In this document: positions 1 to 64,000 of the stretch, one piece after another
Layout of the letters: every line of letters starts with the position of its first letter
Position numbering within the stretch: position 1 is the stretch's first letter
Assembly: GCA_017646625.1 (NCBI GenBank)
Contig: JAGCMF010000029.1
Span: forward strand, 1-64,000
DNA from: Alistipes sp.
GTDB lineage: Bacteria > Bacteroidota > Bacteroidia > Bacteroidales > Rikenellaceae
Reading direction: 5' to 3'
DNA: 64,000 nucleotides
Program-made: the position numbers and the translations under genes
Notes under the pieces: generated by a model
The model's database searches: none
What the model saw: the letters and a program-made list of their open reading frames with translations, nothing else
Told to the model about the DNA's origin: nothing

Positions 1-240
1 AGAGCAAATTATTGTCATTTTATTCATCTAACATTCAAACGCAGTCCCACTAAATAATCTAACAACCATTTGAGTTATATGGCAACCGAAGCGTAATATG
101 AAAATTCTCAGTGTAACAAAAATAAAAATTATTTTTTGTTTGTCCTCACTAAATAAGTAGATTTTCCAAGGTGTTTTTTAGGTATCCTTTTGCGTAGTGG
201 TGACCAAAAGTGACCATTTTTGAGGTTTTGGCAAAAAGAG
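1..240. other. AT-rich gene-free left edge
   Basis: No supportable gene on either strand. The stretch is AT-rich with short open frames only. It contains a short direct repeat (two GTGACCA copies separated by AAAA, around 200-220). The first 30 bases resemble the right half of the dyad at 11483-11508 (shared CAAATTATTGTCA followed by ATTCATCT), but the left half would lie outside the window. Confidence 0.5.
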
Positions 241-280
241 AAACCCTGCAAGTATTGTTTATCAACTACTTACAGGGTTT
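241..280. terminator. Imperfect 14-bp hairpin beside the tRNA-Leu fragment
   Basis: Arms at 241-254 and 267-280 (AAACCCTGCAAGTA and its near-perfect complement, one mismatch) are flanked by A-rich and T-rich stretches, so the hairpin could stop transcription in either direction. It lies directly downstream, on the minus strand, of the 21-base tRNA-Leu 3' copy. That is where the original tRNA terminator would lie if an insertion later separated the two. Confidence 0.55.
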
Positions 281-285
281 TGTTG

Positions 286-306
286 TACTCGGAACCGGGG
301 TCGAAC
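286..306 (-). repeat. 21-base copy of the tRNA-Leu 3' end (possible att scar)
   Basis: These 21 bases are identical to 561-581, the 3' end (T-arm 3' side, acceptor strand and discriminator A) of the intact tRNA-Leu gene. Identity stops abruptly on both sides. A direct repeat of a tRNA 3' end downstream of the intact gene and in the same orientation is the usual mark left by tyrosine-recombinase elements that integrate into tRNA genes. Here the two copies enclose only about 254 bases, too little for an element, so this is at most a relic. Confidence 0.6.
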
Positions 307-524
307 TGCGAAGCAGTAGCGCGAACGCATATAAGCGCAGACTATAGTCGAGCAATAAACATAATCTTGTTCGCGCAACCGGCGATAAGTGAGCACAGCG
401 ATTCGGAGTGCAAAGTACGAGAGTAAGGCGTAGCCTGCAAGGGGAATATATAGTGTACAAGCTCGCTTGTGGAAACTATATATCACCATTGCGTAGTCTG
501 CAAAGCAGACCTCTCGCACGCTAC
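307..524. other. Structured spacer between the two tRNA-Leu 3' copies
   Basis: No credible gene. The minus strand is open for about 113 codons but runs through the tRNA and the hairpins, so I do not call it. Strong palindromes are present: 446-483 forms a long interrupted hairpin (outer arms ATATATAGT, inner arms ACAAGC) and 496-510 is a 6-bp stem with a 3-base loop (GTCTGC-aaa-GCAGAC). The stretch could be the remains of an inserted element or a structured intergenic repeat. Confidence 0.45.
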
Positions 525-558
525 AAACAAAAAAAGAGAAGCCATAAAGCTTCTCTTT
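525..558 (-). terminator. Rho-independent terminator of tRNA-Leu
   Basis: A perfect 10-bp stem (533-542 with 549-558) is followed, reading the minus strand, by a run of T (A-run at 528-535). It starts 2 bases after the 3' end of the tRNA gene, so it very likely ends that transcript. Confidence 0.8.
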
Positions 559-560
559 AG

Positions 561-646
561 TACTCGGAACCGGGGTCGAACCGGTACGGGCATTACTGCC
601 CACAGGATTTTAAGTCCGGCGTGTCTACCTATTCCACCATCCGAGC
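561..646 (-). tRNA. tRNA-Leu (anticodon UAA)
   Basis: The reverse complement folds as a class II tRNA. The acceptor starts GCTCGGA and pairs with TCCGAGT (G1:U72, common for this tRNA), followed by discriminator A. The D arm contains TGGTGGAATAGGTAGACAC, the anticodon loop ACTTAAAAT places UAA at the anticodon, a long variable arm (GGGCAGTAATGCCC) is present, and the T arm has GGTTCGACCCC. CCA is not encoded. It lies 93 bases downstream of the MmcQ/YjbR gene on the same strand and is followed by its own terminator. Its 3' end is duplicated at 286-306. Confidence 0.96.
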
Positions 647-739
647 AACCTGATCTCGTTAAAGACGTCGCAAATGTACGATATTTTATTTAATTCTGCA
701 ACATTTCGCCCATTATACTATAGTCTGCAGATAGATATT

Positions 740-1120
740 TCATTGCGCCTCATGCTCTTTTACTGCCTCAAGAATCTCCTGTCGTAGTGCCCGTGGCGTC
801 ACATTCTTGTTTATCACCAATATACAGGAGTTGTATATCTGTTTATAGATGAAACTATCAGTGAGGTCGCCGATGAGAGATATAGAGTTCCAATGTCGTT
901 TGTTGAAGTGCCACGCTGTGGTGACCTCTTCATGTCTGTCGCGCAGCTCTATGGCAAGGTCGGGGTCGCACTTGACAACAACCTTATCATGGTCGATGAT
1001 GTCGACAACAGCAAACCATTTTCCGCCAACCTTATATACGAGTGTTGTGTCGTCGAAGGGCATGGTCTCAACTGCATATGGTAGAGTTAAGCAGTAGTTG
1101 CGTATCTCCTCGATGCTCAT
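740..1120 (-). CDS. MmcQ/YjbR family protein
   Basis: This 126-residue protein has the length and pattern of the MmcQ/YjbR (DUF419) family: an N-terminal helix (EEIRNYCLTLP), a central stretch VYKVGGKWFAVVDI, and the late W-x-x-x-x-L/I segment around HWNSISL. The fold is a small double-wing, CyaY-like domain. A DNA-binding role has been proposed for the family but is not established. The start codon overlaps the stop of ispF by one base (TAATG), so translation is probably coupled. It is the last protein gene of the long minus-strand run before tRNA-Leu. Family call is good; function is unknown. Confidence 0.85.
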   Translation of the reverse strand: MSIEEIRNYCLTLPYAVETMPFDDTTLVYKVGGKWFAVVDIIDHDKVVVKCDPDLAIELRDRHEEVTTAWHFNKRHWNSISLIGDLTDSFIYKQIYNSCILVINKNVTPRALRQEILEAVKEHEAQ

Positions 1121-1599
1121 TATGCCTTGATTAGTAGTGTTACAGATGTCGCAGATACTCCCTCCTCACGACCCTCAAAACCGAGGTGCTCTGTTGTTGT
1201 TGCCTTCACAGATATGCGGTCTACATCTATGCCTACAACCTCTGCAAGGCGCATGCGCATAGTGTCGATGTGTGGGCGTAGCTTGGGGCGTTGCATAGCT
1301 ATTGTGCAGTCTATGTTGCTAATTGTATATCCTTTGTCAGTTACGATGTCGACAACGTGCTTGAGTAGCCTTCGTGAGTCGATACCCTTATACTGCATAT
1401 CGCTATCGGGGAATAGTTTGCCTATGTCGCCAAGGGCTAGAGCCCCGAGTAGTGCATCGCATATTGCGTGTATGGCAACATCGCCATCAGAGTGCGCCAC
1501 ACAACCCTTATAGTGCTCTATCTCTACACCACATAACACAAGCCTTAACCCATCTGCAAGGGCATGTACATCATATCCATGTCCAATACGTATATCCAT
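1120..1599 (-). CDS. ispF: 2-C-methyl-D-erythritol 2,4-cyclodiphosphate synthase
   Basis: IspF cyclises CDP-methylerythritol 2-phosphate to methylerythritol cyclodiphosphate in the non-mevalonate isoprenoid pathway, as a cytoplasmic trimer. The 159 residues match the family length. Expected zinc ligands are present (D10, H12 in GYDVH and H44 in AIHAICDALLGA), followed by the signature GDIGKLFPD and, near the C-terminus, the substrate-contact region VKATTTEHLGFEGREEG. It starts 2 bases after the S24/S26-like gene and overlaps the next gene by one base. Its company (protease, kinase-like, exporter genes) is not metabolic, so the linkage is probably only transcriptional. Very sure. Confidence 0.97.
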   Translation of the reverse strand: MDIRIGHGYDVHALADGLRLVLCGVEIEHYKGCVAHSDGDVAIHAICDALLGALALGDIGKLFPDSDMQYKGIDSRRLLKHVVDIVTDKGYTISNIDCTIAMQRPKLRPHIDTMRMRLAEVVGIDVDRISVKATTTEHLGFEGREEGVSATSVTLLIKA

Positions 1600-1601
1600 A
1601 G

Positions 1602-2069
1602 CTATCTTCGTTTTTTGCGTTTCATGTTACTCAATCTGCGTAATATGGCAAGCGCATAGCGACGCACTACGCGAGGTGTTCCTAACCATATCCTCTCCTT
1701 GCGCCTCCAGCTGCGTGTTGTGCAACTTACACTCTCTCCGCTACTGCGCACTACACTCTCCACTACACCAATTATCTCCTCGCGTTTGCACCTTTCGCAC
1801 TGCAAGAGGTTACCATCACCACGTAGTGTAACAATGCCGTTGCTTACATCAATCACGCGATGTACTATGATGTGTCCATCGTCAGCACGGAACATGGCAA
1901 TGCGCCCCATAATCTCATCCTCGGTATATGTGCGACGTAGGACAATCTCATCGTCGCCAAAGCCAAGTAGAGGTAGCATACTATGGCCCTTGACGTGCAT
2001 CTTAAATAGTGCTCCTGGCTCTACGATGCTCTCAATATTGAGCTTCGATATATCTGCTAAATTACTCAT
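1602..2069 (-). CDS. S24/S26-type serine protease-like protein
   Basis: This 155-residue protein carries a signal-peptidase/LexA-like core: G-H-S30-M-L-P with a serine in the nucleophile position, then GRIAMFR and H70-R-V in the place where S26 enzymes carry their general base. A His there is typical of the Ser/His (S26B-like) subgroup. There is no transmembrane anchor, unlike true signal peptidases, and the C-terminal 45 residues are strongly basic (ends NMKRKKRR). I chose the ATG at 2069, one base after the stop of the kinase-like gene, over an ATG 15 codons upstream inside that gene. In Bacteroidota such proteins occur beside HPr-kinase-like proteins and ABC exporters, as here; substrate unknown. 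Confidence 0.75.
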   Translation of the reverse strand: MSNLADISKLNIESIVEPGALFKMHVKGHSMLPLLGFGDDEIVLRRTYTEDEIMGRIAMFRADDGHIIVHRVIDVSNGIVTLRGDGNLLQCERCKREEIIGVVESVVRSSGESVSCTTRSWRRKERIWLGTPRVVRRYALAILRRLSNMKRKKRR

Positions 2070-2070
2070 G

Positions 2071-2955
2071 CTAATCAAGTATTGTTGTGCGAGATAACTC
2101 TGCCGCAGCAGCATTAGGAAGACACTCGAGACGATATAGTGGTGTCTTGCTAATAACCTTTCCTATCGTTGCACACATCATATCTTGCAACCTCTCATCA
2201 TGAGCAAAGAGGGGTGGGCATGAGGGTAGTAGTGCACCTATGGCGAGTATTGTTGGGAGTCTCTGTATCTTGTTGTAGGGTGCCTGCGCCAGGCGGCAGA
2301 AACCAGCGATGGGGTAGTCCTCATTCTTGTAGCATGGTGTCTTGCCACTCCATGGTGAGCCATATACGCGTGCTACACCATCAACAACACGCACAATAGG
2401 TGAGTCGTCATTAAGGAGTCTTGCGCCAGTGATATTCTCGCGCCATAGACGTGTGTGGGTGCTCTTACCTGTGCCAGACTCGCCGAGGAAGAGTATCGCT
2501 GCACCATCGCACGTTATGCATGAGGAGTGTATCGCTACACCACCCATAGGTGCCATAACAACGCCAAACATCACCCATATGCCGAAGCGCATGATAGATA
2601 TATCTATGCCATCGTGGGTCGCAATATTTGTTGTGATACTATTTGTTGTCGTGTTGATATGAAAGAGTGTCGTTGCCGCACCCTCCATACGTCGCTTGAT
2701 GGCATACATATAGCCGTCAGGTGTGCGCATGAAGCGACTATCGGCATCTGCCTCGAGAACATAAGATGTAGATAGCTCCTCACTCACGCCATAAAGCTCT
2801 TCGGTGAGGTCGTTGTTGATGTGTATATGGCAGTCGGCAGTCTCTGTTGCCTCCTCTGTAGCAAATAGACGAAATCCGCGTAGTCCAGCCTCGACGAGGT
2901 CTATGTCGCTTCGTAGGCGTATGCCAGCAATAATATAGTCGTATACTCTGTTCAT
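2071..2955 (-). CDS. HPr-kinase-like (HprK C-terminal fold) protein
   Basis: This 294-residue protein has a conserved P-loop G158-ESGTGKS165 preceded by H143 and followed by LLNDDSP (D183, D184), the arrangement of the HprK/P kinase domain. The N-terminal 120 residues are not the HprK regulatory domain. No HPr or complete PTS is nearby, so phosphorylation of HPr is unlikely. Relatives act or are suspected to act on peptides in RiPP-type clusters. It is coupled to the ABC exporter (stop and start overlap by one base) and is followed after one base by the S24/S26-like gene. No PqqD-like leader-binding gene or precursor peptide is visible. Fold call good, role unknown. Confidence 0.75.
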   Translation of the reverse strand: MNRVYDYIIAGIRLRSDIDLVEAGLRGFRLFATEEATETADCHIHINNDLTEELYGVSEELSTSYVLEADADSRFMRTPDGYMYAIKRRMEGAATTLFHINTTTNSITTNIATHDGIDISIMRFGIWVMFGVVMAPMGGVAIHSSCITCDGAAILFLGESGTGKSTHTRLWRENITGARLLNDDSPIVRVVDGVARVYGSPWSGKTPCYKNEDYPIAGFCRLAQAPYNKIQRLPTILAIGALLPSCPPLFAHDERLQDMMCATIGKVISKTPLYRLECLPNAAAAELSRTTILD

Positions 2956-4649
2956 TAGTCAAGTGAAATTATACGGTCACAATACTCAAGTGAGCTGTCA
3001 CGGTGTGCAATAACCACTATGGTTAGTGCTCTATTCTTGTTCGATAGTGTGCGAATAGCGTTATTAATATTCTCCTCTGTGCGGTCGTCAAGGGCTGATG
3101 TGGCCTCGTCAAAGAAGAGCACATCTGCACCTTTGTATAATGCGCGTGCTATACCTATACGCTGACGCTGGCCACCAGATAGCCTGCTTCCCTGCTCGCC
3201 AATACGTGAGTTTACACCATCGGGAAGGGTGCTTACAAAATCCTTGAGGTCGGCAAGCTTAATAACCTCATTAATACGATTATGGTCTATAGAATCCTTG
3301 TCGTAGCCAAGGGCTATGTTATCAATCACTGTTCCGTCAGCTATAAAGACACTCTGCGAGACGTAACCTATACTATTCTGCCATCTGCGCATATTGCTTG
3401 CATCGAGCTTTGTAGCATCTACATATATGGCACCTGATGTTGCAGGGTATAGTCCGAGGATAAGGTTGAAGAGTGTAGTCTTGCCAGCTCCCGAACTACC
3501 CTTGATGCCAATACGTTCACCCTTGCGTATAGTAAGTGAGAAGTTAGATATGGTATTGCTATGTGCATCGTCAAAGCGGAACGACAGATCGTCTATGCGT
3601 AGCTCCCTTTCAAACGCAATACGTTCGTTACATACCTCGGGCACTCTCTGTGTAGCCTCAATATCTGCCTCGGCAAGTGTATCTATAGAGTAGCGGTTGT
3701 AGCGTATGGTGCTCCAACTTGACATCATGCTCCTTATCGATGGGATGAGGCGTATTGCTGCCACTGCAAATATACCAAACATGACAGCTGTGTTGCCACT
3801 ATCTGTGATGCTGATGAGCATGAGTGTGGCAAGGCCAATGGTCAAACCTACCTCTGTAAACATCTGTGGTAGCATGCTTATGATGGCGTTTCGCTTACGT
3901 AGTGCTACAACCTCGTCCATAGCTCTCTCAAAGCGACTCAACATCTGTGGGAAGGCACCTCCAATCTCTATGTCGGCATATCCTCGGAATGTCTCTGCTA
4001 CGATGCGACTCTTTGTCCTCTGTGCCTCGTTCTCACGTTCACCTATGTTGTGCAGACGGCGACGCATGGTGAGGTAGAAGAAGATGATGATGGGCATAAA
4101 TACACACGCGGCGATGAGTGCTGCGGTAATGTTATACCAGAGTAGTGCTCCCATGATGAGTAGTAAGAGTAGTGTCTCGCTAATGATGGCAGCAACAGGC
4201 TTTAATACGCCTGCAACAAACATCAGACTCACAACATTGACGTTGCGCGTGAGGAGTGCCGAGTTGCTACTCTTCACGAAGCTCAATCCTCTATTGTGAT
4301 ACGATATATATAGACTCTCCGAGAGATGCTTATATAGTGCATATATGAAGTCTCGTTCATGGCGATATAGTAGCAGCACAAGGGTGTTCTTAAGAGTGAT
4401 CAAGGCGACCACAGCAACGCACACCACGATGACAAACATCTCATATGAGTCCACGTTGAGCATCTCAAATGCAGCTCTAACATGTGGGTTGGATGTTGCG
4501 TTGTCGCTATCGAGGATGAGAATAAGTGCTGGGATGAGGGTTGCTATACCCACAAAGTTGAGTAGTGCACGTAGAAATATCGTAATCACGACACCCACGG
4601 CACGACCTCGAAAACTCTGCGGTATGATGCTTATAAGTTTGCTACTCAT
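2955..4649 (-). CDS. ABC transporter, fused membrane and ATPase domains
   Basis: A 564-residue type I ABC half-transporter: about six membrane helices in residues 1-320, then a nucleotide-binding domain with Walker A GSSGAGKTT, signature LSGGQRQRIGIARAL, Walker B VLFFDEATSALD and a switch His in VIAHRD. It probably acts as a homodimeric exporter in the inner membrane. No N-terminal C39 peptidase domain is present, so any leader removal would need a separate protease; the S24/S26-like gene two positions downstream is a candidate. It follows addA by 21 bases and overlaps the kinase-like gene by one base. Substrate unknown. Confidence 0.88.
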   Translation of the reverse strand: MSSKLISIIPQSFRGRAVGVVITIFLRALLNFVGIATLIPALILILDSDNATSNPHVRAAFEMLNVDSYEMFVIVVCVAVVALITLKNTLVLLLYRHERDFIYALYKHLSESLYISYHNRGLSFVKSSNSALLTRNVNVVSLMFVAGVLKPVAAIISETLLLLLIMGALLWYNITAALIAACVFMPIIIFFYLTMRRRLHNIGERENEAQRTKSRIVAETFRGYADIEIGGAFPQMLSRFERAMDEVVALRKRNAIISMLPQMFTEVGLTIGLATLMLISITDSGNTAVMFGIFAVAAIRLIPSIRSMMSSWSTIRYNRYSIDTLAEADIEATQRVPEVCNERIAFERELRIDDLSFRFDDAHSNTISNFSLTIRKGERIGIKGSSGAGKTTLFNLILGLYPATSGAIYVDATKLDASNMRRWQNSIGYVSQSVFIADGTVIDNIALGYDKDSIDHNRINEVIKLADLKDFVSTLPDGVNSRIGEQGSRLSGGQRQRIGIARALYKGADVLFFDEATSALDDRTEENINNAIRTLSNKNRALTIVVIAHRDSSLEYCDRIISLD

Positions 4650-4670
4650 ATGCTTCTAATCTGTTAATCC

Positions 4671-7600
4671 CTACGCCTCAACCTTCTCAACCTCATTAAG
4701 TGCCACATACCAGACATAACCCTCAACATTGCTATAACACTTCATGTCGCGCAATGCAGCGATGTATAGTGCCACCTGGTTTGTGTAGTTATTACTCTTG
4801 ACCTTGCCAAACTTATAGTCAACGACTATGGCTGTGTTACCCTTTATCATCACGCGGTCAGGACGTCGTGTGCCATCCTTAAGGATGATGTCTGCCTCGT
4901 ACTTAATGTCGTCCCACTCGTCGCTAAACCACTTGCCGATGGTCTCATGCTGCATGGCCTCTTCAACGTTGGTGGCAATGGCTGTAGCATCCTTATCACT
5001 GATGGCGCCCTCCTTGACTTTGTTGCGTAGCGCCTCCTTTACGTCATCATATGTCGCAGCGCCTGCAAAGATGTCGTGAAGCATGATGCCATTGCGTAGT
5101 GATGATACACTCTCAATGAGTCCATCTTCGGCAAAACGATGTGTCGGGAAGTGTACCTTGACAGATGGCTTATTTGTGGTATAACAATCCAAAAGTATGT
5201 CGGTCGATGCGCTATTGTCACCCTCATCAAGGTCTGGTGTTGTCACACTGCCGTAGCTGTATGGTATGTATAATATGCCTCTTTCGTCTGTGACAGGGTC
5301 ATGCTGTTGGCATACGCAGGTTATGCCATACATGACGTATTGGATGATACTCTGGTTATTTTGCTTTTCTTCGTTATTTAGCCTCTTGGGAATGTATATA
5401 TATAACTCCCTCGATGCACGTGTCACTGCAACATATAGTAGATTGATGGCATCCACATGGTACATGACATACTCACGATAGTATGCCTCGGAGAATGCAG
5501 AGTCCTTCATCTTGTCAAAGCGTGTGGGGTAGTAACCGATATCAGATACTATCTTGTCACTCGTCTCGGACCATACTATTGGATTTAGGCTATGGTGAGG
5601 TATTGTACTCCAACTTGCTTGTGGGATGATGACGACGTCGCGTTCGAGACCCTTCGACTTGTGTATTGTGGTAATCTCGATAGTGTCATCTGTCATCTCC
5701 ACAATGATGGAGTCATCCTTGCCCCTCTTATCCCACCACTCGAGATATTGCTGTATGTCGGCCATGCGCGCTGTCGAGAAACTTATAATCTGCTCGTGCA
5801 TAGCCTGTATGTAGGCAATGCTATCTTTGCGCTTGTGAAGCTCAAAGCGCGAGATTATGGTCTCGAAGGCCTCCATGGGCGATAGTTGGGAGATGGCGTG
5901 AAGTGTTGCAAGCTCCTCCTCGGTGAACTTATGGTCAAAGCTATGACCTACAAAGCTGTTGTATATGCCTCGTTCAATGTCGTTATTGCTATTTATTGAG
6001 AGTCGCATTATGGCGATGATGAACATGATGACATCGCAACTCTCAAGTGTTAACGACTCTGGAATGAGGATATTGAATCCTTTCTCGCCGTGCGATGTGA
6101 ACCTCCTCTCCTTATATAGAAATAACTCTCTGGCAACACTCTTTGCTTCGTTGTTGTTTCGTACAACGATGAGCATGTCGCGGTAACGGTAACCACGTGA
6201 CTTGGCACTCTCTATAGCCTCGATAAATGGTGCTACCTCGTATATATCCTTGTCGTAGAGAGTGGCCTGTACGTAACCACTATCTTTGTGGTCTGAAGCT
6301 ATCTCCTGCTCGCAGTCGGTATATGCCTGCGATATGATGTCGTACAACTCCGAGTGCACCTCATCTGTTATCTTATAGTTGCTCTTTGCCTCATCAAGAA
6401 GTGAGTTTAGATTTTGGTTAACCATTGACACGGCATTCTTGATGAGAGAGTTGTTGAACTTTATGACATTGCCGAGACTGCGGTAGTTCTTCTTAAGTGG
6501 TATTGCCTGAATCTCATCATGACCAAGGTCATTTTTTACATCGTTGCCCAGCAGTCGCCAGCTGCCACCACGCCAGCGATATATCGACTGCTTGATGTCG
6601 CCAACAATGAATATTGAGGCCTTGGGGTTTGAGTCCAACGCCTCCTTGAGTAGTGGTAGCATGTTGTTCCACTCACGCACCGACGTGTCCTGAAACTCAT
6701 CAATCATGTAGTGGTCGTATCTGTTACCTACCTTCTCATATATGAATGGGGCATTGTTGTCGTCGATGAACTTCGCGAGGATATCCTTCGTATTGCTCAA
6801 TAATATGGTGTTCTCCGCATCGCAGATGCTCTTTGCCTCACGCTTTAGGTCGCCAATAAGTGCAAAGGTGCGGTAGTTCATGAGCAGAAGTGCCATTGTG
6901 GCGTCATATGTCTCGAACATCTTCTGCAGCTCATAGATGGGTCGTAGCAGAGGGTGTAGCTCACTCGCCGCAGCAGTAACATTTGCCGAGGGCTTCTTCG
7001 AGCAACACTCATCGATGTTATTCATAGCCTTGCAAAAGATTTTGCCGGGTGCCTTGGTACCACCATTGGCATAGCCAATAAGACTCTTTGCAAAGCTATT
7101 GTTGCCCTGCTTGAAGTCTGTGACCTGCACGCCATACTTGCTCATGATATCTACGCACTGTCGTCCTAAATTTTGTAGTTTCTCATGACATTTGTCTCTG
7201 TGTGCCTCAATCCTATTCATAATGTTGCGCAGGGTATCTTTGTCTATATCCTCGCGCATCATCTTTGCGCCATTCTCCTTGAATAACTCAGCGCCAATCT
7301 GGCGGAGATCCTTGCGCATATTCCACTCGTTACCATCCATGAGTCTCTCCTCCGCATAGTCCAACATCCAGCGGCGTAGTGTAGCATCAGAGTGGAAGTT
7401 GTCGATGAGCTTATCGACACTTCGTTCGATGATAAGATCGGCATCTATCTCGAGATTGTAGCTAAGGTCTAGACCTAACTCTTTGATGAAGGCGCGAAGG
7501 ATGCGCTGGTAGAAGCGGTCGATGGTGAGCACACTGAAACGTGAGTAGTCATGAAGGATGCGTGTGCGAGCCTTAAGGGCACCATCTCTAATCTGCTGCT

Positions 7601-7841
7601 CCGAGAGGCCCAATGCCTTTATTATCTCATTGAGATATTTGCTCTTCTTGCCAGCTGCAAGGGTGTGTATCTCATTCAAGATTCGTGACTTCATCTCCTC
7701 GGTAGCCTTGTTGGTGAATGTCACAGCAAGGATATTGCGATAGAGCTCGGGGTTCTCTATCACATCACATATATATTTGAGTGCCAGCTGGTATGTCTTG
7801 CCAGATCCAGCACTTGCACTTAATATCTTCGCACGTTTCAT
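4671..7841 (-). CDS. addA: AddA-like UvrD helicase/nuclease
   Basis: This 1056-residue protein is a superfamily 1A helicase with a C-terminal RecB-type nuclease. Walker A is ASAGSGKT at the extreme N-terminus (K15), followed by AVTFTNKAT (motif Ia), MIDEFQDTS (Walker B), VGDIKQSIYRWRGG (motif III), TTIHKSKGLE (motif V) and LLYVAVTRA (motif VI). The nuclease motif is D995 ... D1008-Y-K1010. With AddB it should resect double-strand breaks for RecA-dependent repair. The gene begins inside the end of addB (4-base ATGA overlap), as expected for subunits made in equal amounts. No frameshift or lost motif seen. Confidence 0.92.
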   Translation of the reverse strand: MKRAKILSASAGSGKTYQLALKYICDVIENPELYRNILAVTFTNKATEEMKSRILNEIHTLAAGKKSKYLNEIIKALGLSEQQIRDGALKARTRILHDYSRFSVLTIDRFYQRILRAFIKELGLDLSYNLEIDADLIIERSVDKLIDNFHSDATLRRWMLDYAEERLMDGNEWNMRKDLRQIGAELFKENGAKMMREDIDKDTLRNIMNRIEAHRDKCHEKLQNLGRQCVDIMSKYGVQVTDFKQGNNSFAKSLIGYANGGTKAPGKIFCKAMNNIDECCSKKPSANVTAAASELHPLLRPIYELQKMFETYDATMALLLMNYRTFALIGDLKREAKSICDAENTILLSNTKDILAKFIDDNNAPFIYEKVGNRYDHYMIDEFQDTSVREWNNMLPLLKEALDSNPKASIFIVGDIKQSIYRWRGGSWRLLGNDVKNDLGHDEIQAIPLKKNYRSLGNVIKFNNSLIKNAVSMVNQNLNSLLDEAKSNYKITDEVHSELYDIISQAYTDCEQEIASDHKDSGYVQATLYDKDIYEVAPFIEAIESAKSRGYRYRDMLIVVRNNNEAKSVARELFLYKERRFTSHGEKGFNILIPESLTLESCDVIMFIIAIMRLSINSNNDIERGIYNSFVGHSFDHKFTEEELATLHAISQLSPMEAFETIISRFELHKRKDSIAYIQAMHEQIISFSTARMADIQQYLEWWDKRGKDDSIIVEMTDDTIEITTIHKSKGLERDVVIIPQASWSTIPHHSLNPIVWSETSDKIVSDIGYYPTRFDKMKDSAFSEAYYREYVMYHVDAINLLYVAVTRASRELYIYIPKRLNNEEKQNNQSIIQYVMYGITCVCQQHDPVTDERGILYIPYSYGSVTTPDLDEGDNSASTDILLDCYTTNKPSVKVHFPTHRFAEDGLIESVSSLRNGIMLHDIFAGAATYDDVKEALRNKVKEGAISDKDATAIATNVEEAMQHETIGKWFSDEWDDIKYEADIILKDGTRRPDRVMIKGNTAIVVDYKFGKVKSNNYTNQVALYIAALRDMKCYSNVEGYVWYVALNEVEKVEA

Positions 7842-10705
7842 CGTCTACAAATCTTCTTATAATCACAATACTTACATGTGGCAACATCATCCGCCTGCTT
7901 GAATGGTATCTCGGGGTTAAATAAATCTTCGAAGATGGCTGTTAGCTCTCCCTCAAACTCCTCGGCAACAGAGCTATATCTCTCTAAAATAGTCTCTTGA
8001 CCATCTCCATTCACATACCTGATATTAGGATTATACCCCTTGTTAATCATCTTAAGCGCAAAGTATAGTGATGGTACTACATCCTTACCTCTACCATGGA
8101 ATAGTATCACCGAGTATAGCAGCGTCTGGAAGATGTTGTCTATTCTCTCCTGTGCCTCACCATGGAAGAGGCTGTGTATGTTGTTGAACTTTATGTGCTC
8201 ATTATTACCACTCTTGTAATCAATAACTTGCAGTGTTCCGTCATCAAGCATGTCTATGCGGTCGGCACGTCCCTCAAGTGACACGAATCTGTTGTTAGAG
8301 ATGGGGTAGCGGTATGGTATTGTCTTCTCAAGATCTATGATGGTGTAATTCTGGCGCTCCTCCTCATCGTAGCGCATGACGCCACGTAGCAGATACTTGA
8401 GTATGATATCGTGCACAAGGCGTGTGTCGCCAGTGAAGTTCGCAGGGTCGGCATTTTCATCGCCATATAGAAGCTTGCTAATCTGCTTATTCATGATATC
8501 CTCCACCTTGGCCTTATCTCTCAACTTTGCTATATCGGCATTAGGGTGCTTCTTATTAAGGATATCAGCGTACAACTTATCCAATGTGTTGTGTAAGATG
8601 CTACCAAAGGTTAGAGGGTCTATAGTCTCCATCACCTCTTTGGGAGTCTTCAGGTTTGCAATTGTCGAGAAGTAGAACTTAAGAGGGCATTGTATGTATT
8701 TGAACAACGCCGTTGGCGAAAGTTGATAACCACTTCCCTCTGTTAGGTATTTATTCAGTATGGAGATCTCGTGCTCGCCCTTGTGAATCTCAATGGGTGC
8801 AGATGTCTGTATGCCAAGGTCTACACCGACAGACAACTTCTCCATGTTGCACTCGTTAAACTCATACTCAAGCTGTGAGATGTAGCGACTGCGTTCACCT
8901 GTGCTCTTGTCGTCGGCACGCGAGCAATATAGCATCTCGATATTTTCGGCACGCTGGATAAGTCGATAGAAGTAGTAGGCATACATCGCCTCATGCTCCT
9001 TATGTGTAGGCAGACCATATGCGAAACGCAGGCTATAAGGTATGAAGGATGCCTGCTCGGTACGGTCGCCAGGGAAGTTGGCATCCGTCATTGATAGCAG
9101 TATCACATTCTTGAAGTCGAGGTTACGCGTCTCCAAGATACCCATAATCTGTACACCCTCAATAGGCTCACCCTCAAACGGTATAGTCACACTCTGCAGG
9201 TGGCGCTTGATGAGTGATGTGAATATCTCTACTGATATCTCAATGTCGCAATTATCGATAGAGAGAACTATCTTGCGTATCTCGTCTATGGCAATGTGTA
9301 GGTACTCGATTGTCGCCTTATCGTTAATGTTACGTGAGGCAAGAATGAGCTCAAGAGTATCAAGGATGAATTTAGATAATCTCCTCCAATCATTGACTTT
9401 TGAAGCAAATATGTTGCATAGCACATCATGACCCTGGAATATCTTCGCTGGCACCATGACGATGCGGTTAGTGCCTATGTGCGAGATGTATTGTGCGTTC
9501 GATGTATTACTTTTGCCAGCACACGCATCGGCGATATAGGGGTGAGAGAGTAGTCCTGTGACATCGGCGTGATAGAAAAGGGTATCCTCGGCACTTGTGC
9601 GGCAACGCGATTGTAGGCCTATGAGCCTGTCGATGAAGGTATATGCGGGTGTCGCCTTGAGTGGGTATCCCATGGTGACATTAACACTCTTTATGCTCTC
9701 GGGCAAGGAGTGTAGTAGTGGTACGAGGAGGTTCTCGTCGGTGAGTACTATTGCAGTATTCTTGTCGAGAGGCTCTCTCTTTGCTAACTCATCAACAATG
9801 TTTGAGAGGTGCTTAATCTGCACTATGTTGGATACGCATGCAGTTGTGCGCACCCTCTTCTTGATGTCGTGGAAGTTATTGTTTGAAATTTCAACCGTAG
9901 ATGGAAACTTCACAATGTTTGAACGCATGAAGAGACCAGCCTCATATTCATCGTTTTTGACATAGTAGTTGTCGTAGTCCCAATAGAACTCTGCGCCATG
10001 CTCGGTGCGTGTGAGTGCCTTGAAAAGCACCTCCTCACTCTTTGATAGCGCGTTGAAACCCGCTATGATGAACTTCTTGTTTGGTAGTTTTATATCCTTG
10101 CCCTGTGCGATGCATTCTGCTGTGATGCGGTATAGGAGGCCAGGGTAGCCGATTCCAAGTTTGATGAGATTATTGCGGTACTCCTCGTATATGGCAGGTA
10201 GTGTGCGCCATATATCAAGGAATAGTCTCTTCTGCTCCGTGATGGTCTTCTCGGGGGATACGCTACTCCAGAAACTCAATATATGCTCCTGCTCGGGTGT
10301 GAGATAGTCGCCCATCTTGACCTCAATCTCCTTGATGTCGGTGACATTTTGCAGAAGCTGTGAGGCGTCGATGAGATACTTGTCAATCTTGTCGAAGTCG
10401 GCGATGAGCATGTCACCCCAAAAATAGAAGCGATCGAGGGTCTCATGTGGATGATATTTTACATAAACCTTGTGCAACTCCGCAATAAGGCGTATGCGTT
10501 CACCGCGCTTAAGACCCGATCCCTGCTCCATGAGCTCATCTATTGTTGTCCATGATGGTTGCCAGACGGGCTTGTCAACAAGCTCCGAAATGGCATGGTT
10601 GAAAAATGTTCGTGCACGGAGTGATGGGAAGAGCACGACAAGGTCTGACAGGTTATCGTGGCGCTTTATAAGCGTCTCGGCAAGTTCATGCTGAAATGTC
10701 TTCAT
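7838..10705 (-). CDS. addB: AddB-like PD-(D/E)XK nuclease subunit
   Basis: This 955-residue partner of AddA has a degenerate helicase-like N-terminal half without a Walker A motif, and a C-terminal RecB-family nuclease with D815 and the catalytic D829-Y-K831. Four cysteines, C673 (in YIQCPLKF) and C944, C947, C953 (in CKYCDYKKIC), match the iron-sulphur cluster that staples the AddB nuclease domain. The gene starts 9 bases after the GIN-domain gene and overlaps addA by 4 bases. Bacteroidota versions diverge strongly from the Bacillus protein, so the assignment rests on pairing, nuclease motif and Fe-S cysteines. Confidence 0.88.
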   Translation of the reverse strand: MKTFQHELAETLIKRHDNLSDLVVLFPSLRARTFFNHAISELVDKPVWQPSWTTIDELMEQGSGLKRGERIRLIAELHKVYVKYHPHETLDRFYFWGDMLIADFDKIDKYLIDASQLLQNVTDIKEIEVKMGDYLTPEQEHILSFWSSVSPEKTITEQKRLFLDIWRTLPAIYEEYRNNLIKLGIGYPGLLYRITAECIAQGKDIKLPNKKFIIAGFNALSKSEEVLFKALTRTEHGAEFYWDYDNYYVKNDEYEAGLFMRSNIVKFPSTVEISNNNFHDIKKRVRTTACVSNIVQIKHLSNIVDELAKREPLDKNTAIVLTDENLLVPLLHSLPESIKSVNVTMGYPLKATPAYTFIDRLIGLQSRCRTSAEDTLFYHADVTGLLSHPYIADACAGKSNTSNAQYISHIGTNRIVMVPAKIFQGHDVLCNIFASKVNDWRRLSKFILDTLELILASRNINDKATIEYLHIAIDEIRKIVLSIDNCDIEISVEIFTSLIKRHLQSVTIPFEGEPIEGVQIMGILETRNLDFKNVILLSMTDANFPGDRTEQASFIPYSLRFAYGLPTHKEHEAMYAYYFYRLIQRAENIEMLYCSRADDKSTGERSRYISQLEYEFNECNMEKLSVGVDLGIQTSAPIEIHKGEHEISILNKYLTEGSGYQLSPTALFKYIQCPLKFYFSTIANLKTPKEVMETIDPLTFGSILHNTLDKLYADILNKKHPNADIAKLRDKAKVEDIMNKQISKLLYGDENADPANFTGDTRLVHDIILKYLLRGVMRYDEEERQNYTIIDLEKTIPYRYPISNNRFVSLEGRADRIDMLDDGTLQVIDYKSGNNEHIKFNNIHSLFHGEAQERIDNIFQTLLYSVILFHGRGKDVVPSLYFALKMINKGYNPNIRYVNGDGQETILERYSSVAEEFEGELTAIFEDLFNPEIPFKQADDVATCKYCDYKKICRR

Positions 10706-10714
10706 CTCTAAACT

Positions 10715-11437
10715 TTATTGCTTGAGTGTTATCTCGCCGCCAAAGAGTGTTATCTCGCTGCGAAGGATCTCGGGCTGTGTGTAGTAGTATAGTTTGCCAC
10801 CTGTCGAGGTCTTCGCCTCGAGTCTCTCTGTGGCATCTACCTTGACAATCGCATTGTGAGATGATTCGGCAATCGTAGAGATGCTTCGTAGCTCTGTGGC
10901 ATCATATTCAGCAGTTGATATGTCGGCTGTCTGGTAGCGAGTCTGACCAGTGAGTTGTATGTAACTTTTGCCGGATATGAATGCCTTGAGGTCGAGGACA
11001 TCTATCTCGGCAACAAAGTTGGCGTCATTGGAGATGTCTATGTCGAGAAGATTAGTGCTTATCACTCCTTCAACTCTCACATCTGCCTTTGATATAGAGA
11101 TGTCTGTGAGTGTGCTGAAGTATACCTGCACCTCGGTGATGCTTTCGCGCTTTGGGTCGTTACGTTCTGTAATCTTGAGTGTCGATGTCTTGCGTTCTAC
11201 CTCTATGGTGAACTTCGAGGTGTATACACCCTTGGTGTCGTAGATGATATATGGCGCCTCATCCTCACCAATCTTGATGAGTGTTAGTTTGATAGGTGCG
11301 TCAACATCTATCGCTGTGAAACTCGATAGGAACTCCTTCACGGGTCGACTCTCTGGTATGGGTGTGGCGGTTGGCTCTTGTGCTGAAAGCTCAACGACTG
11401 CAAGAAGAGCACATATGGTGAGTAAAAACCTTTTCAT
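10715..11437 (-). CDS. Exported GIN-domain (DUF2807) protein
   Basis: This 240-residue protein has a signal peptide (MKRFLLTICALLAVVELSAQ) and a repetitive beta-strand body with regularly spaced polar/hydrophobic strands (VRVEGVISTNLLDIDISND, then AEIDVLDLKAFISGKSYIQLTG), typical of the GIN/DUF2807 beta-helix domain, annotated as a putative adhesin head. It should be periplasmic or surface exposed. It is the first gene of the minus-strand run that continues into addB. A 9-bp perfect dyad lies upstream at 11483-11508. The link between an exported beta-helix protein and a recombination nuclease is unexplained and may be only positional. Confidence 0.78.
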   Translation of the reverse strand: MKRFLLTICALLAVVELSAQEPTATPIPESRPVKEFLSSFTAIDVDAPIKLTLIKIGEDEAPYIIYDTKGVYTSKFTIEVERKTSTLKITERNDPKRESITEVQVYFSTLTDISISKADVRVEGVISTNLLDIDISNDANFVAEIDVLDLKAFISGKSYIQLTGQTRYQTADISTAEYDATELRSISTIAESSHNAIVKVDATERLEAKTSTGGKLYYYTQPEILRSEITLFGGEITLKQ

Positions 11438-11482
11438 AAATATTCGTTTTTAGAGTTTACAGAGCATAAAATTATGAATTTT

Positions 11483-11508
11483 TTGACAATACTCCAAATT
11501 ATTGTCAA
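11483..11508. promoter_or_regulatory. Perfect 9-bp inverted repeat upstream of the GIN-addBA run
   Basis: TTGACAATA (11483-11491) and its exact complement (11500-11508) are separated by 8 bases. On the minus strand the dyad is followed by A rather than T, so it is not a classical terminator of the upstream HAD gene. Its position 46 bases before the GIN start codon suits an operator. A related half is present at bases 5-30 of the window. Confidence 0.4.
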
Positions 11509-11548
11509 TATAATTCATCTCTATATCTGTAATAGCTCTCTCTCAATG

Positions 11549-12109
11549 TTAGAGTTTTACTCTAACGAAGCTGGCACCACTCGCCTCGGCTGCTTGCAGT
11601 CCTACCGTAGAATCCTCGAAAATTATGGTCTCGCGTGGAGATGCGCCGACACTCTTCATTGCCATGAGGAAACAATCGGGTGCAGGCTTTGGATTTGTTA
11701 CATCGTCGCCTGTGATGATGCCATCAATGTCATTATTGATGTTTAAGTGATTCATCACATTACGTATGTTATCTATGTGACCTGTCGAGACAATCCATAC
11801 TTTAGCTCCCATGCGTCTCATCATCTGGCACCACTCCCAGAGAGGTATATTCAGCGTTACGCTATCGAAGTATTTTGGGTATAGATTAATCTTGAGTTGT
11901 CGTACATGCGCTATCTCCACCTCATCACTGATGCCCACCATACGCAAGAACTCCATGCATCGTACGCCGAAGAAGCGTTCGAGATACTCCTCGTATGTAA
12001 TCTCTATGCCAACCTGCTTGAGAGCCTCGATATAGGCGTAGGCATTTGCTTGGCGGGTGTCTACAAGTGTGCCGTCAAAGTCGAGTAGAATTAACTTTAT
12101 ATGTTCCAT
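11549..12109 (-). CDS. HAD-superfamily phosphatase (beta-phosphoglucomutase/Gph-like)
   Basis: A 186-residue HAD hydrolase. Motif I is DFDGTLVDT with nucleophile and acid/base aspartates, motif II IVSTGH, motif III PKPAPDCF, and motif IV IIFEDSTVGLQAA. The helical cap inserted after motif I indicates subclass I, acting on a small phosphorylated metabolite. I place the start at the ATG at 12109, one base after the stop of the M23 gene, rather than a TTG three codons upstream. It forms the 3' end of an operon with two M23 peptidases. Substrate cannot be read from sequence. Confidence 0.85.
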   Translation of the reverse strand: MEHIKLILLDFDGTLVDTRQANAYAYIEALKQVGIEITYEEYLERFFGVRCMEFLRMVGISDEVEIAHVRQLKINLYPKYFDSVTLNIPLWEWCQMMRRMGAKVWIVSTGHIDNIRNVMNHLNINNDIDGIITGDDVTNPKPAPDCFLMAMKSVGASPRETIIFEDSTVGLQAAEASGASFVRVKL

Positions 12110-12110
12110 C

Positions 12111-13055
12111 CTAATCAAATGATTGCATGCTTGATAGAGATATTCGTATTATGCGTTGATACTCCTCGGGTGTTAGCTCCAGGAAGAAGTAATGTACGGG
12201 GTCAACGCGTGTATCATTGAAGATAACCTCATAGTGGAGGTGGGGTGCAAACGATAAGCCGCTATTGCCAGAAAGTGCAATGATGTCGCCACGCTTGACC
12301 TTCTGTCCCTTCTTAACTCGTATGTCGAGTAGGTGGCTATATGATGTCTCATAACCATTTCCGTGGTCAATGGTTACTGCCTTGCCGTGCGAGGTATTCT
12401 TCTCTGATAGCGACTTTATGGTTCCATCTGCAGTAGCAAAAACAGCTGTTCCTTCAGGTATGAGGTAGTCTATGCCATGATGCTCATGCATAGTGCGATG
12501 GAATGGATTAATTAAAGGTTTTTTACCAGCTGCAAGGAGTGTTAATTGTCTATTGTTGACAGGTTGAATCGCCGGTACACAATCTATTGATAGAATGCCA
12601 CTTGAGATGTTATACCTTAAATCCTCATAAGATCTGATGACCTCTTGCTCCTGGATTGTAGCATATTGCATATGTTTATCCAACATATCTTCAAGGTCAT
12701 CACCGTCCATAGTCATGAGCTGCTCGTAAAGTTCAATTCTCTCTGTCTCGAGGTCGGCACTTAAGTCGTATGGGTTAGACTCAAAGAGCTTTCTAAAGAC
12801 GTTCTCGTCGCGGCGAACTACATTGTCTATTACATTGGTTATAGAGTCGTAATGCGCTGACATTGCATTGTATTCCTCTCGTAACTCGTCGGTGGAGTGT
12901 CGTAGTTGATACTCCTTTGGCATATCGACAAATAGGGTGAGGATTACCCACCACGCCAATACCATTGCAAACCACACAGAAGCCTTGATGAGCCACGGTA
13001 TGAATGGTTTGTCTTTGATTAAACTTCTCCTTGAGTTATTATCTTTATTGCTCAT
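12111..13055 (-). CDS. Membrane-anchored M23 peptidase (second of pair)
   Basis: About 314 residues from the ATG at 13055; an in-frame start 10 codons earlier would overlap the preceding gene. One N-terminal transmembrane helix (IKASVWFAMVLAWWVILTLF) is followed by a predicted coiled coil and a C-terminal LytM/M23 domain. Zinc-site residues are present: HGIDYLIPEG (His, Asp) and HLHYEV (His pair). It should cleave peptidoglycan cross-bridges or stem peptides from the periplasmic face. It follows a paralogous gene by four bases, implying duplication. Confidence 0.88.
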   Translation of the reverse strand: MSNKDNNSRRSLIKDKPFIPWLIKASVWFAMVLAWWVILTLFVDMPKEYQLRHSTDELREEYNAMSAHYDSITNVIDNVVRRDENVFRKLFESNPYDLSADLETERIELYEQLMTMDGDDLEDMLDKHMQYATIQEQEVIRSYEDLRYNISSGILSIDCVPAIQPVNNRQLTLLAAGKKPLINPFHRTMHEHHGIDYLIPEGTAVFATADGTIKSLSEKNTSHGKAVTIDHGNGYETSYSHLLDIRVKKGQKVKRGDIIALSGNSGLSFAPHLHYEVIFNDTRVDPVHYFFLELTPEEYQRIIRISLSSMQSFD

Positions 13056-13059
13056 TATA

Positions 13060-14001
13060 TCAATCAGTTTTTGTTGACTCTTCAAGTTGTCTCATAAGCT
13101 CGAGATATGACTCTGGAGAGATATCCTTATTGAAGTAGTGTATGGGGTTTATAGTCTTGTCGCGGAAGCGCACCTCGTAGTGTAGGTGTGAACCTGACGA
13201 TACGCCTGTGCTACCCACGTCACCAATAACCTGACCACGTGTTACACTATCGCCTACGTTGACATGGCGCTTTGATAGGTGGCCATAGCGAGTCTTGTAG
13301 CCGAAGCCGTGGTTTAGCTCAATTAGCTGTCCATAACCTGGCATCCACCCAGACTTTGTTACTACAGCATTTCCAGTAGCATATACAGGTGTACCCTTTG
13401 GCGCTGATAGATCGACACCTTCGTGCATCCTCCAATAGCCATACTTTGGGTGTTTGCGCATGCCATAGAGGCTGCTTACATACTTAAGCTTTGTGCGGTC
13501 TATAGGCCATATGGCGGGTATAACTGTTGAGAACTCCTCCCTGTTCTCTGCCATATCCTGTGTGTCGTCAAGCGATAGTGAGGCGTAGTAGACGTGTCTG
13601 GTGAGGCGGTCGAGATTCTTCCATCCGACAGTAATGATATCACCATATTCGTCACCGATAAAATCGGCATACTTGCTGTCGTTATATTCGGAGTATACCT
13701 GTGGAATGTCGAGGGTGTCGATGCCAAGCAGTGGGCGGTATACATATTGATCGCGGTGCTTGATGTCAGCGAGGGTTAGCTCTGAGGATGCAATCTTCTC
13801 CTGTAGGATGGCATATTCGGCCATGATACGCTTGTTATCGTGACGTATCTTGGTCATCTTTGGGGTGTCGAACCATATAGATATCAGCACGTTGCTTAAC
13901 GCTGCAATAATAAGAGTTATGATGAGCTGGAGCACTATGCGATAGCGCCTTGGCCACTTTCTCATACTCTTAATTATGTTTGTGTTATTGACGTCGTGCA
14001 T
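13060..14001 (-). CDS. Membrane-anchored M23 peptidase (first of pair)
   Basis: 313 residues with an N-terminal transmembrane helix (about residues 20-45), a helical linker and a C-terminal M23 domain: MHEGVDLSAPKGTPVYA carries the first His and Asp, and SGSHLHYEV the final His pair. The domain is complete, so an active endopeptidase is expected rather than an EnvC-type activator. Architecture and order match its downstream neighbour. Promoter elements for this gene face those of alaS in the 110-base divergent spacer. Confidence 0.88.
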   Translation of the reverse strand: MHDVNNTNIIKSMRKWPRRYRIVLQLIITLIIAALSNVLISIWFDTPKMTKIRHDNKRIMAEYAILQEKIASSELTLADIKHRDQYVYRPLLGIDTLDIPQVYSEYNDSKYADFIGDEYGDIITVGWKNLDRLTRHVYYASLSLDDTQDMAENREEFSTVIPAIWPIDRTKLKYVSSLYGMRKHPKYGYWRMHEGVDLSAPKGTPVYATGNAVVTKSGWMPGYGQLIELNHGFGYKTRYGHLSKRHVNVGDSVTRGQVIGDVGSTGVSSGSHLHYEVRFRDKTINPIHYFNKDISPESYLELMRQLEESTKTD

Positions 14002-14043
14002 CGTAAAAAATAAAAAATATTAAAAATATCTCTATTAACGATG

Positions 14044-14074
14044 CAAAATTAAAGTAAATTGTGTAATTTTGCAA
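14044..14074 (-). promoter_or_regulatory. Promoter of the M23/HAD operon
   Basis: Reading the minus strand, TTG (14072-14074), a 20-base spacer and TAATTTTG (14044-14051) fit the Bacteroidota sigma-70 consensus TTG-N19-20-TAnnTTTG. It overlaps the -7 element proposed for alaS, so the two genes may compete for polymerase. Confidence 0.6.
14064..14071 (+). promoter_or_regulatory. Probable -7 element of alaS
   Basis: TAATTTTG matches TAnnTTTG and lies 43 bases before the alaS ATG. No TTG is found at the expected -33 position, so support is only partial. Confidence 0.45.
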
Positions 14075-14114
14075 CCGCGTATAAAATATAGGTATAAATA
14101 AAACATAAATATAT

Positions 14115-16727
14115 ATGGAATCAAACAAAGTAAGACAAGAGTTTCTGGATTTCTTCCGATCGAAGCAGCATGAGATTGTGGCTTCAGCTCCTATGGTCGT
14201 AAAGAACGACCCAACACTGATGTTCACCAACGCGGGTATGAACCAGTTTAAGGATATCTTCCTTGGTAATGCGCCACGCAAGTGGCCACGTGTTGCCGAC
14301 ACACAGAAGTGTTTGCGTGTATCTGGTAAGCATAACGACTTGGAGGAGGTAGGTCACGATACATACCACCATACGATGTTCGAGATGCTCGGTAACTGGT
14401 CATATGGCGACTACTTCAAGAAGGAGGCTATCGAGTGGGCATGGGAGCTACTCACAGAGGTGTATAAGCTCGACAAGAGCCGTATGTATGCTACGGTATT
14501 TGAGGGTAGCGAAGAGGATGGCGTAGCCTTCGACCAGGAGGCATACGACTACTGGAAGCAGTTCCTTCCAGAGGATCACATCATCCGTGGTAACAAGAAG
14601 GATAACTTCTGGGAGATGGGTGAGACAGGCCCTTGTGGTCCATGTAGCGAGATTCACTTCGACCTTCGTGATGAGGACGAGGTGGTAAAGATTCCAGGCC
14701 GTGAGATGGTTAATATGAGCCACCCACAGGTTATCGAGATATGGAACCTTGTATTCATGCAGTATAACCGTAAGGCGAATGGCTCATTGGAGGCGTTGCC
14801 AGCGAAGAATGTAGATACAGGTATGGGCTTTGAACGTCTCTGTATGATTCTTCAGGGTAAGAAGTCGAACTACGATACAGATGTATTCCAGCCAACTATT
14901 GCCCGTATTGCGGCTCTCTCTGGTAAGGAGTATGGTAAGGATGAGAGATGTGATGTGGCTATGCGTGTTATCGCTGACCACTTGCGTGCTATATCATTCT
15001 CTATCGCTGATGGTCAGCTTCCAGCAAATGCAAAGGCCGGTTACGTTATCCGTCGTATCTTGCGTCGTGCCGTACGCTATGGTTATACATACCTTGGCTT
15101 CAGCGAGCCATTCATCTGCAAGCTTGTTGATGGCCTCGTGAAGCAGATGGGTCACCAGTTCCCCGAGCTTGTTGCGCAGCAGACACTTATCGAACGTGTC
15201 ATCGAGGAGGAGGAGGCTTCGTTCCTTCGTACTCTTGCCACAGGTATCAATCTCTTGGATGGTGTCATCAAGAAGTCGGCAGGTGGTAAGATCTCTGGTA
15301 AGGATGCCTTCGTGTTGTACGATACATATGGTTTCCCTATTGACCTTACAGAGCTCATCGCCAAGGAGCAGGGTGTAGAGGTTGATATTGTCGAGTTTGA
15401 GAAGGAGTTGCAGGTGCAGAAGGATCGTTCGCGTAACGCTGCACAGCAGGATATCGACGACTGGCAGGAGGTTATGCCTATCACAGAGAGTACGTTCATT
15501 GGTTATGATAACCTCGAGACAGATGTCCGCATAGCGCGTTATCGTCGTGTTAAGAGCAAGAACAATGTTACATATCAGCTTGTATTTGACCATACTCCAT
15601 TCTATGGTAACTCGGGTGGTCAGATAGGTGATGTCGGTTATATCGAGAGTGCAAATGAGAAGATTGAGATTATCGCTACAGAGAAGGAGAATGGTCTTAT
15701 CATTCACATTACAAAGCAGTTGCCCGAGAATCCAGCTGCCGAGTTCCGCGCTGTTGTAAATGCTGAAACGCGCTATAGTGCGGCTAACAACCATACTGCA
15801 ACACACCTTATAGACTATGCATTGCGCAAGGTGCTCGGAACGCATGTTGAGCAGAAGGGTTCTATGGTGGGTCCTATGGGTCTTCGTTTCGACTTCTCAC
15901 ACTTCCAGAAGGTTACTCCCGAGGAGTTGCGTGAGGTGGAACGTGAGGTTAACCGCCTCATCCGCAGCAACTATCCATTAATTGAGAATCGTGAGGCAAC
16001 AATGGCGGAGGCAGAAGCAGCGGGCGCTATCATGCTCTTTGGCGAGAAGTATGGCGACAAGGTGCGTATTGTAAACTTTGGTCCTTCAACCGAACTTTGT
16101 GGTGGTACTCATGCCTCGGCTACAGGTAACCTCGGTATCTTCAAGATTATCAGCGAGAGTGCTATCTCGGCGGGTGTGCGTCGTATCGAGGCGACAACAG
16201 GAGAGCATGCCGAGAGCATAATATATAATGCACAGGATATGGTTAGCTCTTTGGAGCAGCTCGTGCGTAACCCAAAGGTGTTCCAGGCCATCGAGAAGAT
16301 GATGGAGAGCAATGAGTCGTTGAGTCGCGAGATAGAGCAGATGCGTAAGGAGAAGGTTGCGTCTATCGCAGATGACCTTGCAAAGAATACCCCATTGCGC
16401 GGTGGTGTGACACTCATCTCTCACACGGCAAAATATTCTCCAGAGGTCATGAAGGATTTGGCATTTGCTTTGCGTCAGCGCGTAGATCGCCTTGTGATGG
16501 TTGTTGGTAACCTTCACGACGGTAAGCCAACACTCAATATTATGCTTACAGATAATATTGTTGAGATGGGTGTAGATGCTGGTGCTGTGGTACGTGAGGC
16601 GGCGAAGCTTATGAATGGTGGTGGCGGTGGTCAGAAGCACTATGCTACTGCTGGTGGTAAGAATCCTGATGGTCTTCAGGCTGCTGTTGATAAGGCTGTT
16701 GAGCTTATCATGAACAACATTAAGTAA
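14115..16727 (+). CDS. alaS: Alanyl-tRNA synthetase
   Basis: An 870-residue class II synthetase that charges tRNA-Ala and edits mischarged Ser/Gly. The N-terminal catalytic domain begins [20 protein letters not shown] and contains the motif 2 region with [15 protein letters not shown]. The editing domain has the zinc/catalytic motifs HTATH and CGGTH, and the C-terminal DHHA1 domain ends with [15 protein letters not shown]. Length matches the family. Codon use is strongly biased (GGT, CGT, AAG, AAC), as in highly expressed genes. gpmI follows after about 25 bases, so both may share a transcript. Confidence 0.98.
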
Positions 16728-16752
16728 GGAATGAAATAACGTGTATAATATT

Positions 16753-18279
16753 ATGAGCAATAAGGTTTTATTGATGATATTGGATGGATGGGGTAATGGC
16801 GATCACTCGAAGTCAGACGTCATCTACTCAACAAATCCAGAATATATAAATGCCATGACGGCGCAGTATCCTCATGCAGAGCTTAAGACCGATGGTGAGA
16901 ATGTAGGTTTGCCAGAGGGTCAGATGGGTAACTCTGAGGTGGGTCACCTTAATATTGGCGCTGGTCGTGTGGTTTACCAGGACTTGGTTAAGATTAACCG
17001 TGCGTGTCGTGATAACACTATTCTCGAGAATGAGGAGATTGTTAAGGCTTTCGAGTATGCGAAGGCTAATGGCGTGAATGTACATTTCATGGGTCTTGTG
17101 TCGGATGGTGGTGTTCACTCATCACTCGACCACCTCTTCAAGTTGTGTGACATTTCAAAGCACTATGGCATTGTGAATACATATGTTCATTGCTTCATGG
17201 ATGGTCGTGATACCGACCCTCGTAGCGGTAAGGGCTTTATCGCAGCCTTGGAGGAGCATATGGCAAAGTCAACAGGTAAGATTGCCTCGATAATTGGTCG
17301 CTATTATGCCATGGATCGTGATAAGCGTTGGGAACGTGTTAAGATTGCTTACGATCAGCTTGTTAATGGCGTTGGCGAGAAGTCTACAAACATGGTGGAG
17401 GCTATGCAGAAGTCATACGATGAGGGTGTTACCGATGAGTTCGTTAAGCCTATCGTGAATGTTGATGCCGAGGGTAATGCTATCGGCACTATAAAGCCTA
17501 ATGATGTTGTAATCTTCTTCAACTATCGAAATGACCGTGCCAAGGAGCTTACTATCGTGCTCACACAGCAGGATATGCCAGAGGAGGGTATGCATACCAT
17601 GCCCTTGTACTACTGCTGTATGACTCCATATGATGCAAAGTTCGAGGGCTTGCACATCCTCTTCGATAAGGATAATGTGCCTAATACAATCGGTGAGTAT
17701 ATCGCATCACAGGGTTTGAAGCAGTTGCGTATTGCCGAGACCGAGAAGTATGCTCACGTGACATTCTTCCTTAATGGTGGTCGTGAGGATAAGTTTGCCG
17801 AGGAGGATCGTATTCTTGTGGCCTCTCCAAAGGTTGCAACATATGACCTACAGCCAGAGATGTCTGCATACGAGGTTAAGGATAAGTTGGTGGAGGCGCT
17901 TGGTGAGCAGAAGTACGACTTCATCTGCTTGAACTTCGCAAATGGCGACATGGTTGGTCATACAGGTGTATACGAGGCTATTGAGAAGGCTGTTAAGGCT
18001 GTTGATGAGTGCGTTAAGGATGTTGTCGAGGCTGCCAAGGCTAATGGCTATGAGGTTGTTCAGATTGCTGACCATGGTAATGCTGATAATGCAGTTAATG
18101 CCGACGGTACACCTAATACAGCACACTCACTCAATCCAGTGCCTATCGTTGTAGTATCTGACCGTGTAGCAAAGGTTAAGGATGGCATCCTTGCTGATGT
18201 AGCACCTACAGTACTTGATCTCATGGGTCTTGAAAAGCCCGCAGAGATGACTGGTGAGTCGCTTGTTGAGTATAAGTAG
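16753..18279 (+). CDS. gpmI: 2,3-bisphosphoglycerate-independent phosphoglycerate mutase
   Basis: About 508 residues converting 3- to 2-phosphoglycerate in glycolysis with two Mn ions. The alkaline-phosphatase-fold N-terminus [10 protein letters not shown] gives the first metal Asp, [16 protein letters not shown] carries the phosphorylated Ser, FMDGRDTDP the substrate site, and the late metal motifs are [11 protein letters not shown] and [10 protein letters not shown] prefer the ATG at 16753 (MSNKVLL) to a GTG four codons upstream. Highly biased codons suggest strong expression. A strong hairpin follows the stop. Confidence 0.97.
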
Positions 18280-18300
18280 TAGTCCCAGATTTAATACTAA

Positions 18301-18346
18301 TGGGTTGTATGCAGTTGAAGTAGCTGCATACAACCCATTTTTTATT
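18301..18346. terminator. Bidirectional terminator between gpmI and the cyclo-ligase gene
   Basis: A perfect 14-bp stem (18301-18314 with 18324-18337) and a 9-base loop are followed by a T-rich tail. It separates two convergent genes and overlaps the last codons of the minus-strand gene by one or two bases. Confidence 0.85.
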
Positions 18347-18881
18347 ATGCGAATATAACCTTGTCGACAAGTATGTCGTGGCTGTCGTGGGGTAGTGTGT
18401 TGAATATCTGGCACTCGAAGGCTATTCCTATCTTGATGGCACGGAATGTGGGTAGCGACATATACTTGTCGTAGAAGCCACCACCACGACCGAGGCGTAT
18501 GCCAGAGGTGGTGAATGCACGCGCTGGAATGATGATGAGGTCTATATCGGCGGGATTGCACTCATCGTCGCCAATAGGCTCCTCGATACCAAATGCGCCA
18601 GTAGCCATCTGTATGGGGTCATAGTCATAGAAGCGCATTATGTCACCCTCGACCCTCGGCACTACAATCCTCTTGCCGAGTTGTCGCCATCTGGCTAATG
18701 CCATGGTGGTAGGTACCTCATCCTTCATTGCAGCAAAGAGTGCTATACACTCGCATCTTGAGAATATTTCTAGTTGCTCGATGTGACTAAATATTCTCTC
18801 TGCTGCCGATTGCATCGCCTCGGAATCCATGAGTTTGATGCGAGTTCTCACCTCGCGACGAATATCAAGTTTTGTATCCAT
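18345..18881 (-). CDS. 5-formyltetrahydrofolate cyclo-ligase
   Basis: A 178-residue member of the 5-FCL family, converting 5-formyl-THF to 5,10-methenyl-THF with ATP. Recognisable features are the basic N-terminus (DIRREVRTRIK), VPRVEGDIMRFY, FGIEEP and the phosphate-binding signature ARAFTTSGIRLGRGGGFYDKY. It is monocistronic and convergent with gpmI. Length and motifs are normal. Confidence 0.92.
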   Translation of the reverse strand: MDTKLDIRREVRTRIKLMDSEAMQSAAERIFSHIEQLEIFSRCECIALFAAMKDEVPTTMALARWRQLGKRIVVPRVEGDIMRFYDYDPIQMATGAFGIEEPIGDDECNPADIDLIIIPARAFTTSGIRLGRGGGFYDKYMSLPTFRAIKIGIAFECQIFNTLPHDSHDILVDKVIFA

Positions 18882-18971
18882 ACTCTACACTTTACATATT
18901 ATTATATATTATTTTCCACTCTCTTTGCGTCAATTTGTGCTATTTTACTATCTAAAAAGTCAATTTTGGTA

Positions 18972-19001
18972 TTGTTATTATGCAAACAATTGTTATCTTT
19001 G
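18972..19001 (+). promoter_or_regulatory. Promoter of frdCAB
   Basis: TTG at 18972-18974, a 19-base spacer and TATCTTTG at 18994-19001 match the Bacteroidota consensus exactly. The predicted transcript start near 19008 gives a leader of about 87 bases. Confidence 0.8.
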
Positions 19002-19015
19002 CAGTAACTTTCAGT

Positions 19016-19027
19016 ACGCATATGCGT
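19016..19027. promoter_or_regulatory. 12-base perfect palindrome in the frd leader
   Basis: ACGCATATGCGT lies just downstream of the predicted start of transcription. It could be an operator or a 5' mRNA hairpin. No regulator can be named. Confidence 0.35.
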
Positions 19028-19094
19028 GCTGTGGGTGTACACAGGACAGACAATCGATAAAACTATTTACAAATATAACTAAATTTTTTACACT

Positions 19095-19832
19095 ATGAGC
19101 TGTTTTTTAACTAATTCATCAGTGGGAAAGAAGGTCGTTATGAGTGTTACGGGATGTTTCCTCGTACTCTTCATTCTTTTCCACATGTCAATGAACATTA
19201 CAATGCTTTTTGACTGGGCGAGCTACAATGCTATTTGTAGATTCCTCGGTGCTAATTGGTATGCTCTTGCTGCAACGGTGATTCTTGCAGCTGGCGTAGC
19301 GGTGCACTTCCTCTATGCATTCATCCTTACTATCGACAACTACCGTGCTCGTGGTAAGCAGCGCTACCAGGTGACAGTTAAGGAGAAGGGTGTTGCGTGG
19401 TCATCAAAGAACATGCTTGTTCTTGGCATCATCGTAATCCTTGGTCTAGGTCTTCACCTTGTACACTTCTGGTCAAAGATGCAGCTCGTTGAGCTTATGG
19501 GTGGTCACGCCTCAATCGTTGATGGTGTTGCTGGCGTTCAGGCTACAAATGGTGCTGCCATTATGATGATCACATTCTCAAAGTGGTACAACGTTGTTCT
19601 CTACATCGTATGGTTCGCAGCTTTGTGGTTCCACCTTACACACGGTGTGTGGTCTATGTTCCAGTCTGTAGGTTTCGCTAACGACACATGGTACCCACGC
19701 TTGAAGTGCTTGGCAAATATCGTTTCTACTCTTATCTTCATCGGCTTCGCTGTAGTTGCTGTATACTGCTTCATGACAAGCGACGCGTTGTTGATCGAAG
19801 AGATGATTGCAGCCGAGAATTTGATTCATTAA
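19095..19832 (+). CDS. frdC: Fumarate reductase/succinate dehydrogenase cytochrome b subunit
   Basis: A 245-residue di-haem membrane anchor of the type found in epsilonproteobacterial and Bacteroidota quinol:fumarate reductase. About five membrane helices are visible, with histidines inside or near them (FHMSMN, VHFLYAF, LGLHLVHFW, WFHLTHGVWS) that can ligate haem b. It passes electrons from menaquinol to the FrdAB head. It is the first gene of frdCAB, with a consensus promoter upstream and 30 bases to frdA. In anaerobic Bacteroidales this complex drives fumarate respiration during succinate/propionate formation. Confidence 0.94.
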   Translation: MSCFLTNSSVGKKVVMSVTGCFLVLFILFHMSMNITMLFDWASYNAICRFLGANWYALAATVILAAGVAVHFLYAFILTIDNYRARGKQRYQVTVKEKGVAWSSKNMLVLGIIVILGLGLHLVHFWSKMQLVELMGGHASIVDGVAGVQATNGAAIMMITFSKWYNVVLYIVWFAALWFHLTHGVWSMFQSVGFANDTWYPRLKCLANIVSTLIFIGFAVVAVYCFMTSDALLIEEMIAAENLIH

Positions 19833-19862
19833 ACCAGTGATAACAATAAAAACTAATATATT

Positions 19863-21809
19863 ATGGCTTATAAATTAGATGCAAAAACGCCTGCTGGCGA
19901 GTTGGCTCAAAAGTGGAGCAACCATAAGGCGGCCATTAAGGTTGTCAGCCCAGCAAATAAGCGTAAGTTGGATATCATTGTAGTAGGTACTGGTCTTGGT
20001 GGTGCTTCTGCAGCTGCTTCACTCGGTGAGCTTGGCTACAATGTTAAGATCTTCTGCATTTCTGACTCTCCACGTCGTGCTCACTCTATCGCTGCACAGG
20101 GTGGTATCAACGCTGCGAAGAACTATCAGAACGATAATGACTCAATCTATCGTCTCTTCTACGATACAATCAAGGGTGGTGACTACCGTGCACGTGAGGC
20201 TAACGTATACCGTCTTGCCGAGGTCTCTAACCTTATTATCGACCAGTGCGTAGCACAGGGTGTACCTTTTGCACGTGAGTATGGTGGTCTCTTGGCTAAC
20301 CGTTCATTCGGTGGTGCCCAGGTATCACGTACATTCTATGCTCGTGGTCAGACCGGTCAGCAGCTCCTTCTCGGTGCTTATGCTGCTCTTAACAAGGAGA
20401 TCGCAGCTGGCTCTGTTAAGTCATATCCTCGTCACGAGATGTTGGATGTTGTTATTGAGAATGGCGAGGCTTGCGGTATCATCGCACGTAACCTCGTAAC
20501 AGGTGAGATTGAACGTCACGGTGCACACGCTGTTGTTATCGCAACAGGTGGCTACGGTAACGTATTCTTTCTCTCAACAAACGCTATGGCGTCTAACGGC
20601 TCTGCAGCATTCCAGTGCTACCGTAAGGGTGCAGGTTTCGCAAACCCATGTTTCACACAGATTCACCCTACATGTATCCCTGTACACGGCACACAGCAGT
20701 CAAAGTTGACTCTTATGTCAGAGTCATTGCGTAACGATGGTCGTATCTGGGTTCCAAAGAAGATGGAGGATGTAGAGGCTATCCGTAAGGGTACAAAGAA
20801 GCCATCAGATATCGCAGAGGCTGATCGCGACTACTACTTGGAACGTCGTTACCCAGCCTTCGGCAACCTTGTGCCACGTGACGTTGCTTCACGCGCTGCA
20901 AAGGAACGTTGCGATGCTGGTTACGGTGTTAACGAGACAGGTTTGGCAGTATTCCTCGACTTCAAGACAGCTATCGAACGTCTTGGTAAGGAGACTATCA
21001 AGCAGCGTTATGGTAACCTCTTCGATATGTATGAGGAGATTACTGACGTGAACCCATACGAGCAGCCAATGCAGATCTTCCCAGCGGTACACTACACAAT
21101 GGGTGGTATCTGGGTTGACTACAACCTTATGACAACAATCCCTGGTTTGTACGCTATTGGTGAGGCTAACTTCTCTGATCATGGCGCTAACCGTCTTGGT
21201 GCTTCTGCTCTTATGCAGGGTCTTGCTGATGGTTACTTCGTATTGCCTTACACTATCGGTGACTACCTCTCAAAGAAGATCCAGGCACCAAAGGTTAAGA
21301 CTGATACAGCTGCCTTCGACGAGGCAGAGAAGGGTGTTCGCGCACGTATCGAACGTCTCTTCGCTATCAAGGGTACACAGTCTGTAGACGATATCCACAA
21401 GCGTTTGGGTCTCATCATGTGGGACAACGTGGGTATGGCTCGTACAAAGGAGTCTTTGGAGAAGGCTATCGTAGAGATTCAGGCATTGCGTAAGGAGTTC
21501 TATAAGGATCTTAAGCTTGTTGGTGACAACGAGTCATTCAACGTTGAGTTGGAGAAGGCATTGCGTCTTGAGGACTTCTTGGAGCTTGGTGAGCTTATGG
21601 CTCGTGACGCCTTGAACCGTGAGGAGTCTTGTGGTGGTCACTTCCGTTCAGAGCACCAGACAGAGGATGGTGAGGCCTTGCGTCACGACGACAAGTTCGC
21701 ATATGCTGCTGTTTGGGAGTATAAGGGTATCGACAATGCTCCAGAGATGACTATCGAGCCATTGGAGTATGAGTTCGTACACCGTGCACAGCGTAACTAC
21801 AAAGACTAA
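19863..21809 (+). CDS. frdA: Fumarate reductase/succinate dehydrogenase flavoprotein subunit
   Basis: A 648-residue catalytic subunit. The FAD dinucleotide motif is [19 protein letters not shown], the covalent-FAD histidine lies in [17 protein letters not shown], the capping-domain substrate segment is [17 protein letters not shown], and [10 protein letters not shown] and [17 protein letters not shown] follow. It reduces fumarate to succinate at the cytoplasmic side. Codon use is very strongly biased, one of the most biased genes here, so expression should be high. Between frdC and frdB with short spacers; no defect seen. Confidence 0.97.
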
Positions 21810-21842
21810 CTTTTTGACGTAACACTTTAATAAAGACTGATT

Positions 21843-22586
21843 ATGAATTTTACATTAAAGATATGGCGTCAAAGAGACGCTAAATCACAGGGTGCATTCG
21901 AGACCTATAAGGTAACGGATATCTCGGCTGACACATCATTCCTCGAGATGATGGACATCCTGAACAACAATCTTATCCATGAGGGTAAGGAGCCTGTTGC
22001 TTTTGACCACGACTGCCGCGAGGGTATCTGCGGTATGTGCTCTATGCACATCAACGGTCATGCACATGGCCCATCACAGGCTGTTACTACTTGCCAGATG
22101 TACATGCGTAAGTTTAAGGATGGCTCTACTATCACTATCGAGCCATGGCGTTCAGCAGCGTTCCCTGTAATCCGTGACTTGGTTGTGGATCGTGCTGCTT
22201 ACGATAAGATTTTGCAGGCTGGTGGTTTCATCTCTGTACGTACTAACTCTGTACCTGATGGTAACGCTATTCCTATTCCAAAGGCAGATGCAGACGAGTC
22301 TATGGATGCAGCGGCTTGCGTAGGTTGTGGTGCTTGTGCTGCAACATGTAAGAATGGTTCAGCAATGTTGTTCGTTGCTGCGCGCGTATCATCACTCGCA
22401 AAGTTGCCACAGGGTAAGGTTGAGGGTGCACGTCGTGCAAAGGCGATGGTTGCCAAGATGGATGAGTTGGGCTTCGGTAACTGTACTAACACTGGTGCTT
22501 GCCAGGCACAGTGCCCAAAGTCAATCTCTATTGCACATATCGCACGCTTGAACCGCGAGTTCTTGGCAGCGAAGCTTAAGGACTAA
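21843..22586 (+). CDS. frdB: Fumarate reductase/succinate dehydrogenase iron-sulphur subunit
   Basis: 247 residues linking haem b to FAD. The [2Fe-2S] ligands lie in [20 protein letters not shown] plus a later TTCQ. The C-terminal ferredoxin domain carries [12 protein letters not shown] and [15 protein letters not shown] for the [4Fe-4S] and [3Fe-4S] centres. Length is typical of the non-classical Bacteroidota type. Last gene of the operon, followed by a strong terminator. Confidence 0.96.
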
Positions 22587-22605
22587 TAAATAGTTCCTAA
22601 TTGAA

Positions 22606-22644
22606 GTATCGTGGATGGGTTAACCATCCACGATACTTTTTTTT
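22606..22644 (+). terminator. Terminator of frdCAB
   Basis: A perfect 13-bp stem (22606-22618 with 22624-22636) is followed by eight T residues, starting 20 bases after the frdB stop. Confidence 0.92.
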
Positions 22645-22751
22645 GTTCTATCCTATCATTCGATGATTGATTATATCACACCCTTAAAACACCCTTCATG
22701 GCGCGCATTTTGTAGTATGTAGTATGGGTTTAATACTAAAAAATTAATACT

Positions 22752-23219
22752 ATGATGCCAGTAAAGAAATTAAACAGATTGCCTGGAGTATTCGGTGACC
22801 TCTTCTATGATCAGTGGCCCGAGGTATTCGCAAAGCGTGGCGCAACACCGCTTATCAACGTAATAGAGACAGATAAGAAGTTTAAGGTGGAGATTGCTGC
22901 GCCAGGTCTCACAAAGGATGACTTCAAGATTGAGCTAAATGCTGAAAATCAGCTTGTCGTGTGTCTTGAGAAGTGCGAGGAGAGGGATGGTAAGAGTGGT
23001 GAGTGCTGCGGTGAGGAGGATTGTGCAAAGGATGAGAAGCATCACTACCTACGTCGTGAGTTTAACTACACCTCCTTCCGTCAGATTTTCAACCTTCCAG
23101 AAAGCGTCGATCGTGATAAGATATCGGCAAAGATGAGGCATGGCGTGTTGTCTATAAAGTTGCCGAAACGTGATGGCGCAGAGGCGAAGGCTGATATGAA
23201 GCAGATTGCCATTGAGTAG
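22752..23219 (+). CDS. hsp20: Hsp20/alpha-crystallin small heat-shock protein with Cys-rich insertion
   Basis: 155 residues. The alpha-crystallin domain starts at PLINVIETDKKFKVEIAAPGLTKDDFKIEL and ends with the conserved KMRHGVLSIKLPK. Between the strand LVVCLEK and the strand HYLRREFNY, where Hsp20 proteins normally have a short linker (often EKK/E-rich), an insertion at about residues 73-98 carries cysteines 75, 85, 86 and 91 plus many acidic residues. This could bind metal or form disulphides. It should be a cytoplasmic ATP-independent holdase. Start may be either of two consecutive ATG codons (22752 or 22755). Monocistronic. Confidence 0.92.
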   Translation: MMPVKKLNRLPGVFGDLFYDQWPEVFAKRGATPLINVIETDKKFKVEIAAPGLTKDDFKIELNAENQLVVCLEKCEERDGKSGECCGEEDCAKDEKHHYLRREFNYTSFRQIFNLPESVDRDKISAKMRHGVLSIKLPKRDGAEAKADMKQIAIE

Positions 23220-23284
23220 TATCTGTTGAATATCGTAGCTACTTGGTCGTCAATATATAAGGTGTAGCTACATATTCAATAAGA

Positions 23285-23447
23285 TGAGAGTGAATAAGAA
23301 GTGTATTTTGTCGTTACGCTTGCCCTCAAAATGCTCATTTACGATTAGTAAACTCCGCTTTTTCGGGCTTCGCAAGCCTAAAACTACATCTTTTTATTCA
23401 CTCTCTTTGGTCTGGGGCTGGCTATGTTACTTTTTAGTCGGCCTCAC
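23285..23447. repeat. Intergenic palindromic repeat, copy 1
   Basis: About 160 bases nearly identical, in inverted orientation, to 55392-55556. Ends of the core are inverted (GAGAGTGAATAA at 23288-23299 and its complement at 23394-23405). Inside are the small palindrome GGGCTTCGCAAGCC (23365-23378) and a conserved stretch around CGTTACGCTTGCCCT. A second hairpin (23414-23444, GGGGCTGGCTA with wobble pairing to TAGTCGGCCTC) follows. The element lies between the convergent genes hsp20 and the zinc-ribbon gene and has no coding potential. Confidence 0.85.
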
Positions 23448-23475
23448 ATTTTTTTGATATGCTTCAGCTCTAATG

Positions 23476-23895
23476 CTATTTGTTGCGTAGCATGCGTGAT
23501 ATATCTGCTACGGTGCGTAGTAGCGCCCATGTAATCATTGTGAGGGCGAAGATGCCAATGGCGATGCACACTGCCCACATCATGGGGGCTGTGACGTTGA
23601 ATGTGGTGACAATTGGGGCTATGAGTGTGCCAAATGTTGCGAATAGACCCAATACCAAAAGTATATCTGCAGCGTTTACAAGTACAGCCTCACGGAATAT
23701 GTACTTTGGTTTCTCGATAGGTGCAGTATTGGCATAGTCACTCTTTGTCACCACCTCGCTGATGCCTTCTGGTGTTGGCTCGTTGTGCTCCTCGGGGCGA
23801 TATGCGCCGCAGTGAGGACATCTATTATTGGCGTTATCTACAAGTCTATTGCAGTGGCGACATAGCCAACACTCTCTCTCGTTAACACTCTCCAT
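23476..23895 (-). CDS. Zinc-ribbon protein with two membrane helices
   Basis: 139 residues. The N-terminal 30 residues form a zinc ribbon (C12-x2-C15 ... C26-x2-C29, with an extra C9). A polar linker follows, then two hydrophobic segments (about 70-95 and 103-130). The ribbon should face the cytoplasm. No enzymatic motif. It is separated from the next upstream gene (23904-24164) by eight bases on the same strand, so the two are probably cotranscribed. Function unknown. Confidence 0.7.
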   Translation of the reverse strand: MESVNERECWLCRHCNRLVDNANNRCPHCGAYRPEEHNEPTPEGISEVVTKSDYANTAPIEKPKYIFREAVLVNAADILLVLGLFATFGTLIAPIVTTFNVTAPMMWAVCIAIGIFALTMITWALLRTVADISRMLRNK

Positions 23896-23903
23896 AGCGG
23901 CTG

Positions 23904-24164
23904 TTATTTCTTACTCTCATTGTGATCAATATCGCAACCCGCGCAGTTGCCCGAACATATATTGTCCCCCTCACAGTCATTAAGACCCATATCCTCACGT
24001 GTCTCCTGCACTGCACACTTGATACCCATCTTCTGCATATTTGGATTTGTAGATATCTCGGATTGTATGTGGTGTCCCTTGAGGATATATGTCAGCGACA
24101 TGGCAAGGGCGAAGAAACCCACAACAACAATCGCTGCGATGATGGTTGTAAGAAGTGTCGACAT
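23904..24164 (-). CDS. Small single-pass membrane protein with Cys-rich tail
   Basis: 86 residues: an N-terminal membrane helix (residues 3-30), a polar segment with NPNMQKMGIKC, and a cysteine-rich end (C-x4-C-x3-C-x2-C pattern in DCEGDNICSGNCAGC). Similar small proteins are common and unnamed in Bacteroidales. The tail could hold a metal or a disulphide. NqrM-like assembly factors also combine a helix with a Cys cluster, but the spacing here does not clearly match. A promoter lies at 24218-24248. Function unknown. Confidence 0.65.
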   Translation of the reverse strand: MSTLLTTIIAAIVVVGFFALAMSLTYILKGHHIQSEISTNPNMQKMGIKCAVQETREDMGLNDCEGDNICSGNCAGCDIDHNESKK

Positions 24165-24217
24165 AATTATTTTTTGTTTTAATGTTTAAATGCTATTTTT
24201 ATTATGTAATTTCAGTG

Positions 24218-24248
24218 CAAATTTATATATTTGCAGTAAATTTTGCAA
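24218..24248 (-). promoter_or_regulatory. Promoter of the small membrane protein/zinc-ribbon pair
   Basis: On the minus strand, TTG (24246-24248), 20 bases and TAAATTTG (24218-24225) match the Bacteroidota consensus. A plus-strand TATATTTG at 24226-24233, directly adjacent, could serve trkA, but lacks a TTG at the right distance. Confidence 0.6.
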
Positions 24249-24311
24249 GTGCTATAGTGCGTTGTTAGATGGCGTCTCTATAAAATTGTTTTATACTCAC
24301 TTATTTAGTGT

Positions 24312-25649
24312 ATGAAGATAGTCATTGCTGGTGCGGGTGATATGGGAACACACCTCGCGAAGATGCTCAGTGGTAATGGTCATGACATAACAGTTGCGGA
24401 TGTTGATCCTAAAGCATTGGTTGAGGTGGGAAACCTTGTCGATGTGGTGACTGTGGAGGGTGACACTACGCAGTTCTCGGTATTGCGTAAGGCGGGTGTG
24501 CGCAGGTGTGACCTCTTTATTGCGGTGCGTTCTGTGGAGAATGATAACATACTCTCGGCGGTGATGGCAAAGCAGTTGGGTGCAAAGAAGGCTATTGCGC
24601 GCGTCGATAGCAACGAGTATCTTGAGCCAAACAGCAAGGAGATATTCATAGACATGGGCATCGACTACCTATTCTATCCAGAGCAGATTGCAGCACGAGA
24701 GGTTATCAGTCTTCTGGGCCATACTTCGTCGACAGAGTATATGGACTTTGCAGCCGGCAAACTATCTCTTGTGGCCTTCCGCCTTGAGCTTACATCTCCG
24801 CTTCTGGGTCGCATGGTCATAGATGGGGAGGATGATGAGGATCTTGAGTATCGTGTTGTGGCTATTGTGCGAGGCTCGAAGACGATAATACCTACCGTTG
24901 ATGATAGGTTTGAGGAGGAGGATATGGTGTATGCCATTGCGCGTCATAATGCTACGCACCGTGTAGTAGAGCTTTCAGGTAGACGTGAGGTCGAGATACG
25001 TAACATGATGATTCTCGGTGGCTCGCGCATAGGTGTTCGTATAGCTAATGAGTTGCAGAACGAGGTAAATATTAAACTTGTTGACTACGATGCTGACAAG
25101 GCATTCCGCCTTGCCGAGAGACTCGATAAGACGCTTATCATCAATGAGGATGGCCGCGATACGGAGGCTATGATGGAGGAGGATATTGCCGGTATGGATG
25201 CTTTTGTTGCTGTGACAGGTCGCAGTGAGACAAATATCCTTGCAGCGATGCTCGCGAAGCGCATGGGCGTAAAGAAGGTTATTGCCGAGGTGGAGAATAT
25301 AAACTATATATCGCTTGCCGAGAGTATCGGTGTGGATACCATCATCAACAAGAAGCTTGTTACTGCATCTAACATCTTCCGCTTCACGATGACAACTGAC
25401 GTGCAGGCTATCAAGTGTCTGACGGGTAGTCAGGCCGAGGTTATGGAGTTTATAGTGAAGCCTAACTCGCCAGCTACGAAGGATAAGATTCGAGACTTGG
25501 GACTCCCCGAGGATGCTATCATAGGTGGTGTGGTGCGCGGTGATAGGGTTTTCATCGCCGTAGATGACACACAGATTAACGCCTATGATCGTGTTGTGGT
25601 ATTCGCTATGCCTGACTCGGTGATGCGTGTGGCAGAGTTCTTTAATTAG
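24312..25649 (+). CDS. trkA: Trk potassium uptake regulatory subunit TrkA
   Basis: 445 residues with two tandem RCK units: Rossmann N-domain 1 (MKIVIAGAGDMGTHLAKML, Asp after strand 2 in TVADVD), C-domain about 140-220, Rossmann N-domain 2 (MMILGGSRIGVRIANEL, about 230-350) and a second C-domain to the end. It binds NAD(H)/nucleotides and gates a TrkH-type potassium channel from the cytoplasm. The usual partner trkH is not in this window; the following gene is a deoxynucleoside kinase. First gene of a six-gene run. Confidence 0.94.
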   Translation: MKIVIAGAGDMGTHLAKMLSGNGHDITVADVDPKALVEVGNLVDVVTVEGDTTQFSVLRKAGVRRCDLFIAVRSVENDNILSAVMAKQLGAKKAIARVDSNEYLEPNSKEIFIDMGIDYLFYPEQIAAREVISLLGHTSSTEYMDFAAGKLSLVAFRLELTSPLLGRMVIDGEDDEDLEYRVVAIVRGSKTIIPTVDDRFEEEDMVYAIARHNATHRVVELSGRREVEIRNMMILGGSRIGVRIANELQNEVNIKLVDYDADKAFRLAERLDKTLIINEDGRDTEAMMEEDIAGMDAFVAVTGRSETNILAAMLAKRMGVKKVIAEVENINYISLAESIGVDTIINKKLVTASNIFRFTMTTDVQAIKCLTGSQAEVMEFIVKPNSPATKDKIRDLGLPEDAIIGGVVRGDRVFIAVDDTQINAYDRVVVFAMPDSVMRVAEFFN

Positions 25650-25697
25650 GTCTGTAGTAACTTTAAGAAGAGATATAAATATAAAATATAACTTATT

Positions 25698-26318
25698 ATG
25701 TATATAGCAATTGCGGGTAATATCGGTAGTGGTAAAACGACGCTTACCGAGATACTTACAAAACGTTATGGCGCCAAGGCCTACTATGAGGATTTGGCGA
25801 ACCCATATATAAATGATTTCTACGAAGATATGGGTCGTTGGTCATTCCATCTACAGCTATGGTTCCTTGGTAGTCGCATACAGCAGACCTTGACAATGCT
25901 CTCGGATGCATCGGACAATGTGGTGCAGGATCGTACCATATATGAGGATGCGCACATCTTTGCTGACAATCTGCACTCAATGGGTCTCATGGCAAGTCGA
26001 GACTTCGATACGTACATGAAGATGTTTAATATCGAGCAAGCACTATTGCCAAAGCCTGATGTGCTAATATATCTCAAGGCGAGTGTGCCAACACTTATCT
26101 CGCAGATTAAGATGCGTGGTAGGGAGTATGAGCAGAATATAGACGAGGAGTATCTGAAGCGTCTCAATGACAAGTATAACCATTGGATTGAGAATATCTA
26201 TGAGGGTCGTGTGCTTGTTGTGGATAAGGATGTTGATGACTTTGTTGCCGACGCGTCAATCATAGATCGCATATGTGCCTCTGTGGAGGAGATGTGTACA
26301 GGTAAGCGACAACTATAA
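25698..26318 (+). CDS. Deoxynucleoside kinase
   Basis: 206 residues of the dCK/dGK/TK2-like family. The P-loop is IAGNIGSGKTTL, the ERS-like motif appears as QDRTIYEDAHIF, and the lid region has RGREYEQNIDEEYLKRLNDKY. It phosphorylates a deoxynucleoside for salvage in the cytoplasm; base preference cannot be told. It sits 48 bases after trkA and 12 before the methyltransferase gene. Confidence 0.9.
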   Translation: MYIAIAGNIGSGKTTLTEILTKRYGAKAYYEDLANPYINDFYEDMGRWSFHLQLWFLGSRIQQTLTMLSDASDNVVQDRTIYEDAHIFADNLHSMGLMASRDFDTYMKMFNIEQALLPKPDVLIYLKASVPTLISQIKMRGREYEQNIDEEYLKRLNDKYNHWIENIYEGRVLVVDKDVDDFVADASIIDRICASVEEMCTGKRQL

Positions 26319-26330
26319 GGAGATTTAAGG

Positions 26331-27692
26331 ATGAATGTAGCACTACCCGAGGAGTTTAAGGAGAGCATGCGTAGGGTGCTTGGTGTCGAGGCTGAAGAGT
26401 TGTTCGCAGCCCTCGATACCATGCCGGCTGTCTCTGTGCGACTCAATCCCGCGAAGCCTGTAGCAGCATTTGATGGTGAGACTGTGGGGTGGTCACCAAT
26501 GGGTAGATATCTTGATGCGCGCCCACAGTTTACTCTCGACCCGCTGATGCATGGTGGCGCATACTATGTTCAGGAGGCATCGTCACAGTTTGTAGCACAT
26601 CTGCTTAAGGATGACGATATCGCTGGTGGCAGAGTTCTCGATATGTGTGCTGCGCCAGGTGGTAAGACTACAATATACTCTACGCTTGTTGGTCGCAAAG
26701 GCCTTGTTGTGGCAAACGATATAAATAGAAGTCGTACGCTTGCTCTTGCTGACAATGTGCAGCGATGGGGTATGGGTAACGTGGTTGTAACATGTAGTGA
26801 GCCTCGATACATTGGCGATTTCGAGCAGTGGTTCGATGTCGTCGCCGTGGATGCGCCATGCTCTGGTGAGGGTATGTTTCGCAAGATGGAGGAGGCGCGT
26901 ACCGAGTGGTCGCCATATGGTGTCGAGCAGTGCGTAGCGCGCCAGAAGGAGATTTTGGCAGAGGCATGGCGAACACTAAAGCCTGGCGGTAAGTTAATAT
27001 ACAGTACGTGCACCTTCAACGACATGGAGGATGAGGGCATTGTAGAGTGGTTGATGGATGAGTATGGCGACGATGTGGTAGCGGCTCCCGATGTTGATAT
27101 AGATGAAGAGTGGGGTATTGTTCGTAGTACTATAGGGGCCTTTCAGTGTTTCCACTTCTATCCACATAAGACACGCGGAGAGGGTTTCTTTGCTGCCGTT
27201 GCTTGTAAGGCTGAGGCATCGCAGCGACGTGTGGCGCCCAAGTCTCGCCGTAAGGTATTTACGCCGCTGCGCAAGGGCGATATGGCTGAAGTGTCACGTT
27301 GGGTGGATGATGCTAAAGATAAGGAGTTTATGATGATAGGCGATGTGGTATATGCCTATGATAAGAGTGTCGCCGAGGATGTAGTACGTCTCTCGGAGGT
27401 GCTTACAGTAGTATACTCTGGTGTTGTTATGGGGCAGATATTCAAGGGTAAGTTGAAGCCTGAACATCCATTGGCCTTGTATGTGGGCATCAATAGAGAT
27501 GCTGTGCCGATGGTAGATGTGTCAGAGGGGGATGCCGTAGACTACTTACGTAGACAAGATATTGCAGCATCGCAGTTTGATGAGGGTGTGAATATTGTCT
27601 GCTTTAAGGGGCTGCCAATAGGCTTTATTAAGCGTATTGGTGCTCGTTGTAATAATATGTATCCCAAGGATTTGAGAATAATGAAATTGTAA
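26331..27692 (+). CDS. RsmF/YebU-like RNA m5C methyltransferase
   Basis: 453 residues of the NOL1/NOP2/Sun family. The SAM site is VLDMCAAPGGKTT, the catalytic cysteines lie in VDAPCSGEGMFRK and YSTCTFN, and the C-terminal 150 residues form the extra domain (with GVNIVCFKGLPIGFIKRIG) found in RsmF/YebU proteins. It should methylate a cytosine in 16S rRNA or a tRNA. Operon position between the kinase and MerR genes. Exact target is inferred, so no symbol is given. Confidence 0.9.
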   Translation: MNVALPEEFKESMRRVLGVEAEELFAALDTMPAVSVRLNPAKPVAAFDGETVGWSPMGRYLDARPQFTLDPLMHGGAYYVQEASSQFVAHLLKDDDIAGGRVLDMCAAPGGKTTIYSTLVGRKGLVVANDINRSRTLALADNVQRWGMGNVVVTCSEPRYIGDFEQWFDVVAVDAPCSGEGMFRKMEEARTEWSPYGVEQCVARQKEILAEAWRTLKPGGKLIYSTCTFNDMEDEGIVEWLMDEYGDDVVAAPDVDIDEEWGIVRSTIGAFQCFHFYPHKTRGEGFFAAVACKAEASQRRVAPKSRRKVFTPLRKGDMAEVSRWVDDAKDKEFMMIGDVVYAYDKSVAEDVVRLSEVLTVVYSGVVMGQIFKGKLKPEHPLALYVGINRDAVPMVDVSEGDAVDYLRRQDIAASQFDEGVNIVCFKGLPIGFIKRIGARCNNMYPKDLRIMKL

Positions 27693-27711
27693 TAATGTAA
27701 CATATAATAAT

Positions 27712-28353
27712 ATGGCAAAGCTACTTTATTCGATGGGTGAGGTTACGGAGATGTTTGATGTTAATGCATCACTAATCCGTTATTGGGAGTCGAAGTTTGA
27801 CTGCATAAAGCCTCATAAGAACAAGAAGGGTAATAGAATGTTCACGCCTTCGGATGTGGAGAACCTTAAGATAATATACCACCTCGTTAAGGAGAAGGGC
27901 ATGACATTGGAGGGTGCAAACCAGGCGATGAAGCGCCGCGGTAAGAGTGTTAAGCGTGACGTGTCGATCCTTGAGAGACTGCAGAGTATCCGCGCTATGC
28001 TCATTGAGGTGCGTGAGTCGCTGGGTGACAATACGCCTGTGGAGTATGAGGCACCTATTGATGCTGTGTCGGAGCTCATTGCCGATGTCGAGAGTGATGC
28101 CAAGGTGCAAGTTGTTGCTGCGGTGACAACGCCCGAGCCTATGGCCGAAGAGGTTGATGCCGTCGCGGAGGTGGCACCTTGTGAGGATGCAGAGGCTCCA
28201 GCACCACGCCGTCGTGGTCGCCCCCGTAAGGTTGTTGAGACTGTAGAGAATGAGGAGGGAGCAATGCAGAGTGTTGCACGTCGTCGCGGTAAGTCGAAGA
28301 GGGATGGCGAGACAAAGGAACTCTTCCCATTCTATGAGCAGTCGTTGTTCTAA
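27712..28353 (+). CDS. MerR-family regulator with C-terminal AT-hook
   Basis: 213 residues. An N-terminal MerR winged helix-turn-helix (YSMGEVTEMFDVNASLIRYWESKF, then NKKGNRMFTPSDVENLKIIYHLV) is followed by a helical segment, an acidic/Ala-Val linker (about 115-160) and a basic tail with RRRGRPRKV, an AT-hook. There is no Cys-rich or metal-sensing C-terminus. This MerR type is conserved in Bacteroidota next to Nif3-like and zinc-ribbon genes, as here. Binding sites unknown. Confidence 0.88.
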   Translation: MAKLLYSMGEVTEMFDVNASLIRYWESKFDCIKPHKNKKGNRMFTPSDVENLKIIYHLVKEKGMTLEGANQAMKRRGKSVKRDVSILERLQSIRAMLIEVRESLGDNTPVEYEAPIDAVSELIADVESDAKVQVVAAVTTPEPMAEEVDAVAEVAPCEDAEAPAPRRRGRPRKVVETVENEEGAMQSVARRRGKSKRDGETKELFPFYEQSLF

Positions 28354-28365
28354 TATATTGTTGTT

Positions 28366-29157
28366 ATGAAGATTCGTGAGCTTGTAGCTGCCATCGAGGA
28401 GTTTGCTCCACTCGATTTGCAGGTAGATTATGATAACTCTGGACTCATCGTTGGTAGGCTCGATGATGAGGTACACGCTGCATTGTTGGCTGTGGATGTG
28501 ACCGAGGAGGTGCTCGATGAGGCGGAGAGAGAGGGGTGTGATATAATCATCACTCACCATCCCATAATTTTTAGTCCTATTAAGCGTCTTAACTCGGCGA
28601 CATATGTCGAGAGATGTGTGGAACGTGCAATACGCAGTGGTATTGCACTGTATGCGTGTCACACAAACCTCGATAGTGTGCCAGGTGGTACAAGCTGGCA
28701 GGTGGGTGCCATGCTTGGACTTGATGACATGACGATACTTGAGCCACGCAGAGGTAACCCAGAGGTGGGCTTCGGCGTTGTGGGTGTGTTGCCACGCGCG
28801 GAGAATGCAAAGGCTCTTCTTGCTCGCGTAAAGAGCATATTTGGTGTCGAGGCGTTGCGCTATAGCGATATACCATCGGAGGATATGATGGTACGTAAGG
28901 TGGCGGTATGCACAGGCGCTGGCAGGTCTAACATAGGTGATGCTCTGGCCTCGGGTGCCGAGCTATACATCACCGCTGACTTGCGCTATAACGACTTCAT
29001 GATGGGTGATAATCGTATGATTTTAGCAGATATTGGACATTTTGAGAGTGAATTTTGCGCAATTCGCATCTTATATGATGTATTATCCAAAAAAATGTGT
29101 AACTTTGCAGTTCGCAAGAGTGCGAACTCGCGTAACCCTATACACTATTTAGTGTAA
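28366..29157 (+). CDS. Nif3-like dinuclear metal protein (DUF34)
   Basis: 263 residues. Metal-site motifs are IITHHPIIFSPIKRL (two His), ACHTNLDSVPGG (His, Asp) near the middle and GHFESE (His, Glu) near the C-terminus. Annotated historically as GTP cyclohydrolase I type 2, an activity that is doubtful for most members. The version lacks the PII-like insertion of longer homologues. It is followed after 36 bases by the C4 zinc-ribbon gene, a linkage conserved in many bacteria. Confidence 0.93.
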   Translation: MKIRELVAAIEEFAPLDLQVDYDNSGLIVGRLDDEVHAALLAVDVTEEVLDEAEREGCDIIITHHPIIFSPIKRLNSATYVERCVERAIRSGIALYACHTNLDSVPGGTSWQVGAMLGLDDMTILEPRRGNPEVGFGVVGVLPRAENAKALLARVKSIFGVEALRYSDIPSEDMMVRKVAVCTGAGRSNIGDALASGAELYITADLRYNDFMMGDNRMILADIGHFESEFCAIRILYDVLSKKMCNFAVRKSANSRNPIHYLV

Positions 29158-29193
29158 GTATAGTTGCAGTAATATCTAAATTGTATAACATAT

Positions 29194-29934
29194 ATGGCAC
29201 AGAAGAAGACAAACGATGTTGATTACTCGATGCAGGAGAAGATCATGGCTCTTTATGAGTTGCAGAAGATTGATTCAGCCATCGATGAGATTAACAAGGT
29301 GAAGGGTGAACTACCCCTCGAAGTGCAGGATCTCGAGGATGAGATTGCCGGCCTCAATACACGTGTTGAGAATATCAATGCCGAGATAGAGGAGCTTAAC
29401 TCTCTCACTCGTCAGCGTAAGCGCGAGGTAGACCAGGCAAAGATAATGATTGGCAACTACAAGGAGCAGCAGAACAATGTGCGCAACAACCGTGAGTATG
29501 ATGCTATCACAAAGGAGATAGAGTATCAGGAACTCGAGATTGAGCTTGCAGAGAAGCGCCTCAAGGAGTACTCTGCACAGATAAAGACCAAGAAGGCTCT
29601 TATCGAGGAGACTAACGCCCTTGTCGAGGAACGTAATATCGACTATACTGCAAAGAAGCAGGAGCTCGACTCAATCGAGGCAGAGACTGCACAGCAGGTG
29701 GAGGAGCTCAAGGCGAAGGCCGAGAAGGCACAGCAGCCCATCGACGAACGCCTATTTGCAGCATATAACCGTATTCGTAGCAATGTTCACAACGGTCTTG
29801 CTGTGGTTACTATCACTCGTGATGCTTGTGGTGGTTGTTTCAACCGCATCCCTCCACAGCGTCAGGTGGATATCCGCCAGGGTAAGAAGCTTATCGTTTG
29901 TGAGTACTGCGGTCGTATCCTCGTAAGCGAGTAG
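29194..29934 (+). CDS. Coiled-coil C4-type zinc-ribbon protein
   Basis: 246 residues: a long antiparallel coiled coil (about residues 20-180) and a C-terminal zinc ribbon with CGGCFNRIP and CEYCGRIL. The family is found next to Nif3/DUF34 genes across bacteria and has been linked to nucleic-acid or flagellar roles in different lineages; here the role is open. Last gene of the trkA run, followed by a strong hairpin. Confidence 0.9.
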   Translation: MAQKKTNDVDYSMQEKIMALYELQKIDSAIDEINKVKGELPLEVQDLEDEIAGLNTRVENINAEIEELNSLTRQRKREVDQAKIMIGNYKEQQNNVRNNREYDAITKEIEYQELEIELAEKRLKEYSAQIKTKKALIEETNALVEERNIDYTAKKQELDSIEAETAQQVEELKAKAEKAQQPIDERLFAAYNRIRSNVHNGLAVVTITRDACGGCFNRIPPQRQVDIRQGKKLIVCEYCGRILVSE

Positions 29935-29966
29935 TTTGCATAAGTTAAGAGTAGTACTTTAACTGC

Positions 29967-30005
29967 AAAAAAAAACCTATCTAATTTGTTAGATAGGTTT
30001 TTTTG
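29967..30005. terminator. Bidirectional terminator
   Basis: A perfect 12-bp stem (29973-29984 with 29989-30000) has an A-run on the left and a T-run on the right. It lies between the convergent zinc-ribbon gene and the ABC-F gene. Confidence 0.92.
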
Positions 30006-30014
30006 TCTATAATC

Positions 30015-31883
30015 TTAATCGTTAAGCTCAAGCCAGCGCATCTCCTTCTCATCCGTAAGAGCAATAATCTCCTCAATACGTGTAGATACCTCGGTTAGGC
30101 GATCGTAGGGTAGTGTGCCTGATGATAGCTCGCCCTCAAGTGTTGCGCGTTCTTCGGCAAGTGCTGCAAGATCCCTCTCCAGCTGTTCAAGCTCGCGCTG
30201 CTCTTTGAATGATAGTTTGCGCTTGGAGATGTCGTGCGTGCGTTGCTGTTGTGGCTTCTGCTGTGTGGTGTTACGCTGTGCGTTGCGTTCCTCGGCCTCC
30301 TTCTCCTTGATATATTCGCGATATTCGCTATACTGACCCACGAAGTCCTTAATGCGACCATCACCCTCGAAGACAAATAGGTGATCAACACATTTGTCGA
30401 GGAAATATCTGTCGTGTGATACGATGAGCAGGCAACCCTTAAACTCACGAAGATACTCCTCCAAGACATTCAGTGTCATGATGTCGAGATCATTTGTTGG
30501 CTCATCCAGAATAAGCATATTGGGATTCTGCATGAGTACCGTGAGTAGATATAGACGACGACGTTCGCCACCACTTAATATGTCAACACGCTTGTTGAAG
30601 GTCTCGTGAGGAAAGAGGAAACGGTTTAGGTATGTCGTTGCCGAGATGCTATGGCCATCAGATGATTTGACTACCTCGGCTATATCCTGCACACACTCAA
30701 GCACGGTCTGCCCTGGCTTGAATGTTATTCCACGTTGCGAGTAGTAACCTACTCGTAGTGTCTCACCCAGCTCGATGATGCCACCATCTGGTGTCAGCCT
30801 GCCTGTCATGAGGTTAAGGAAGGTTGTCTTTCCCACACCATTGCGACCTACTATGCCTATGCGCTCACCACGTGTATATTTATATGAGAACTTATCAAGC
30901 ATCTTGCGACCTTCGTATGCGAAGTCTACATCCATGCAGTCGATAATCTTGCGGCCCAGGCGCGAGGTGGCAACATCAATCTCCACGCTATCTGTGCGTA
31001 GGCTTACAGCAGCCTTGTCCTTAAGGTCGTAGAAGGCATTAATTCTATATCGAGCCTTACCCGTGCGTGCCTGTGGTGTGCTGCGTATCCACTCTAGCTC
31101 GCGGCGTAGTAGGTTGCGAGACTTGTCAATCTCGGCCTGCATATTTGCATATCTCTCCTCGCGCTTCTCGAGGTACTCGGTGTAGTTGCCACGATAGGTG
31201 TATAGCTTGCCACGGTCAATCTCCATGATGGTGTTGCATACACGATCGAGAAAGTAGCGGTCGTGTGTCACCATTAGTAGTGTGCATCGTGAACGCTGTA
31301 GATAACCCTCAAGATACTCAATGATGTCGATGTCGAGGTGGTTGGTGGGCTCATCCATGATTATGAACTCGGCATTCTGGAGCATCATACATGCCAAGGC
31401 TACACGCTTTGCCTCGCCACCAGATAGCTCGCCCATAGGCTGATTCCACTTCTCAATCTTTAACGAGGATAGCACTTGGCGGATGTTTTGCTCAACACTC
31501 CAGCCATTTGATGCATCCATCGCTGCAATGGCTCTCTCGAGACGTTTGCTATCGCCACTATCAAGCGCAGCCTCATATTCGCGTAGCTCGGGTGATAGGT
31601 CTCCCATGCGGGCATATACCTCCTCAAATATCGTGTTCTGTGGGTTGAAGGCTGTATCCTGGTCGAGGAAGGCGACACGGATATCCTTCATAAACTTAAT
31701 CTCGCCGCCTCTGTCGGAGTGCTCTACGCCAGCGAGAATCTTAAGCAGTGAAGACTTGCCTGTGCCATTTGGGGCAACAAGGGCAATCTTATCGCCCTCG
31801 TTGATGTTGAAGCTAATATCGCTAAATAGTGTCCTATCACCGTAGGACTTTGATATGTTTTCTACTTGTAGGTAACTTGCCAT
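30015..31883 (-). CDS. ABC-F family ATPase (Uup-like)
   Basis: 622 residues with two ABC domains and no membrane segments. Domain 1 has Walker A VAPNGTGKSSL and signature GELSGGEAKRVALA; domain 2 has VGRNGVGKTTF and ILSGGERRRLYLL; both end with DEPTNHLD/DEPTNDLD. The inter-domain linker (about 235-290) and a C-terminal coiled coil (about 545-622) suggest the Uup/EttA type, which binds ribosomes or branched DNA. Not obviously a resistance ABC-F. Last gene of the minus operon starting at 35984. Confidence 0.92.
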   Translation of the reverse strand: MASYLQVENISKSYGDRTLFSDISFNINEGDKIALVAPNGTGKSSLLKILAGVEHSDRGGEIKFMKDIRVAFLDQDTAFNPQNTIFEEVYARMGDLSPELREYEAALDSGDSKRLERAIAAMDASNGWSVEQNIRQVLSSLKIEKWNQPMGELSGGEAKRVALACMMLQNAEFIIMDEPTNHLDIDIIEYLEGYLQRSRCTLLMVTHDRYFLDRVCNTIMEIDRGKLYTYRGNYTEYLEKREERYANMQAEIDKSRNLLRRELEWIRSTPQARTGKARYRINAFYDLKDKAAVSLRTDSVEIDVATSRLGRKIIDCMDVDFAYEGRKMLDKFSYKYTRGERIGIVGRNGVGKTTFLNLMTGRLTPDGGIIELGETLRVGYYSQRGITFKPGQTVLECVQDIAEVVKSSDGHSISATTYLNRFLFPHETFNKRVDILSGGERRRLYLLTVLMQNPNMLILDEPTNDLDIMTLNVLEEYLREFKGCLLIVSHDRYFLDKCVDHLFVFEGDGRIKDFVGQYSEYREYIKEKEAEERNAQRNTTQQKPQQQRTHDISKRKLSFKEQRELEQLERDLAALAEERATLEGELSSGTLPYDRLTEVSTRIEEIIALTDEKEMRWLELND

Positions 31884-31894
31884 ATAATAGTTTG

Positions 31895-32413
31895 TTACAT
31901 CATTTTACTTGTGTCGAGATTTAGGTCAAATGCTAACCTCTCTCCACTTGTGTAATATACAATACCTCTATACTCAAAACCCAACTTATCGAGCATTGCA
32001 AGCATGCGTATGTTACCACGATGGGTATCTATGCGGAATGCCTCTATATTAGCACGACGGGCTATATTTGCGGCATGCTGCATGAGCTTTACAGCTATGC
32101 CATTGCGTCGTGATGTGCCGTCAACGCATAGGCGGTGAACGACGACATAGTCGTCAGGTGTGCCCCATGCGTCATTGGCAATCTGTGAGTATGCCTCCTC
32201 GCCAGTAAGGACTATAGCGGCATACCCCACAACATGGTCGTCATTGTCGCAGTATACATATCCAACAGCTTGCTCTATATCCGCAGCGATAGCCTCCGTA
32301 GATGGATAGCCATCTTGCCATTGATCTATGCCGAGGTCGCGCAACGCCTCCTGGGCGCTACGCACGATATGTATTATCTGCTCTATATCCCTATTGTCAG
32401 CTAGCCTAATCAT
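31895..32413 (-). CDS. GNAT-family N-acetyltransferase
   Basis: 172 residues with the GNAT fold: N-terminal helix pair (MIRLADNRDIEQIIHIVRSAQEAL), central VVGYAAIVL, LCVDGTSRRNGIAVKLMQHA (acetyl-CoA pyrophosphate loop R-x-x-G-I-A) and FEYRGIVYY. Acceptor unknown. Its start overlaps the permease stop by four bases (ATGA). Confidence 0.88.
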   Translation of the reverse strand: MIRLADNRDIEQIIHIVRSAQEALRDLGIDQWQDGYPSTEAIAADIEQAVGYVYCDNDDHVVGYAAIVLTGEEAYSQIANDAWGTPDDYVVVHRLCVDGTSRRNGIAVKLMQHAANIARRANIEAFRIDTHRGNIRMLAMLDKLGFEYRGIVYYTSGERLAFDLNLDTSKMM

Positions 32414-33594
32414 CGTCTACTTGATATCTCCCTTATCTTACGGTTGATGATGAAGATGTTGAATGTTACAATTGCCGCAGTAAAGAGTGTGCCTACGATG
32501 ATTGCGGTTGTAGGTATGGCGGATAGTGTTATACCGAGCCACTCCGAAATATGACCAGTATAAATGCTCTGAACTATGAATATTGCCACAATGCTAATGA
32601 TGAGCACAGAGATGTTTAGCACCAAGGCCATTACGTTATACGGCATGGCAACACGTGCGGGACTATAGCCAATGAGTACAAGGTTCTCCAGCTTTGTGAT
32701 GTTCTTCTGCAGCAGCAGGTAGATGCTTAATGTGAGTATTATGAGTGATAGTATACTGAACATCACGCCTATGCCAACAATAACTGCTGCACCTACTTCA
32801 AGTATTGAAAGCGCTTTGCTGCTCTCTGCAGGCTTATTCTCAATCTCATAACCATGCTCCTCAAGGTATGCTGTGAGCTCTGGGTCTGTGGGGTTGCTGA
32901 CCTCAAGGATGAGGCGTGTGTGTCCATCATCCTCACCCTCGCCATACTCGCTGTTTGCCCAATCCATGAATGTTGATGGCACAAGGATGGTGTTTAGCCT
33001 CTCGGAGAAGCCTACGATATATGCGGTGTGGTCACTTCTCTTGCCGTTGCCTTCGAGGCGTATGCCGAGTTCTACACGCTTGATTATATCCTCGGTAATC
33101 TGTGGTAACTGCTGCGTCTGGCTGAAACCGAAATTATAGAGGTTAAGGTAGTTGCGAGGCAGAATGATGGGGATGACAGTGTCGCCAGGCGAGAAACACC
33201 ATTTGTCACTCTTAACATCTATGAAGTTGTCGGGCACAGACTCGAAAAATAGCATTGTTGATAGTCTCTGCCCGTTAAATACTATACTGCCGTCTACCTC
33301 GAAGCGCGATGCTGTGAATGTGCCGAGATTGATGGTGAAGGGTTGCTCATTGAGGTCGTTGATATCCTCATCGCTAAATGTAGGTGTACCTATGCCCATA
33401 CGTTCTACGGGGCGTGTGATGATGAGGTAGTCGTTGCCAATGAGTGACTTCTCGCCCGATAACATGGGTTGAAGGTCGCTGTATATCTGCACGCCGGCAA
33501 GGATGACGGTCATGCCAATGAGGTTGGCAATGAAGAATATTGCCAACTCGAAGATGCTGATGTGCTTACGCAGCAATTGCCATATTAGACTCAT
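32410..33594 (-). CDS. FtsX-like ABC transporter permease
   Basis: About 394 residues from the ATG at 33594, which overlaps the ATPase stop as ATGA; longer in-frame starts would run far into the ATPase gene. Topology is one N-terminal helix (about 15-40), a large extracytoplasmic domain (about 45-260) and three C-terminal helices, as in MacB/LolC/FtsX permeases. With the preceding ATPase it could move a lipoprotein, peptide or lipid, or transmit force. Homologues in Bacteroidales are usually unnamed. Confidence 0.82.
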   Translation of the reverse strand: MSLIWQLLRKHISIFELAIFFIANLIGMTVILAGVQIYSDLQPMLSGEKSLIGNDYLIITRPVERMGIGTPTFSDEDINDLNEQPFTINLGTFTASRFEVDGSIVFNGQRLSTMLFFESVPDNFIDVKSDKWCFSPGDTVIPIILPRNYLNLYNFGFSQTQQLPQITEDIIKRVELGIRLEGNGKRSDHTAYIVGFSERLNTILVPSTFMDWANSEYGEGEDDGHTRLILEVSNPTDPELTAYLEEHGYEIENKPAESSKALSILEVGAAVIVGIGVMFSILSLIILTLSIYLLLQKNITKLENLVLIGYSPARVAMPYNVMALVLNISVLIISIVAIFIVQSIYTGHISEWLGITLSAIPTTAIIVGTLFTAAIVTFNIFIINRKIREISSRR

Positions 33595-34235
33595 AGATTG
33601 AGGCATATGTCGTACTCTATATTCATATGTTTGCCAATGGATGTAGCGATGAGGGCAGCACCACACCTCTCGGCTTCGCGAAGTATTATGTCACGCATTA
33701 TATCGCTGTTAGCATCGTCAAGATGCGAAATAGGCTCGTCGAGGAGTAAGAAGTCGAAGGGTTGGCATAGTGCACGAATGAGGGCTACACGCTGCTGTTG
33801 TCCGTATGACATGCGGTCAATGCGAGTGTTTAGTTTGTCGCCAATACCCAGCTCCTCGAACCATTGCACCACCTGTGCCATATCCCTGTGGTGCGTAATG
33901 TTATTCTTTATCTCCACATTCTGCATGGCGGTGAGCTCACCAAAGAGCTTGAGGTCCTGGAAGAGTATGCTTATGCTCCTCTGGCGCACCTCGCACCATT
34001 CAGAGGAAGATAACCTATTTATATCCCTGTCATCAAATGATATTGTGCCACTATAGTCACCGCGCTGACCATATAGAAAACTGCATAGCGATGACTTGCC
34101 CGTTCCAGAGGCAGCCTTGATAAGATATCTCTTACCTCTCTCCAGAATGACCTCTCTATTCCATATGTCGGAACGGAGATCTACGCGTGAGGCGAAGATC
34201 TCCGGTACAACATTATGTAGTTTAATCTCTTTCAC
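33591..34235 (-). CDS. ABC transporter ATP-binding protein
   Basis: 214 residues: Walker A AASGTGKSS, Q-loop LFQDLKLF, signature MSYGQQQRVALIRAL (variant of LSGGQ) and Walker B LLLDEPISHLD. The expected switch histidine is not clear; the equivalent region reads IATSIGKHM, so catalysis may be altered. Coupled to the FtsX-like permease and preceded 15 bases upstream by the DUF4836-like gene. Confidence 0.85.
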   Translation of the reverse strand: MKEIKLHNVVPEIFASRVDLRSDIWNREVILERGKRYLIKAASGTGKSSLCSFLYGQRGDYSGTISFDDRDINRLSSSEWCEVRQRSISILFQDLKLFGELTAMQNVEIKNNITHHRDMAQVVQWFEELGIGDKLNTRIDRMSYGQQQRVALIRALCQPFDFLLLDEPISHLDDANSDIMRDIILREAERCGAALIATSIGKHMNIEYDICLNL

Positions 34236-34250
34236 TACAAAGGTCTTTTG

Positions 34251-35984
34251 TTAGAATATCTCGTTGGTAACCTCCTCTACAGCGAGTGGTAGGAGGAGGT
34301 TGGTAATCTGCTCAAGAGCATTTGTGCGCTTGTCGTCGAATATGATACCAAACTCTACGGTGGTAACGTCGTTAACCACGAAGTATGAGTAACTAACCAT
34401 GTCGACAGCACGCTGATAGATGTCGCGAACATCGTAGTCCATCTCCTCCTTGAGCTCATCACTTAAAAGCTTGATGAAGTCATTCTTCATTATGTTGTCG
34501 ATGTCGAGGATCATGTATGATAGAGTGTTATCAATCTTCTCGGCCCATGGTCTCTCGGCGGCAGTGCGTTCCTTTGTGGCAAATGGCATATTGACACTTG
34601 CGAAGAGGAGGTTATTCTCCTGGCAGATTGTGAAGTCGAAGCCCTCAAGACTTGCGCTATAACTGTCTGTGCCCTCACGTGTGAATATGCCGGCACCAAA
34701 CTGACCTACGTTAGAGATGATATACTTGTCGGCAACGTCAACAAGGCATGCTGCCTCGATGCTGTGAAACTCTGGCTTTGTGTAGTACTCATCCCAGTAG
34801 TAGTTGTATCTCTGCGCCATCTGACCACTGATGTCCTCCACGCCAATAGTGAAATCGCCATTGATGCTCTTGATTACATCTGCTGCGATGGCCATAATCA
34901 TGTTGAACTCGTTTGAGTCAACCTCTGCGTTAATCATCTCCTTGAAGTTAGGATCCTCGAGGAGTGTTGATATCATAGTTGCGATATTATTGCCATTGAT
35001 ACCATAGTTCATAAGTGCTAATACATCATTGCTGAAGTACTTGAGATGCTCGTTAGAGGTGCGGAGGTATAGATCCTCGTATTGAGTAGTTAACGTCTCG
35101 CCAAGATCTGTCTTAATGTCAACAATTGCGCTGCCAGGGTTGAATGTGAGAGACATCACTGCGTTGGCATTCTCCTTGAGCTCCTTCTTATATGACTCCA
35201 ACATAGCGATGTTTTTCTCATTCTGTGCAATGCTATCTTCCCAATACCCCGCATAGCTGTCGTCTTCGGCAATCCACTCTCTATACATGTCGTTATTCCT
35301 ATTAAGACTGTCGATGATGGTGCCGATGAACATCTCGAGGTTTACGTATGTTGCCATGTCGCTTTGTCCGAATATTGCGAGCTGCTCCATAGAACGATTA
35401 AGAGACTCCGCGGCATATGCAATAGTAGTGTCATAGTCATTAACTATGGGAGCAATGGCTATCTGCGTATCGTTATATGTTACGGCGAACTCCTCGTATG
35501 TGAATGAACGTGTATCGCCCTCTGTTACTACGACGATTGGCTCCTGGTCGTCCATCTCGAGCATGTATGAGATAGCCTCAATGCTCTTGTCGAGCTTCTC
35601 TACATCAGCCACCGTGGCGATGAATGCTACATCTGCGTTCTTGTTTACGCATCCATAGATTGGAAGGTCGAAGTTGATACCTGTATTGTTCAGATCCTCT
35701 ATGATGGATGCTATATGTGCGCCCACGGCGCTATCGTCACAACCAGCCTTCATCGCTGTGGCCATTAAACGTCGATTCTCGGGTGTGATGTGTTTGTCGA
35801 ATGCACCCTTCTCATCAAGCTGCTTGACGTTTACGTAGAATACAGCGAGGTCGTCAATGTTTGTGCATAACTCCGTGAGCTTTGCATCTTCGCTATCTTT
35901 AGATGTGCTAACAAAGTAGATTGTAGCTCCAATTGCAACAGCAGCCACAATCGCTAAAATGCTAAATAATAGACTCTTTTTCAT
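34251..35984 (-). CDS. Exported DUF4836-like protein
   Basis: 577 residues with an N-terminal membrane/signal segment (MKKSLLFSILAIVAAVAIGATIYFV) lacking a lipobox, followed by a large alternating alpha/beta body with no catalytic motif. The pattern (LTELCTNIDDLAVFYVNVKQLDEKG, then repeated 'amino acids predicted to pack as SRPBCC-like units') resembles the DUF4836 family typical of Bacteroidota. It should face the periplasm. First gene of the operon with the ABC pair, so it may be an accessory or substrate of that transporter (inference). Confidence 0.65.
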   Translation of the reverse strand: MKKSLLFSILAIVAAVAIGATIYFVSTSKDSEDAKLTELCTNIDDLAVFYVNVKQLDEKGAFDKHITPENRRLMATAMKAGCDDSAVGAHIASIIEDLNNTGINFDLPIYGCVNKNADVAFIATVADVEKLDKSIEAISYMLEMDDQEPIVVVTEGDTRSFTYEEFAVTYNDTQIAIAPIVNDYDTTIAYAAESLNRSMEQLAIFGQSDMATYVNLEMFIGTIIDSLNRNNDMYREWIAEDDSYAGYWEDSIAQNEKNIAMLESYKKELKENANAVMSLTFNPGSAIVDIKTDLGETLTTQYEDLYLRTSNEHLKYFSNDVLALMNYGINGNNIATMISTLLEDPNFKEMINAEVDSNEFNMIMAIAADVIKSINGDFTIGVEDISGQMAQRYNYYWDEYYTKPEFHSIEAACLVDVADKYIISNVGQFGAGIFTREGTDSYSASLEGFDFTICQENNLLFASVNMPFATKERTAAERPWAEKIDNTLSYMILDIDNIMKNDFIKLLSDELKEEMDYDVRDIYQRAVDMVSYSYFVVNDVTTVEFGIIFDDKRTNALEQITNLLLPLAVEEVTNEIF

Positions 35985-36092
35985 AATTATTCTCTTTTAA
36001 TTTCTTAACTCTTATCTCTATGTAATGCAGTGCTGATATAGTGACCATTGAGGCTTCTGCTCTGAGGTGCGCACCGCTATTATTTAATATGA

Positions 36093-36100
36093 CAAAGATA
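36093..36100 (-). promoter_or_regulatory. Probable -7 element of the DUF4836/ABC operon
   Basis: On the minus strand TATCTTTG lies 108 bases before the start codon; no good TTG is at the expected distance, so support is partial. Confidence 0.45.
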
Positions 36101-36170
36101 TAAATTATTTTTTAAATCGCCCTCTCTTATACAATATATTTAATGTACGATATTAGGTATCTCTACTTAT

Positions 36171-36200
36171 TTGGTATTAAAGAAAAAAAGAGTAAATTTG
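36171..36200 (+). promoter_or_regulatory. Promoter of thrC-manA
   Basis: TTG (36171-36173), 19 bases and TAAATTTG (36193-36200) match the Bacteroidota consensus. Start codon follows 38 bases later. Confidence 0.78.
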
Positions 36201-36237
36201 CAAAATAAATCTTCGAGATAGCAACTAAAACTTAAAT

Positions 36238-37527
36238 ATGGAAAATTTCAAGCCTACGAAGTACACGTTGACATGTGTGGCAACAGGTCGTCAGTTCGAT
36301 GACACAGGATGGATATTAGACGATGCAGAGTGTAAAACGCCATCGTTGGTGCGCGCTAACTATCAGAGTAAACAACTTGAGGTTAAGTCTAACGATTACG
36401 GCCTTTATAAGTTCTGTGATTGGTTGCCTGTGAAGCGAATGCTTCAGGGATCATCTGCTCCTGTGACATATAAGAGTGAGGCTTTGGCCAAACATCTCGG
36501 TCTGTCAAATCTATGGATTACGATGAGTGGTTACTGCCCATCGAAGGGGGTGAGAATGTCTACCTGCTCGTTCAAGGAGACGGAGGCATATAGTGTATGT
36601 GCGCGTATCGACGAGAAGGAGGATAGAGTGCTTGTTGTTGCCTCGGCAGGTAACACGGCGCGTGCCTTCGCAAAGGTGTGCTCGGATAATAATATCAAGC
36701 TTCTGCTGTGTGTGCCATCAGACAACCTCGATGCGCTATGGTTCTCGGAGCCTCTTAACGACTGCGTGAAACTAATCGCCTGTGAGAAGGGTGGCGACTA
36801 CTACGATGCTATATACTTGAGTATAATGGCTCTTAAGTCGTCGAAATTCTACTCGGAGGGCGGTGCAAAGAATGTGGCACGTCGTGATGGTATGTCTACA
36901 ACGGTGCTCTCGGCAGTAACAACAATAGGTCGCATCCCAGACTACTACTTCCAGGCTGTAGGTAGTGGTACAGGTGCTATCGCCGCATGGGAGGCTAATA
37001 TGCGCCTAATAGAGGATGGTCGTTATGGTGACAACACTATGCGCCTCATGGTGTCGCAGAATGCCCCATTTGTGCCTATATATGATGCGTGGCGTGCCGA
37101 CTCGCGCGAGATGCTTCCATATGACAATAACAAGGCACGTCGTGATGCCGAGCTAATCGATGCCAAGGTGCTATCTAACCGTAAGCCTCCATATGGCATT
37201 GCGGGTGGTCTCTATGACGCACTTAAGGCTTCGAATGGTGACGTGTTGGTGGCAACGAATGCACAGTCACGCAGAGCATGCAAGCTCTTTAAGGAGTTGG
37301 AGGGTATAGACATCTATCCAGCACCCGGTGTAGCTCTCGCCTCGCTTATTAAGATGGTGGAGACAGGTGCAATTGATAAGGATGCATGTATCATGCTTAA
37401 TATCACTGGTGCTGGCGAGGAGGCTGCAAAGCGCAATCGTCAGATGTGGCACTTAAAGCCAAGCAAGGTATTCTCGCTTACTGCCAGCATAGATGAGGTT
37501 GTAACTTATGTTGAATCACTCTTTTAA
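36238..37527 (+). CDS. thrC: Threonine synthase
   Basis: 429 residues of the PLP fold-type II family, converting O-phosphohomoserine to threonine. The PLP lysine is K113 in MSTCSFKETEA, followed by the PLP ring/phosphate contacts VVASAGNTARAFA and, later, QAVGSGTGAIAAWE (Gly-rich phosphate loop). Length is close to the family norm. Followed after 9 bases by manA, an unusual operon partner. Cysteate synthase-like paralogues exist but are archaeal; thrC is the better call. Confidence 0.88.
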   Translation: MENFKPTKYTLTCVATGRQFDDTGWILDDAECKTPSLVRANYQSKQLEVKSNDYGLYKFCDWLPVKRMLQGSSAPVTYKSEALAKHLGLSNLWITMSGYCPSKGVRMSTCSFKETEAYSVCARIDEKEDRVLVVASAGNTARAFAKVCSDNNIKLLLCVPSDNLDALWFSEPLNDCVKLIACEKGGDYYDAIYLSIMALKSSKFYSEGGAKNVARRDGMSTTVLSAVTTIGRIPDYYFQAVGSGTGAIAAWEANMRLIEDGRYGDNTMRLMVSQNAPFVPIYDAWRADSREMLPYDNNKARRDAELIDAKVLSNRKPPYGIAGGLYDALKASNGDVLVATNAQSRRACKLFKELEGIDIYPAPGVALASLIKMVETGAIDKDACIMLNITGAGEEAAKRNRQMWHLKPSKVFSLTASIDEVVTYVESLF

Positions 37528-37536
37528 TGAGATTAT

Positions 37537-38520
37537 ATGTTGTATCCATTGAAGTTTAAACCCCGTATTAAGGAACGTATCTGGGGTGGTCAGGCAATAT
37601 TGAAGAAGAAGGGTAAGGCGGCATCGCGCCTTGCAAAGGATAAACTCTACGGCGAGAGCTGGGATCTATCATCGGTGAAGGGTGATGTCTCTGTTGTCTC
37701 TAATGGCTTTCTCAAGGGTAATAGTCTTGAGGAGGTTATAGAGGTGTACATGGGTGAGCTTGTGGGTGAGGAGAACTTTGAACGCTATGGTCTTGGCTTC
37801 CCTCTGCTCGTGAAGTATCTCGACTGCAACGACAAACTATCTGTTCAGGTGCATCCAGATGATGCATTAGCTATGGAACGTCACGACAGCTTTGGTAAGA
37901 CGGAGGCGTGGTATGTCGTAGACTGCAAGCCAGGAGCTGCCATATACCTCGGATTCAAAGATTTGAACATCACGCGCGAGGAGTATATAGCTGCTGTTGC
38001 CGAGTCACGCCTCGCTGATTTGCTAAATAGGGTGGAGGTGAAGCCTGGTGATGTATTCTTCATCCCTGCTGGTACAGTTCATGCTCTTGGTGCTGGCATT
38101 GAGGTTGTAGAGGTGCAGCAGACATCTGACGTCACATACCGCATCTATGACTGGGATCGAGTGGATGCTTCGGGTAAGGGTCGTGAGCTACATACGGCCT
38201 TGGCAGTTGATGCTATAGACTTTGAGGCAGATGCCGAGTTGTTACACCGCAAGTATGACCTTGCGAAGGGCGGTGAGGCGAAGGTCATAGAGTCTCCATA
38301 TTTTACTATGGTACTCCATGATGTTGCCGACGAGAAGAGACTTGAACGTTCAGATATAGACTCATTCATCATCTACATCGCACTAAAGGGCGATGCTATG
38401 GTTGTTGCAGACGGCAATGAGGAGAGTCTTGCGGAGGGTGAGGTTATGCTTATCCCAGCAGAGACATACGATGTGACTATCAAGGGTAATGCCCAGATTA
38501 TGGAGGTGTACGTTAAGTAG
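37537..38520 (+). CDS. manA: Type I mannose-6-phosphate isomerase
   Basis: 327 residues, the short bacterial form. Zinc and active-site motifs: QVHPDD (His), GKTEAWYV (Glu), FFIPAGTVHALGAGIEVVEVQQTSDVTYR (His, Arg). It interconverts mannose 6-phosphate and fructose 6-phosphate, feeding GDP-mannose or mannan use. It lies between thrC and a LuxR-type regulator with spacers under 10 bases. Confidence 0.95.
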   Translation: MLYPLKFKPRIKERIWGGQAILKKKGKAASRLAKDKLYGESWDLSSVKGDVSVVSNGFLKGNSLEEVIEVYMGELVGEENFERYGLGFPLLVKYLDCNDKLSVQVHPDDALAMERHDSFGKTEAWYVVDCKPGAAIYLGFKDLNITREEYIAAVAESRLADLLNRVEVKPGDVFFIPAGTVHALGAGIEVVEVQQTSDVTYRIYDWDRVDASGKGRELHTALAVDAIDFEADAELLHRKYDLAKGGEAKVIESPYFTMVLHDVADEKRLERSDIDSFIIYIALKGDAMVVADGNEESLAEGEVMLIPAETYDVTIKGNAQIMEVYVK

Positions 38521-38526
38521 TCAGTT

Positions 38527-39129
38527 ATGGAACCAAAACTTGTCATCATATCCGAGAATACGTTGAGTGCCATGGCTCTGCGTGGTTTGTTGCAGGATGT
38601 GGTGCCGGGTCTCGAGGTGATGTGTTATAACACTGTTGCGCAGTTTGAGGTAGATGCACCTTTTGCTGCTCACTACTTCATCTCGGCAAATGTGCTCTTC
38701 CATAATACCGACTTCTTCCGACCTCTTATGCGTCGCACTATTGTCATAGCAGAGGGCGATGTATCAGCAATTACGCAGTCGGGATTTAGAACTATTGATG
38801 CTACAGCCTCGGAGCAACAGATTGTGCGTGCACTGCTGCAGATACACCATATGGGTCATCCTACGGGCTCTCACGGTTGTGCCTCACATCCAGGTCATTT
38901 GCCTCCGAGTGATGATAGCATGCCGCAGTTGTCATCGCGTGAACGTGACGTGCTGGCACTCATAGTCAAGGGGTATATAAACAAGGAGATTGCCGATAGG
39001 TTAAATATATCGTTAGCAACGGTAATCTTTCATCGTAATAACATATCTGATAAGTTGCAGACTCGTTCTATTGGTCGCTTGACGATATACGCGGTGCTCA
39101 ATGGCATTGTTGCCATATCTGATATATAG
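38527..39129 (+). CDS. LuxR-family regulator with degenerate receiver domain
   Basis: 200 residues. The C-terminal LuxR/NarL helix-turn-helix is clear: LSSRERDVLALIVKGYINKEIADRL then SLATVIFHRNNISDKL. The N-terminal 110 residues have receiver-like strand/helix alternation, but the acidic pair after strand 1 is replaced (IISENT) and no Asp stands at the strand-3 phosphorylation position (YFISANVLF). A His-rich linker (HHMGHPTGSHGCASHPGH) joins the domains and could bind metal. It probably responds to something other than phosphorylation. Last gene of the thrC operon. Confidence 0.8.
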   Translation: MEPKLVIISENTLSAMALRGLLQDVVPGLEVMCYNTVAQFEVDAPFAAHYFISANVLFHNTDFFRPLMRRTIVIAEGDVSAITQSGFRTIDATASEQQIVRALLQIHHMGHPTGSHGCASHPGHLPPSDDSMPQLSSRERDVLALIVKGYINKEIADRLNISLATVIFHRNNISDKLQTRSIGRLTIYAVLNGIVAISDI

Positions 39130-39153
39130 GCTAACGTCTATAGATAATATAAG

Positions 39154-39187
39154 GGTTGCTTACGACTATCGTGAGCAATCTTTTTTT
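39154..39187 (+). terminator. Terminator after the LuxR gene
   Basis: An 11-bp stem with two wobble pairs (39154-39164 with 39170-39180) is followed by a run of eight T. Confidence 0.85.
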
Positions 39188-39331
39188 ATATGATATATAA
39201 ATTAACAATAGATACCATTGCAAATGTGGCGGTTTTTGATTGTGAGATATATAATACGGTGATGCGCGGTGATACAACTTTGTGTAATTTTTTCTACATT
39301 TGTAATACCCTAATATTAAAATAGTAAAACT

Positions 39332-40135
39332 ATGTCTTATCTATTGCTTCTTCTTGCCATATCGTTTGCGGTGTCGGCGGTTGGTTGGATCTATTTCATC
39401 TACTTCTTTAGCATTGGCTATGGCTTGGCTATATCTGTCTTGGCTGTTGCCTCGGCTGTGATATTTCGCGATGTGGTGACTCTCCCCGTGTTACTGCTTT
39501 GTGGTGTGCTCTTTGTCTATGGCATACGTTTGGCGCTATACCTCTTTCTTCGTGAACGTAAGTCTCCCTCGTATAAGAAGATATTGTATCAGCCCGACAA
39601 TACGCAGAAGAAACCACTATTTGCCATGTTCATGATATGGATATCATGTGCATTGCTCTATGTCGGTCAGATAAGTCCAGCAACCTTCTATCTATATAAC
39701 CTTGCCAACGGGGTTGCCGTGTCGGAGGTGTGGGCATGGGTAGGCATGGCTGTCGCTGCACTTGGCGTGCTCATAGAGATGGTTGCGGATGCGCAGAAGA
39801 GTGCTGCTAAAAAGGTCGATGCCTCGAAGTATGTATCTACAGGCCTATATCGCATTGTTCGCTGCCCCAACTACTTTGGTGAGGTGCTCATGTGGACAGG
39901 TAGCTTTATAATCTGCTTTGGTGCATCATGCACACTATGGCAGTGGGTGATAGCCTCTCTTGGTTATATAGGCATCGTCTATGTCATGTTTAGCGGCGCC
40001 CGTCGCCTGGAGCTTCGCCAGGCGGAGGTGTATGGAAAGGATCCTGAATTCCAAAAGTATATCAAGTCTACGCCTCTCATATTGCCTCTTGTGCCTATCT
40101 ACAGCGTAGCAAAACATACATGGTTAAAAGGATAA
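39332..40135 (+). CDS. DUF1295 / steroid 5-alpha-reductase-like membrane protein
   Basis: 267 residues, about seven membrane helices. The C-terminal part has the family signature (STGLYRIVRCPNYFGEVLMWTG) shared by DUF1295, 3-oxo-5-alpha-steroid reductases and isoprenylcysteine methyltransferases, plus RRLELRQAEVYGKDPEFQKYIKSTP. A membrane reductase or methyltransferase of a lipid substrate is likely. A TACATTTG at 39295-39302 may be its -7 element. Monocistronic, ended by a hairpin. Confidence 0.87.
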   Translation: MSYLLLLLAISFAVSAVGWIYFIYFFSIGYGLAISVLAVASAVIFRDVVTLPVLLLCGVLFVYGIRLALYLFLRERKSPSYKKILYQPDNTQKKPLFAMFMIWISCALLYVGQISPATFYLYNLANGVAVSEVWAWVGMAVAALGVLIEMVADAQKSAAKKVDASKYVSTGLYRIVRCPNYFGEVLMWTGSFIICFGASCTLWQWVIASLGYIGIVYVMFSGARRLELRQAEVYGKDPEFQKYIKSTPLILPLVPIYSVAKHTWLKG

Positions 40136-40152
40136 TATAAAAGTGTATATAA

Positions 40153-40185
40153 CAAAATAGGTTGTCGATGGGACAACCTATTTTG
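40153..40185. terminator. Bidirectional terminator
   Basis: A perfect 14-bp stem (40153-40166 with 40172-40185) lies between convergent DUF1295 and lipoprotein genes. Confidence 0.85.
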
Positions 40186-40201
40186 CTGTGTATCTATATC
40201 A

Positions 40202-41545
40202 TTAGTCTTTCTCAATCTCGCCAGACCAGTCACATGTGACGTGGTTGTTGTTGCAGTCGTAAGCATCGAGAACAACTCTTGATGTGCCATCACCATTGTT
40301 TGTAATGGTTACAGTACCCTTAACGAGCATTGCAAAGTTCTTGTAGTTGCCACCACCAGAGCCATACTCAAAATACCAGCATCCTACAGCACGTAACTCA
40401 TTATCTGTGAAGCCTGCCATGGCTACGTTCTTGCCAGGGTTATATGAGATGTTGTATGTGCCATCGAAATCACCATTATTGTTGGTATTGTCTGTAATGA
40501 TGTCGAGCTGCAAGGTGTCGCCAGATACGTAACCATTATACTTATTCATAATCATAATGGTGTAGTTAGAGTAGCCTGTTTTCCACCAGTCACCCTCATA
40601 TATCCACTTTGCGCGTGGAGAGTCAGGGAATGTGATTACATGGTCATCCTTAAGTGTCGACTGTGCATCTTTATCCTGTCCGCCCGTAGGGTCGTCAGGA
40701 GTAGTATTACCACCATTGTCTCTTGCATCAATAAGTTCATACGAGCCAAAGAATGTCACATGGTGACGAAGGCCGTCAACTGTAACATCGAGTGTAATAT
40801 TGTTGCCAACGACAACCATCTTACCATCAGTGAAGAGCTTGCCATTAACCTCTGTCTCCGTACTTACGAAGTACTGTGAGTTTGATGCGGTAAATGTGTA
40901 TGCCTTACCCGAATTTGTCTTGTCCAATGTGTATGTACCATCGGCGATACGATCTTCAGCTGCATCGATAGGGCCGAAGGCATCAATATAGTAGTATATT
41001 GAATTGGGGTATGCCTGACCGCCATTGTTAAGACCACTCTGTGAAAGGTAGATGACATAGCGGTTAGCATCCTGGCCGTACTCCGATGCATAGCGGTTAC
41101 CATAGTAGTAACCATTGAGGATGTATGCGTTGAATGTGACATCATAGTCGGTATTGTCGCCACCGCCGTTACCGTTACCATTACCAGCCTTCTGTATGAT
41201 TACAATAGATACATTATCAGAGGCGTAGCTCAACTCGATAACCGCGCTACGTTCTGCAGATGTGGTGTTTCCTCCAATAGCGACAAGGATAACACCTGTG
41301 GCAGGACGTGTGATAGATGATATCATCTCTCTACCTGTAGAGATGTTAGTCTTTACCTCCTCACCATTAATAGGGTTGTTTAGCTGGTAGGTGATAGCGA
41401 AAGTGTCACCTGCGGCACCTACCTCAACGAGTGTAGATGATGTGACCTTGAGGTGTGCTGTGTTGCCCTGCTCCTCACCTTTGTCACATGATGATGTCCA
41501 TAGTGCTACCGCACAGATGGTCATTAAAAGAAATAGACGTTTCAT
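40202..41545 (-). CDS. Lipoprotein with BACON-like N-terminal domain
   Basis: 447 residues. Signal peptide and lipobox end at C20 (ALWTSSC). Residues about 30-125 read as a BACON-type Ig-like domain (LKVTSSTLVEVGAAGDTFAITYQL ... GNTTSAERSAVIELSYA). Two further repeated-looking beta-rich modules follow, each with aromatic-rich strands (YYYIDAFGPIDAAEDRIADGTYTLD; NYTIMIMNKYNGYVSGDTLQLDI). Gly/Asn and Thr/Asp linkers separate them. Probably surface exposed; ligand unknown. A consensus promoter lies upstream, where the remnant of another gene is found. Confidence 0.78.
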   Translation of the reverse strand: MKRLFLLMTICAVALWTSSCDKGEEQGNTAHLKVTSSTLVEVGAAGDTFAITYQLNNPINGEEVKTNISTGREMISSITRPATGVILVAIGGNTTSAERSAVIELSYASDNVSIVIIQKAGNGNGNGGGDNTDYDVTFNAYILNGYYYGNRYASEYGQDANRYVIYLSQSGLNNGGQAYPNSIYYYIDAFGPIDAAEDRIADGTYTLDKTNSGKAYTFTASNSQYFVSTETEVNGKLFTDGKMVVVGNNITLDVTVDGLRHHVTFFGSYELIDARDNGGNTTPDDPTGGQDKDAQSTLKDDHVITFPDSPRAKWIYEGDWWKTGYSNYTIMIMNKYNGYVSGDTLQLDIITDNTNNNGDFDGTYNISYNPGKNVAMAGFTDNELRAVGCWYFEYGSGGGNYKNFAMLVKGTVTITNNGDGTSRVVLDAYDCNNNHVTCDWSGEIEKD

Positions 41546-41581
41546 TGTAGTGTTAATAATTTTAGTTTCCCTAACTGGTCA

Positions 41582-41612
41582 CAAAGATATGACAAAAATA
41601 GGTTATATGCAA
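41582..41612 (-). promoter_or_regulatory. Promoter of the BACON-type lipoprotein gene
   Basis: On the minus strand TTG (41610-41612), 20 bases, TATCTTTG (41582-41589). A second TATTTTTG at 41593-41600 is an alternative -7 element. Confidence 0.65.
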
Positions 41613-41634
41613 TATGTTGACTATAATAAAGATG

Positions 41635-41671
41635 CAAAAGGCTGCGACAATAAATATTGCGCAGCCTTTTG
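41635..41671 (-). terminator. Terminator left over downstream of the gene remnant
   Basis: A perfect 12-bp stem (41635-41646 with 41660-41671). It begins 17 bases after the stop codon of the remnant at 41688 and overlaps the leader region of the next lipoprotein gene's promoter. Confidence 0.7.
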
Positions 41672-41687
41672 TATTCCTTATATGATG

Positions 41688-41858
41688 CTACTTGTCCTCC
41701 TCAAAAATATAGTTGGACACATCAGATGAATCCTCCTTTTTCAGGCATACTGACTTTTTGAATAGCTTTCCGAAATTACCGTTAGCATCTACCGCTACTG
41801 CTATAATGCTATACTCGCGTTCGTACTCGAGAACAAGGTTGCAATGTGAGTAGTGATT
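41688..41858 (-). pseudogene. 3' remnant of a beta-sandwich lipoprotein-type gene
   Basis: The minus strand is open from an in-frame stop at 41859-41861 to a TAG at 41688-41690, about 56 codons with no ATG/GTG/TTG start in the 5' part. The reading is protein-like, not random: VLEYEREYSIIAVAVDANG followed by NFGKLFKKSVCLKKEDSSD and YIFEED at the end. The 'L-x-Y-x-R-E-Y-x-I-x-A-V-A-V-D-A-N-G' strand pair is typical of fibronectin-III-like domains at the end of Bacteroidota lipoproteins. A terminator follows at the right distance. I read it as the decayed end of a former gene beside the lipoprotein gene; the rest has been deleted. Confidence 0.65.
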
Positions 41859-41944
41859 TTATTATTATGTTATCAAGTACGGTAGATATTTTTATCGTCT
41901 AATATATGGTATGAAAATTGTCAAATTCAAGGCAAAAAAGAGTT

Positions 41945-42634
41945 ATGCTACTGCGTATAATAAATATTCTCACGCTTATAGCCAGTTCATTATTACTTGC
42001 CTCTCTATCTGCCGAGATAATATACTCTGCAGAGCTGGCGCAGTTCTCCGAGGCATATTCGTGGGCTATGTTTGGGGTGTGTGTGATATTCATGATTGAC
42101 TTCTTTGCTCTGATGTTTAGCAGTGGGCACCCATGGCGCTTTCTTGCTCGCAATAGTATAGTGTTACTTCTATCTATTCCCTATCACACCATTGCCTTGT
42201 GGATGGGTGTCGAAGTGGGGCATATGTGGCAGGTTACCATGGGTGCGGTGGTTATGTTTCGTGCTGTGATGGCTCTATACATAACACTGCGATGGCTCAT
42301 AGCGCGTCGTACAACACGCCTATTGTGGGCATATATAGCAACGGTAGTTGTATGTACATACTTCGCAGCCCTCTTCTTTTATGAGTATGAGGCTCCTGTG
42401 AACGACTCTCTTCATGGCTTTGGTGATGCGCTATGGTGGGCGTGCATGAACATGACCACTGTGGGTGCCGAGATATTTCCAGTCACTGCCGTAGGGCGTA
42501 TCATATGTGTAATTCTCCCAATTATAGGCATGGCCATGTTCCCTATATTCACAGTATATGTCACATCGCTATACTCACCAAAGAGCAGTCGTGGCACGAC
42601 AGTTGCACATGATGATGACAAACCAAAAATATGA
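41945..42634 (+). CDS. Ion channel family protein with non-canonical pore filter
   Basis: 229 residues from the ATG at 41945; a TTG nine codons upstream is possible. Four to six membrane helices: a reduced voltage-sensor-like part (about 1-135, with RTTRLLWAY near helix 4) and a pore unit, GDALWWACMNMTTVGAEIFPVTAVGRIICVILPIIGMAMF split by the re-entrant loop. The filter position reads TTVGAE rather than TVGYG, so classical potassium selectivity cannot be assumed. It ends 6 bases before a lipoprotein gene. Confidence 0.8.
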   Translation: MLLRIINILTLIASSLLLASLSAEIIYSAELAQFSEAYSWAMFGVCVIFMIDFFALMFSSGHPWRFLARNSIVLLLSIPYHTIALWMGVEVGHMWQVTMGAVVMFRAVMALYITLRWLIARRTTRLLWAYIATVVVCTYFAALFFYEYEAPVNDSLHGFGDALWWACMNMTTVGAEIFPVTAVGRIICVILPIIGMAMFPIFTVYVTSLYSPKSSRGTTVAHDDDKPKI

Positions 42635-42640
42635 TAACAT

Positions 42641-43216
42641 ATGATTAAGAAGGGTCTATTACTCATCATCGCTGCCGCTGCAGTGATAGTGTCTGTGGGA
42701 TGCTCGAAGGAGCATAGGTGGAGTGAACGCGAACGTGCAGAGTTGCGTAAGGAACTACGTGCATATCGTGATATGGTATATCTCGACAACCTTGCCGAGT
42801 TGGAGTTTGATAACTTCTCGGGAGATGTGGTGGAGGCTATAGAGTTTGACTATCCTATATATACCACCTTTGTGGAGATGCCTGGACAAGGTGACACGGT
42901 GGAGGTGTATGTGGTGTCAACAATTGTCGAGGAGCTAAATGCCGATCCACACAATATGCGAAACATATACCCATATCCCTATCTCGTGTCGGAGGGTATC
43001 TTGCCTCCAGATTTGAATCATCAGGCACAGCGAGCCTTTTATGAGTGTTTCTCGCATAAGGTGAAGAGATTTTACCCATCAACAGCTGCATTCTTTAATG
43101 CCGTTGTTGGCGATGTCGCAGATGCCTCGCAGATAACCGACATGCAGCTTGAGTGTGCTGCTGACCTCTTCGATTGGGGTATTATTGAGGTGGATGAGAC
43201 AATCGTGGTGGAGTAG
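42641..43216 (+). CDS. Unidentified lipoprotein
   Basis: 191 residues with signal peptide and lipobox (VIVSVGCS, C21). The mature part is acidic and mostly helical at first (SERERAELRKELRAYRDMVY), then mixed. No catalytic motif or known family recognised. It is in tight operon arrangement with the ion-channel gene and followed by a hairpin, so it may work with the channel (inference only). Confidence 0.7.
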   Translation: MIKKGLLLIIAAAAVIVSVGCSKEHRWSERERAELRKELRAYRDMVYLDNLAELEFDNFSGDVVEAIEFDYPIYTTFVEMPGQGDTVEVYVVSTIVEELNADPHNMRNIYPYPYLVSEGILPPDLNHQAQRAFYECFSHKVKRFYPSTAAFFNAVVGDVADASQITDMQLECAADLFDWGIIEVDETIVVE

Positions 43217-43280
43217 ACTGCCGAATAACCTTTACCCATTGCATAGTTAAGTATAAAGTTAAAATTCCGAACTTGGAGCA

Positions 43281-43320
43281 GGAGGGGATTATGGTTTATT
43301 TGCCATATTCCCCTCTGGTG
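43281..43320 (+). terminator. Terminator after the lipoprotein gene
   Basis: A 13-bp stem with one mismatch (43281-43293 with 43302-43314) followed by a T-rich stretch. Confidence 0.7.
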
Positions 43321-43330
43321 TTTTGTGCTA

Positions 43331-43361
43331 TTGCAGAAAAGAAAAATAATTATTAAATTTG
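43331..43361 (+). promoter_or_regulatory. Promoter of mscL
   Basis: TTG (43331-43333), 20 bases, TAAATTTG (43354-43361). The ATG chosen for mscL lies 44 bases downstream. Confidence 0.7.
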
Positions 43362-43405
43362 TCAATCGAATGAAAAATATTAACCAACTAAATAAGATAG
43401 AGACT

Positions 43406-43864
43406 ATGGGCTTACTTCAGGAATTTAAGACTTTTGCACTAAAGGGTAATGTTATTGACATGGCTGTCGGTGTTATCATCGGTGGTGCATTTAATAAGAT
43501 TGTTACATCACTTGTTAATGACATTATTATGCCACCTCTCGGCGCCATACTCGGCGATAAGAACTTTGCAGATTTTGCTGTGACCCTTAAGACGGCCAAG
43601 CCCGAGGTGCTCAACGAGGCTGGTGAGGTTATACAGGCTGCTACGCCCGAGGTGTTGTGGAAGTATGGATCATTCCTCCAGGTGTGCATCGACTTCTTGA
43701 TTATTGCTATGAGTGTGTTTGTGATGATTAAGGTTGTCAACAAACTCTCTACACTCCGCAAGAAAGAGGAGGAGGAAGTTAAGGCACCAGCACCCGAACC
43801 AGAGCCAACAAAGGAGGAGGTGCTTCTTACCGAGATTCGCGACTTGTTAAAGGAGAAAAAGTAG
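43406..43864 (+). CDS. mscL: Large-conductance mechanosensitive channel
   Basis: 152 residues from the ATG at 43406; earlier in-frame starts overlap the promoter. The family start [27 protein letters not shown] leads into membrane helix 1, followed by a periplasmic loop with [18 protein letters not shown], helix 2 ([19 protein letters not shown]) and the charged C-terminal helix ([18 protein letters not shown]). Acts as a pentameric release valve in hypo-osmotic shock. Slightly longer periplasmic loop than the E. coli protein. Confidence 0.95.
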
Positions 43865-43889
43865 TAATAATCTACACTATAGATAATAC

Positions 43890-43921
43890 GAGGATGGCTA
43901 ATTTACTCTTTAGCCATCCTC
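43890..43921. terminator. Hairpin between mscL and umuC
   Basis: A perfect 12-bp stem (43890-43901 with 43910-43921) separates the convergent genes; the flanks are only moderately T-rich. Confidence 0.75.
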
Positions 43922-43930
43922 TTATAATTT

Positions 43931-45184
43931 CTATTTGATGATTGGCAACTCATCCCAGCTTGTGGTGTAGCGCGGTGAACGGTGACAGCTATTGGCCTTG
44001 ATGTCGGAGAGACCCTCCGAGGCAATTATCACGGAGCCCCCTGTGCGTCGATTTATATCGTCGATGGCTTGCATGAGACGGTGGTGGCGTTCCTGGTGCT
44101 CACCGTTAAACATCGATATAGTCACACCTGCTCGTGGTATGATGCCAGAGGCGATGACCCCCGCCTTCTTATACCCAACACCACGTACGTATATCTCATC
44201 GAGGGCCTCACGTGCAGCACGTACTATATCTATTGTACTATCAGTAGACTCCATTAGAGGAATACAAATATGTCCATACTGCTGTATCTCATCCTCACGG
44301 AAGCGATTGGTGGCTGCAAATACCGTGATGTGTGAGCATACGGAGCTTTGGTTGCGTAGCTTCTCGGCCGTCATGGCTGCAAACTTGGCAACATGCTCAA
44401 TCAACTCTCTCTTGTCGTATATCTCTGTTGAGAAGCTACGCGAGTTACATATCGACTGCTTGGCATCGTTCAAGGTCTCGAAGTCTATGGCTGGTGTGCC
44501 TCGTAGTTCGCGCCATGTGCGCACGCCGACAATGCCCATGCGCTTACGCACATAGTACTCGGGGAGTTGTGTGAAGTCGTAGGCGGTGGTAACACCTATA
44601 TCGCGTAGGCGAGGTGTGCTACGTCGGCCTATGCCCCATACATCCTCAATTGGCCACTTGCGTAGCACCTTCTCTATATCCTCGGGACGGTGCATGAAGC
44701 AACCACCACGAAGCTTGGGGTAGCTTTTGCATAGCTCCGCAGCAATCTTTGCAAGGGTCTTTGTGGGGGCAATACCTACAGATATAGGGATGCCTGTCTC
44801 CTTACGGCAGCGCACAGAGAGACTCTTGGCAAAGGTGTCGAAGTCGACATTCTCGACACCTCGCATGTCAAGAAATGCCTCATCAATGGAGTATACCTCG
44901 ATGGTGGGTGCCACCTCGCGAAGTATGGCGCGAACACGACGTGAGAAGTCGGCATATAGCGACATGTTGGTTGAGAAGATGGCGATATTGTGACTCTCAA
45001 CGATGTCGCGTATCTTAAATAGCGGGTCACCCATCTTTATGCCCAATGCCTTTGCTTCGTTTGAACGCGCTATGGCGCAGCCATCGTTGCGCGATAACAC
45101 GATGACGGGGCGCCCCTCAAGGTCGGGGCGGAAGACTCGTTCGCACGAGACAAAGAAGTTGTTGCAGTCGGCGAGGGCAAACAT
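43931..45184 (-). CDS. umuC: Y-family DNA polymerase, UmuC type
   Basis: 417 residues. Palm motifs: metal Asp in MFALADCNNFFVSCERVF and YSIDEAFLD with the catalytic Asp-Glu. The thumb HhH region is VWGIGRRSTPRLRDIGV and a little-finger domain plus UmuC-type C-terminal extension (HQERHHRLMQAIDDINRR) complete it. It copies across lesions during the SOS response, activated by cleaved UmuD. The umuD gene is on the same strand but separated by a 2.5-kb GH2 gene and a hairpin, instead of being adjacent as usual. Confidence 0.94.
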   Translation of the reverse strand: MFALADCNNFFVSCERVFRPDLEGRPVIVLSRNDGCAIARSNEAKALGIKMGDPLFKIRDIVESHNIAIFSTNMSLYADFSRRVRAILREVAPTIEVYSIDEAFLDMRGVENVDFDTFAKSLSVRCRKETGIPISVGIAPTKTLAKIAAELCKSYPKLRGGCFMHRPEDIEKVLRKWPIEDVWGIGRRSTPRLRDIGVTTAYDFTQLPEYYVRKRMGIVGVRTWRELRGTPAIDFETLNDAKQSICNSRSFSTEIYDKRELIEHVAKFAAMTAEKLRNQSSVCSHITVFAATNRFREDEIQQYGHICIPLMESTDSTIDIVRAAREALDEIYVRGVGYKKAGVIASGIIPRAGVTISMFNGEHQERHHRLMQAIDDINRRTGGSVIIASEGLSDIKANSCHRSPRYTTSWDELPIIK

Positions 45185-45196
45185 TGTGTGAAGTTA

Positions 45197-45231
45197 ATAA
45201 ATCGGGGCACGATGGCTACCGTACCCCGATG
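45197..45231 (-). terminator. Hairpin between the GH2 gene and umuC
   Basis: An 11-bp stem with one wobble (45201-45211 with 45220-45230) stands in the 69-base gap. The tail on the minus strand is only weakly T-rich, so it may attenuate rather than fully stop transcription into umuC. Confidence 0.6.
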
Positions 45232-45253
45232 ATGTTAGGATATAGCGGTAGGG

Positions 45254-47770
45254 CTATTTTGTGCGTATGGTTATAGAGTCACCCTCAATGCCGTCGCCAG
45301 ATACGGTGAGTATCACCTCTCCCTTCACGCCACGAAGCGAACGTACTATAGCCAGCGCCTTACCGTTAAATAGCTTCATGGTGTTGCCCTTCAGCGACTC
45401 GCTGCCTGCGGCGTTTCCGTTGTCTACGCCCACGAGCTCGCCTGCACCCTCAATGCTGAAGTATAGCTGATTCATGGCCGTAGGCATGAAGTTGTTGTTG
45501 CTGTCGTAGCAGTCGATGGTGATGTACGATAGGTCATAGCCATCGGCATCGATCGTTGTGCGGTCTGCCGTTAGAGTAATCTTTGCTGGGGCACCAGCAG
45601 TGACACGCCTGTGGCGTATAACCTCCTTGCCATCCTTGTAGCTCACTGCCTCAATCTCACCAGCCTCGAATGGCACACCCTCCCATAGAGCATGAAGACG
45701 ATTATCACTCTTGGCGCTGCGGCCTAACGAACGACCATTTACAAATAACTCCACCTCATCGGCGTTGTTGTAGTATGCCCATAGATCTATCTCCTGACCA
45801 TCATTCCAATTCCAGTGAGGGAAGAGGTGAAGTGTGGTATCTTCAGTCCATTCAGCACGATAGAGATAGTAGCAATCTTTAGGGAAACCACAAAGATCCA
45901 CGATGCCGAAGTATGATGATCGTGATGGCCATGAGTAGGGCGTAGGCTCGCCAATATAGTCGAAGCCTGTCCATACGAATGTGCCTGCGCAGTAGTCTCT
46001 GTCGCGCACTACACGCCATGCCTCCTCGTGAAGTGTTGCCCATGGCGCACGTGAGTGGTCGTAGGCAGAGCACTGATGATGCTCGGTAGTGTAGGGTAGA
46101 TCCCAGCGTTCGGGGACAACATGCAACTCGCTTGACGGGTGTAGGTAGAAGCCGCGGCTGTTGAGTGCAGAGGCGGTCTCGGAGCCTATGAATGGCATGT
46201 TGGGATACCACACGCGAACAGAGTCGTAGTCCTGCTCATGATAGTTAAAGCCTACGATGTCGAAGGCGCCAGAACGTAGTAGGTTGTTGAATGGACGTGT
46301 CTCGTTGCATCCCGCAGTAACTGGACGTGTATTGTCGTACTCCTTGAGTGTGGCTACTATATGTCGTGCGAGTAATACGTTAGGGTTAGCATCGGCATCG
46401 TCAATCTCGCCCGAGGCACTCTCGGCAAGGAAGTTCATGAGTAGGTTACGCTGCTCGGCGGGTAGGTCGTCGAGACTATTCTGCTCATCAGAATCCCACT
46501 GCTCGAGAATCTCATTACCCACGGACCACATGATGATGCATGGGTGGTTACGGTCACGCTTGATGAAGTCGACGAGATCTTTCTGATGCCACTCGTCAAA
46601 GAAGCGTGCATAGTCGTATTGTGTCTTTGCCCTGCGCCACATGTCAAAGGCCTCATCCATAACGAGGAATCCCATCTGATCGCATAACTCCAATAGCTCG
46701 GGGGCGGGTGGGTTGTGCGATGTACGTATGGCATTTACGCCGAATGAACGTAGTATCTCGAGCTGGCGCTGCAAGGCTCTGCGATGGATGGCTGTGCCAA
46801 GGGCTCCCATGTCGTGGTGCATACACACACCAAGGAGCTTCATGTTGCGGCCATTGAGCCAAAAGCCTGTATCGGCATTAAATTCAAAGGTGCGGATGCC
46901 AAATGGTGTGGTGTAGCTATCTACAATATTACCATCAACATCAATGGTTGTGCGCATGGCGTAGAGATATGGGTTGTCAATATCCCACAATGTTGGCTGT
47001 GGAACAATCATATCACTCTCCACGTCGATGCTTGCACCAGCTGCAATTGTCGTAGTGCTGCTACTATCGACTATCTCCTTGCCCATCTTGTCGACAATGG
47101 TATTTGTGAGGGTTATCCTCTGCTCCACGCCACTCTTATTTGTTACTGTCACCGTAGCATGTGTTGTTGCCTCGGTGTCGCTGACCTCTGGGGTAGTTAC
47201 ATATGTGCCTGTGTACTCAACGAAGACCTCTGCGGTGGTCACCATGCGCACATTGCGGTAGATGCCACAACCAGCATACCAGCGTGAGTTTGGTTGCTCG
47301 GCATTGTCGCAGCGCACAGCAATGATGTTCATCTCGCCCTCGGCATTAAGGTAAGGTGTAATGTCGTATGAGAAGGATGAGTAGCCATAGGGTCGGTATC
47401 CCACCTCTTGACCATTGATATATACCTGGCTATTCATGAATACGCCATCAAACTCCACGTTCACAACCTTACCATCAATATCTGGTGTTGTGAAGTATTT
47501 GCGATACCAGCCTATGCCGCCTGGAAGGGCACCGCCAGCGGGTGTCGATGGGTTGTCCTTTGAGAACTCACCCTCAATGCTCCAGTCATGAGGAAGGTGA
47601 AGCTCGCGCCATGTGCTGTCGTCATACTCCATAGTGGCAAATGCCGGGTCGTCGCCCAATATGAAGCGCCACTCGAAGTTAAAATCCTCAACATCACGTA
47701 CACTCTCCTCCGTGCTACAAGCTGTAGCACCAATAAGGGATAATAGTAGTGTAAACAGAACCTTTTTCAT
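45254..47770 (-). CDS. GH2-family glycosidase lipoprotein (beta-galactosidase-like)
   Basis: 838 residues. Signal peptide with lipobox at C18 (IGATAC). Domains in order: jelly-roll sugar-binding (about 25-180), Ig-like (185-290), TIM barrel (295-590) with acid/base E420 in IIMWSVGNE and nucleophile E531 in PFIGSE, then C-terminal Ig-like domains (DUF4982/Big-type, about 640-838). It should act on beta-galactosides or related sugars in the periplasm or on the surface; no SusCD or sugar transporter gene is adjacent. It lies in the middle of umuDC, which is unexpected. Confidence 0.92.
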   Translation of the reverse strand: MKKVLFTLLLSLIGATACSTEESVRDVEDFNFEWRFILGDDPAFATMEYDDSTWRELHLPHDWSIEGEFSKDNPSTPAGGALPGGIGWYRKYFTTPDIDGKVVNVEFDGVFMNSQVYINGQEVGYRPYGYSSFSYDITPYLNAEGEMNIIAVRCDNAEQPNSRWYAGCGIYRNVRMVTTAEVFVEYTGTYVTTPEVSDTEATTHATVTVTNKSGVEQRITLTNTIVDKMGKEIVDSSSTTTIAAGASIDVESDMIVPQPTLWDIDNPYLYAMRTTIDVDGNIVDSYTTPFGIRTFEFNADTGFWLNGRNMKLLGVCMHHDMGALGTAIHRRALQRQLEILRSFGVNAIRTSHNPPAPELLELCDQMGFLVMDEAFDMWRRAKTQYDYARFFDEWHQKDLVDFIKRDRNHPCIIMWSVGNEILEQWDSDEQNSLDDLPAEQRNLLMNFLAESASGEIDDADANPNVLLARHIVATLKEYDNTRPVTAGCNETRPFNNLLRSGAFDIVGFNYHEQDYDSVRVWYPNMPFIGSETASALNSRGFYLHPSSELHVVPERWDLPYTTEHHQCSAYDHSRAPWATLHEEAWRVVRDRDYCAGTFVWTGFDYIGEPTPYSWPSRSSYFGIVDLCGFPKDCYYLYRAEWTEDTTLHLFPHWNWNDGQEIDLWAYYNNADEVELFVNGRSLGRSAKSDNRLHALWEGVPFEAGEIEAVSYKDGKEVIRHRRVTAGAPAKITLTADRTTIDADGYDLSYITIDCYDSNNNFMPTAMNQLYFSIEGAGELVGVDNGNAAGSESLKGNTMKLFNGKALAIVRSLRGVKGEVILTVSGDGIEGDSITIRTK

Positions 47771-47791
47771 AATACTTTAAATTATATTGCA

Positions 47792-48205
47792 CTATGCTCG
47801 TTTGATTATATATGTCACTATTCCCCACACCGAGAAGTCGCTGCCACGATCAATGCGGATGGGCTTGAACTTTGGATTTGCGGCTATGAGCATGGTGTGG
47901 TCGTCATGCATCTCTACACGCTTCACGGTGAACTCACCATCTATGTAGCACACAGCGCTACAACCATTATATAGCTCTATGCTGCGGTCAACAATGATGA
48001 TGTCACCCTCGTCCATCTCGGCATCAACCATCGATGTGCCACTAATGCGAAAGAAGAAGGTGGAGGCGGGATGACGTACGAGAAGTCGTACAAGGTCGAG
48101 CTTCTCGCGTGGCTCCTCATCTGCTGGTGAGGGAAAACCAGCCTTGATGTCACCAAGCATGTCACCCTCGAGGGTCGTGTCGTAGTCGATAGCGTATGGT
48201 TTCAT
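47792..48205 (-). CDS. umuD: UmuD-like self-cleaving S24 protein
   Basis: 137 residues. S58 in FRISGTSMVDAEMDEGD and K95 in EFTVKRVEM form the Ser-Lys dyad. The N-terminal KAGFPSPADE matches the UmuD cleavage region, with the scissile bond expected between A22 and G23. RecA filaments would trigger cleavage, and the product would join UmuC. No LexA DNA-binding domain is present. 17 bases after the HD gene and 21 before the GH2 gene. Confidence 0.92.
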   Translation of the reverse strand: MKPYAIDYDTTLEGDMLGDIKAGFPSPADEEPREKLDLVRLLVRHPASTFFFRISGTSMVDAEMDEGDIIIVDRSIELYNGCSAVCYIDGEFTVKRVEMHDDHTMLIAANPKFKPIRIDRGSDFSVWGIVTYIIKRA

Positions 48206-48222
48206 TATCTCTCTCCTTTATA

Positions 48223-48876
48223 TTATAATTTTCCTGCCGTCTCCTCGGCATATATGGTGTCGTATATGCTGCGTAGCACCTCTGGGTTAGCTATCATCTG
48301 GCGCAGCTCCTCGAGACGTTGTGCATTGTCGGACTCTTCAATCCACAGTTTTAGGTAGCCACCATAGTAGTACTTATCGTGCATATGCTCCACCAAGCGC
48401 TGGTATCCCTCCTCTCTATTCAACCATGGTTGGTGGTGAAGGGTGTACTGCACGGTGCGACGTATGATGGTCTGGGGCACAATGAGTCTGTCAGCCTCGG
48501 CGACAATGGCACCATATATTGTTCGTGGGGCACTCTTGGATGATGCTCTGTGGTCCTCCACAGCATCTGCCATGATGGCAATCTGCTCTGTGGTGAACCA
48601 TTTTGTAAGCATCTTATCTTTGAGCATTGCCTCCTTCGACATGGTGTGGTGAGTGTCACGACCATCTTTAAGTCCAATGTCGTGGTAGGCAGCAATGGTA
48701 TAGACCATCTCTACATCTACATCGTAGTGCTGGGCGAGGTGCAAGCTGCGCGCGATGACACTATCGGCATGGTCACGTCTATGTGCTGCGTCAAAGGTGT
48801 CGTACTGCGGGAGGATGGACTCCTCGATATATGCTCTCAATGAAGCATCTATAATCTCTAATAGCTGCATACTCAT
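48223..48876 (-). CDS. HD-domain phosphohydrolase
   Basis: About 217 residues from the ATG at 48876, four bases after the stop of the M16 gene. HD metal motifs: H in RRDHADSVIARSLHLA, HD in IAAYHDIGL, then VEDHRAS and the final Asp in AEADRLI. Such small stand-alone HD proteins hydrolyse nucleotides or related phosphomonoesters. Second, aromatic-rich half (YTLHHQPWLNREEGYQRL) is not recognised. In one run with M16 peptidase and umuD genes. Confidence 0.82.
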   Translation of the reverse strand: MSMQLLEIIDASLRAYIEESILPQYDTFDAAHRRDHADSVIARSLHLAQHYDVDVEMVYTIAAYHDIGLKDGRDTHHTMSKEAMLKDKMLTKWFTTEQIAIMADAVEDHRASSKSAPRTIYGAIVAEADRLIVPQTIIRRTVQYTLHHQPWLNREEGYQRLVEHMHDKYYYGGYLKLWIEESDNAQRLEELRQMIANPEVLRSIYDTIYAEETAGKL

Positions 48877-48880
48877 CCCA

Positions 48881-50134
48881 TTATCCAACAACAACCTCAA
48901 TGAGGTCTTCGCGGCATAGATACCTATTGCATAACTCCCTGACACGTTCGGGTGTCATGGCGAATATCGTCTTCACACACTCCTCTGTGGCGCTGTTGTC
49001 GCAGCCACACATTATATTCTCAATGGTAACATCGGCAATGCCAAAAGGACCATCGAGGATGCGGAGTGTCTCGCCAATCATTATGTTCTGTACCATCTGT
49101 AGCTCCTCCTCGGAGATTAGCTCGTGGCGCAACGTCTCAATCTCGGCATATATCTCCTTAAGTGCATCATCACGATGCTCCTTTGCTACCTGTGTGGCTA
49201 TGGCGAGGTATCCCTCATGGTCGAAGTTGACCATCGCTGCCATCACACCATAGGTATAACCGTGCTCCTCACGTAGGTTCTGCATTAGGCGCGAGCCGAA
49301 GTAACCGCCAAGGATGGCGGCGACGACCTGCATGCCCACAAAGTCTGGATGAGAACGTGGAAATAAGAGTCTGCCGATGCGTATAGACGACTGTAGTGCG
49401 GTGTCAATATCCTTGTGTAGCAGGTATGTGGTGTGCGCAGCAGGGAATGTTACATCGTGTAGTGTGCCATGGGGTAGTGCCATGGCAATATCATCCAAGG
49501 CGCTGATGACAGCATCATCCACACGACCACTACATACCATGAAGCAGTTGTCGGCAGTGTATAGTCGGTTGTAAAGCGACATTATGTCATCACGTGTTAC
49601 ATCGTCGTAGCACGACTCGTCAGCAGTAGCACCATAGGGGTGCTCTATGCCAAAGAGGGCTTGCCCAAAGAGCTCGCGTGACTGCACCTCTACCTTCTGT
49701 CTCTCTATCATAAGACTCTGCTTGCGCTTCGAACAGTAGGTGCGTAGCAGTTTATCCTCAAACGCAGGGTGTAGAAGTATATCTTTAGCGACCTTCACTG
49801 TGGGGTCAAAGAACTTCGATAGCGAGGCAAACGATATGTATACATAGTCGCGGTCGATATTAACATCGAAGTAGGAGCCATAAAAGTCTAACTCGTCAGC
49901 TATCTGTTGTGCCGTCATCGTTTCGCTACCCTCGCAGAGCATGTTGGCTGTGGCAGATGCGGTGAATGACTTCGACTGCATAGAGGTACCCGCATGGAAA
50001 ACAAAGGTGAAGCGTACAACTTCGAAGTCGTCACTATTCAGCGTATATATCTTCACTCCATTAGCTGTAGTATGCAGTGCTGCGCGTGGCATATCCACGC
50101 TGCTTGGTATGATTATGTCGGGTTGCTGTATCAT
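48881..50134 (-). CDS. M16-family peptidase-like protein without zinc motif
   Basis: 417 residues with the M16 fold but no HxxEH: the corresponding region reads FHAGTSMQSKSFTASATANMLCEG. The C-terminal R/Y pair region (GSRLMQNLREEHGYTYGV) that shapes the substrate pocket is retained. This fits the non-catalytic partner of a two-gene M16B peptidase. Four-base ATGA overlap with the active partner upstream. No signal peptide, so it is probably cytoplasmic. Confidence 0.88.
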   Translation of the reverse strand: MIQQPDIIIPSSVDMPRAALHTTANGVKIYTLNSDDFEVVRFTFVFHAGTSMQSKSFTASATANMLCEGSETMTAQQIADELDFYGSYFDVNIDRDYVYISFASLSKFFDPTVKVAKDILLHPAFEDKLLRTYCSKRKQSLMIERQKVEVQSRELFGQALFGIEHPYGATADESCYDDVTRDDIMSLYNRLYTADNCFMVCSGRVDDAVISALDDIAMALPHGTLHDVTFPAAHTTYLLHKDIDTALQSSIRIGRLLFPRSHPDFVGMQVVAAILGGYFGSRLMQNLREEHGYTYGVMAAMVNFDHEGYLAIATQVAKEHRDDALKEIYAEIETLRHELISEEELQMVQNIMIGETLRILDGPFGIADVTIENIMCGCDNSATEECVKTIFAMTPERVRELCNRYLCREDLIEVVVG

Positions 50135-51369
50135 CTCTTTGCTCTATATATCAATGTTGATGAGTTCTCGCTACGGAAGTGTTTTGACGCAAAAGCCATA
50201 ATCTCCTCACGTGTTATGCTGCGGAAGATGTCTGCCTCCTCATTTATTAGCTCCAGACGACCTGTCATGGCGTAGAAGCCAAGGTTCATGGCCTTGTTCA
50301 TGACGTTTATCTCACCCATGAGCATGTTTGCCTCAAACTTATTCTTCACCTTCTCCAACTCATAGTCGCTGATGTTACCCTGCTGGAGATCCTTAAGTTC
50401 GCCCCATAGCGCAGCCTCGGCATCAGCCTCCGTGGTGGTGGGCATTAGACGACCCTTAATGATAAACAGACCAGCATCGATGCTGCCTGTAATGTAGGCA
50501 TTGACACTTGAGAAGAGCTCCTTATCCTTTACAAGGCGGTTTACAAGGCGTGATGACTCGCCGCCAGCAAGTAGGTCAGAGGCGAGGTCGCCAAGGAAGA
50601 AGTCGCGCGATAGTCTATCGCCCATGTGAAAAGCTATGGTCATATCTGTAGATGGCACATCGCGTTCCACCTCGAGACGTCGTGCCTCAAGCTGTGGTGG
50701 TTCCACGGGTATGGGTGCTATCTCACCACCGTAGTCGGGGATATCGGCGAAGTACTCCTCGGCCATGGCTATCATCTCATCCTCGTCCATATCGGCAGAG
50801 ATGGATAGTATGGCGCGTGATGGACGGTAGTGCAGGTCGTAGAAGGCGCGTACATCCTCCAGTGATGCACGTTCTATATGCTCTGGCGATACTCCTATTG
50901 TTGGCCAGCGGTAGGGGTGTACCTTGTAGCACATGTCGCGCAATAGTAGTAGCTCATCGCCATATGGCTGGTTTAGGTATCGCTGCTTGAACTCCTCAAT
51001 TACCACCTGCTTCTCCGTAGTACACGCCTCCTGGCTGATATCGAGGTTGCGCATGCGGTCACTCTCGAGCCATAGTGCCGTAGATAGATTCTCCTTTGGA
51101 AGGGTTATGTAGAAATCCGTATAGTCGTTATTAGTGAAGGCATTATTCTCGCCACAGGCCATCTGCACGGGTATGTCGAACTTCGGAACACTCTGCGTGC
51201 CGCGAAACATGAGATGCTCGAAGAGGTGTGCAAAACCAGTCTTGTCGGCAGACTCGTTACGTGCTCCGACCTTGTATAGTATGTTCACCGCAGCGAGCTT
51301 CGATGCCCTATCTCGGTTAACAAGTATAGTGAGGCCATTGTCGAGTATTTTCTCTCTATATTTTATCAT
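50131..51369 (-). CDS. M16-family zinc peptidase (catalytic partner)
   Basis: 412 residues. Zinc motif GFAHLFEHLMFRGT (HxxEH) near residue 45, with the distal Glu expected in the TEKQVVIEE segment. No signal peptide. With the next gene it should form a clamp-like heterodimer degrading peptides. First gene of the minus run; TATATTTG at 51404-51411 on the minus strand is a likely -7 element. Confidence 0.92.
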   Translation of the reverse strand: MIKYREKILDNGLTILVNRDRASKLAAVNILYKVGARNESADKTGFAHLFEHLMFRGTQSVPKFDIPVQMACGENNAFTNNDYTDFYITLPKENLSTALWLESDRMRNLDISQEACTTEKQVVIEEFKQRYLNQPYGDELLLLRDMCYKVHPYRWPTIGVSPEHIERASLEDVRAFYDLHYRPSRAILSISADMDEDEMIAMAEEYFADIPDYGGEIAPIPVEPPQLEARRLEVERDVPSTDMTIAFHMGDRLSRDFFLGDLASDLLAGGESSRLVNRLVKDKELFSSVNAYITGSIDAGLFIIKGRLMPTTTEADAEAALWGELKDLQQGNISDYELEKVKNKFEANMLMGEINVMNKAMNLGFYAMTGRLELINEEADIFRSITREEIMAFASKHFRSENSSTLIYRAKR

Positions 51370-51403
51370 AGTCCTATTGTTTTTTGACCGATAGTAAATC
51401 GTA

Positions 51404-51411
51404 CAAATATA
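51404..51411 (-). promoter_or_regulatory. Probable -7 element of the M16/HD/umuD run
   Basis: On the minus strand TATATTTG, 35 bases before the start codon. No TTG at the normal distance. Confidence 0.45.
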
Positions 51412-51506
51412 GTGAAAAATGGTGTAAATAAAAAATGCTGCGGGTAATCATGTCTAATTTTTAACAATCAAAAAGGTTGTGCGGAACAACGTAACGATAA
51501 ATTTAC

Positions 51507-51514
51507 TATCTTTG
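51507..51514 (+). promoter_or_regulatory. Probable -7 element of the PTS IIC-like gene
   Basis: TATCTTTG lies 34 bases before the start codon. The nearest upstream TTG (51477-51479) is 27 bases away, too far for a standard -33. Confidence 0.45.
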
Positions 51515-51547
51515 TCTTGAACTACTTAATGCTAAAATTGGAAAACT

Positions 51548-52591
51548 ATGACACAGAAAAAGCAGAGTGAGAAGAAGAGTTGGTTTAAAACATATGTTGT
51601 TGATGCCCTTGGCTTCATGGCCATGGGTCTCTTCTGCTCATTGATATTGGGCCTTATAATCGGTCAGATAGCCAAGATTCCAGGACTTGACTTCCTCTCT
51701 GAAATAGCTCGCCTCTTGCAGCTCGACCTCGTTGTCGGTGGCTCCATAGGTCTCGCCATAGCCCTCGGCCTTAAGCGCGATCCGCTTGTTACGATATCTG
51801 CCGTTGCTGTGGGTGCCCTTGGCTATACCCTTGGTGGAACATGGGGCGATGTGGGTGGTAATCCAATTGGCGCATACCTCGCCGCTGTTATAGGTATTGA
51901 GGCTGCTACGCGTGTGTCAAAGCGCACACCTGTAGATATCATTGTAACACCTCTTGTGGCAGTTCTCGTAGGCGGTCTATTTGCTAAATACTGCTGTGTA
52001 CCCATAGGTGAGTGGGTGATGGCACTTGGTGAGGTGATAAACAGAGCTACAATGCTCAATCCATTTATCATGGGTGTTATAGTATCGGTATCCGTGGGCA
52101 TGATTCTAACACTCCCCATAAGCTCCGCTGCACTATGTATATCTATAGGCCTCAGCGGTCTTGCTGCGGGTGCTGCGACGGTGGGATGCTGTGCACAGAT
52201 GATTGGCTTTGCTGTGATAAGCTTCAAGGATAATGGTGTTGGTGGCTTGATATCACAAGGTCTCGGCACGTCGATGCTTCAGATAGGCAATATAGCACGC
52301 AAGCCTATTATATGGCTTGCCCCAACACTTGCTGGTGCGATACTTGGCCCAATATCTACTATGTGGCTACAGATGACAAATAGTCCTGCAGGAGCAGGTA
52401 TGGGTACTGCTGGTCTTGTAGGTCCTATAGGTTGCTGGGATGCTATGTCGGAGACAACACCACACCTAACACTTATACTTCAGATAGTAGCGCTATACTT
52501 CGTAGCCCCCGCTGTATTAAGCCTCCTATTCCACCTTATTATGAAGCGTCTCGGCTGGGTGAAGGATGGAGATATGAAGCTGCAACGATAG
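51548..52591 (+). CDS. PTS IIC-like membrane protein (PTS_EIIC_2 type)
   Basis: 347 residues with about nine to ten membrane helices and many Gly/Ala (GLAIALGLKRDPLVTISAVAVGALGYTLGG; then GIEAATRVSKRTPVDIIVTPL). It resembles the PTS_EIIC_2 family, found in Firmicutes and some Bacteroidota, but no IIA, IIB, HPr or EI gene is near. It may be a solute transporter that does not use phosphorylation. Monocistronic. Confidence 0.8.
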   Translation: MTQKKQSEKKSWFKTYVVDALGFMAMGLFCSLILGLIIGQIAKIPGLDFLSEIARLLQLDLVVGGSIGLAIALGLKRDPLVTISAVAVGALGYTLGGTWGDVGGNPIGAYLAAVIGIEAATRVSKRTPVDIIVTPLVAVLVGGLFAKYCCVPIGEWVMALGEVINRATMLNPFIMGVIVSVSVGMILTLPISSAALCISIGLSGLAAGAATVGCCAQMIGFAVISFKDNGVGGLISQGLGTSMLQIGNIARKPIIWLAPTLAGAILGPISTMWLQMTNSPAGAGMGTAGLVGPIGCWDAMSETTPHLTLILQIVALYFVAPAVLSLLFHLIMKRLGWVKDGDMKLQR

Positions 52592-52594
52592 CTG

Positions 52595-53932
52595 CTACCT
52601 GTCGGCCTCGGCATATATGTCGCGAAGGTTATGCGACATAAAGAATTGGAAGAGGCCGCGAAGAAACATGTATGCGGTAAAGGCAAACCATATGGCATTG
52701 TTGCCTATGAGCCATCCGAGACCATATAGTATGGCAAAGTAACATATAGAGGATAGAATCATTGAGTTGCGCATTATGCGGCTGCGCGTAGCACCCACCA
52801 TGATGCCATCCATGACAAAGGGCATTGCCGAGGCGATAGGTATGGCAATAATCCAACCTATATATTGCTCCGCCACACCAAGAAGCTCCTCTACATTGCT
52901 TGTGTCGGCATCGACAAGAAGACTGAATATGTCGCGCCACCAACCGATGTACACTCCAACATATATGAATGATACCACGAAGCACCACACAACACATAGC
53001 TTCACACACTTGCGTAGCGATGCTCCATCACGTGCACCTATGAAGCGACCTGTGAGGGCCTCGGCTGCGTAGGCAAAGCCATCGTTCATATATGAGAAGA
53101 GGGTGAAGAGCTGTAGTAAGATAGTGTTTACTGCCAATATGTTCTTATCGCCCATATCAGCTGATGCTTTAGTAAAGAATGTGTATACAGCAACAAGGCA
53201 GAAGGTGCGGATGATAATGTCGCTATTTATTTGGAAGAATCGACGCATGGCCGAGAAGTCCATGACCTCCTTAACAGATACCTTCACCAGACGGCGGCTG
53301 TAGAGCAGTAATATGATGACTACCATCACTGCAACACCAGACCATTGTGCAACGACTGATGCCAATGCTATGCCCGAGAGTCCCATGCTGCCAACGATGG
53401 AGAATAGGTAGCTGAAGCCTACGTGTAGGATGTTGACAAGTATTGCTACTGACATAGGTGCTACAGCATTCTGCATTCCTGTGAGCCAGCCATTGAAGGC
53501 GAAGAGTAGGATACCTGCAGGTACTGCCCAAATGCGAGTGTAGAAATACTCCGATATCATGTTATCGCTGTCAGCATCACCCGTGCTCATGAACCATAGC
53601 GAGAACTCACCAATGGGCCATTGCAGAGCAAATGCCACTATGCCCACGCCGAAGGCCACGCATATAGAACGCCATAGCATGAGTGTGTACTTTTTGTGTT
53701 GCTCGGCACCAAAGGCCTGTGCCGTGAGTCCACTTGTGCCCATGCGGATGAATGAGCAGTTCCAATATATGAAGTTGAAGATGGCGACACCTATGGACAA
53801 TGCACCGATGGTAGTGGCACCATCAGCGCCAGCAACACGACCAGCAATGACGGTCGATGCGATGCCCATAAGTGGGACTGTGATGTTAGATATTATGTTA
53901 GGTATCGCAATGCGAAGTATCTCTCTATTCAT
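52595..53932 (-). CDS. MATE-family efflux transporter
   Basis: About 445 residues from the ATG at 53932; a TTG six codons upstream would lie in the promoter. Twelve membrane helices in two bundles: MNREILRIAIPNIISNITVPLMGIASTVIAGRV opens helix 1, and the second half begins around the segment with FQINSDIIIRTFCLV. DinF-like subgroup by general pattern. It exports cationic drugs or other small molecules in exchange for Na+ or H+. Divergent from rluB. Confidence 0.9.
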   Translation of the reverse strand: MNREILRIAIPNIISNITVPLMGIASTVIAGRVAGADGATTIGALSIGVAIFNFIYWNCSFIRMGTSGLTAQAFGAEQHKKYTLMLWRSICVAFGVGIVAFALQWPIGEFSLWFMSTGDADSDNMISEYFYTRIWAVPAGILLFAFNGWLTGMQNAVAPMSVAILVNILHVGFSYLFSIVGSMGLSGIALASVVAQWSGVAVMVVIILLLYSRRLVKVSVKEVMDFSAMRRFFQINSDIIIRTFCLVAVYTFFTKASADMGDKNILAVNTILLQLFTLFSYMNDGFAYAAEALTGRFIGARDGASLRKCVKLCVVWCFVVSFIYVGVYIGWWRDIFSLLVDADTSNVEELLGVAEQYIGWIIAIPIASAMPFVMDGIMVGATRSRIMRNSMILSSICYFAILYGLGWLIGNNAIWFAFTAYMFLRGLFQFFMSHNLRDIYAEADR

Positions 53933-53947
53933 AAACACTATTTTGTG

Positions 53948-53955
53948 CAAAGGTA
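53948..53955 (-). promoter_or_regulatory. Probable -7 element of the MATE gene
   Basis: TACCTTTG on the minus strand, 15 bases before the chosen start, which implies a very short leader. A CTG, one change from TTG, lies at about the right distance. Confidence 0.5.
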
Positions 53956-54056
53956 ATATATTTTGTTGTAATGACAGAATAGAGATGATTTTTTTGAAAT
54001 AATATGAAAAAATGGCACTGAAATTGATAAAGTGTGTGATAGTTAAAAAAAATGGT

Positions 54057-54064
54057 TACCTTTG
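54057..54064 (+). promoter_or_regulatory. Probable -7 element of rluB
   Basis: TACCTTTG lies 30 bases before the start codon; the -33 region is weak. Confidence 0.45.
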
Positions 54065-54094
54065 CCGCGCAATTTATAAAGTATTTATACCAAA

Positions 54095-55375
54095 ATGAAA
54101 AACAAAAACACAGACTCAACATCGAATCTTTCACGCTTTGCACGCGACAAGCGTCAGCGTATAAACTCTTCGGAGCATGTTGAGCGCAGCCCCCGTCCTC
54201 GCCGTGAGGCCGATAACGAGGGTCAGAAAGAGTTCCGCCCACGTGTGGTAAAGACCGAGAAACGTACATCGTTTAACCCCCACTTCACAGCAGACAATCG
54301 TCTACGCCCAGAGTATGAGCAGCGCCCACGTCGCAATGACGATGGTGACCGCCCACAGCGTAGCAGTGTGCGTGGTGAACGTAGCAACTCGGAGAGAACA
54401 TTTAACCGTGGTGAACGTACAGAACGCAACTTCAACCGCAACGATCGTAACGACCGTCCAGCAGCAGATCGTAGCTTTGGTCGTGGTGAGCGCACAGAGG
54501 GCGCATCACGTGGTCGTAGCGTGGGTGGCTTCAAGGCAAAGGGTGGTGGCCGCACAACAGATACACGTGGCGGTTTTAAGTCAGGCGAGAAGCGTTCATT
54601 CGCACCAAAGCGTGACGACAAGCCACGTACATATCCAAAGTATAACCCCAACAAGCAGACTGGCGAGGTGCGTCTAAACCGTTTCATATCGCAGTCGGGT
54701 GTATGCTCACGTCGTGAGGCTGATGACTTCATCCTCGCAGGTGTGGTCACAGTGAACGGCCAGGTGGTAACAGAGCTCGGTACAAAGATTCTGCCTACTG
54801 ACGAGGTGCGCTTCAACGACGAACGTCTCCAGGGCGAGAAGCACGTATACATCGTTCTCAACAAACCAAAGGGTTATGTCACATCACTCGAGGATCCATA
54901 TGCCGATAAGACTGTCATGGACTTGGTGAAGGGCGCATGCACAGAACGTGTATACCCCGTAGGTCGTCTCGATAAGAACTCATTGGGTCTACTTCTCATA
55001 ACCAACGATGGTGACATTACACGTCAGCTAACACACCCATCAAACCGTAAGAAGAAGATATACCAGGTAACTCTCGATAAGCCTCTCACACGTGCCGACA
55101 TGGATGCGTTGACAGAGGGTATAACACTCGAGGATGGCGATATCTTTGCCGATGAGGTGGCATATGCTTCAGAGGATAAGAAGACTATAGGTGTGGAGAT
55201 TCACTCTGGCCGTAACCGTATCGTGCGTCGTATGTTTGAGCACCTCGGCTACACAGTCCAGAAACTTGACCGTGTATACTATGCAGGTCTAACAAAGAAG
55301 AACCTTAAGCGTGGTGCATGGCGATTCCTTACTCGCGACGAGGTTATGCGTCTTAAGACCGGCCAGTACGAGTAG
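54095..55375 (+). CDS. rluB: RluB/RsuA-family pseudouridine synthase with long basic N-terminal tail
   Basis: 426 residues. Residues 1-190 are low-complexity and rich in Arg, Asn, Asp and Gly, with repeats of RGER/RNFNRNDR type. An S4 RNA-binding domain (VRLNRFISQSGVCSRREADDFI) follows at about 193-240, then the synthase domain with catalytic Asp in YPVGRLDKNSLGLLLITNDGD and the C-terminal HSGRNRIVRRMFEHLGY. It should modify 23S rRNA. The disordered tail is normal in Bacteroidota homologues and probably binds RNA. Strong codon bias. Confidence 0.92.
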   Translation: MKNKNTDSTSNLSRFARDKRQRINSSEHVERSPRPRREADNEGQKEFRPRVVKTEKRTSFNPHFTADNRLRPEYEQRPRRNDDGDRPQRSSVRGERSNSERTFNRGERTERNFNRNDRNDRPAADRSFGRGERTEGASRGRSVGGFKAKGGGRTTDTRGGFKSGEKRSFAPKRDDKPRTYPKYNPNKQTGEVRLNRFISQSGVCSRREADDFILAGVVTVNGQVVTELGTKILPTDEVRFNDERLQGEKHVYIVLNKPKGYVTSLEDPYADKTVMDLVKGACTERVYPVGRLDKNSLGLLLITNDGDITRQLTHPSNRKKKIYQVTLDKPLTRADMDALTEGITLEDGDIFADEVAYASEDKKTIGVEIHSGRNRIVRRMFEHLGYTVQKLDRVYYAGLTKKNLKRGAWRFLTRDEVMRLKTGQYE

Positions 55376-55391
55376 TACAATTATAACAGAA

Positions 55392-55556
55392 TGGGGCTGA
55401 CTAAAAAATAACATAGTCAGCCCTTCATATGTTAGGAGAGAGAATAAAAAGATGTAGTTTTAGGCTTGCGAAGCCCGAAAAAGCGGAGTTTACTGTGCGT
55501 AAATGAGCATTTTTAGGGCAAGCGTAACGACAAAATAGACTTCTTATTCACTCTCA
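55392..55556. repeat. Intergenic palindromic repeat, copy 2
   Basis: Inverted copy of 23285-23447, differing at scattered positions. It starts with a hairpin (GGGCTGACTA at 55394-55403 pairing perfectly with 55412-55421), continues with the reverse of the core, including GGCTTGCGAAGCC (55463-55475), and ends with the inverted-repeat end TTATTCACTCTC (55545-55556). It lies between the convergent rluB and acetyltransferase genes. Confidence 0.85.
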
Positions 55557-55562
55557 TTTTCA

Positions 55563-56183
55563 CTATCTGATGGAGCATATCTCTCCTTGCAGGATAGATA
55601 GGAATTGTGCAGCATGGCCACCATCCATCTGTACATGGTGAAACTGGAACGATATGGGTAGGGTAGTCCTAAACCACTTTTTGCGATACTTGCCCCACAT
55701 GACCATAGGGTTACAGAACTTATCTGTATATTGGTTTACGATACAGTCTAACTCTGTATGAATCACGGCAGATGTGCCAACAATCATACAATCTTCCAAG
55801 AAACTACTTCTACACTCCTCGGCACATCTTGCCGTAAGAGTGTTATAGCTTGCCATGAACTCATCAATGCTATGCGTGAATGGTACGTCGCATGAGTTGA
55901 TGCCGCCATTACGATTCTCGACAATGACATTGACGGCTATTCTATCATACCTATATAGCTTGCCCTGCTCCGGAAGTGTATAGAATACCTCCATCTGGGT
56001 TGCAGCCTTGGCTACACACCAACATAGTAGCGCATTAAACTTCATGCCCTTGCGCCTTGCCGCCCTCACAATGCGGCTAACATCAAAGCTCTTTGTTAGG
56101 GTGACCATGGGCATGGGTGACGACATCCAAAGATCGTATGCGTCACCACGCGATGACTCTTGCGGGTTAATCTCTATCTTCAT
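55563..56183 (-). CDS. CAT-like acyltransferase
   Basis: 206 residues of the chloramphenicol acetyltransferase fold, with the catalytic motif QFHHVQMDGGHAAQFL (HHxxxDG) near the C-terminus and FNALLCWCVAKA (helix 2) near the N-terminus. Bona fide CatA enzymes are similar in length (about 213-220), but chromosomal Bacteroidales homologues often have no known resistance role, so I do not claim chloramphenicol resistance. Eighty bases downstream of the yjdM gene. Confidence 0.85.
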   Translation of the reverse strand: MKIEINPQESSRGDAYDLWMSSPMPMVTLTKSFDVSRIVRAARRKGMKFNALLCWCVAKAATQMEVFYTLPEQGKLYRYDRIAVNVIVENRNGGINSCDVPFTHSIDEFMASYNTLTARCAEECRSSFLEDCMIVGTSAVIHTELDCIVNQYTDKFCNPMVMWGKYRKKWFRTTLPISFQFHHVQMDGGHAAQFLSILQGEICSIR

Positions 56184-56204
56184 AATTTACTCTATACATA
56201 GTTA

Positions 56205-56237
56205 AGAAAACAACTCGTGAGGAGTACCCACGAGTCG
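56205..56237 (-). terminator. Terminator after the YjdM/PhnA gene
   Basis: A 7-bp core stem (56213-56219 with 56229-56235) is followed on the minus strand by a T-rich tail. Its sequence (AACTCGTGAG) recurs in the terminator at 59681-59714. Confidence 0.75.
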
Positions 56238-56262
56238 CACTTACTTAATTATCTGGCAGCTA

Positions 56263-56592
56263 TTACTTCTTCAAGAAACATGTCTTGAGCACTATGCTGC
56301 TGCCATCAATCTTGCAATCTACCTCCTCGGGGTTCTCTGTGAGGCGGATACTCTTAACCTTTGTGCCACGCTTGATGACCATAGAGGAGCCTTTAACCTT
56401 CAAGTCTTTGATAACGGTGACTGAATCGCCATCCAGCAACTCGGCACCATTGCTATCCTTGGGCACATCTGCGCCGACTGCTGCAGATGCATTATCCTCA
56501 AACTCGTGTGCACACTCTGGGCAAACATAGAGTGAGCCATCGAAATATACATTTTCACCACCACACACTGGGCAAGTAGAGATCTCATTCAT
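56263..56592 (-). CDS. YjdM/PhnA-family zinc-ribbon protein
   Basis: 109 residues. An N-terminal zinc ribbon (C7-x2-C10 ... C24-x2-C27) and a C-terminal SH3-like barrel with the family signature LDGDSVTVIKDLKVKGSSMVIKRGTKVKSIRL. The name PhnA comes from old phosphonate gene clusters, but a phosphonate role is not supported here; no phn gene is near. A TATCTTTG at 56639-56646 (minus) may be its -7 element. Confidence 0.93.
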   Translation of the reverse strand: MNEISTCPVCGGENVYFDGSLYVCPECAHEFEDNASAAVGADVPKDSNGAELLDGDSVTVIKDLKVKGSSMVIKRGTKVKSIRLTENPEEVDCKIDGSSIVLKTCFLKK

Positions 56593-56746
56593 ATATCTTC
56601 ATTTTTATTGTTAGTCTTACACTACATAAATCTGCTTGCAAAGATAGTATTTTTTTACGATATGGTTATGGGTTATAGTATTATTATGATTGAGTGTGCG
56701 TCTATAGATATTTTTACGTTGATGTGTAGTTTTATCATGCAATATT

Positions 56747-56776
56747 TTGAGATTTCTATTTTATCTGTTAACTTTG
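56747..56776 (+). promoter_or_regulatory. Promoter of the patatin gene
   Basis: TTG (56747-56749), 19 bases and TAACTTTG (56769-56776) fit the Bacteroidota consensus exactly. Leader of about 35 bases. Confidence 0.78.
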
Positions 56777-56817
56777 AACTTTAGGAGATATTTGTCAACT
56801 TAAATGTAGGCCTATTT

Positions 56818-59199
56818 ATGCGCAGAATAGATAAAATTATATGCATTGCATTGCTGCTATTGGTTTCATTTCCAGTCTTCTCTCAAGATACTACAGCCGA
56901 TGCCAATCGCCCAAAGGTGGGACTTGTCCTATCGGGTGGTGGAGCCAAGGGTGCCGCACATATCGGTGTATTAAAGTATATCGAAGAGGCTGGAATACCT
57001 ATCGATTACATTGCCGGCACGAGCATGGGCTCTATCGTTGGTGGTATGTATGCGCTGGGATATTCGGCCGATGAGATTCTCGAGATTATCAGCAGCGTAG
57101 ATTGGGATCGCCTAATAAGCAATACGGTTGATAGACAAAAAATATCGTTTGCGAGAAAGGTCGAGCAAGGAACGCAACTCATAACTGTGCCATTCTCATT
57201 AAAAACACGAAAGGAGGATCTGCAGTCAATATCTTTTAGGAACTCACTACCCAGTGGTCTTGTGTCGGGTGATAACCTTATCAACCTTTTCAACTCTCTA
57301 TCTGTGGGCTACTCCGATTCGCTGTCATTTAGCGAGTTGCCAATTCCATTTGTGTGTATCGCCACCAATATGTTGAGTGGCGAGGCAGATGTCTTGGATA
57401 GGGGTGATTTCACTAGATCTCTTCGTGCATCAATGGCAATTCCTATTCTCTTCGACCCTATCAAAATGAGAAATACTCTATATGTAGATGGTGGCTTGAC
57501 GTCTAACTTCCCGGCAGAGCAGTGTAGAGCCATGGGCGCTGATTATATCATCGGTGTAAGTATGTCGCCTGGATTGGAGGATAACACCGACAACCTATCA
57601 TCACTACTTCCTCAAGTAAAGCAGCTCAAGGAGATTATCACAGATAAAGATTTTGATCACTATCACGAGCAATGCGATATATTTATAAGCCCTGACCTAA
57701 AGGGCGTTGGCATGTTGAGCTTTGATGCCGAGAGTGTCGCACGAGTGACACAGAGTGGCTATGAGGCTGCCGCTGCTATGATGGCCGACTTTGAGGCACT
57801 CAAGGAGTTGATATTTTCCCAGACAGATGTTGATACTATGGAGTCGGCACCCGCATATAAGAAGGCTATCAACATCATTGAAAATAGGGTAATGGTGTCT
57901 AAAATTGAACTTGTGGGTGTTAATGAGCAGATTGAACGATGGATGCGACGTGCGTGCACTGTACGCGTGGGCGATTACGTATGCAAAGATGATATCGATG
58001 AGTCTGTGTCAATATATTATGGCACAGGAAGCTACGAGAGTATCACCTATACACTTCATGAAGATAGTTCAACCCCTGGTGGCTACATCCTCCGATTCAA
58101 GTTCGAGGATATGCCCCCTCACGACTTTGGATTGGGATTCAGGTTCGACTCACAGGACATGCTATCTGTACTCCTGCATTTAGGAATCAACAGCAATCGC
58201 ATGAGTGGATTTAAGGCTAAACTGGATTCAAAGTTAGGTGGCAATCAGTGGCTTAAGCTAAATCTGTCGTATGGACATATGCTCTACCCTCGAGTCAATA
58301 TTGCATACAATTTTAGAAATTCAGAACTCGATGTCTACGATATGGATAAGCTCGATATGAATCAGAAGTTCCTACAACATCAGTTTAGGGTATATCTCTC
58401 TGAAAACTATTCGAGAACATTTAGTATAGGTGTAGGTGTCGAGGCCGAGGTGCTAACACCAAGAAAGGTCCTATATTTGATGCATGAATCTGTTGATGCT
58501 GATTATAACTCGGTGAATACCCTTGGAACATTTGCCTACCTATGCTATGACAATCTTAACAAGAATAGATTCCCAACACGAGGATTAAAGGGTAGGGTTG
58601 ACTTTACATGGAAAGATTGTACTTTTAACGATTGGGAGATCCAGAAGTTACATTTCGGCTCTGTGGTATTTGGTCTCGAGGGCTATGTACCCATTATCGA
58701 AGATAGGTTTGTTATAATACCACAGTTGTATGGAAGCTTCCTCTTTGGAAAAGGTGCTGTCAGCGGTACAACAGACGGTTGGAATCCTATATTCCAGGGC
58801 CCTGTGCCAATGTACCCATATATGAACAATATGATTGGAGGCGCTGAAAAGGGTAGACATATCGACCATCAGTTACCTTTCATCGGATTAAATAAGACCT
58901 CATTCACGTTTAATAACCTGGCGATACTTCGTGCCGATTTGCGTGTGCGCGTACATAAAAATCACTACCTGACAGCCATGGTCAATTATGCACGTTCGGG
59001 TATTGATATAAGAAACTTCTTCAATGAGCAGGAACCTCTGCTCTGGAGTTCACTCTATGATTATAACGCATCAAATTGGTGGGGCGCAGGAATACGATAC
59101 TCATTAGATACCAAGGTTGGACCTCTCAACTTTGATATCAGCTCATCAAACATCTCTAAAAATATAAATCTCTATTTTAGCTTTGGTTATTACTTCTAA
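56818..59199 (+). CDS. Patatin-like phospholipase fused to an outer-membrane barrel
   Basis: 793 residues. Signal peptide (to about residue 23), patatin domain (about 32-320) with oxyanion loop GGGAKG, nucleophile S69 in GTSMG and D224 in DGG, a POTRA-like region (about 350-440, KIELVGVNEQIERW) and a C-terminal barrel (about 450-793) with alternating strands and a terminal aromatic (SFGYYF). This is the architecture of type Vd (PlpD/RssA-related) proteins. The lipase should be periplasmic or surface exposed. It is the last gene of the normal chromosome before the proposed island. Confidence 0.92.
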   Translation: MRRIDKIICIALLLLVSFPVFSQDTTADANRPKVGLVLSGGGAKGAAHIGVLKYIEEAGIPIDYIAGTSMGSIVGGMYALGYSADEILEIISSVDWDRLISNTVDRQKISFARKVEQGTQLITVPFSLKTRKEDLQSISFRNSLPSGLVSGDNLINLFNSLSVGYSDSLSFSELPIPFVCIATNMLSGEADVLDRGDFTRSLRASMAIPILFDPIKMRNTLYVDGGLTSNFPAEQCRAMGADYIIGVSMSPGLEDNTDNLSSLLPQVKQLKEIITDKDFDHYHEQCDIFISPDLKGVGMLSFDAESVARVTQSGYEAAAAMMADFEALKELIFSQTDVDTMESAPAYKKAINIIENRVMVSKIELVGVNEQIERWMRRACTVRVGDYVCKDDIDESVSIYYGTGSYESITYTLHEDSSTPGGYILRFKFEDMPPHDFGLGFRFDSQDMLSVLLHLGINSNRMSGFKAKLDSKLGGNQWLKLNLSYGHMLYPRVNIAYNFRNSELDVYDMDKLDMNQKFLQHQFRVYLSENYSRTFSIGVGVEAEVLTPRKVLYLMHESVDADYNSVNTLGTFAYLCYDNLNKNRFPTRGLKGRVDFTWKDCTFNDWEIQKLHFGSVVFGLEGYVPIIEDRFVIIPQLYGSFLFGKGAVSGTTDGWNPIFQGPVPMYPYMNNMIGGAEKGRHIDHQLPFIGLNKTSFTFNNLAILRADLRVRVHKNHYLTAMVNYARSGIDIRNFFNEQEPLLWSSLYDYNASNWWGAGIRYSLDTKVGPLNFDISSSNISKNINLYFSFGYYF

Positions 59200-59226
59200 C
59201 CAAACCATTGCAAGTGTGAGTAATAA

Positions 59227-59264
59227 GTAATGATGCAAAAAAAAGCCACTGTTTGCATCATTAC
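59227..59264. terminator. 13-bp hairpin downstream of the patatin gene
   Basis: Perfect stem (59227-59239 with 59252-59264) with a loop containing a run of A. It lies 28 bases after the patatin stop and 27 bases beyond the FCIGK-stop scar on the minus strand. It could have served both patatin and a former convergent mnmE gene. Confidence 0.6.
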
Positions 59265-59290
59265 CTCTTCATATAACTCCTTATATTTAG

Positions 59291-59308
59291 TTACTTGCCG
59301 ATGCAGAA
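59291..59308 (-). other. mnmE 3'-end scar: proposed attachment site (attR-like)
   Basis: The minus strand reads TTCTGCATCGGCAAGTAA, encoding F-C-I-G-K-stop. That is the near-invariant C-terminus of MnmE (TrmE), whose last cysteine is catalytic. Upstream of it on the minus strand there is no mnmE sequence; the preceding codons (G-F-T) and the following bases to the right are unrelated. SGI1-type elements are known to integrate precisely at this position of mnmE. The scar therefore marks the distal junction: chromosome to the left (patatin), inserted DNA to the right. Confidence 0.65.
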
Positions 59309-59680
59309 AGTAAACCCCTCTGATAATCAGATAGCTACAGACTTATGGGTAAAATAAGGGAATCAATTGAGCCTTGCAATTGTGACTAATGGCGACTTCT
59401 TGCTTTTGCCACTCGGTGCCCTAATTCTGATACAAAGATAGTAATTTTTCATAGAAAATACGAGTTAAATTATGGATAAATAATAACATAGCCCCAAGGA
59501 CCATATCACCTGCGTTAGACATGGCTTTTGGAGGTTGTGAATGTCCACTTTCTATTGTAGAATGTTAAGTTGTATACAGATTGAATACAACTGATTTTGG
59601 GAAAATGCAGTTGACTACAATTTGTAGTCAACTTAATAAGATCAATAGTTGGTTAGTGTGGCAAACCACTTTGAAGGGGA
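59309..59680. other. Gene-free island end with dyads
   Basis: No credible gene in this stretch, AT-rich. Two related dyads stand at 59568-59592 (AGTTGTAT, 9-base spacer, inverse) and 59610-59632 (GTTGACTACA, 3-base spacer, inverse), with half-sites similar to each other. A TATCTTTG on the minus strand at 59433-59440 could start a short leftward transcript. A palindrome CTGATTATCAG lies at 59319-59329, close to the scar. Repeated sites near an attachment site suit integrase or excisionase binding, but this is unproven. Confidence 0.45.
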
Positions 59681-59714
59681 TAAAAAACAACTCGTGAGTG
59701 AATCTCACGAGTTG
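59681..59714 (-). terminator. Terminator of the helicase-PIN gene
   Basis: A perfect 11-bp stem (59688-59698 with 59704-59714) is followed on the minus strand by a run of T. It lies 84 bases after the stop codon. Confidence 0.85.
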
Positions 59715-59797
59715 ATGACTGTAAGAGTAGTTATTTCAAAGTGCCGAAATAGCTCTTTAAAATTTTTGTTATTCTACCTGCTCATAATAGTGGCAGT

Positions 59798-62014
59798 TTA
59801 CTTTCTCAAGAAATCAGATAATGATATAGTTGTTAATCCCAATCCAACTGCTCTTGCTTGGAGCATATTGTCAGAAGTCAACAGTATTGGGTGCTCAGAT
59901 TTAAACTTTAACGCAACTGATAGAATCTTGCAGTCGGGATTATGCTTGTCAAATCCCTCTGGTAGCAGAGCTACATCCGCATCTTCCATTCTTGAGAAAT
60001 GCTTTGTAAAAGCAATGCTGATATTTTTAGCAGCATCATTTAATTTCTTTTTATCCACATCAGCTTTAAGTTTTAGTTTGTCCAACTCCTCCAGAACCAT
60101 TGAAGGGATAATGATTTTGTAGTGGCTTCCAATTTTAGAGATTATATCTGGACAATTAACGAAAACATTCGTATCAATGATATATATATTATCCTTGCCT
60201 TCAACTATTTCTTTTCTCTTTTTCTCAAACTTTGATAGGTCGATTTTCCCTGTAATTGTAACACCTATATTACCTGCCGTGATTTTTTGTGGTTCAAAAG
60301 CAACAAACTCTTTTTCATTAGATTTTAGTAGGTACTTTCGCACTTCTTCTGTCATATTTTGGCGAAGAAGTAAATTATCAGAAACAATGACAGTACTATA
60401 TTTGGCACGAGATGTTGCTACATTAAATAATTCGTTTTCCAATGAATATCTTAAAGATGCATTTGGTACAAGAAAAATACAGAAATCCACAGTCAGACCT
60501 TGCACTCTATCAACTGTTTCAATTCGTACATTATCTGGGATCTCCTTTGTTAATGTCCAATTCAAAATAAAGTACTTTTGAAGCTGCCTAACAGTATCCC
60601 TAAATTTAGACAAAACAGCGATCTCTGCCTTAGGAGATTCCTTTAACAGATTATTCACAAGTTTAAAGATGTATTCAAATGCATTACTAGGAGCTTTGTT
60701 CCCTATTTCTAGATCTAATCCAACATAAACAGGACCTCCACCAGGATGAAGTTGTTCTATTTTAGATGGAATAACCTGCTCTTCAGATACAGATTTGAGA
60801 TTGTTATCGTAAAACACTCCCGTACACTCCGCACCTCGTTTTGTAAGTCGGAATGTGTCACTTAGCATATAGGATTCAAATGTAAAGTTTTGGCAGATTG
60901 TGTCAAATCCTCTAACAATAGATGCCCAATTATATTTATTTATGACATCTTCATTTGTTATTACAATAGGCGACAACTGGTTCTGGTCTCCGATCCAAAT
61001 GATTTTCTTGCCCAACTTTTTTGAAGCAGCTATCATTGGCAATAGTGCTTGACTCGCCTCATCCATTATAACATAATCAAATGGCTTTTCATCCATTTCA
61101 TCTACCCAACCGCTTGAAATATAAAATGTCGCTAGCGATAGCCTGCCAGAAGAAGCATTGCAAGCATTTTCAGTAATACCCTGCAACTTTGGCAATTCAC
61201 GACTTTCATCAACAGTCAAACTCGTTTTTGACACCAAACCCTGTTGAAGGAATGTCTGAATATCCTCTTTTTTCGCTAGCTCTATTAAAGCTTGATTTGT
61301 CAATGCCGTCACTAGTACGCTTTTGTTGTTAGACAACAACTTTGCAATTAATTGAGCCATTCTATATGTCTTGCCTGTTCCAGGAGGACCTTGAATGACC
61401 ACACAATCATTCTGCTGCATTTGTGAAAGCAGAAGCGATGTAAAGTCTGTTTTTGCTTCTATTTTTTGAGGATTCCAATTACTGTCACTTTCATCGTAAT
61501 CTAGAATATTGCTTATATCATCACAGTTCGAATTTCTAACAACTGATATAAGATTCTGCAGATACTTTAATGGTGGATCTTGAGGTCCAAATGCAATTAT
61601 AGGGCTCTCATTTTCGAGCACTAATGCAAATTCAGTCGTTAAATTTTTGATGCCTATGAGACAAAAATCCTCATCTGATTTTTGTAGCCATACACATAAT
61701 GCGTCCGAATATGTTCGCTGATATTTTTGTCTTAGATCTGCCCACGAATTAGCACCCCAATTTTTAAAGCTACCCATTTCTCCAATAAGGTAAGATGCCG
61801 TCCAGAAAGAATTCTTTCTTGGCATATTATCAGAATTACGAACTTTAAAAATTGCCATTCCGTTAGGCTGTAATTTTACAAAACGGCCAACAAACACCTC
61901 TCCTCGTTCTTTTAGAATTAGTGCCTTTGTACTAACAACTTGCTCGTATTCCTTAATCTGGGTTTCCAACTCAGTATTAAGAAATTTCTCGTAATCTTGT
62001 CTTGAATACTTCAT
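59798..62014 (-). CDS. Upf1-like SF1 helicase fused to a C-terminal PIN nuclease domain
   Basis: 738 residues. Residues 1-190 are unassigned. The SF1B (Upf1/DNA2, COG1112-like) helicase spans about 190-595: Walker A G209-PPGTGKT216, Walker B DEAS (318-321), motif III GDQNQLSP (342-349), motif V VDRVQGLTVD and motif VI VATSRAKY. From about 607 a PIN domain follows with acidic residues D614 (IIDTNVF), E642/E643 (VLEELDKLK), D694 (NPDCKIL) and D715 (LTSDNML), a full catalytic set. A single-strand RNA or DNA translocase coupled to an RNase is the simplest reading. It starts two bases after the stop of the large upstream gene, so they act together. AT-rich codons (AAA, TTT, ATT) contrast with core genes. 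Confidence 0.85.
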   Translation of the reverse strand: MKYSRQDYEKFLNTELETQIKEYEQVVSTKALILKERGEVFVGRFVKLQPNGMAIFKVRNSDNMPRKNSFWTASYLIGEMGSFKNWGANSWADLRQKYQRTYSDALCVWLQKSDEDFCLIGIKNLTTEFALVLENESPIIAFGPQDPPLKYLQNLISVVRNSNCDDISNILDYDESDSNWNPQKIEAKTDFTSLLLSQMQQNDCVVIQGPPGTGKTYRMAQLIAKLLSNNKSVLVTALTNQALIELAKKEDIQTFLQQGLVSKTSLTVDESRELPKLQGITENACNASSGRLSLATFYISSGWVDEMDEKPFDYVIMDEASQALLPMIAASKKLGKKIIWIGDQNQLSPIVITNEDVINKYNWASIVRGFDTICQNFTFESYMLSDTFRLTKRGAECTGVFYDNNLKSVSEEQVIPSKIEQLHPGGGPVYVGLDLEIGNKAPSNAFEYIFKLVNNLLKESPKAEIAVLSKFRDTVRQLQKYFILNWTLTKEIPDNVRIETVDRVQGLTVDFCIFLVPNASLRYSLENELFNVATSRAKYSTVIVSDNLLLRQNMTEEVRKYLLKSNEKEFVAFEPQKITAGNIGVTITGKIDLSKFEKKRKEIVEGKDNIYIIDTNVFVNCPDIISKIGSHYKIIIPSMVLEELDKLKLKADVDKKKLNDAAKNISIAFTKHFSRMEDADVALLPEGFDKHNPDCKILSVALKFKSEHPILLTSDNMLQARAVGLGLTTISLSDFLRK

Positions 62015-62016
62015 AA

Positions 62017-64000
62017 TTACAAATCATTATCGTCAAATAATTCCTGAACTCCCTCTGTCTTTGAATCCATTCCAAATGACTTTATTGTATCAAAAGCATT
62101 GTACTTAGGATTTTTTACAGCAAATGTTGTTCTCTTAACATATTGAAATACTTTGCTTAACGCAGCATAATAGTGCTTGGGTGTATATTCTGTATCAAAT
62201 ATGAGATTCACATTCGAATCGCTATTAAAGATATCATCAGCCGTTACGCTATGTACATCTTTCCCATCCCACACCATGAGAACATTTTTGCTATTAGATG
62301 TCAAAAACTCAAAATCAGTAGCACTTAAATATATATATCCACCTTTAGCACTCTTTATTACTAAATTAATTTTTTCTCCGTTGGGACTTATTATATCATT
62401 AATTTGATTCACAGATCGCCATGTTTGGAAAAGGTTATCATCTCCAGCATCATATCGACTCCAATTATCACAAATATACCCGTAAGATTCCAATTTTCTT
62501 CGTACAACTTCTTCTGCTTCTATATGAGCGTCCTTCTGTTGCTCTTTTGACAATCCATCGCGTTCTATTATCTGACCGGACTGTACGCTAAGTTCACTTT
62601 GAGCATGCCTATGAATATCTTCAATCGTATCATATTCATTCTCTCTACTATTGCCCGCTAGCTCTAGTTCTCCAAATTTGGCGCGATATCGTCTGATTAT
62701 TGCATCTTTTTCCTGAATAGATTCTGACAACGACTCAATCTTCTTATTTTTTTGTGCGATTTCATCATTCTTTTCATTTAATTCATCAACAGAAACCATA
62801 AACAATTGTGTCCAATCATTTTTTGTAAATGGCACCTTCGCATCATCGCAAACTGTCAATAAAGTCGTTTCTATGCGTTTATTCTTAGCATTTATATATA
62901 ATACATTGGGGATAAAATATGCGTAATCGCCAACAGTTTCTGTATATAAATGTATCTGTTTGTAAACACCTCTTTTGGGCATTTCGCCTTCAATTAAGTT
63001 TATGTGAATCTTGTTTTTAACGAACTTTTCATATCTATCATTAACCCATTCACATGCCTGTTGATAGTCTTCTATTTCATATTTTGTGACTAATTGTAAA
63101 CGAGTGAATATCTCTTTTAAAACTTTTACTTGATTTTCTCCTGTAAAAGGTGTTTCAAGAGTGATGGCCCAATCCAAGAATGCTGTAATCTCAGCAGTAT
63201 TTGTAGACAACGAAATGGATTCGTTTTTCAAGAATGAATATCTCCTCTTCATTTCATCTGACAATGGACCCTTGACACCAAGCTGGATCATGAATTTTTC
63301 TTTATCTTCACTATTAGCCCATTGTCTTACAATAGAAGACAATCGTTCAGTACCAACCGTTACATCATCACAATTAATAAATTTACCAACGATCTTCTGA
63401 TTCGGGAATAAGTTAATGTATTTGTCAAGAACATCTATTTTGTGTTCAAAGAAATATGAAAGCACATTAGATACAAACTGCTCGTCCGAAATAGGTATTG
63501 TAGCTCGTTGGCCATATGAAACATATGCAAGGTTGTAACATATGTAAAACGCATATTGTTCTGGCGTTCTTGTGGCTCGTATAGCCGATAACCTCTCTTT
63601 TATAACACTATTTGACATCCTAGATAATGAGAATAAATTCTCATTACCTTCTAAATCTGATATCAACTCTTTAACAATGTTAAATGTTGAGTTATCAAAC
63701 TGATTTGGTAAAATCTGCGACAACGAGAAATGGTATTCTTTCCCTGATATGCAGATAAGAACATCATCACTTATCGTGTATTGAGATAAATTTTTGTTAT
63801 CTATGTATATCAGTCCCTTAAGCTTTTCGATGTTAAACGCACTCAAAAGTGCCAGCCTTATTACACGATATTCAATTGATTCCTTGGTCGATGACGCATT
63901 AAATGATATTTGCCCGAATCGCTCTATAAAATAGTGTTTTGCTCCATCTGTTTTCTCGACAATACTCAACAATTCGATTGTCGCACCATTTTTATTAATT
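62017..64000 (-). CDS. C-terminal part of a large island protein (cut by window edge)
   Basis: At least 660 codons; the frame stays open to base 64000 (it reads INKNGATIELLSIVEKTDG across the first TTG), so the true start is outside. The visible part has a mixed alpha/beta body, a coiled coil (DELNEKNDEIAQKNKKIESL and onward, around 200-250 residues before the end) and a C-terminal domain: EEVVRRKLESYGYICDNW then NDIISPNGEKINLVIKSAKGG and IYLSATDFEFL. The last resembles NOV_C/DUF3883 (PD-(D/E)XK-like), often found at the end of giant sacsin/HSP90-like ATPase proteins in defence islands; the match is loose, with V-I-K where E-V-K would be expected. Function unknown. Confidence 0.7.
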   Translation of the reverse strand, partial: INKNGATIELLSIVEKTDGAKHYFIERFGQISFNASSTKESIEYRVIRLALLSAFNIEKLKGLIYIDNKNLSQYTISDDVLICISGKEYHFSLSQILPNQFDNSTFNIVKELISDLEGNENLFSLSRMSNSVIKERLSAIRATRTPEQYAFYICYNLAYVSYGQRATIPISDEQFVSNVLSYFFEHKIDVLDKYINLFPNQKIVGKFINCDDVTVGTERLSSIVRQWANSEDKEKFMIQLGVKGPLSDEMKRRYSFLKNESISLSTNTAEITAFLDWAITLETPFTGENQVKVLKEIFTRLQLVTKYEIEDYQQACEWVNDRYEKFVKNKIHINLIEGEMPKRGVYKQIHLYTETVGDYAYFIPNVLYINAKNKRIETTLLTVCDDAKVPFTKNDWTQLFMVSVDELNEKNDEIAQKNKKIESLSESIQEKDAIIRRYRAKFGELELAGNSRENEYDTIEDIHRHAQSELSVQSGQIIERDGLSKEQQKDAHIEAEEVVRRKLESYGYICDNWSRYDAGDDNLFQTWRSVNQINDIISPNGEKINLVIKSAKGGYIYLSATDFEFLTSNSKNVLMVWDGKDVHSVTADDIFNSDSNVNLIFDTEYTPKHYYAALSKVFQYVKRTTFAVKNPKYNAFDTIKSFGMDSKTEGVQELFDDNDL

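Follow-up and report, generated by a model that had tools for sequence, protein, structure and literature searches.

Mokosh systems (MkoA, MkoC) carry a PLD nuclease in type II and a kinase-type domain in type I. Tiamat is a single-gene system, the protein of which we take to be TmtA, a name adopted here from the PADLOC models. The mechanism of Tiamat is given as unknown (PMC12926258, PMC10482375). In CoCoNuT systems, UPF1-like helicases are combined with varied nucleases and with partner proteins different from those described below, and RNA targeting has been proposed (PMC11090510); the words PIN, sacsin and Mokosh are absent from the main text of that report, as are Tiamat, sacsin, Hsp90 and UPF1 from the main text of the report on ARMADA (PMC12458937). 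In eukaryotes, UPF1-like and SMG6-like proteins are parts of RNA surveillance (PMC11463774), and human SMG6 requires SMG5 for a complete active site (PMC12923823).

The window, i.e., the whole stretch of 64,000 nucleotides of Alistipes sp. DNA that was analysed, encodes a single chain in which a UPF1-type SF1 helicase is followed by a PIN domain. Directly upstream lies the gene of a giant TmtA-like ATPase, truncated by the window edge and present in full in the contig (Table 1). We consider it probable that this pair forms an anti-phage system of two proteins, with RNA as the predicted target of recognition and cleavage, located on a repeat-bounded, likely mobile segment. This reading builds on the observed fusion and its motifs, the predicted folds, the recurrence of the pair, its patchy distribution, the repeats, the defence genes beside several relatives and the conflict between the helicase and PIN trees.

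Table 1. Features of the helicase-PIN/ATPase locus. Positions refer to the window; those preceded by C30 are contig coordinates.
Feature	Position	Strand	Basis or remark
Helicase-PIN fusion gene, 738 aa	59798..62014	-	ATG start, ORF free of internal stops
Residues 1-190, N-terminal helix and beta-barrel/stalk region	61445..62014	-	Model m13ea882fc563 aligned to UPF1, IGHMBP2
Residues 191-570, SF1 helicase core: motifs I (K215), II (D318 E319), III, V, VI	60305..61444	-	Pfam AAA_11/AAA_12, invariant columns
Residues 571-608, linker with conserved GKIDLSKFE	60191..60304	-	pLDDT, alignment
Residues 609-738, PIN domain (D614, D645, D694, D715)	59801..60190	-	PIN_4, model m241f0a2b9dca
TmtA-like partner gene, 1732 aa	C30:62017-67215	-	S1 and sacsin/Hsp90-type ATPase
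C-terminal 660 residues of partner (part inside window)	62017..63999	-	No Pfam match above cut-off
Acidic C-terminal tail of partner, VQELFDDNDL	62020..62049	-	Tail comparison
22-bp direct repeat, left copy	59287..59308	.	Matches mnmE 3' end
22-bp direct repeat, right copy	C30:68048-68069		Outside window
HTH_17 gene between repeat copies	C30:67337-67720		

Each of the described systems shares some parts with this locus and differs in others. By partial model matches the partner is a relative of TmtA, but Tiamat consists of one gene, whereas in terms of gene arrangement 17 of 19 helicase loci combine the ATPase with a UPF1-type helicase; the ATPase of the window branch also differs from Tiamat in its N-terminal S1 domain and its acidic tail. 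With Mokosh the fusion shares the SF1 helicase core (MkoA, 1.2e-30; best stretch residues 292–560), but it has a PIN domain in place of a PLD nuclease or a kinase-like part, and its partner is TmtA-like. Type II and type III CoCoNuT likewise couple a UPF1-like helicase to varied nucleases; in contrast to these systems (CnuH/CnuE), neither a McrB-type GTPase nor the wHTH nuclease CnuE was found among the ORFs of at least 60 aa in the repeat-bounded segment, which carries the TmtA-like ATPase instead. PhoH2 also joins a PIN domain and an RNA helicase-type ATPase on a single chain, but there the PIN is N-terminal, while it is C-terminal in the fusion, and the PhoH2 NCBIfam model reached 19.5 bits (cut-off 680), matching the PIN of the fusion at model positions 3–137 of 427. 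A further near system is ARMADA/Druantia III: the gene types neighbouring one PIN-less relative of the pair (L021) also occur in ARMADA (PMC12458937); the window, in contrast, has no DruE-like, IIG/DrmMI-type methylase or DrmD-like genes. No description of a helicase-PIN/TmtA pair was found among the titles and abstracts listed. The parts are of kinds already known, whereas the pairing of a TmtA-like with a UPF1-type protein, the fused PIN, its apparent exchange and the tail appear new in the literature searched, and we regard the system as related to Tiamat without filing it under that name.

In a protein search, 4473 of 7999 scored candidates matched the fusion at E <= 1e-3, and among the 120 matches listed 96–100% of its length is covered at 72–100% identity. 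A chance ORF or pseudogene is ruled out by these matches together with the invariant motif residues. The results from Pfam analysis place AAA_11, AAA_12 and related helicase P-loop models at about residues 195–546 and PIN_4 at residues 611–732 (E value 1.1e-19), with AAA_11, AAA_12 and PIN_4 above cut-off; among 25 of 33 families, the matches above cut-off were of P-loop/helicase type or PIN only. Residue conservation was judged from an alignment of 53 sequences, namely the window protein and 52 of 275 fetched proteins. In motif I, Q208, G209 and P211–T216 are invariant, as are D318, E319, S321 and Q322; G342, D343, Q344 and Q346; T500, R503, Q505 and G506; and N531–A537 elsewhere in the helicase. 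The PIN residues D614, D645, D694 and D715 are also invariant, while P210 of motif I and E643 of the PIN are each conserved in at least 90%. Between the two halves, the linker has pLDDT below 50 at residues 569–575 and 588–595 in the structure model, and its residues D592 and E597 are invariant in the same 53 sequences.

Comparison of structure models indicates a UPF1-type fold in the helicase half, including the 1B barrel/stalk region, and the PDB sequences nearest the fusion are UPF1. UPF1 carries an N-terminal Cys-His (CH) domain, whereas the fusion has no segment for it, since the alignments begin at model residue 1–2, which corresponds to residue 293–295 of human UPF1. For the PIN model the best structural Z score belongs to the PIN of SMG6, with Nmd4 near and an uncharacterised Thermus PIN tied with SMG6. 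The PIN sequence gave no convincing match against the PDB (best E value 0.98); because of the Thermus tie and this sequence search, a claim of common descent with SMG6 was dropped. The locus resembles UPF1 with SMG6 or Nmd4 in having a UPF1-type helicase and a PIN whose best structural matches include these proteins, and differs from nonsense-mediated decay, where UPF1 and SMG6 or Nmd4 are separate proteins, in having both on one chain. On the evidence of the models, the resemblance to the eukaryotic pair is one of parts and fold, and such a prokaryotic joining of UPF1-type and SMG6-type parts provides a system for studying the origin of the components of nonsense-mediated decay.

Much of this had been proposed in a sequence-only reading of the same DNA. 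Its single-chain Upf1-like helicase and PIN is borne out by agreement of the Pfam, PDB sequence and structure-model matches; K215 in GPPGTGKT and D614 in IIDTNVF are at the positions it gave, and the helicase motifs and PIN acidic residues are intact, as it had stated. The structure prediction it suggested for residues 1–190 and for the whole chain returned the UPF1/IGHMBP2-like barrel/stalk, and the C-terminal domain, which it wished to see checked, is a PIN by both the PIN_4 match and the SMG6-like model match. Its equivalence with Upf1 and Smg6 holds for the likeness of parts and fold, but is weakened by the tie of the SMG6 match with a bacterial PIN.

The partner gene stops 2 nt before the helicase-PIN gene. 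Its product contains an S1 domain, which just reached the Pfam cut-off of 22 (22.0 bits) when the whole protein was scanned and gave an E value of 2.1e-6 when the N-terminal part was scanned alone, and a sacsin-type Hsp90-like ATPase (SACS, 1.8e-8). No Pfam domain above cut-off was found in the C-terminal part, including the whole of the part inside the window. The TmtA models match all five of the related partners scanned. The match of the window partner is partial rather than end to end (1e-89 over residues 321–827, with a further TmtA model at 1.6e-65, best stretch 1066–1652), while the L017 partner spans the TmtA model from end to end (1147 bits) and the L026 partner matches over most of its length (residues 138–1356 of 1531; 856 bits). 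Three S1 stretches each are present in the L016 and L036 partners and two in the L003 partner. The N-terminal regions of the L020, L021, L026 and L039 partners gave no Pfam match, and those of the L024 and L035 partners only matches below cut-off; S1 was recognised by Pfam only in window-like and L016-like partners.

Host RNA metabolism and single-stranded DNA are other settings in which PIN domains and helicases of the UPF1 type can act, and this counts against an RNA-cutting defence pair. A DNA-directed system, in which phage DNA or recombination intermediates would be the substrate of helicase and ATPase, with single-stranded DNA or R-loops cut by the PIN, is unlikely in our estimate: the window-like partners carry RNA-binding S1 domains, UPF1 is nearest to the fusion among PDB sequences, and SMG6 and Nmd4, both proteins of RNA decay, come closest to the PIN, albeit in a tie with the Thermus PIN.

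Nineteen helicase loci were collected (L002–L005, L016–L024, L026 and L035–L039); L001, L006–L015, L025, L030–L034 and L040 are repeats of loci counted under other numbers. A giant gene lies directly upstream of the helicase in 17 of them, at a distance of -14 to +6 nt, the exceptions being L037 and the fragment L023. By BLAST the giant gene matches the window partner in 16 of these 17, the window's own counted (weakest L017, 7e-6). In L019, where the start of the ATPase is missing, the giant ORF was recognised by eye from its position and its C-terminal likeness to the L020 partner. The PIN domain is present in 11 of the 19 loci, absent in seven, and unscorable in L023; a Pfam scan of ten helicases recovered PIN_4 in 4/4 with and 0/6 without the domain. 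The system core appears to be the TmtA-like ATPase and the helicase, which was beyond the reach of the sequence-only reading. In 10/10 PIN-bearing and 2/6 PIN-less loci the ATPase is extended by a long N-terminal stretch (Fisher p 0.008; L019 excluded owing to the missing ATPase start), but no link between extension and PIN is claimed, since the tree holds only two independent pairs. Within the order, a TmtA model matched in 13 of 247 genomes; the helicase adjoins in three, does not in nine, and one case lies at a contig edge. That most TmtA-like genes of the order (9/13) stand without the helicase speaks against the proposed system. Hymenobacter plasmid records also contain DUF3883/TmtA-like genes without such a helicase.

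Two of the 11 PIN-bearing helicase genes are broken. The L002 gene (10001–12217) is split, and in L004 (4841–12222) both the partner and the helicase-PIN genes are interrupted; either decay or assembly error in these metagenome-assembled genomes may be responsible. The pair of L003 was found on a 10.2-kb contig of a Eubacterium sp. MAG (Bacillota), with helicase and PIN 71–78% identical to those of the window. Its placement in Bacillota may reflect either misbinning or recent transfer.

The partners of helicases tend to finish in acidic residues closed by a hydrophobic one (DDNDL, FDDIFDF, SDDDIFNF, NDNEF, NDNDY). Such acidic tails resemble the C-terminal tips of SSB proteins. A rule requiring at least three D/E in the last ten residues and a hydrophobic last residue, set after looking at the tails, describes 11/17 partners as compared with 3/107 other ORFs of the same loci and 0/9 solo TmtA-like proteins, only two of which (L100, L101) are close TmtA relatives. 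The p values for the comparison with solo proteins (Fisher, 0.0024; 0.014 with a qualifying contig-edge case counted as solo) are descriptive, because the rule was set post hoc and the 17 partners are mutually related. We suggest that the partner tail may dock on the helicase.

The ranking of identities is reversed between the two halves of the fusion in several pairs. L016 and L039 share 25% identity in the helicase and 76% in the PIN; L016 and L019, both in genome G442, 28% and 77%; and L020 and L026, 27% and 79%, whereas the window protein and L035 share 60% in the helicase and 54% in the PIN. "Quick" trees were computed for each half from 22 of 275 fetched proteins, the PIN tree without L004 (internal stop) and both without L002 (split) and L023 (312-aa fragment); the helicase tree flags long branches meeting. 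Each clade put to an AU test was taken from the data on the opposite half, except that of all PIN-bearing helicases, which was defined by the trait. The PIN data reject the helicase clade L019+L020+L039 (p 9.4e-5). Conversely, the helicase data reject the PIN clade L016+L019+L039+P0157+P0204 (p 1.1e-5), the clade L020+L026 (p 1.5e-5) and the grouping of every PIN-bearing helicase in one clade (p 4.7e-59). L035 held in the window clade on PIN data was not rejected (p 0.217). Stronger constraint on the PIN alone would not reverse the ranking, and the two trees are in conflict, so that the PIN appears to be an exchangeable module. Relying on the AU tests in combination with the pairwise identities, we suggest that a PIN cassette was swapped between distant helicases of the family. 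PINs 76–79% identical on helicases 25–28% identical would then point to an exchange of warheads within one protein family. G442 itself carries two helicases of the family, at L016 (9930–12218) and L019 (332–2674).

The GC content of the helicase and partner genes is 35–36%, compared with 46.7% for window positions 1–59199. A 22-bp direct repeat, TTAGTTACTTGCCGATGCAGAA, has one copy on each side of the pair, and its 18-bp core has no further copy in the host genome with up to one mismatch allowed. The reverse complement of the core encodes FCIGK-stop, which is the C-terminus in 12 of 24 mnmE loci examined, and exactly this core ends the mnmE genes of G006 and G001 at their 3' side. Compared with the host's own mnmE, the 22-bp repeat agrees at 20/22 positions, and the left copy has 36/38 positions in common with the mnmE end. 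Among ORFs of at least 60 aa, the 8.8-kb segment between the repeats contains the HTH_17, partner and helicase-PIN genes only, and no integrase was seen inside it. The mnmE 3' end looks like an integration hotspot in the genus, and the segment, which is likely mobile, fits an mnmE-targeted island with its integrase elsewhere. Of 40 other genomes of the genus, only one yielded the patatin gene that flanks the segment on the left, and there it stands among different neighbours on a contig of 5.8 kb, so that no empty site could be read. By eye, two D12-class adenine methylase-like ORFs lie directly 3' of the host mnmE (L073, G000:C29, 3866–5561), and an ORF resembling an integrase N-terminus directly 3' of that of G001 (L075 2613–3524).

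The gene content of the segment also bears on an abortive, toxin-like module, in which the PIN, upon infection, would cut host tRNA, rRNA or mRNA in the manner of VapC and growth would stop. Such a module seems quite improbable, as none of the segment ORFs of at least 60 aa is antitoxin-like, VapC matches score well under SMG6 and Nmd4, and the helicase would limit cutting to bound RNA.

The distribution of the gene is patchy. At an E value of 1e-100 it was found in one of 150 relatives, its own genome only, which rules out a core RNA-processing enzyme. At 1e-60, with PIN-less relatives counted too, it was detected in 10/393 genomes of the order and 2/395 of the phylum sample (own genome included in both), and in 5/301 genomes of a large family; the PIN was present in 4/10, 2/2 and 3/5 of the respective loci. 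With the L016 protein as query, 2/395 genomes of the class were positive. A phage or plasmid gene was considered and rejected, since no match covering 80% of the query was found in the plasmid or phage collections. Partial matches occurred in 53 plasmid records and one phage record, the widest plasmid match being 23% identical and spanning 58% of the query, and neither E. coli genomes nor viral contigs gave a DNA match to the gene.

Defence genes were sought with PADLOC among ten neighbour genes, hand-picked rather than random, from five loci; one of the ten was blank and one gave a weak match only. A type II methylase and restriction enzyme follow the pair in L004, while the L021 pair is surrounded by a DruE-like gene, IIG/DrmMI-type methylase pieces and a DrmD-like helicase. 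A DrmC-like PLD gene lies near L020, and a GmrSD-like gene (HEC-06, Orf5, SspE and type IV models) near L037. As to the arrangement of some of these regions, L037 (5550–9767) has a PIN-less helicase without a TmtA-like partner, adjoined by the GmrSD-like gene on the opposite strand, and in L021 (101–18523) and L024 (4198–18042) PIN-less helicase and TmtA-like pairs stand among further large genes.

These results also touch on what had been surmised about the genomic setting. The probable island is upheld by the low GC (36% against 46.7%) and the repeat on both sides, the same large upstream gene does recur in the homologues (17/19), and defence genes were indeed met beside several relatives, among hand-picked neighbours. 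An essential core enzyme, named beforehand as the finding that would speak against it, gave way to an accessory gene (1/150). The helicase-PIN fusion is real at this locus, but the PIN is not a constant part of the family, the domain being absent from 7/19 helicase loci. A housekeeping or stress RNA-quality enzyme that islands happen to carry is very improbable: UPF1/SMG6-like parts do serve RNA surveillance in eukaryotes (PMC11463774), but the gene is missing from 149 of 150 relatives and rare elsewhere, is repeat-bounded with GC below the rest of the window, and has relatives with defence genes as neighbours.

In an RNA-cutting defence pair, the giant TmtA-like ATPase would be the sensor of infection by means of its N-terminal region; it is taken as such because this region varies and bears RNA-binding S1 domains in the window branch. 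A nucleotide-driven change in the ATPase, together with the acidic C-terminal tail, may dock or release the helicase, which would travel on a transcript or ribonucleoprotein that it has bound, so that the tethered PIN reaches this target and cleaves it endonucleolytically. A similar logic, with different partner proteins, is proposed in the CoCoNuT work for other UPF1-like helicases coupled to varied nucleases (PMC11090510). The PIN-less helicases of the family might use the motor alone or the nucleases of neighbouring genes. Tentatively, we further propose as a reasonable possibility that a TmtA ATPase of S1/Hsp90 type detects foreign RNA or its ribonucleoproteins and, by its acidic C-terminal tail, loads a UPF1-type helicase with an interchangeable SMG6-like PIN warhead, resulting in antiviral RNA decay. 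If this is true, bacteria would have a one-chain counterpart of the eukaryotic UPF1–SMG6 machine, as a so far unnamed immune system. A TmtA-like branch with a helicase, and often a PIN, would also offer a biochemical handle on Tiamat, the mechanism of which is listed as unknown (PMC12926258 and PMC10482375); the questions are which nucleic acid is cut by the PIN and whether the ATPase tail controls the helicase.

Two plasmids contain TmtA-like genes in other company. In Ensifer adhaerens (L078 4668–14389), the TmtA-like gene is flanked by a helicase-related gene and, on its other side, by a TM0106 RecB-like nuclease, the C-terminal part of which is 25% identical to the window helicase, possibly another nuclease on the same theme. 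In Sulfuricurvum kujiense (L079 6228–14396), a TmtA-like DUF3883 gene, with a NERD gene upstream, is located directly before qatABCD.
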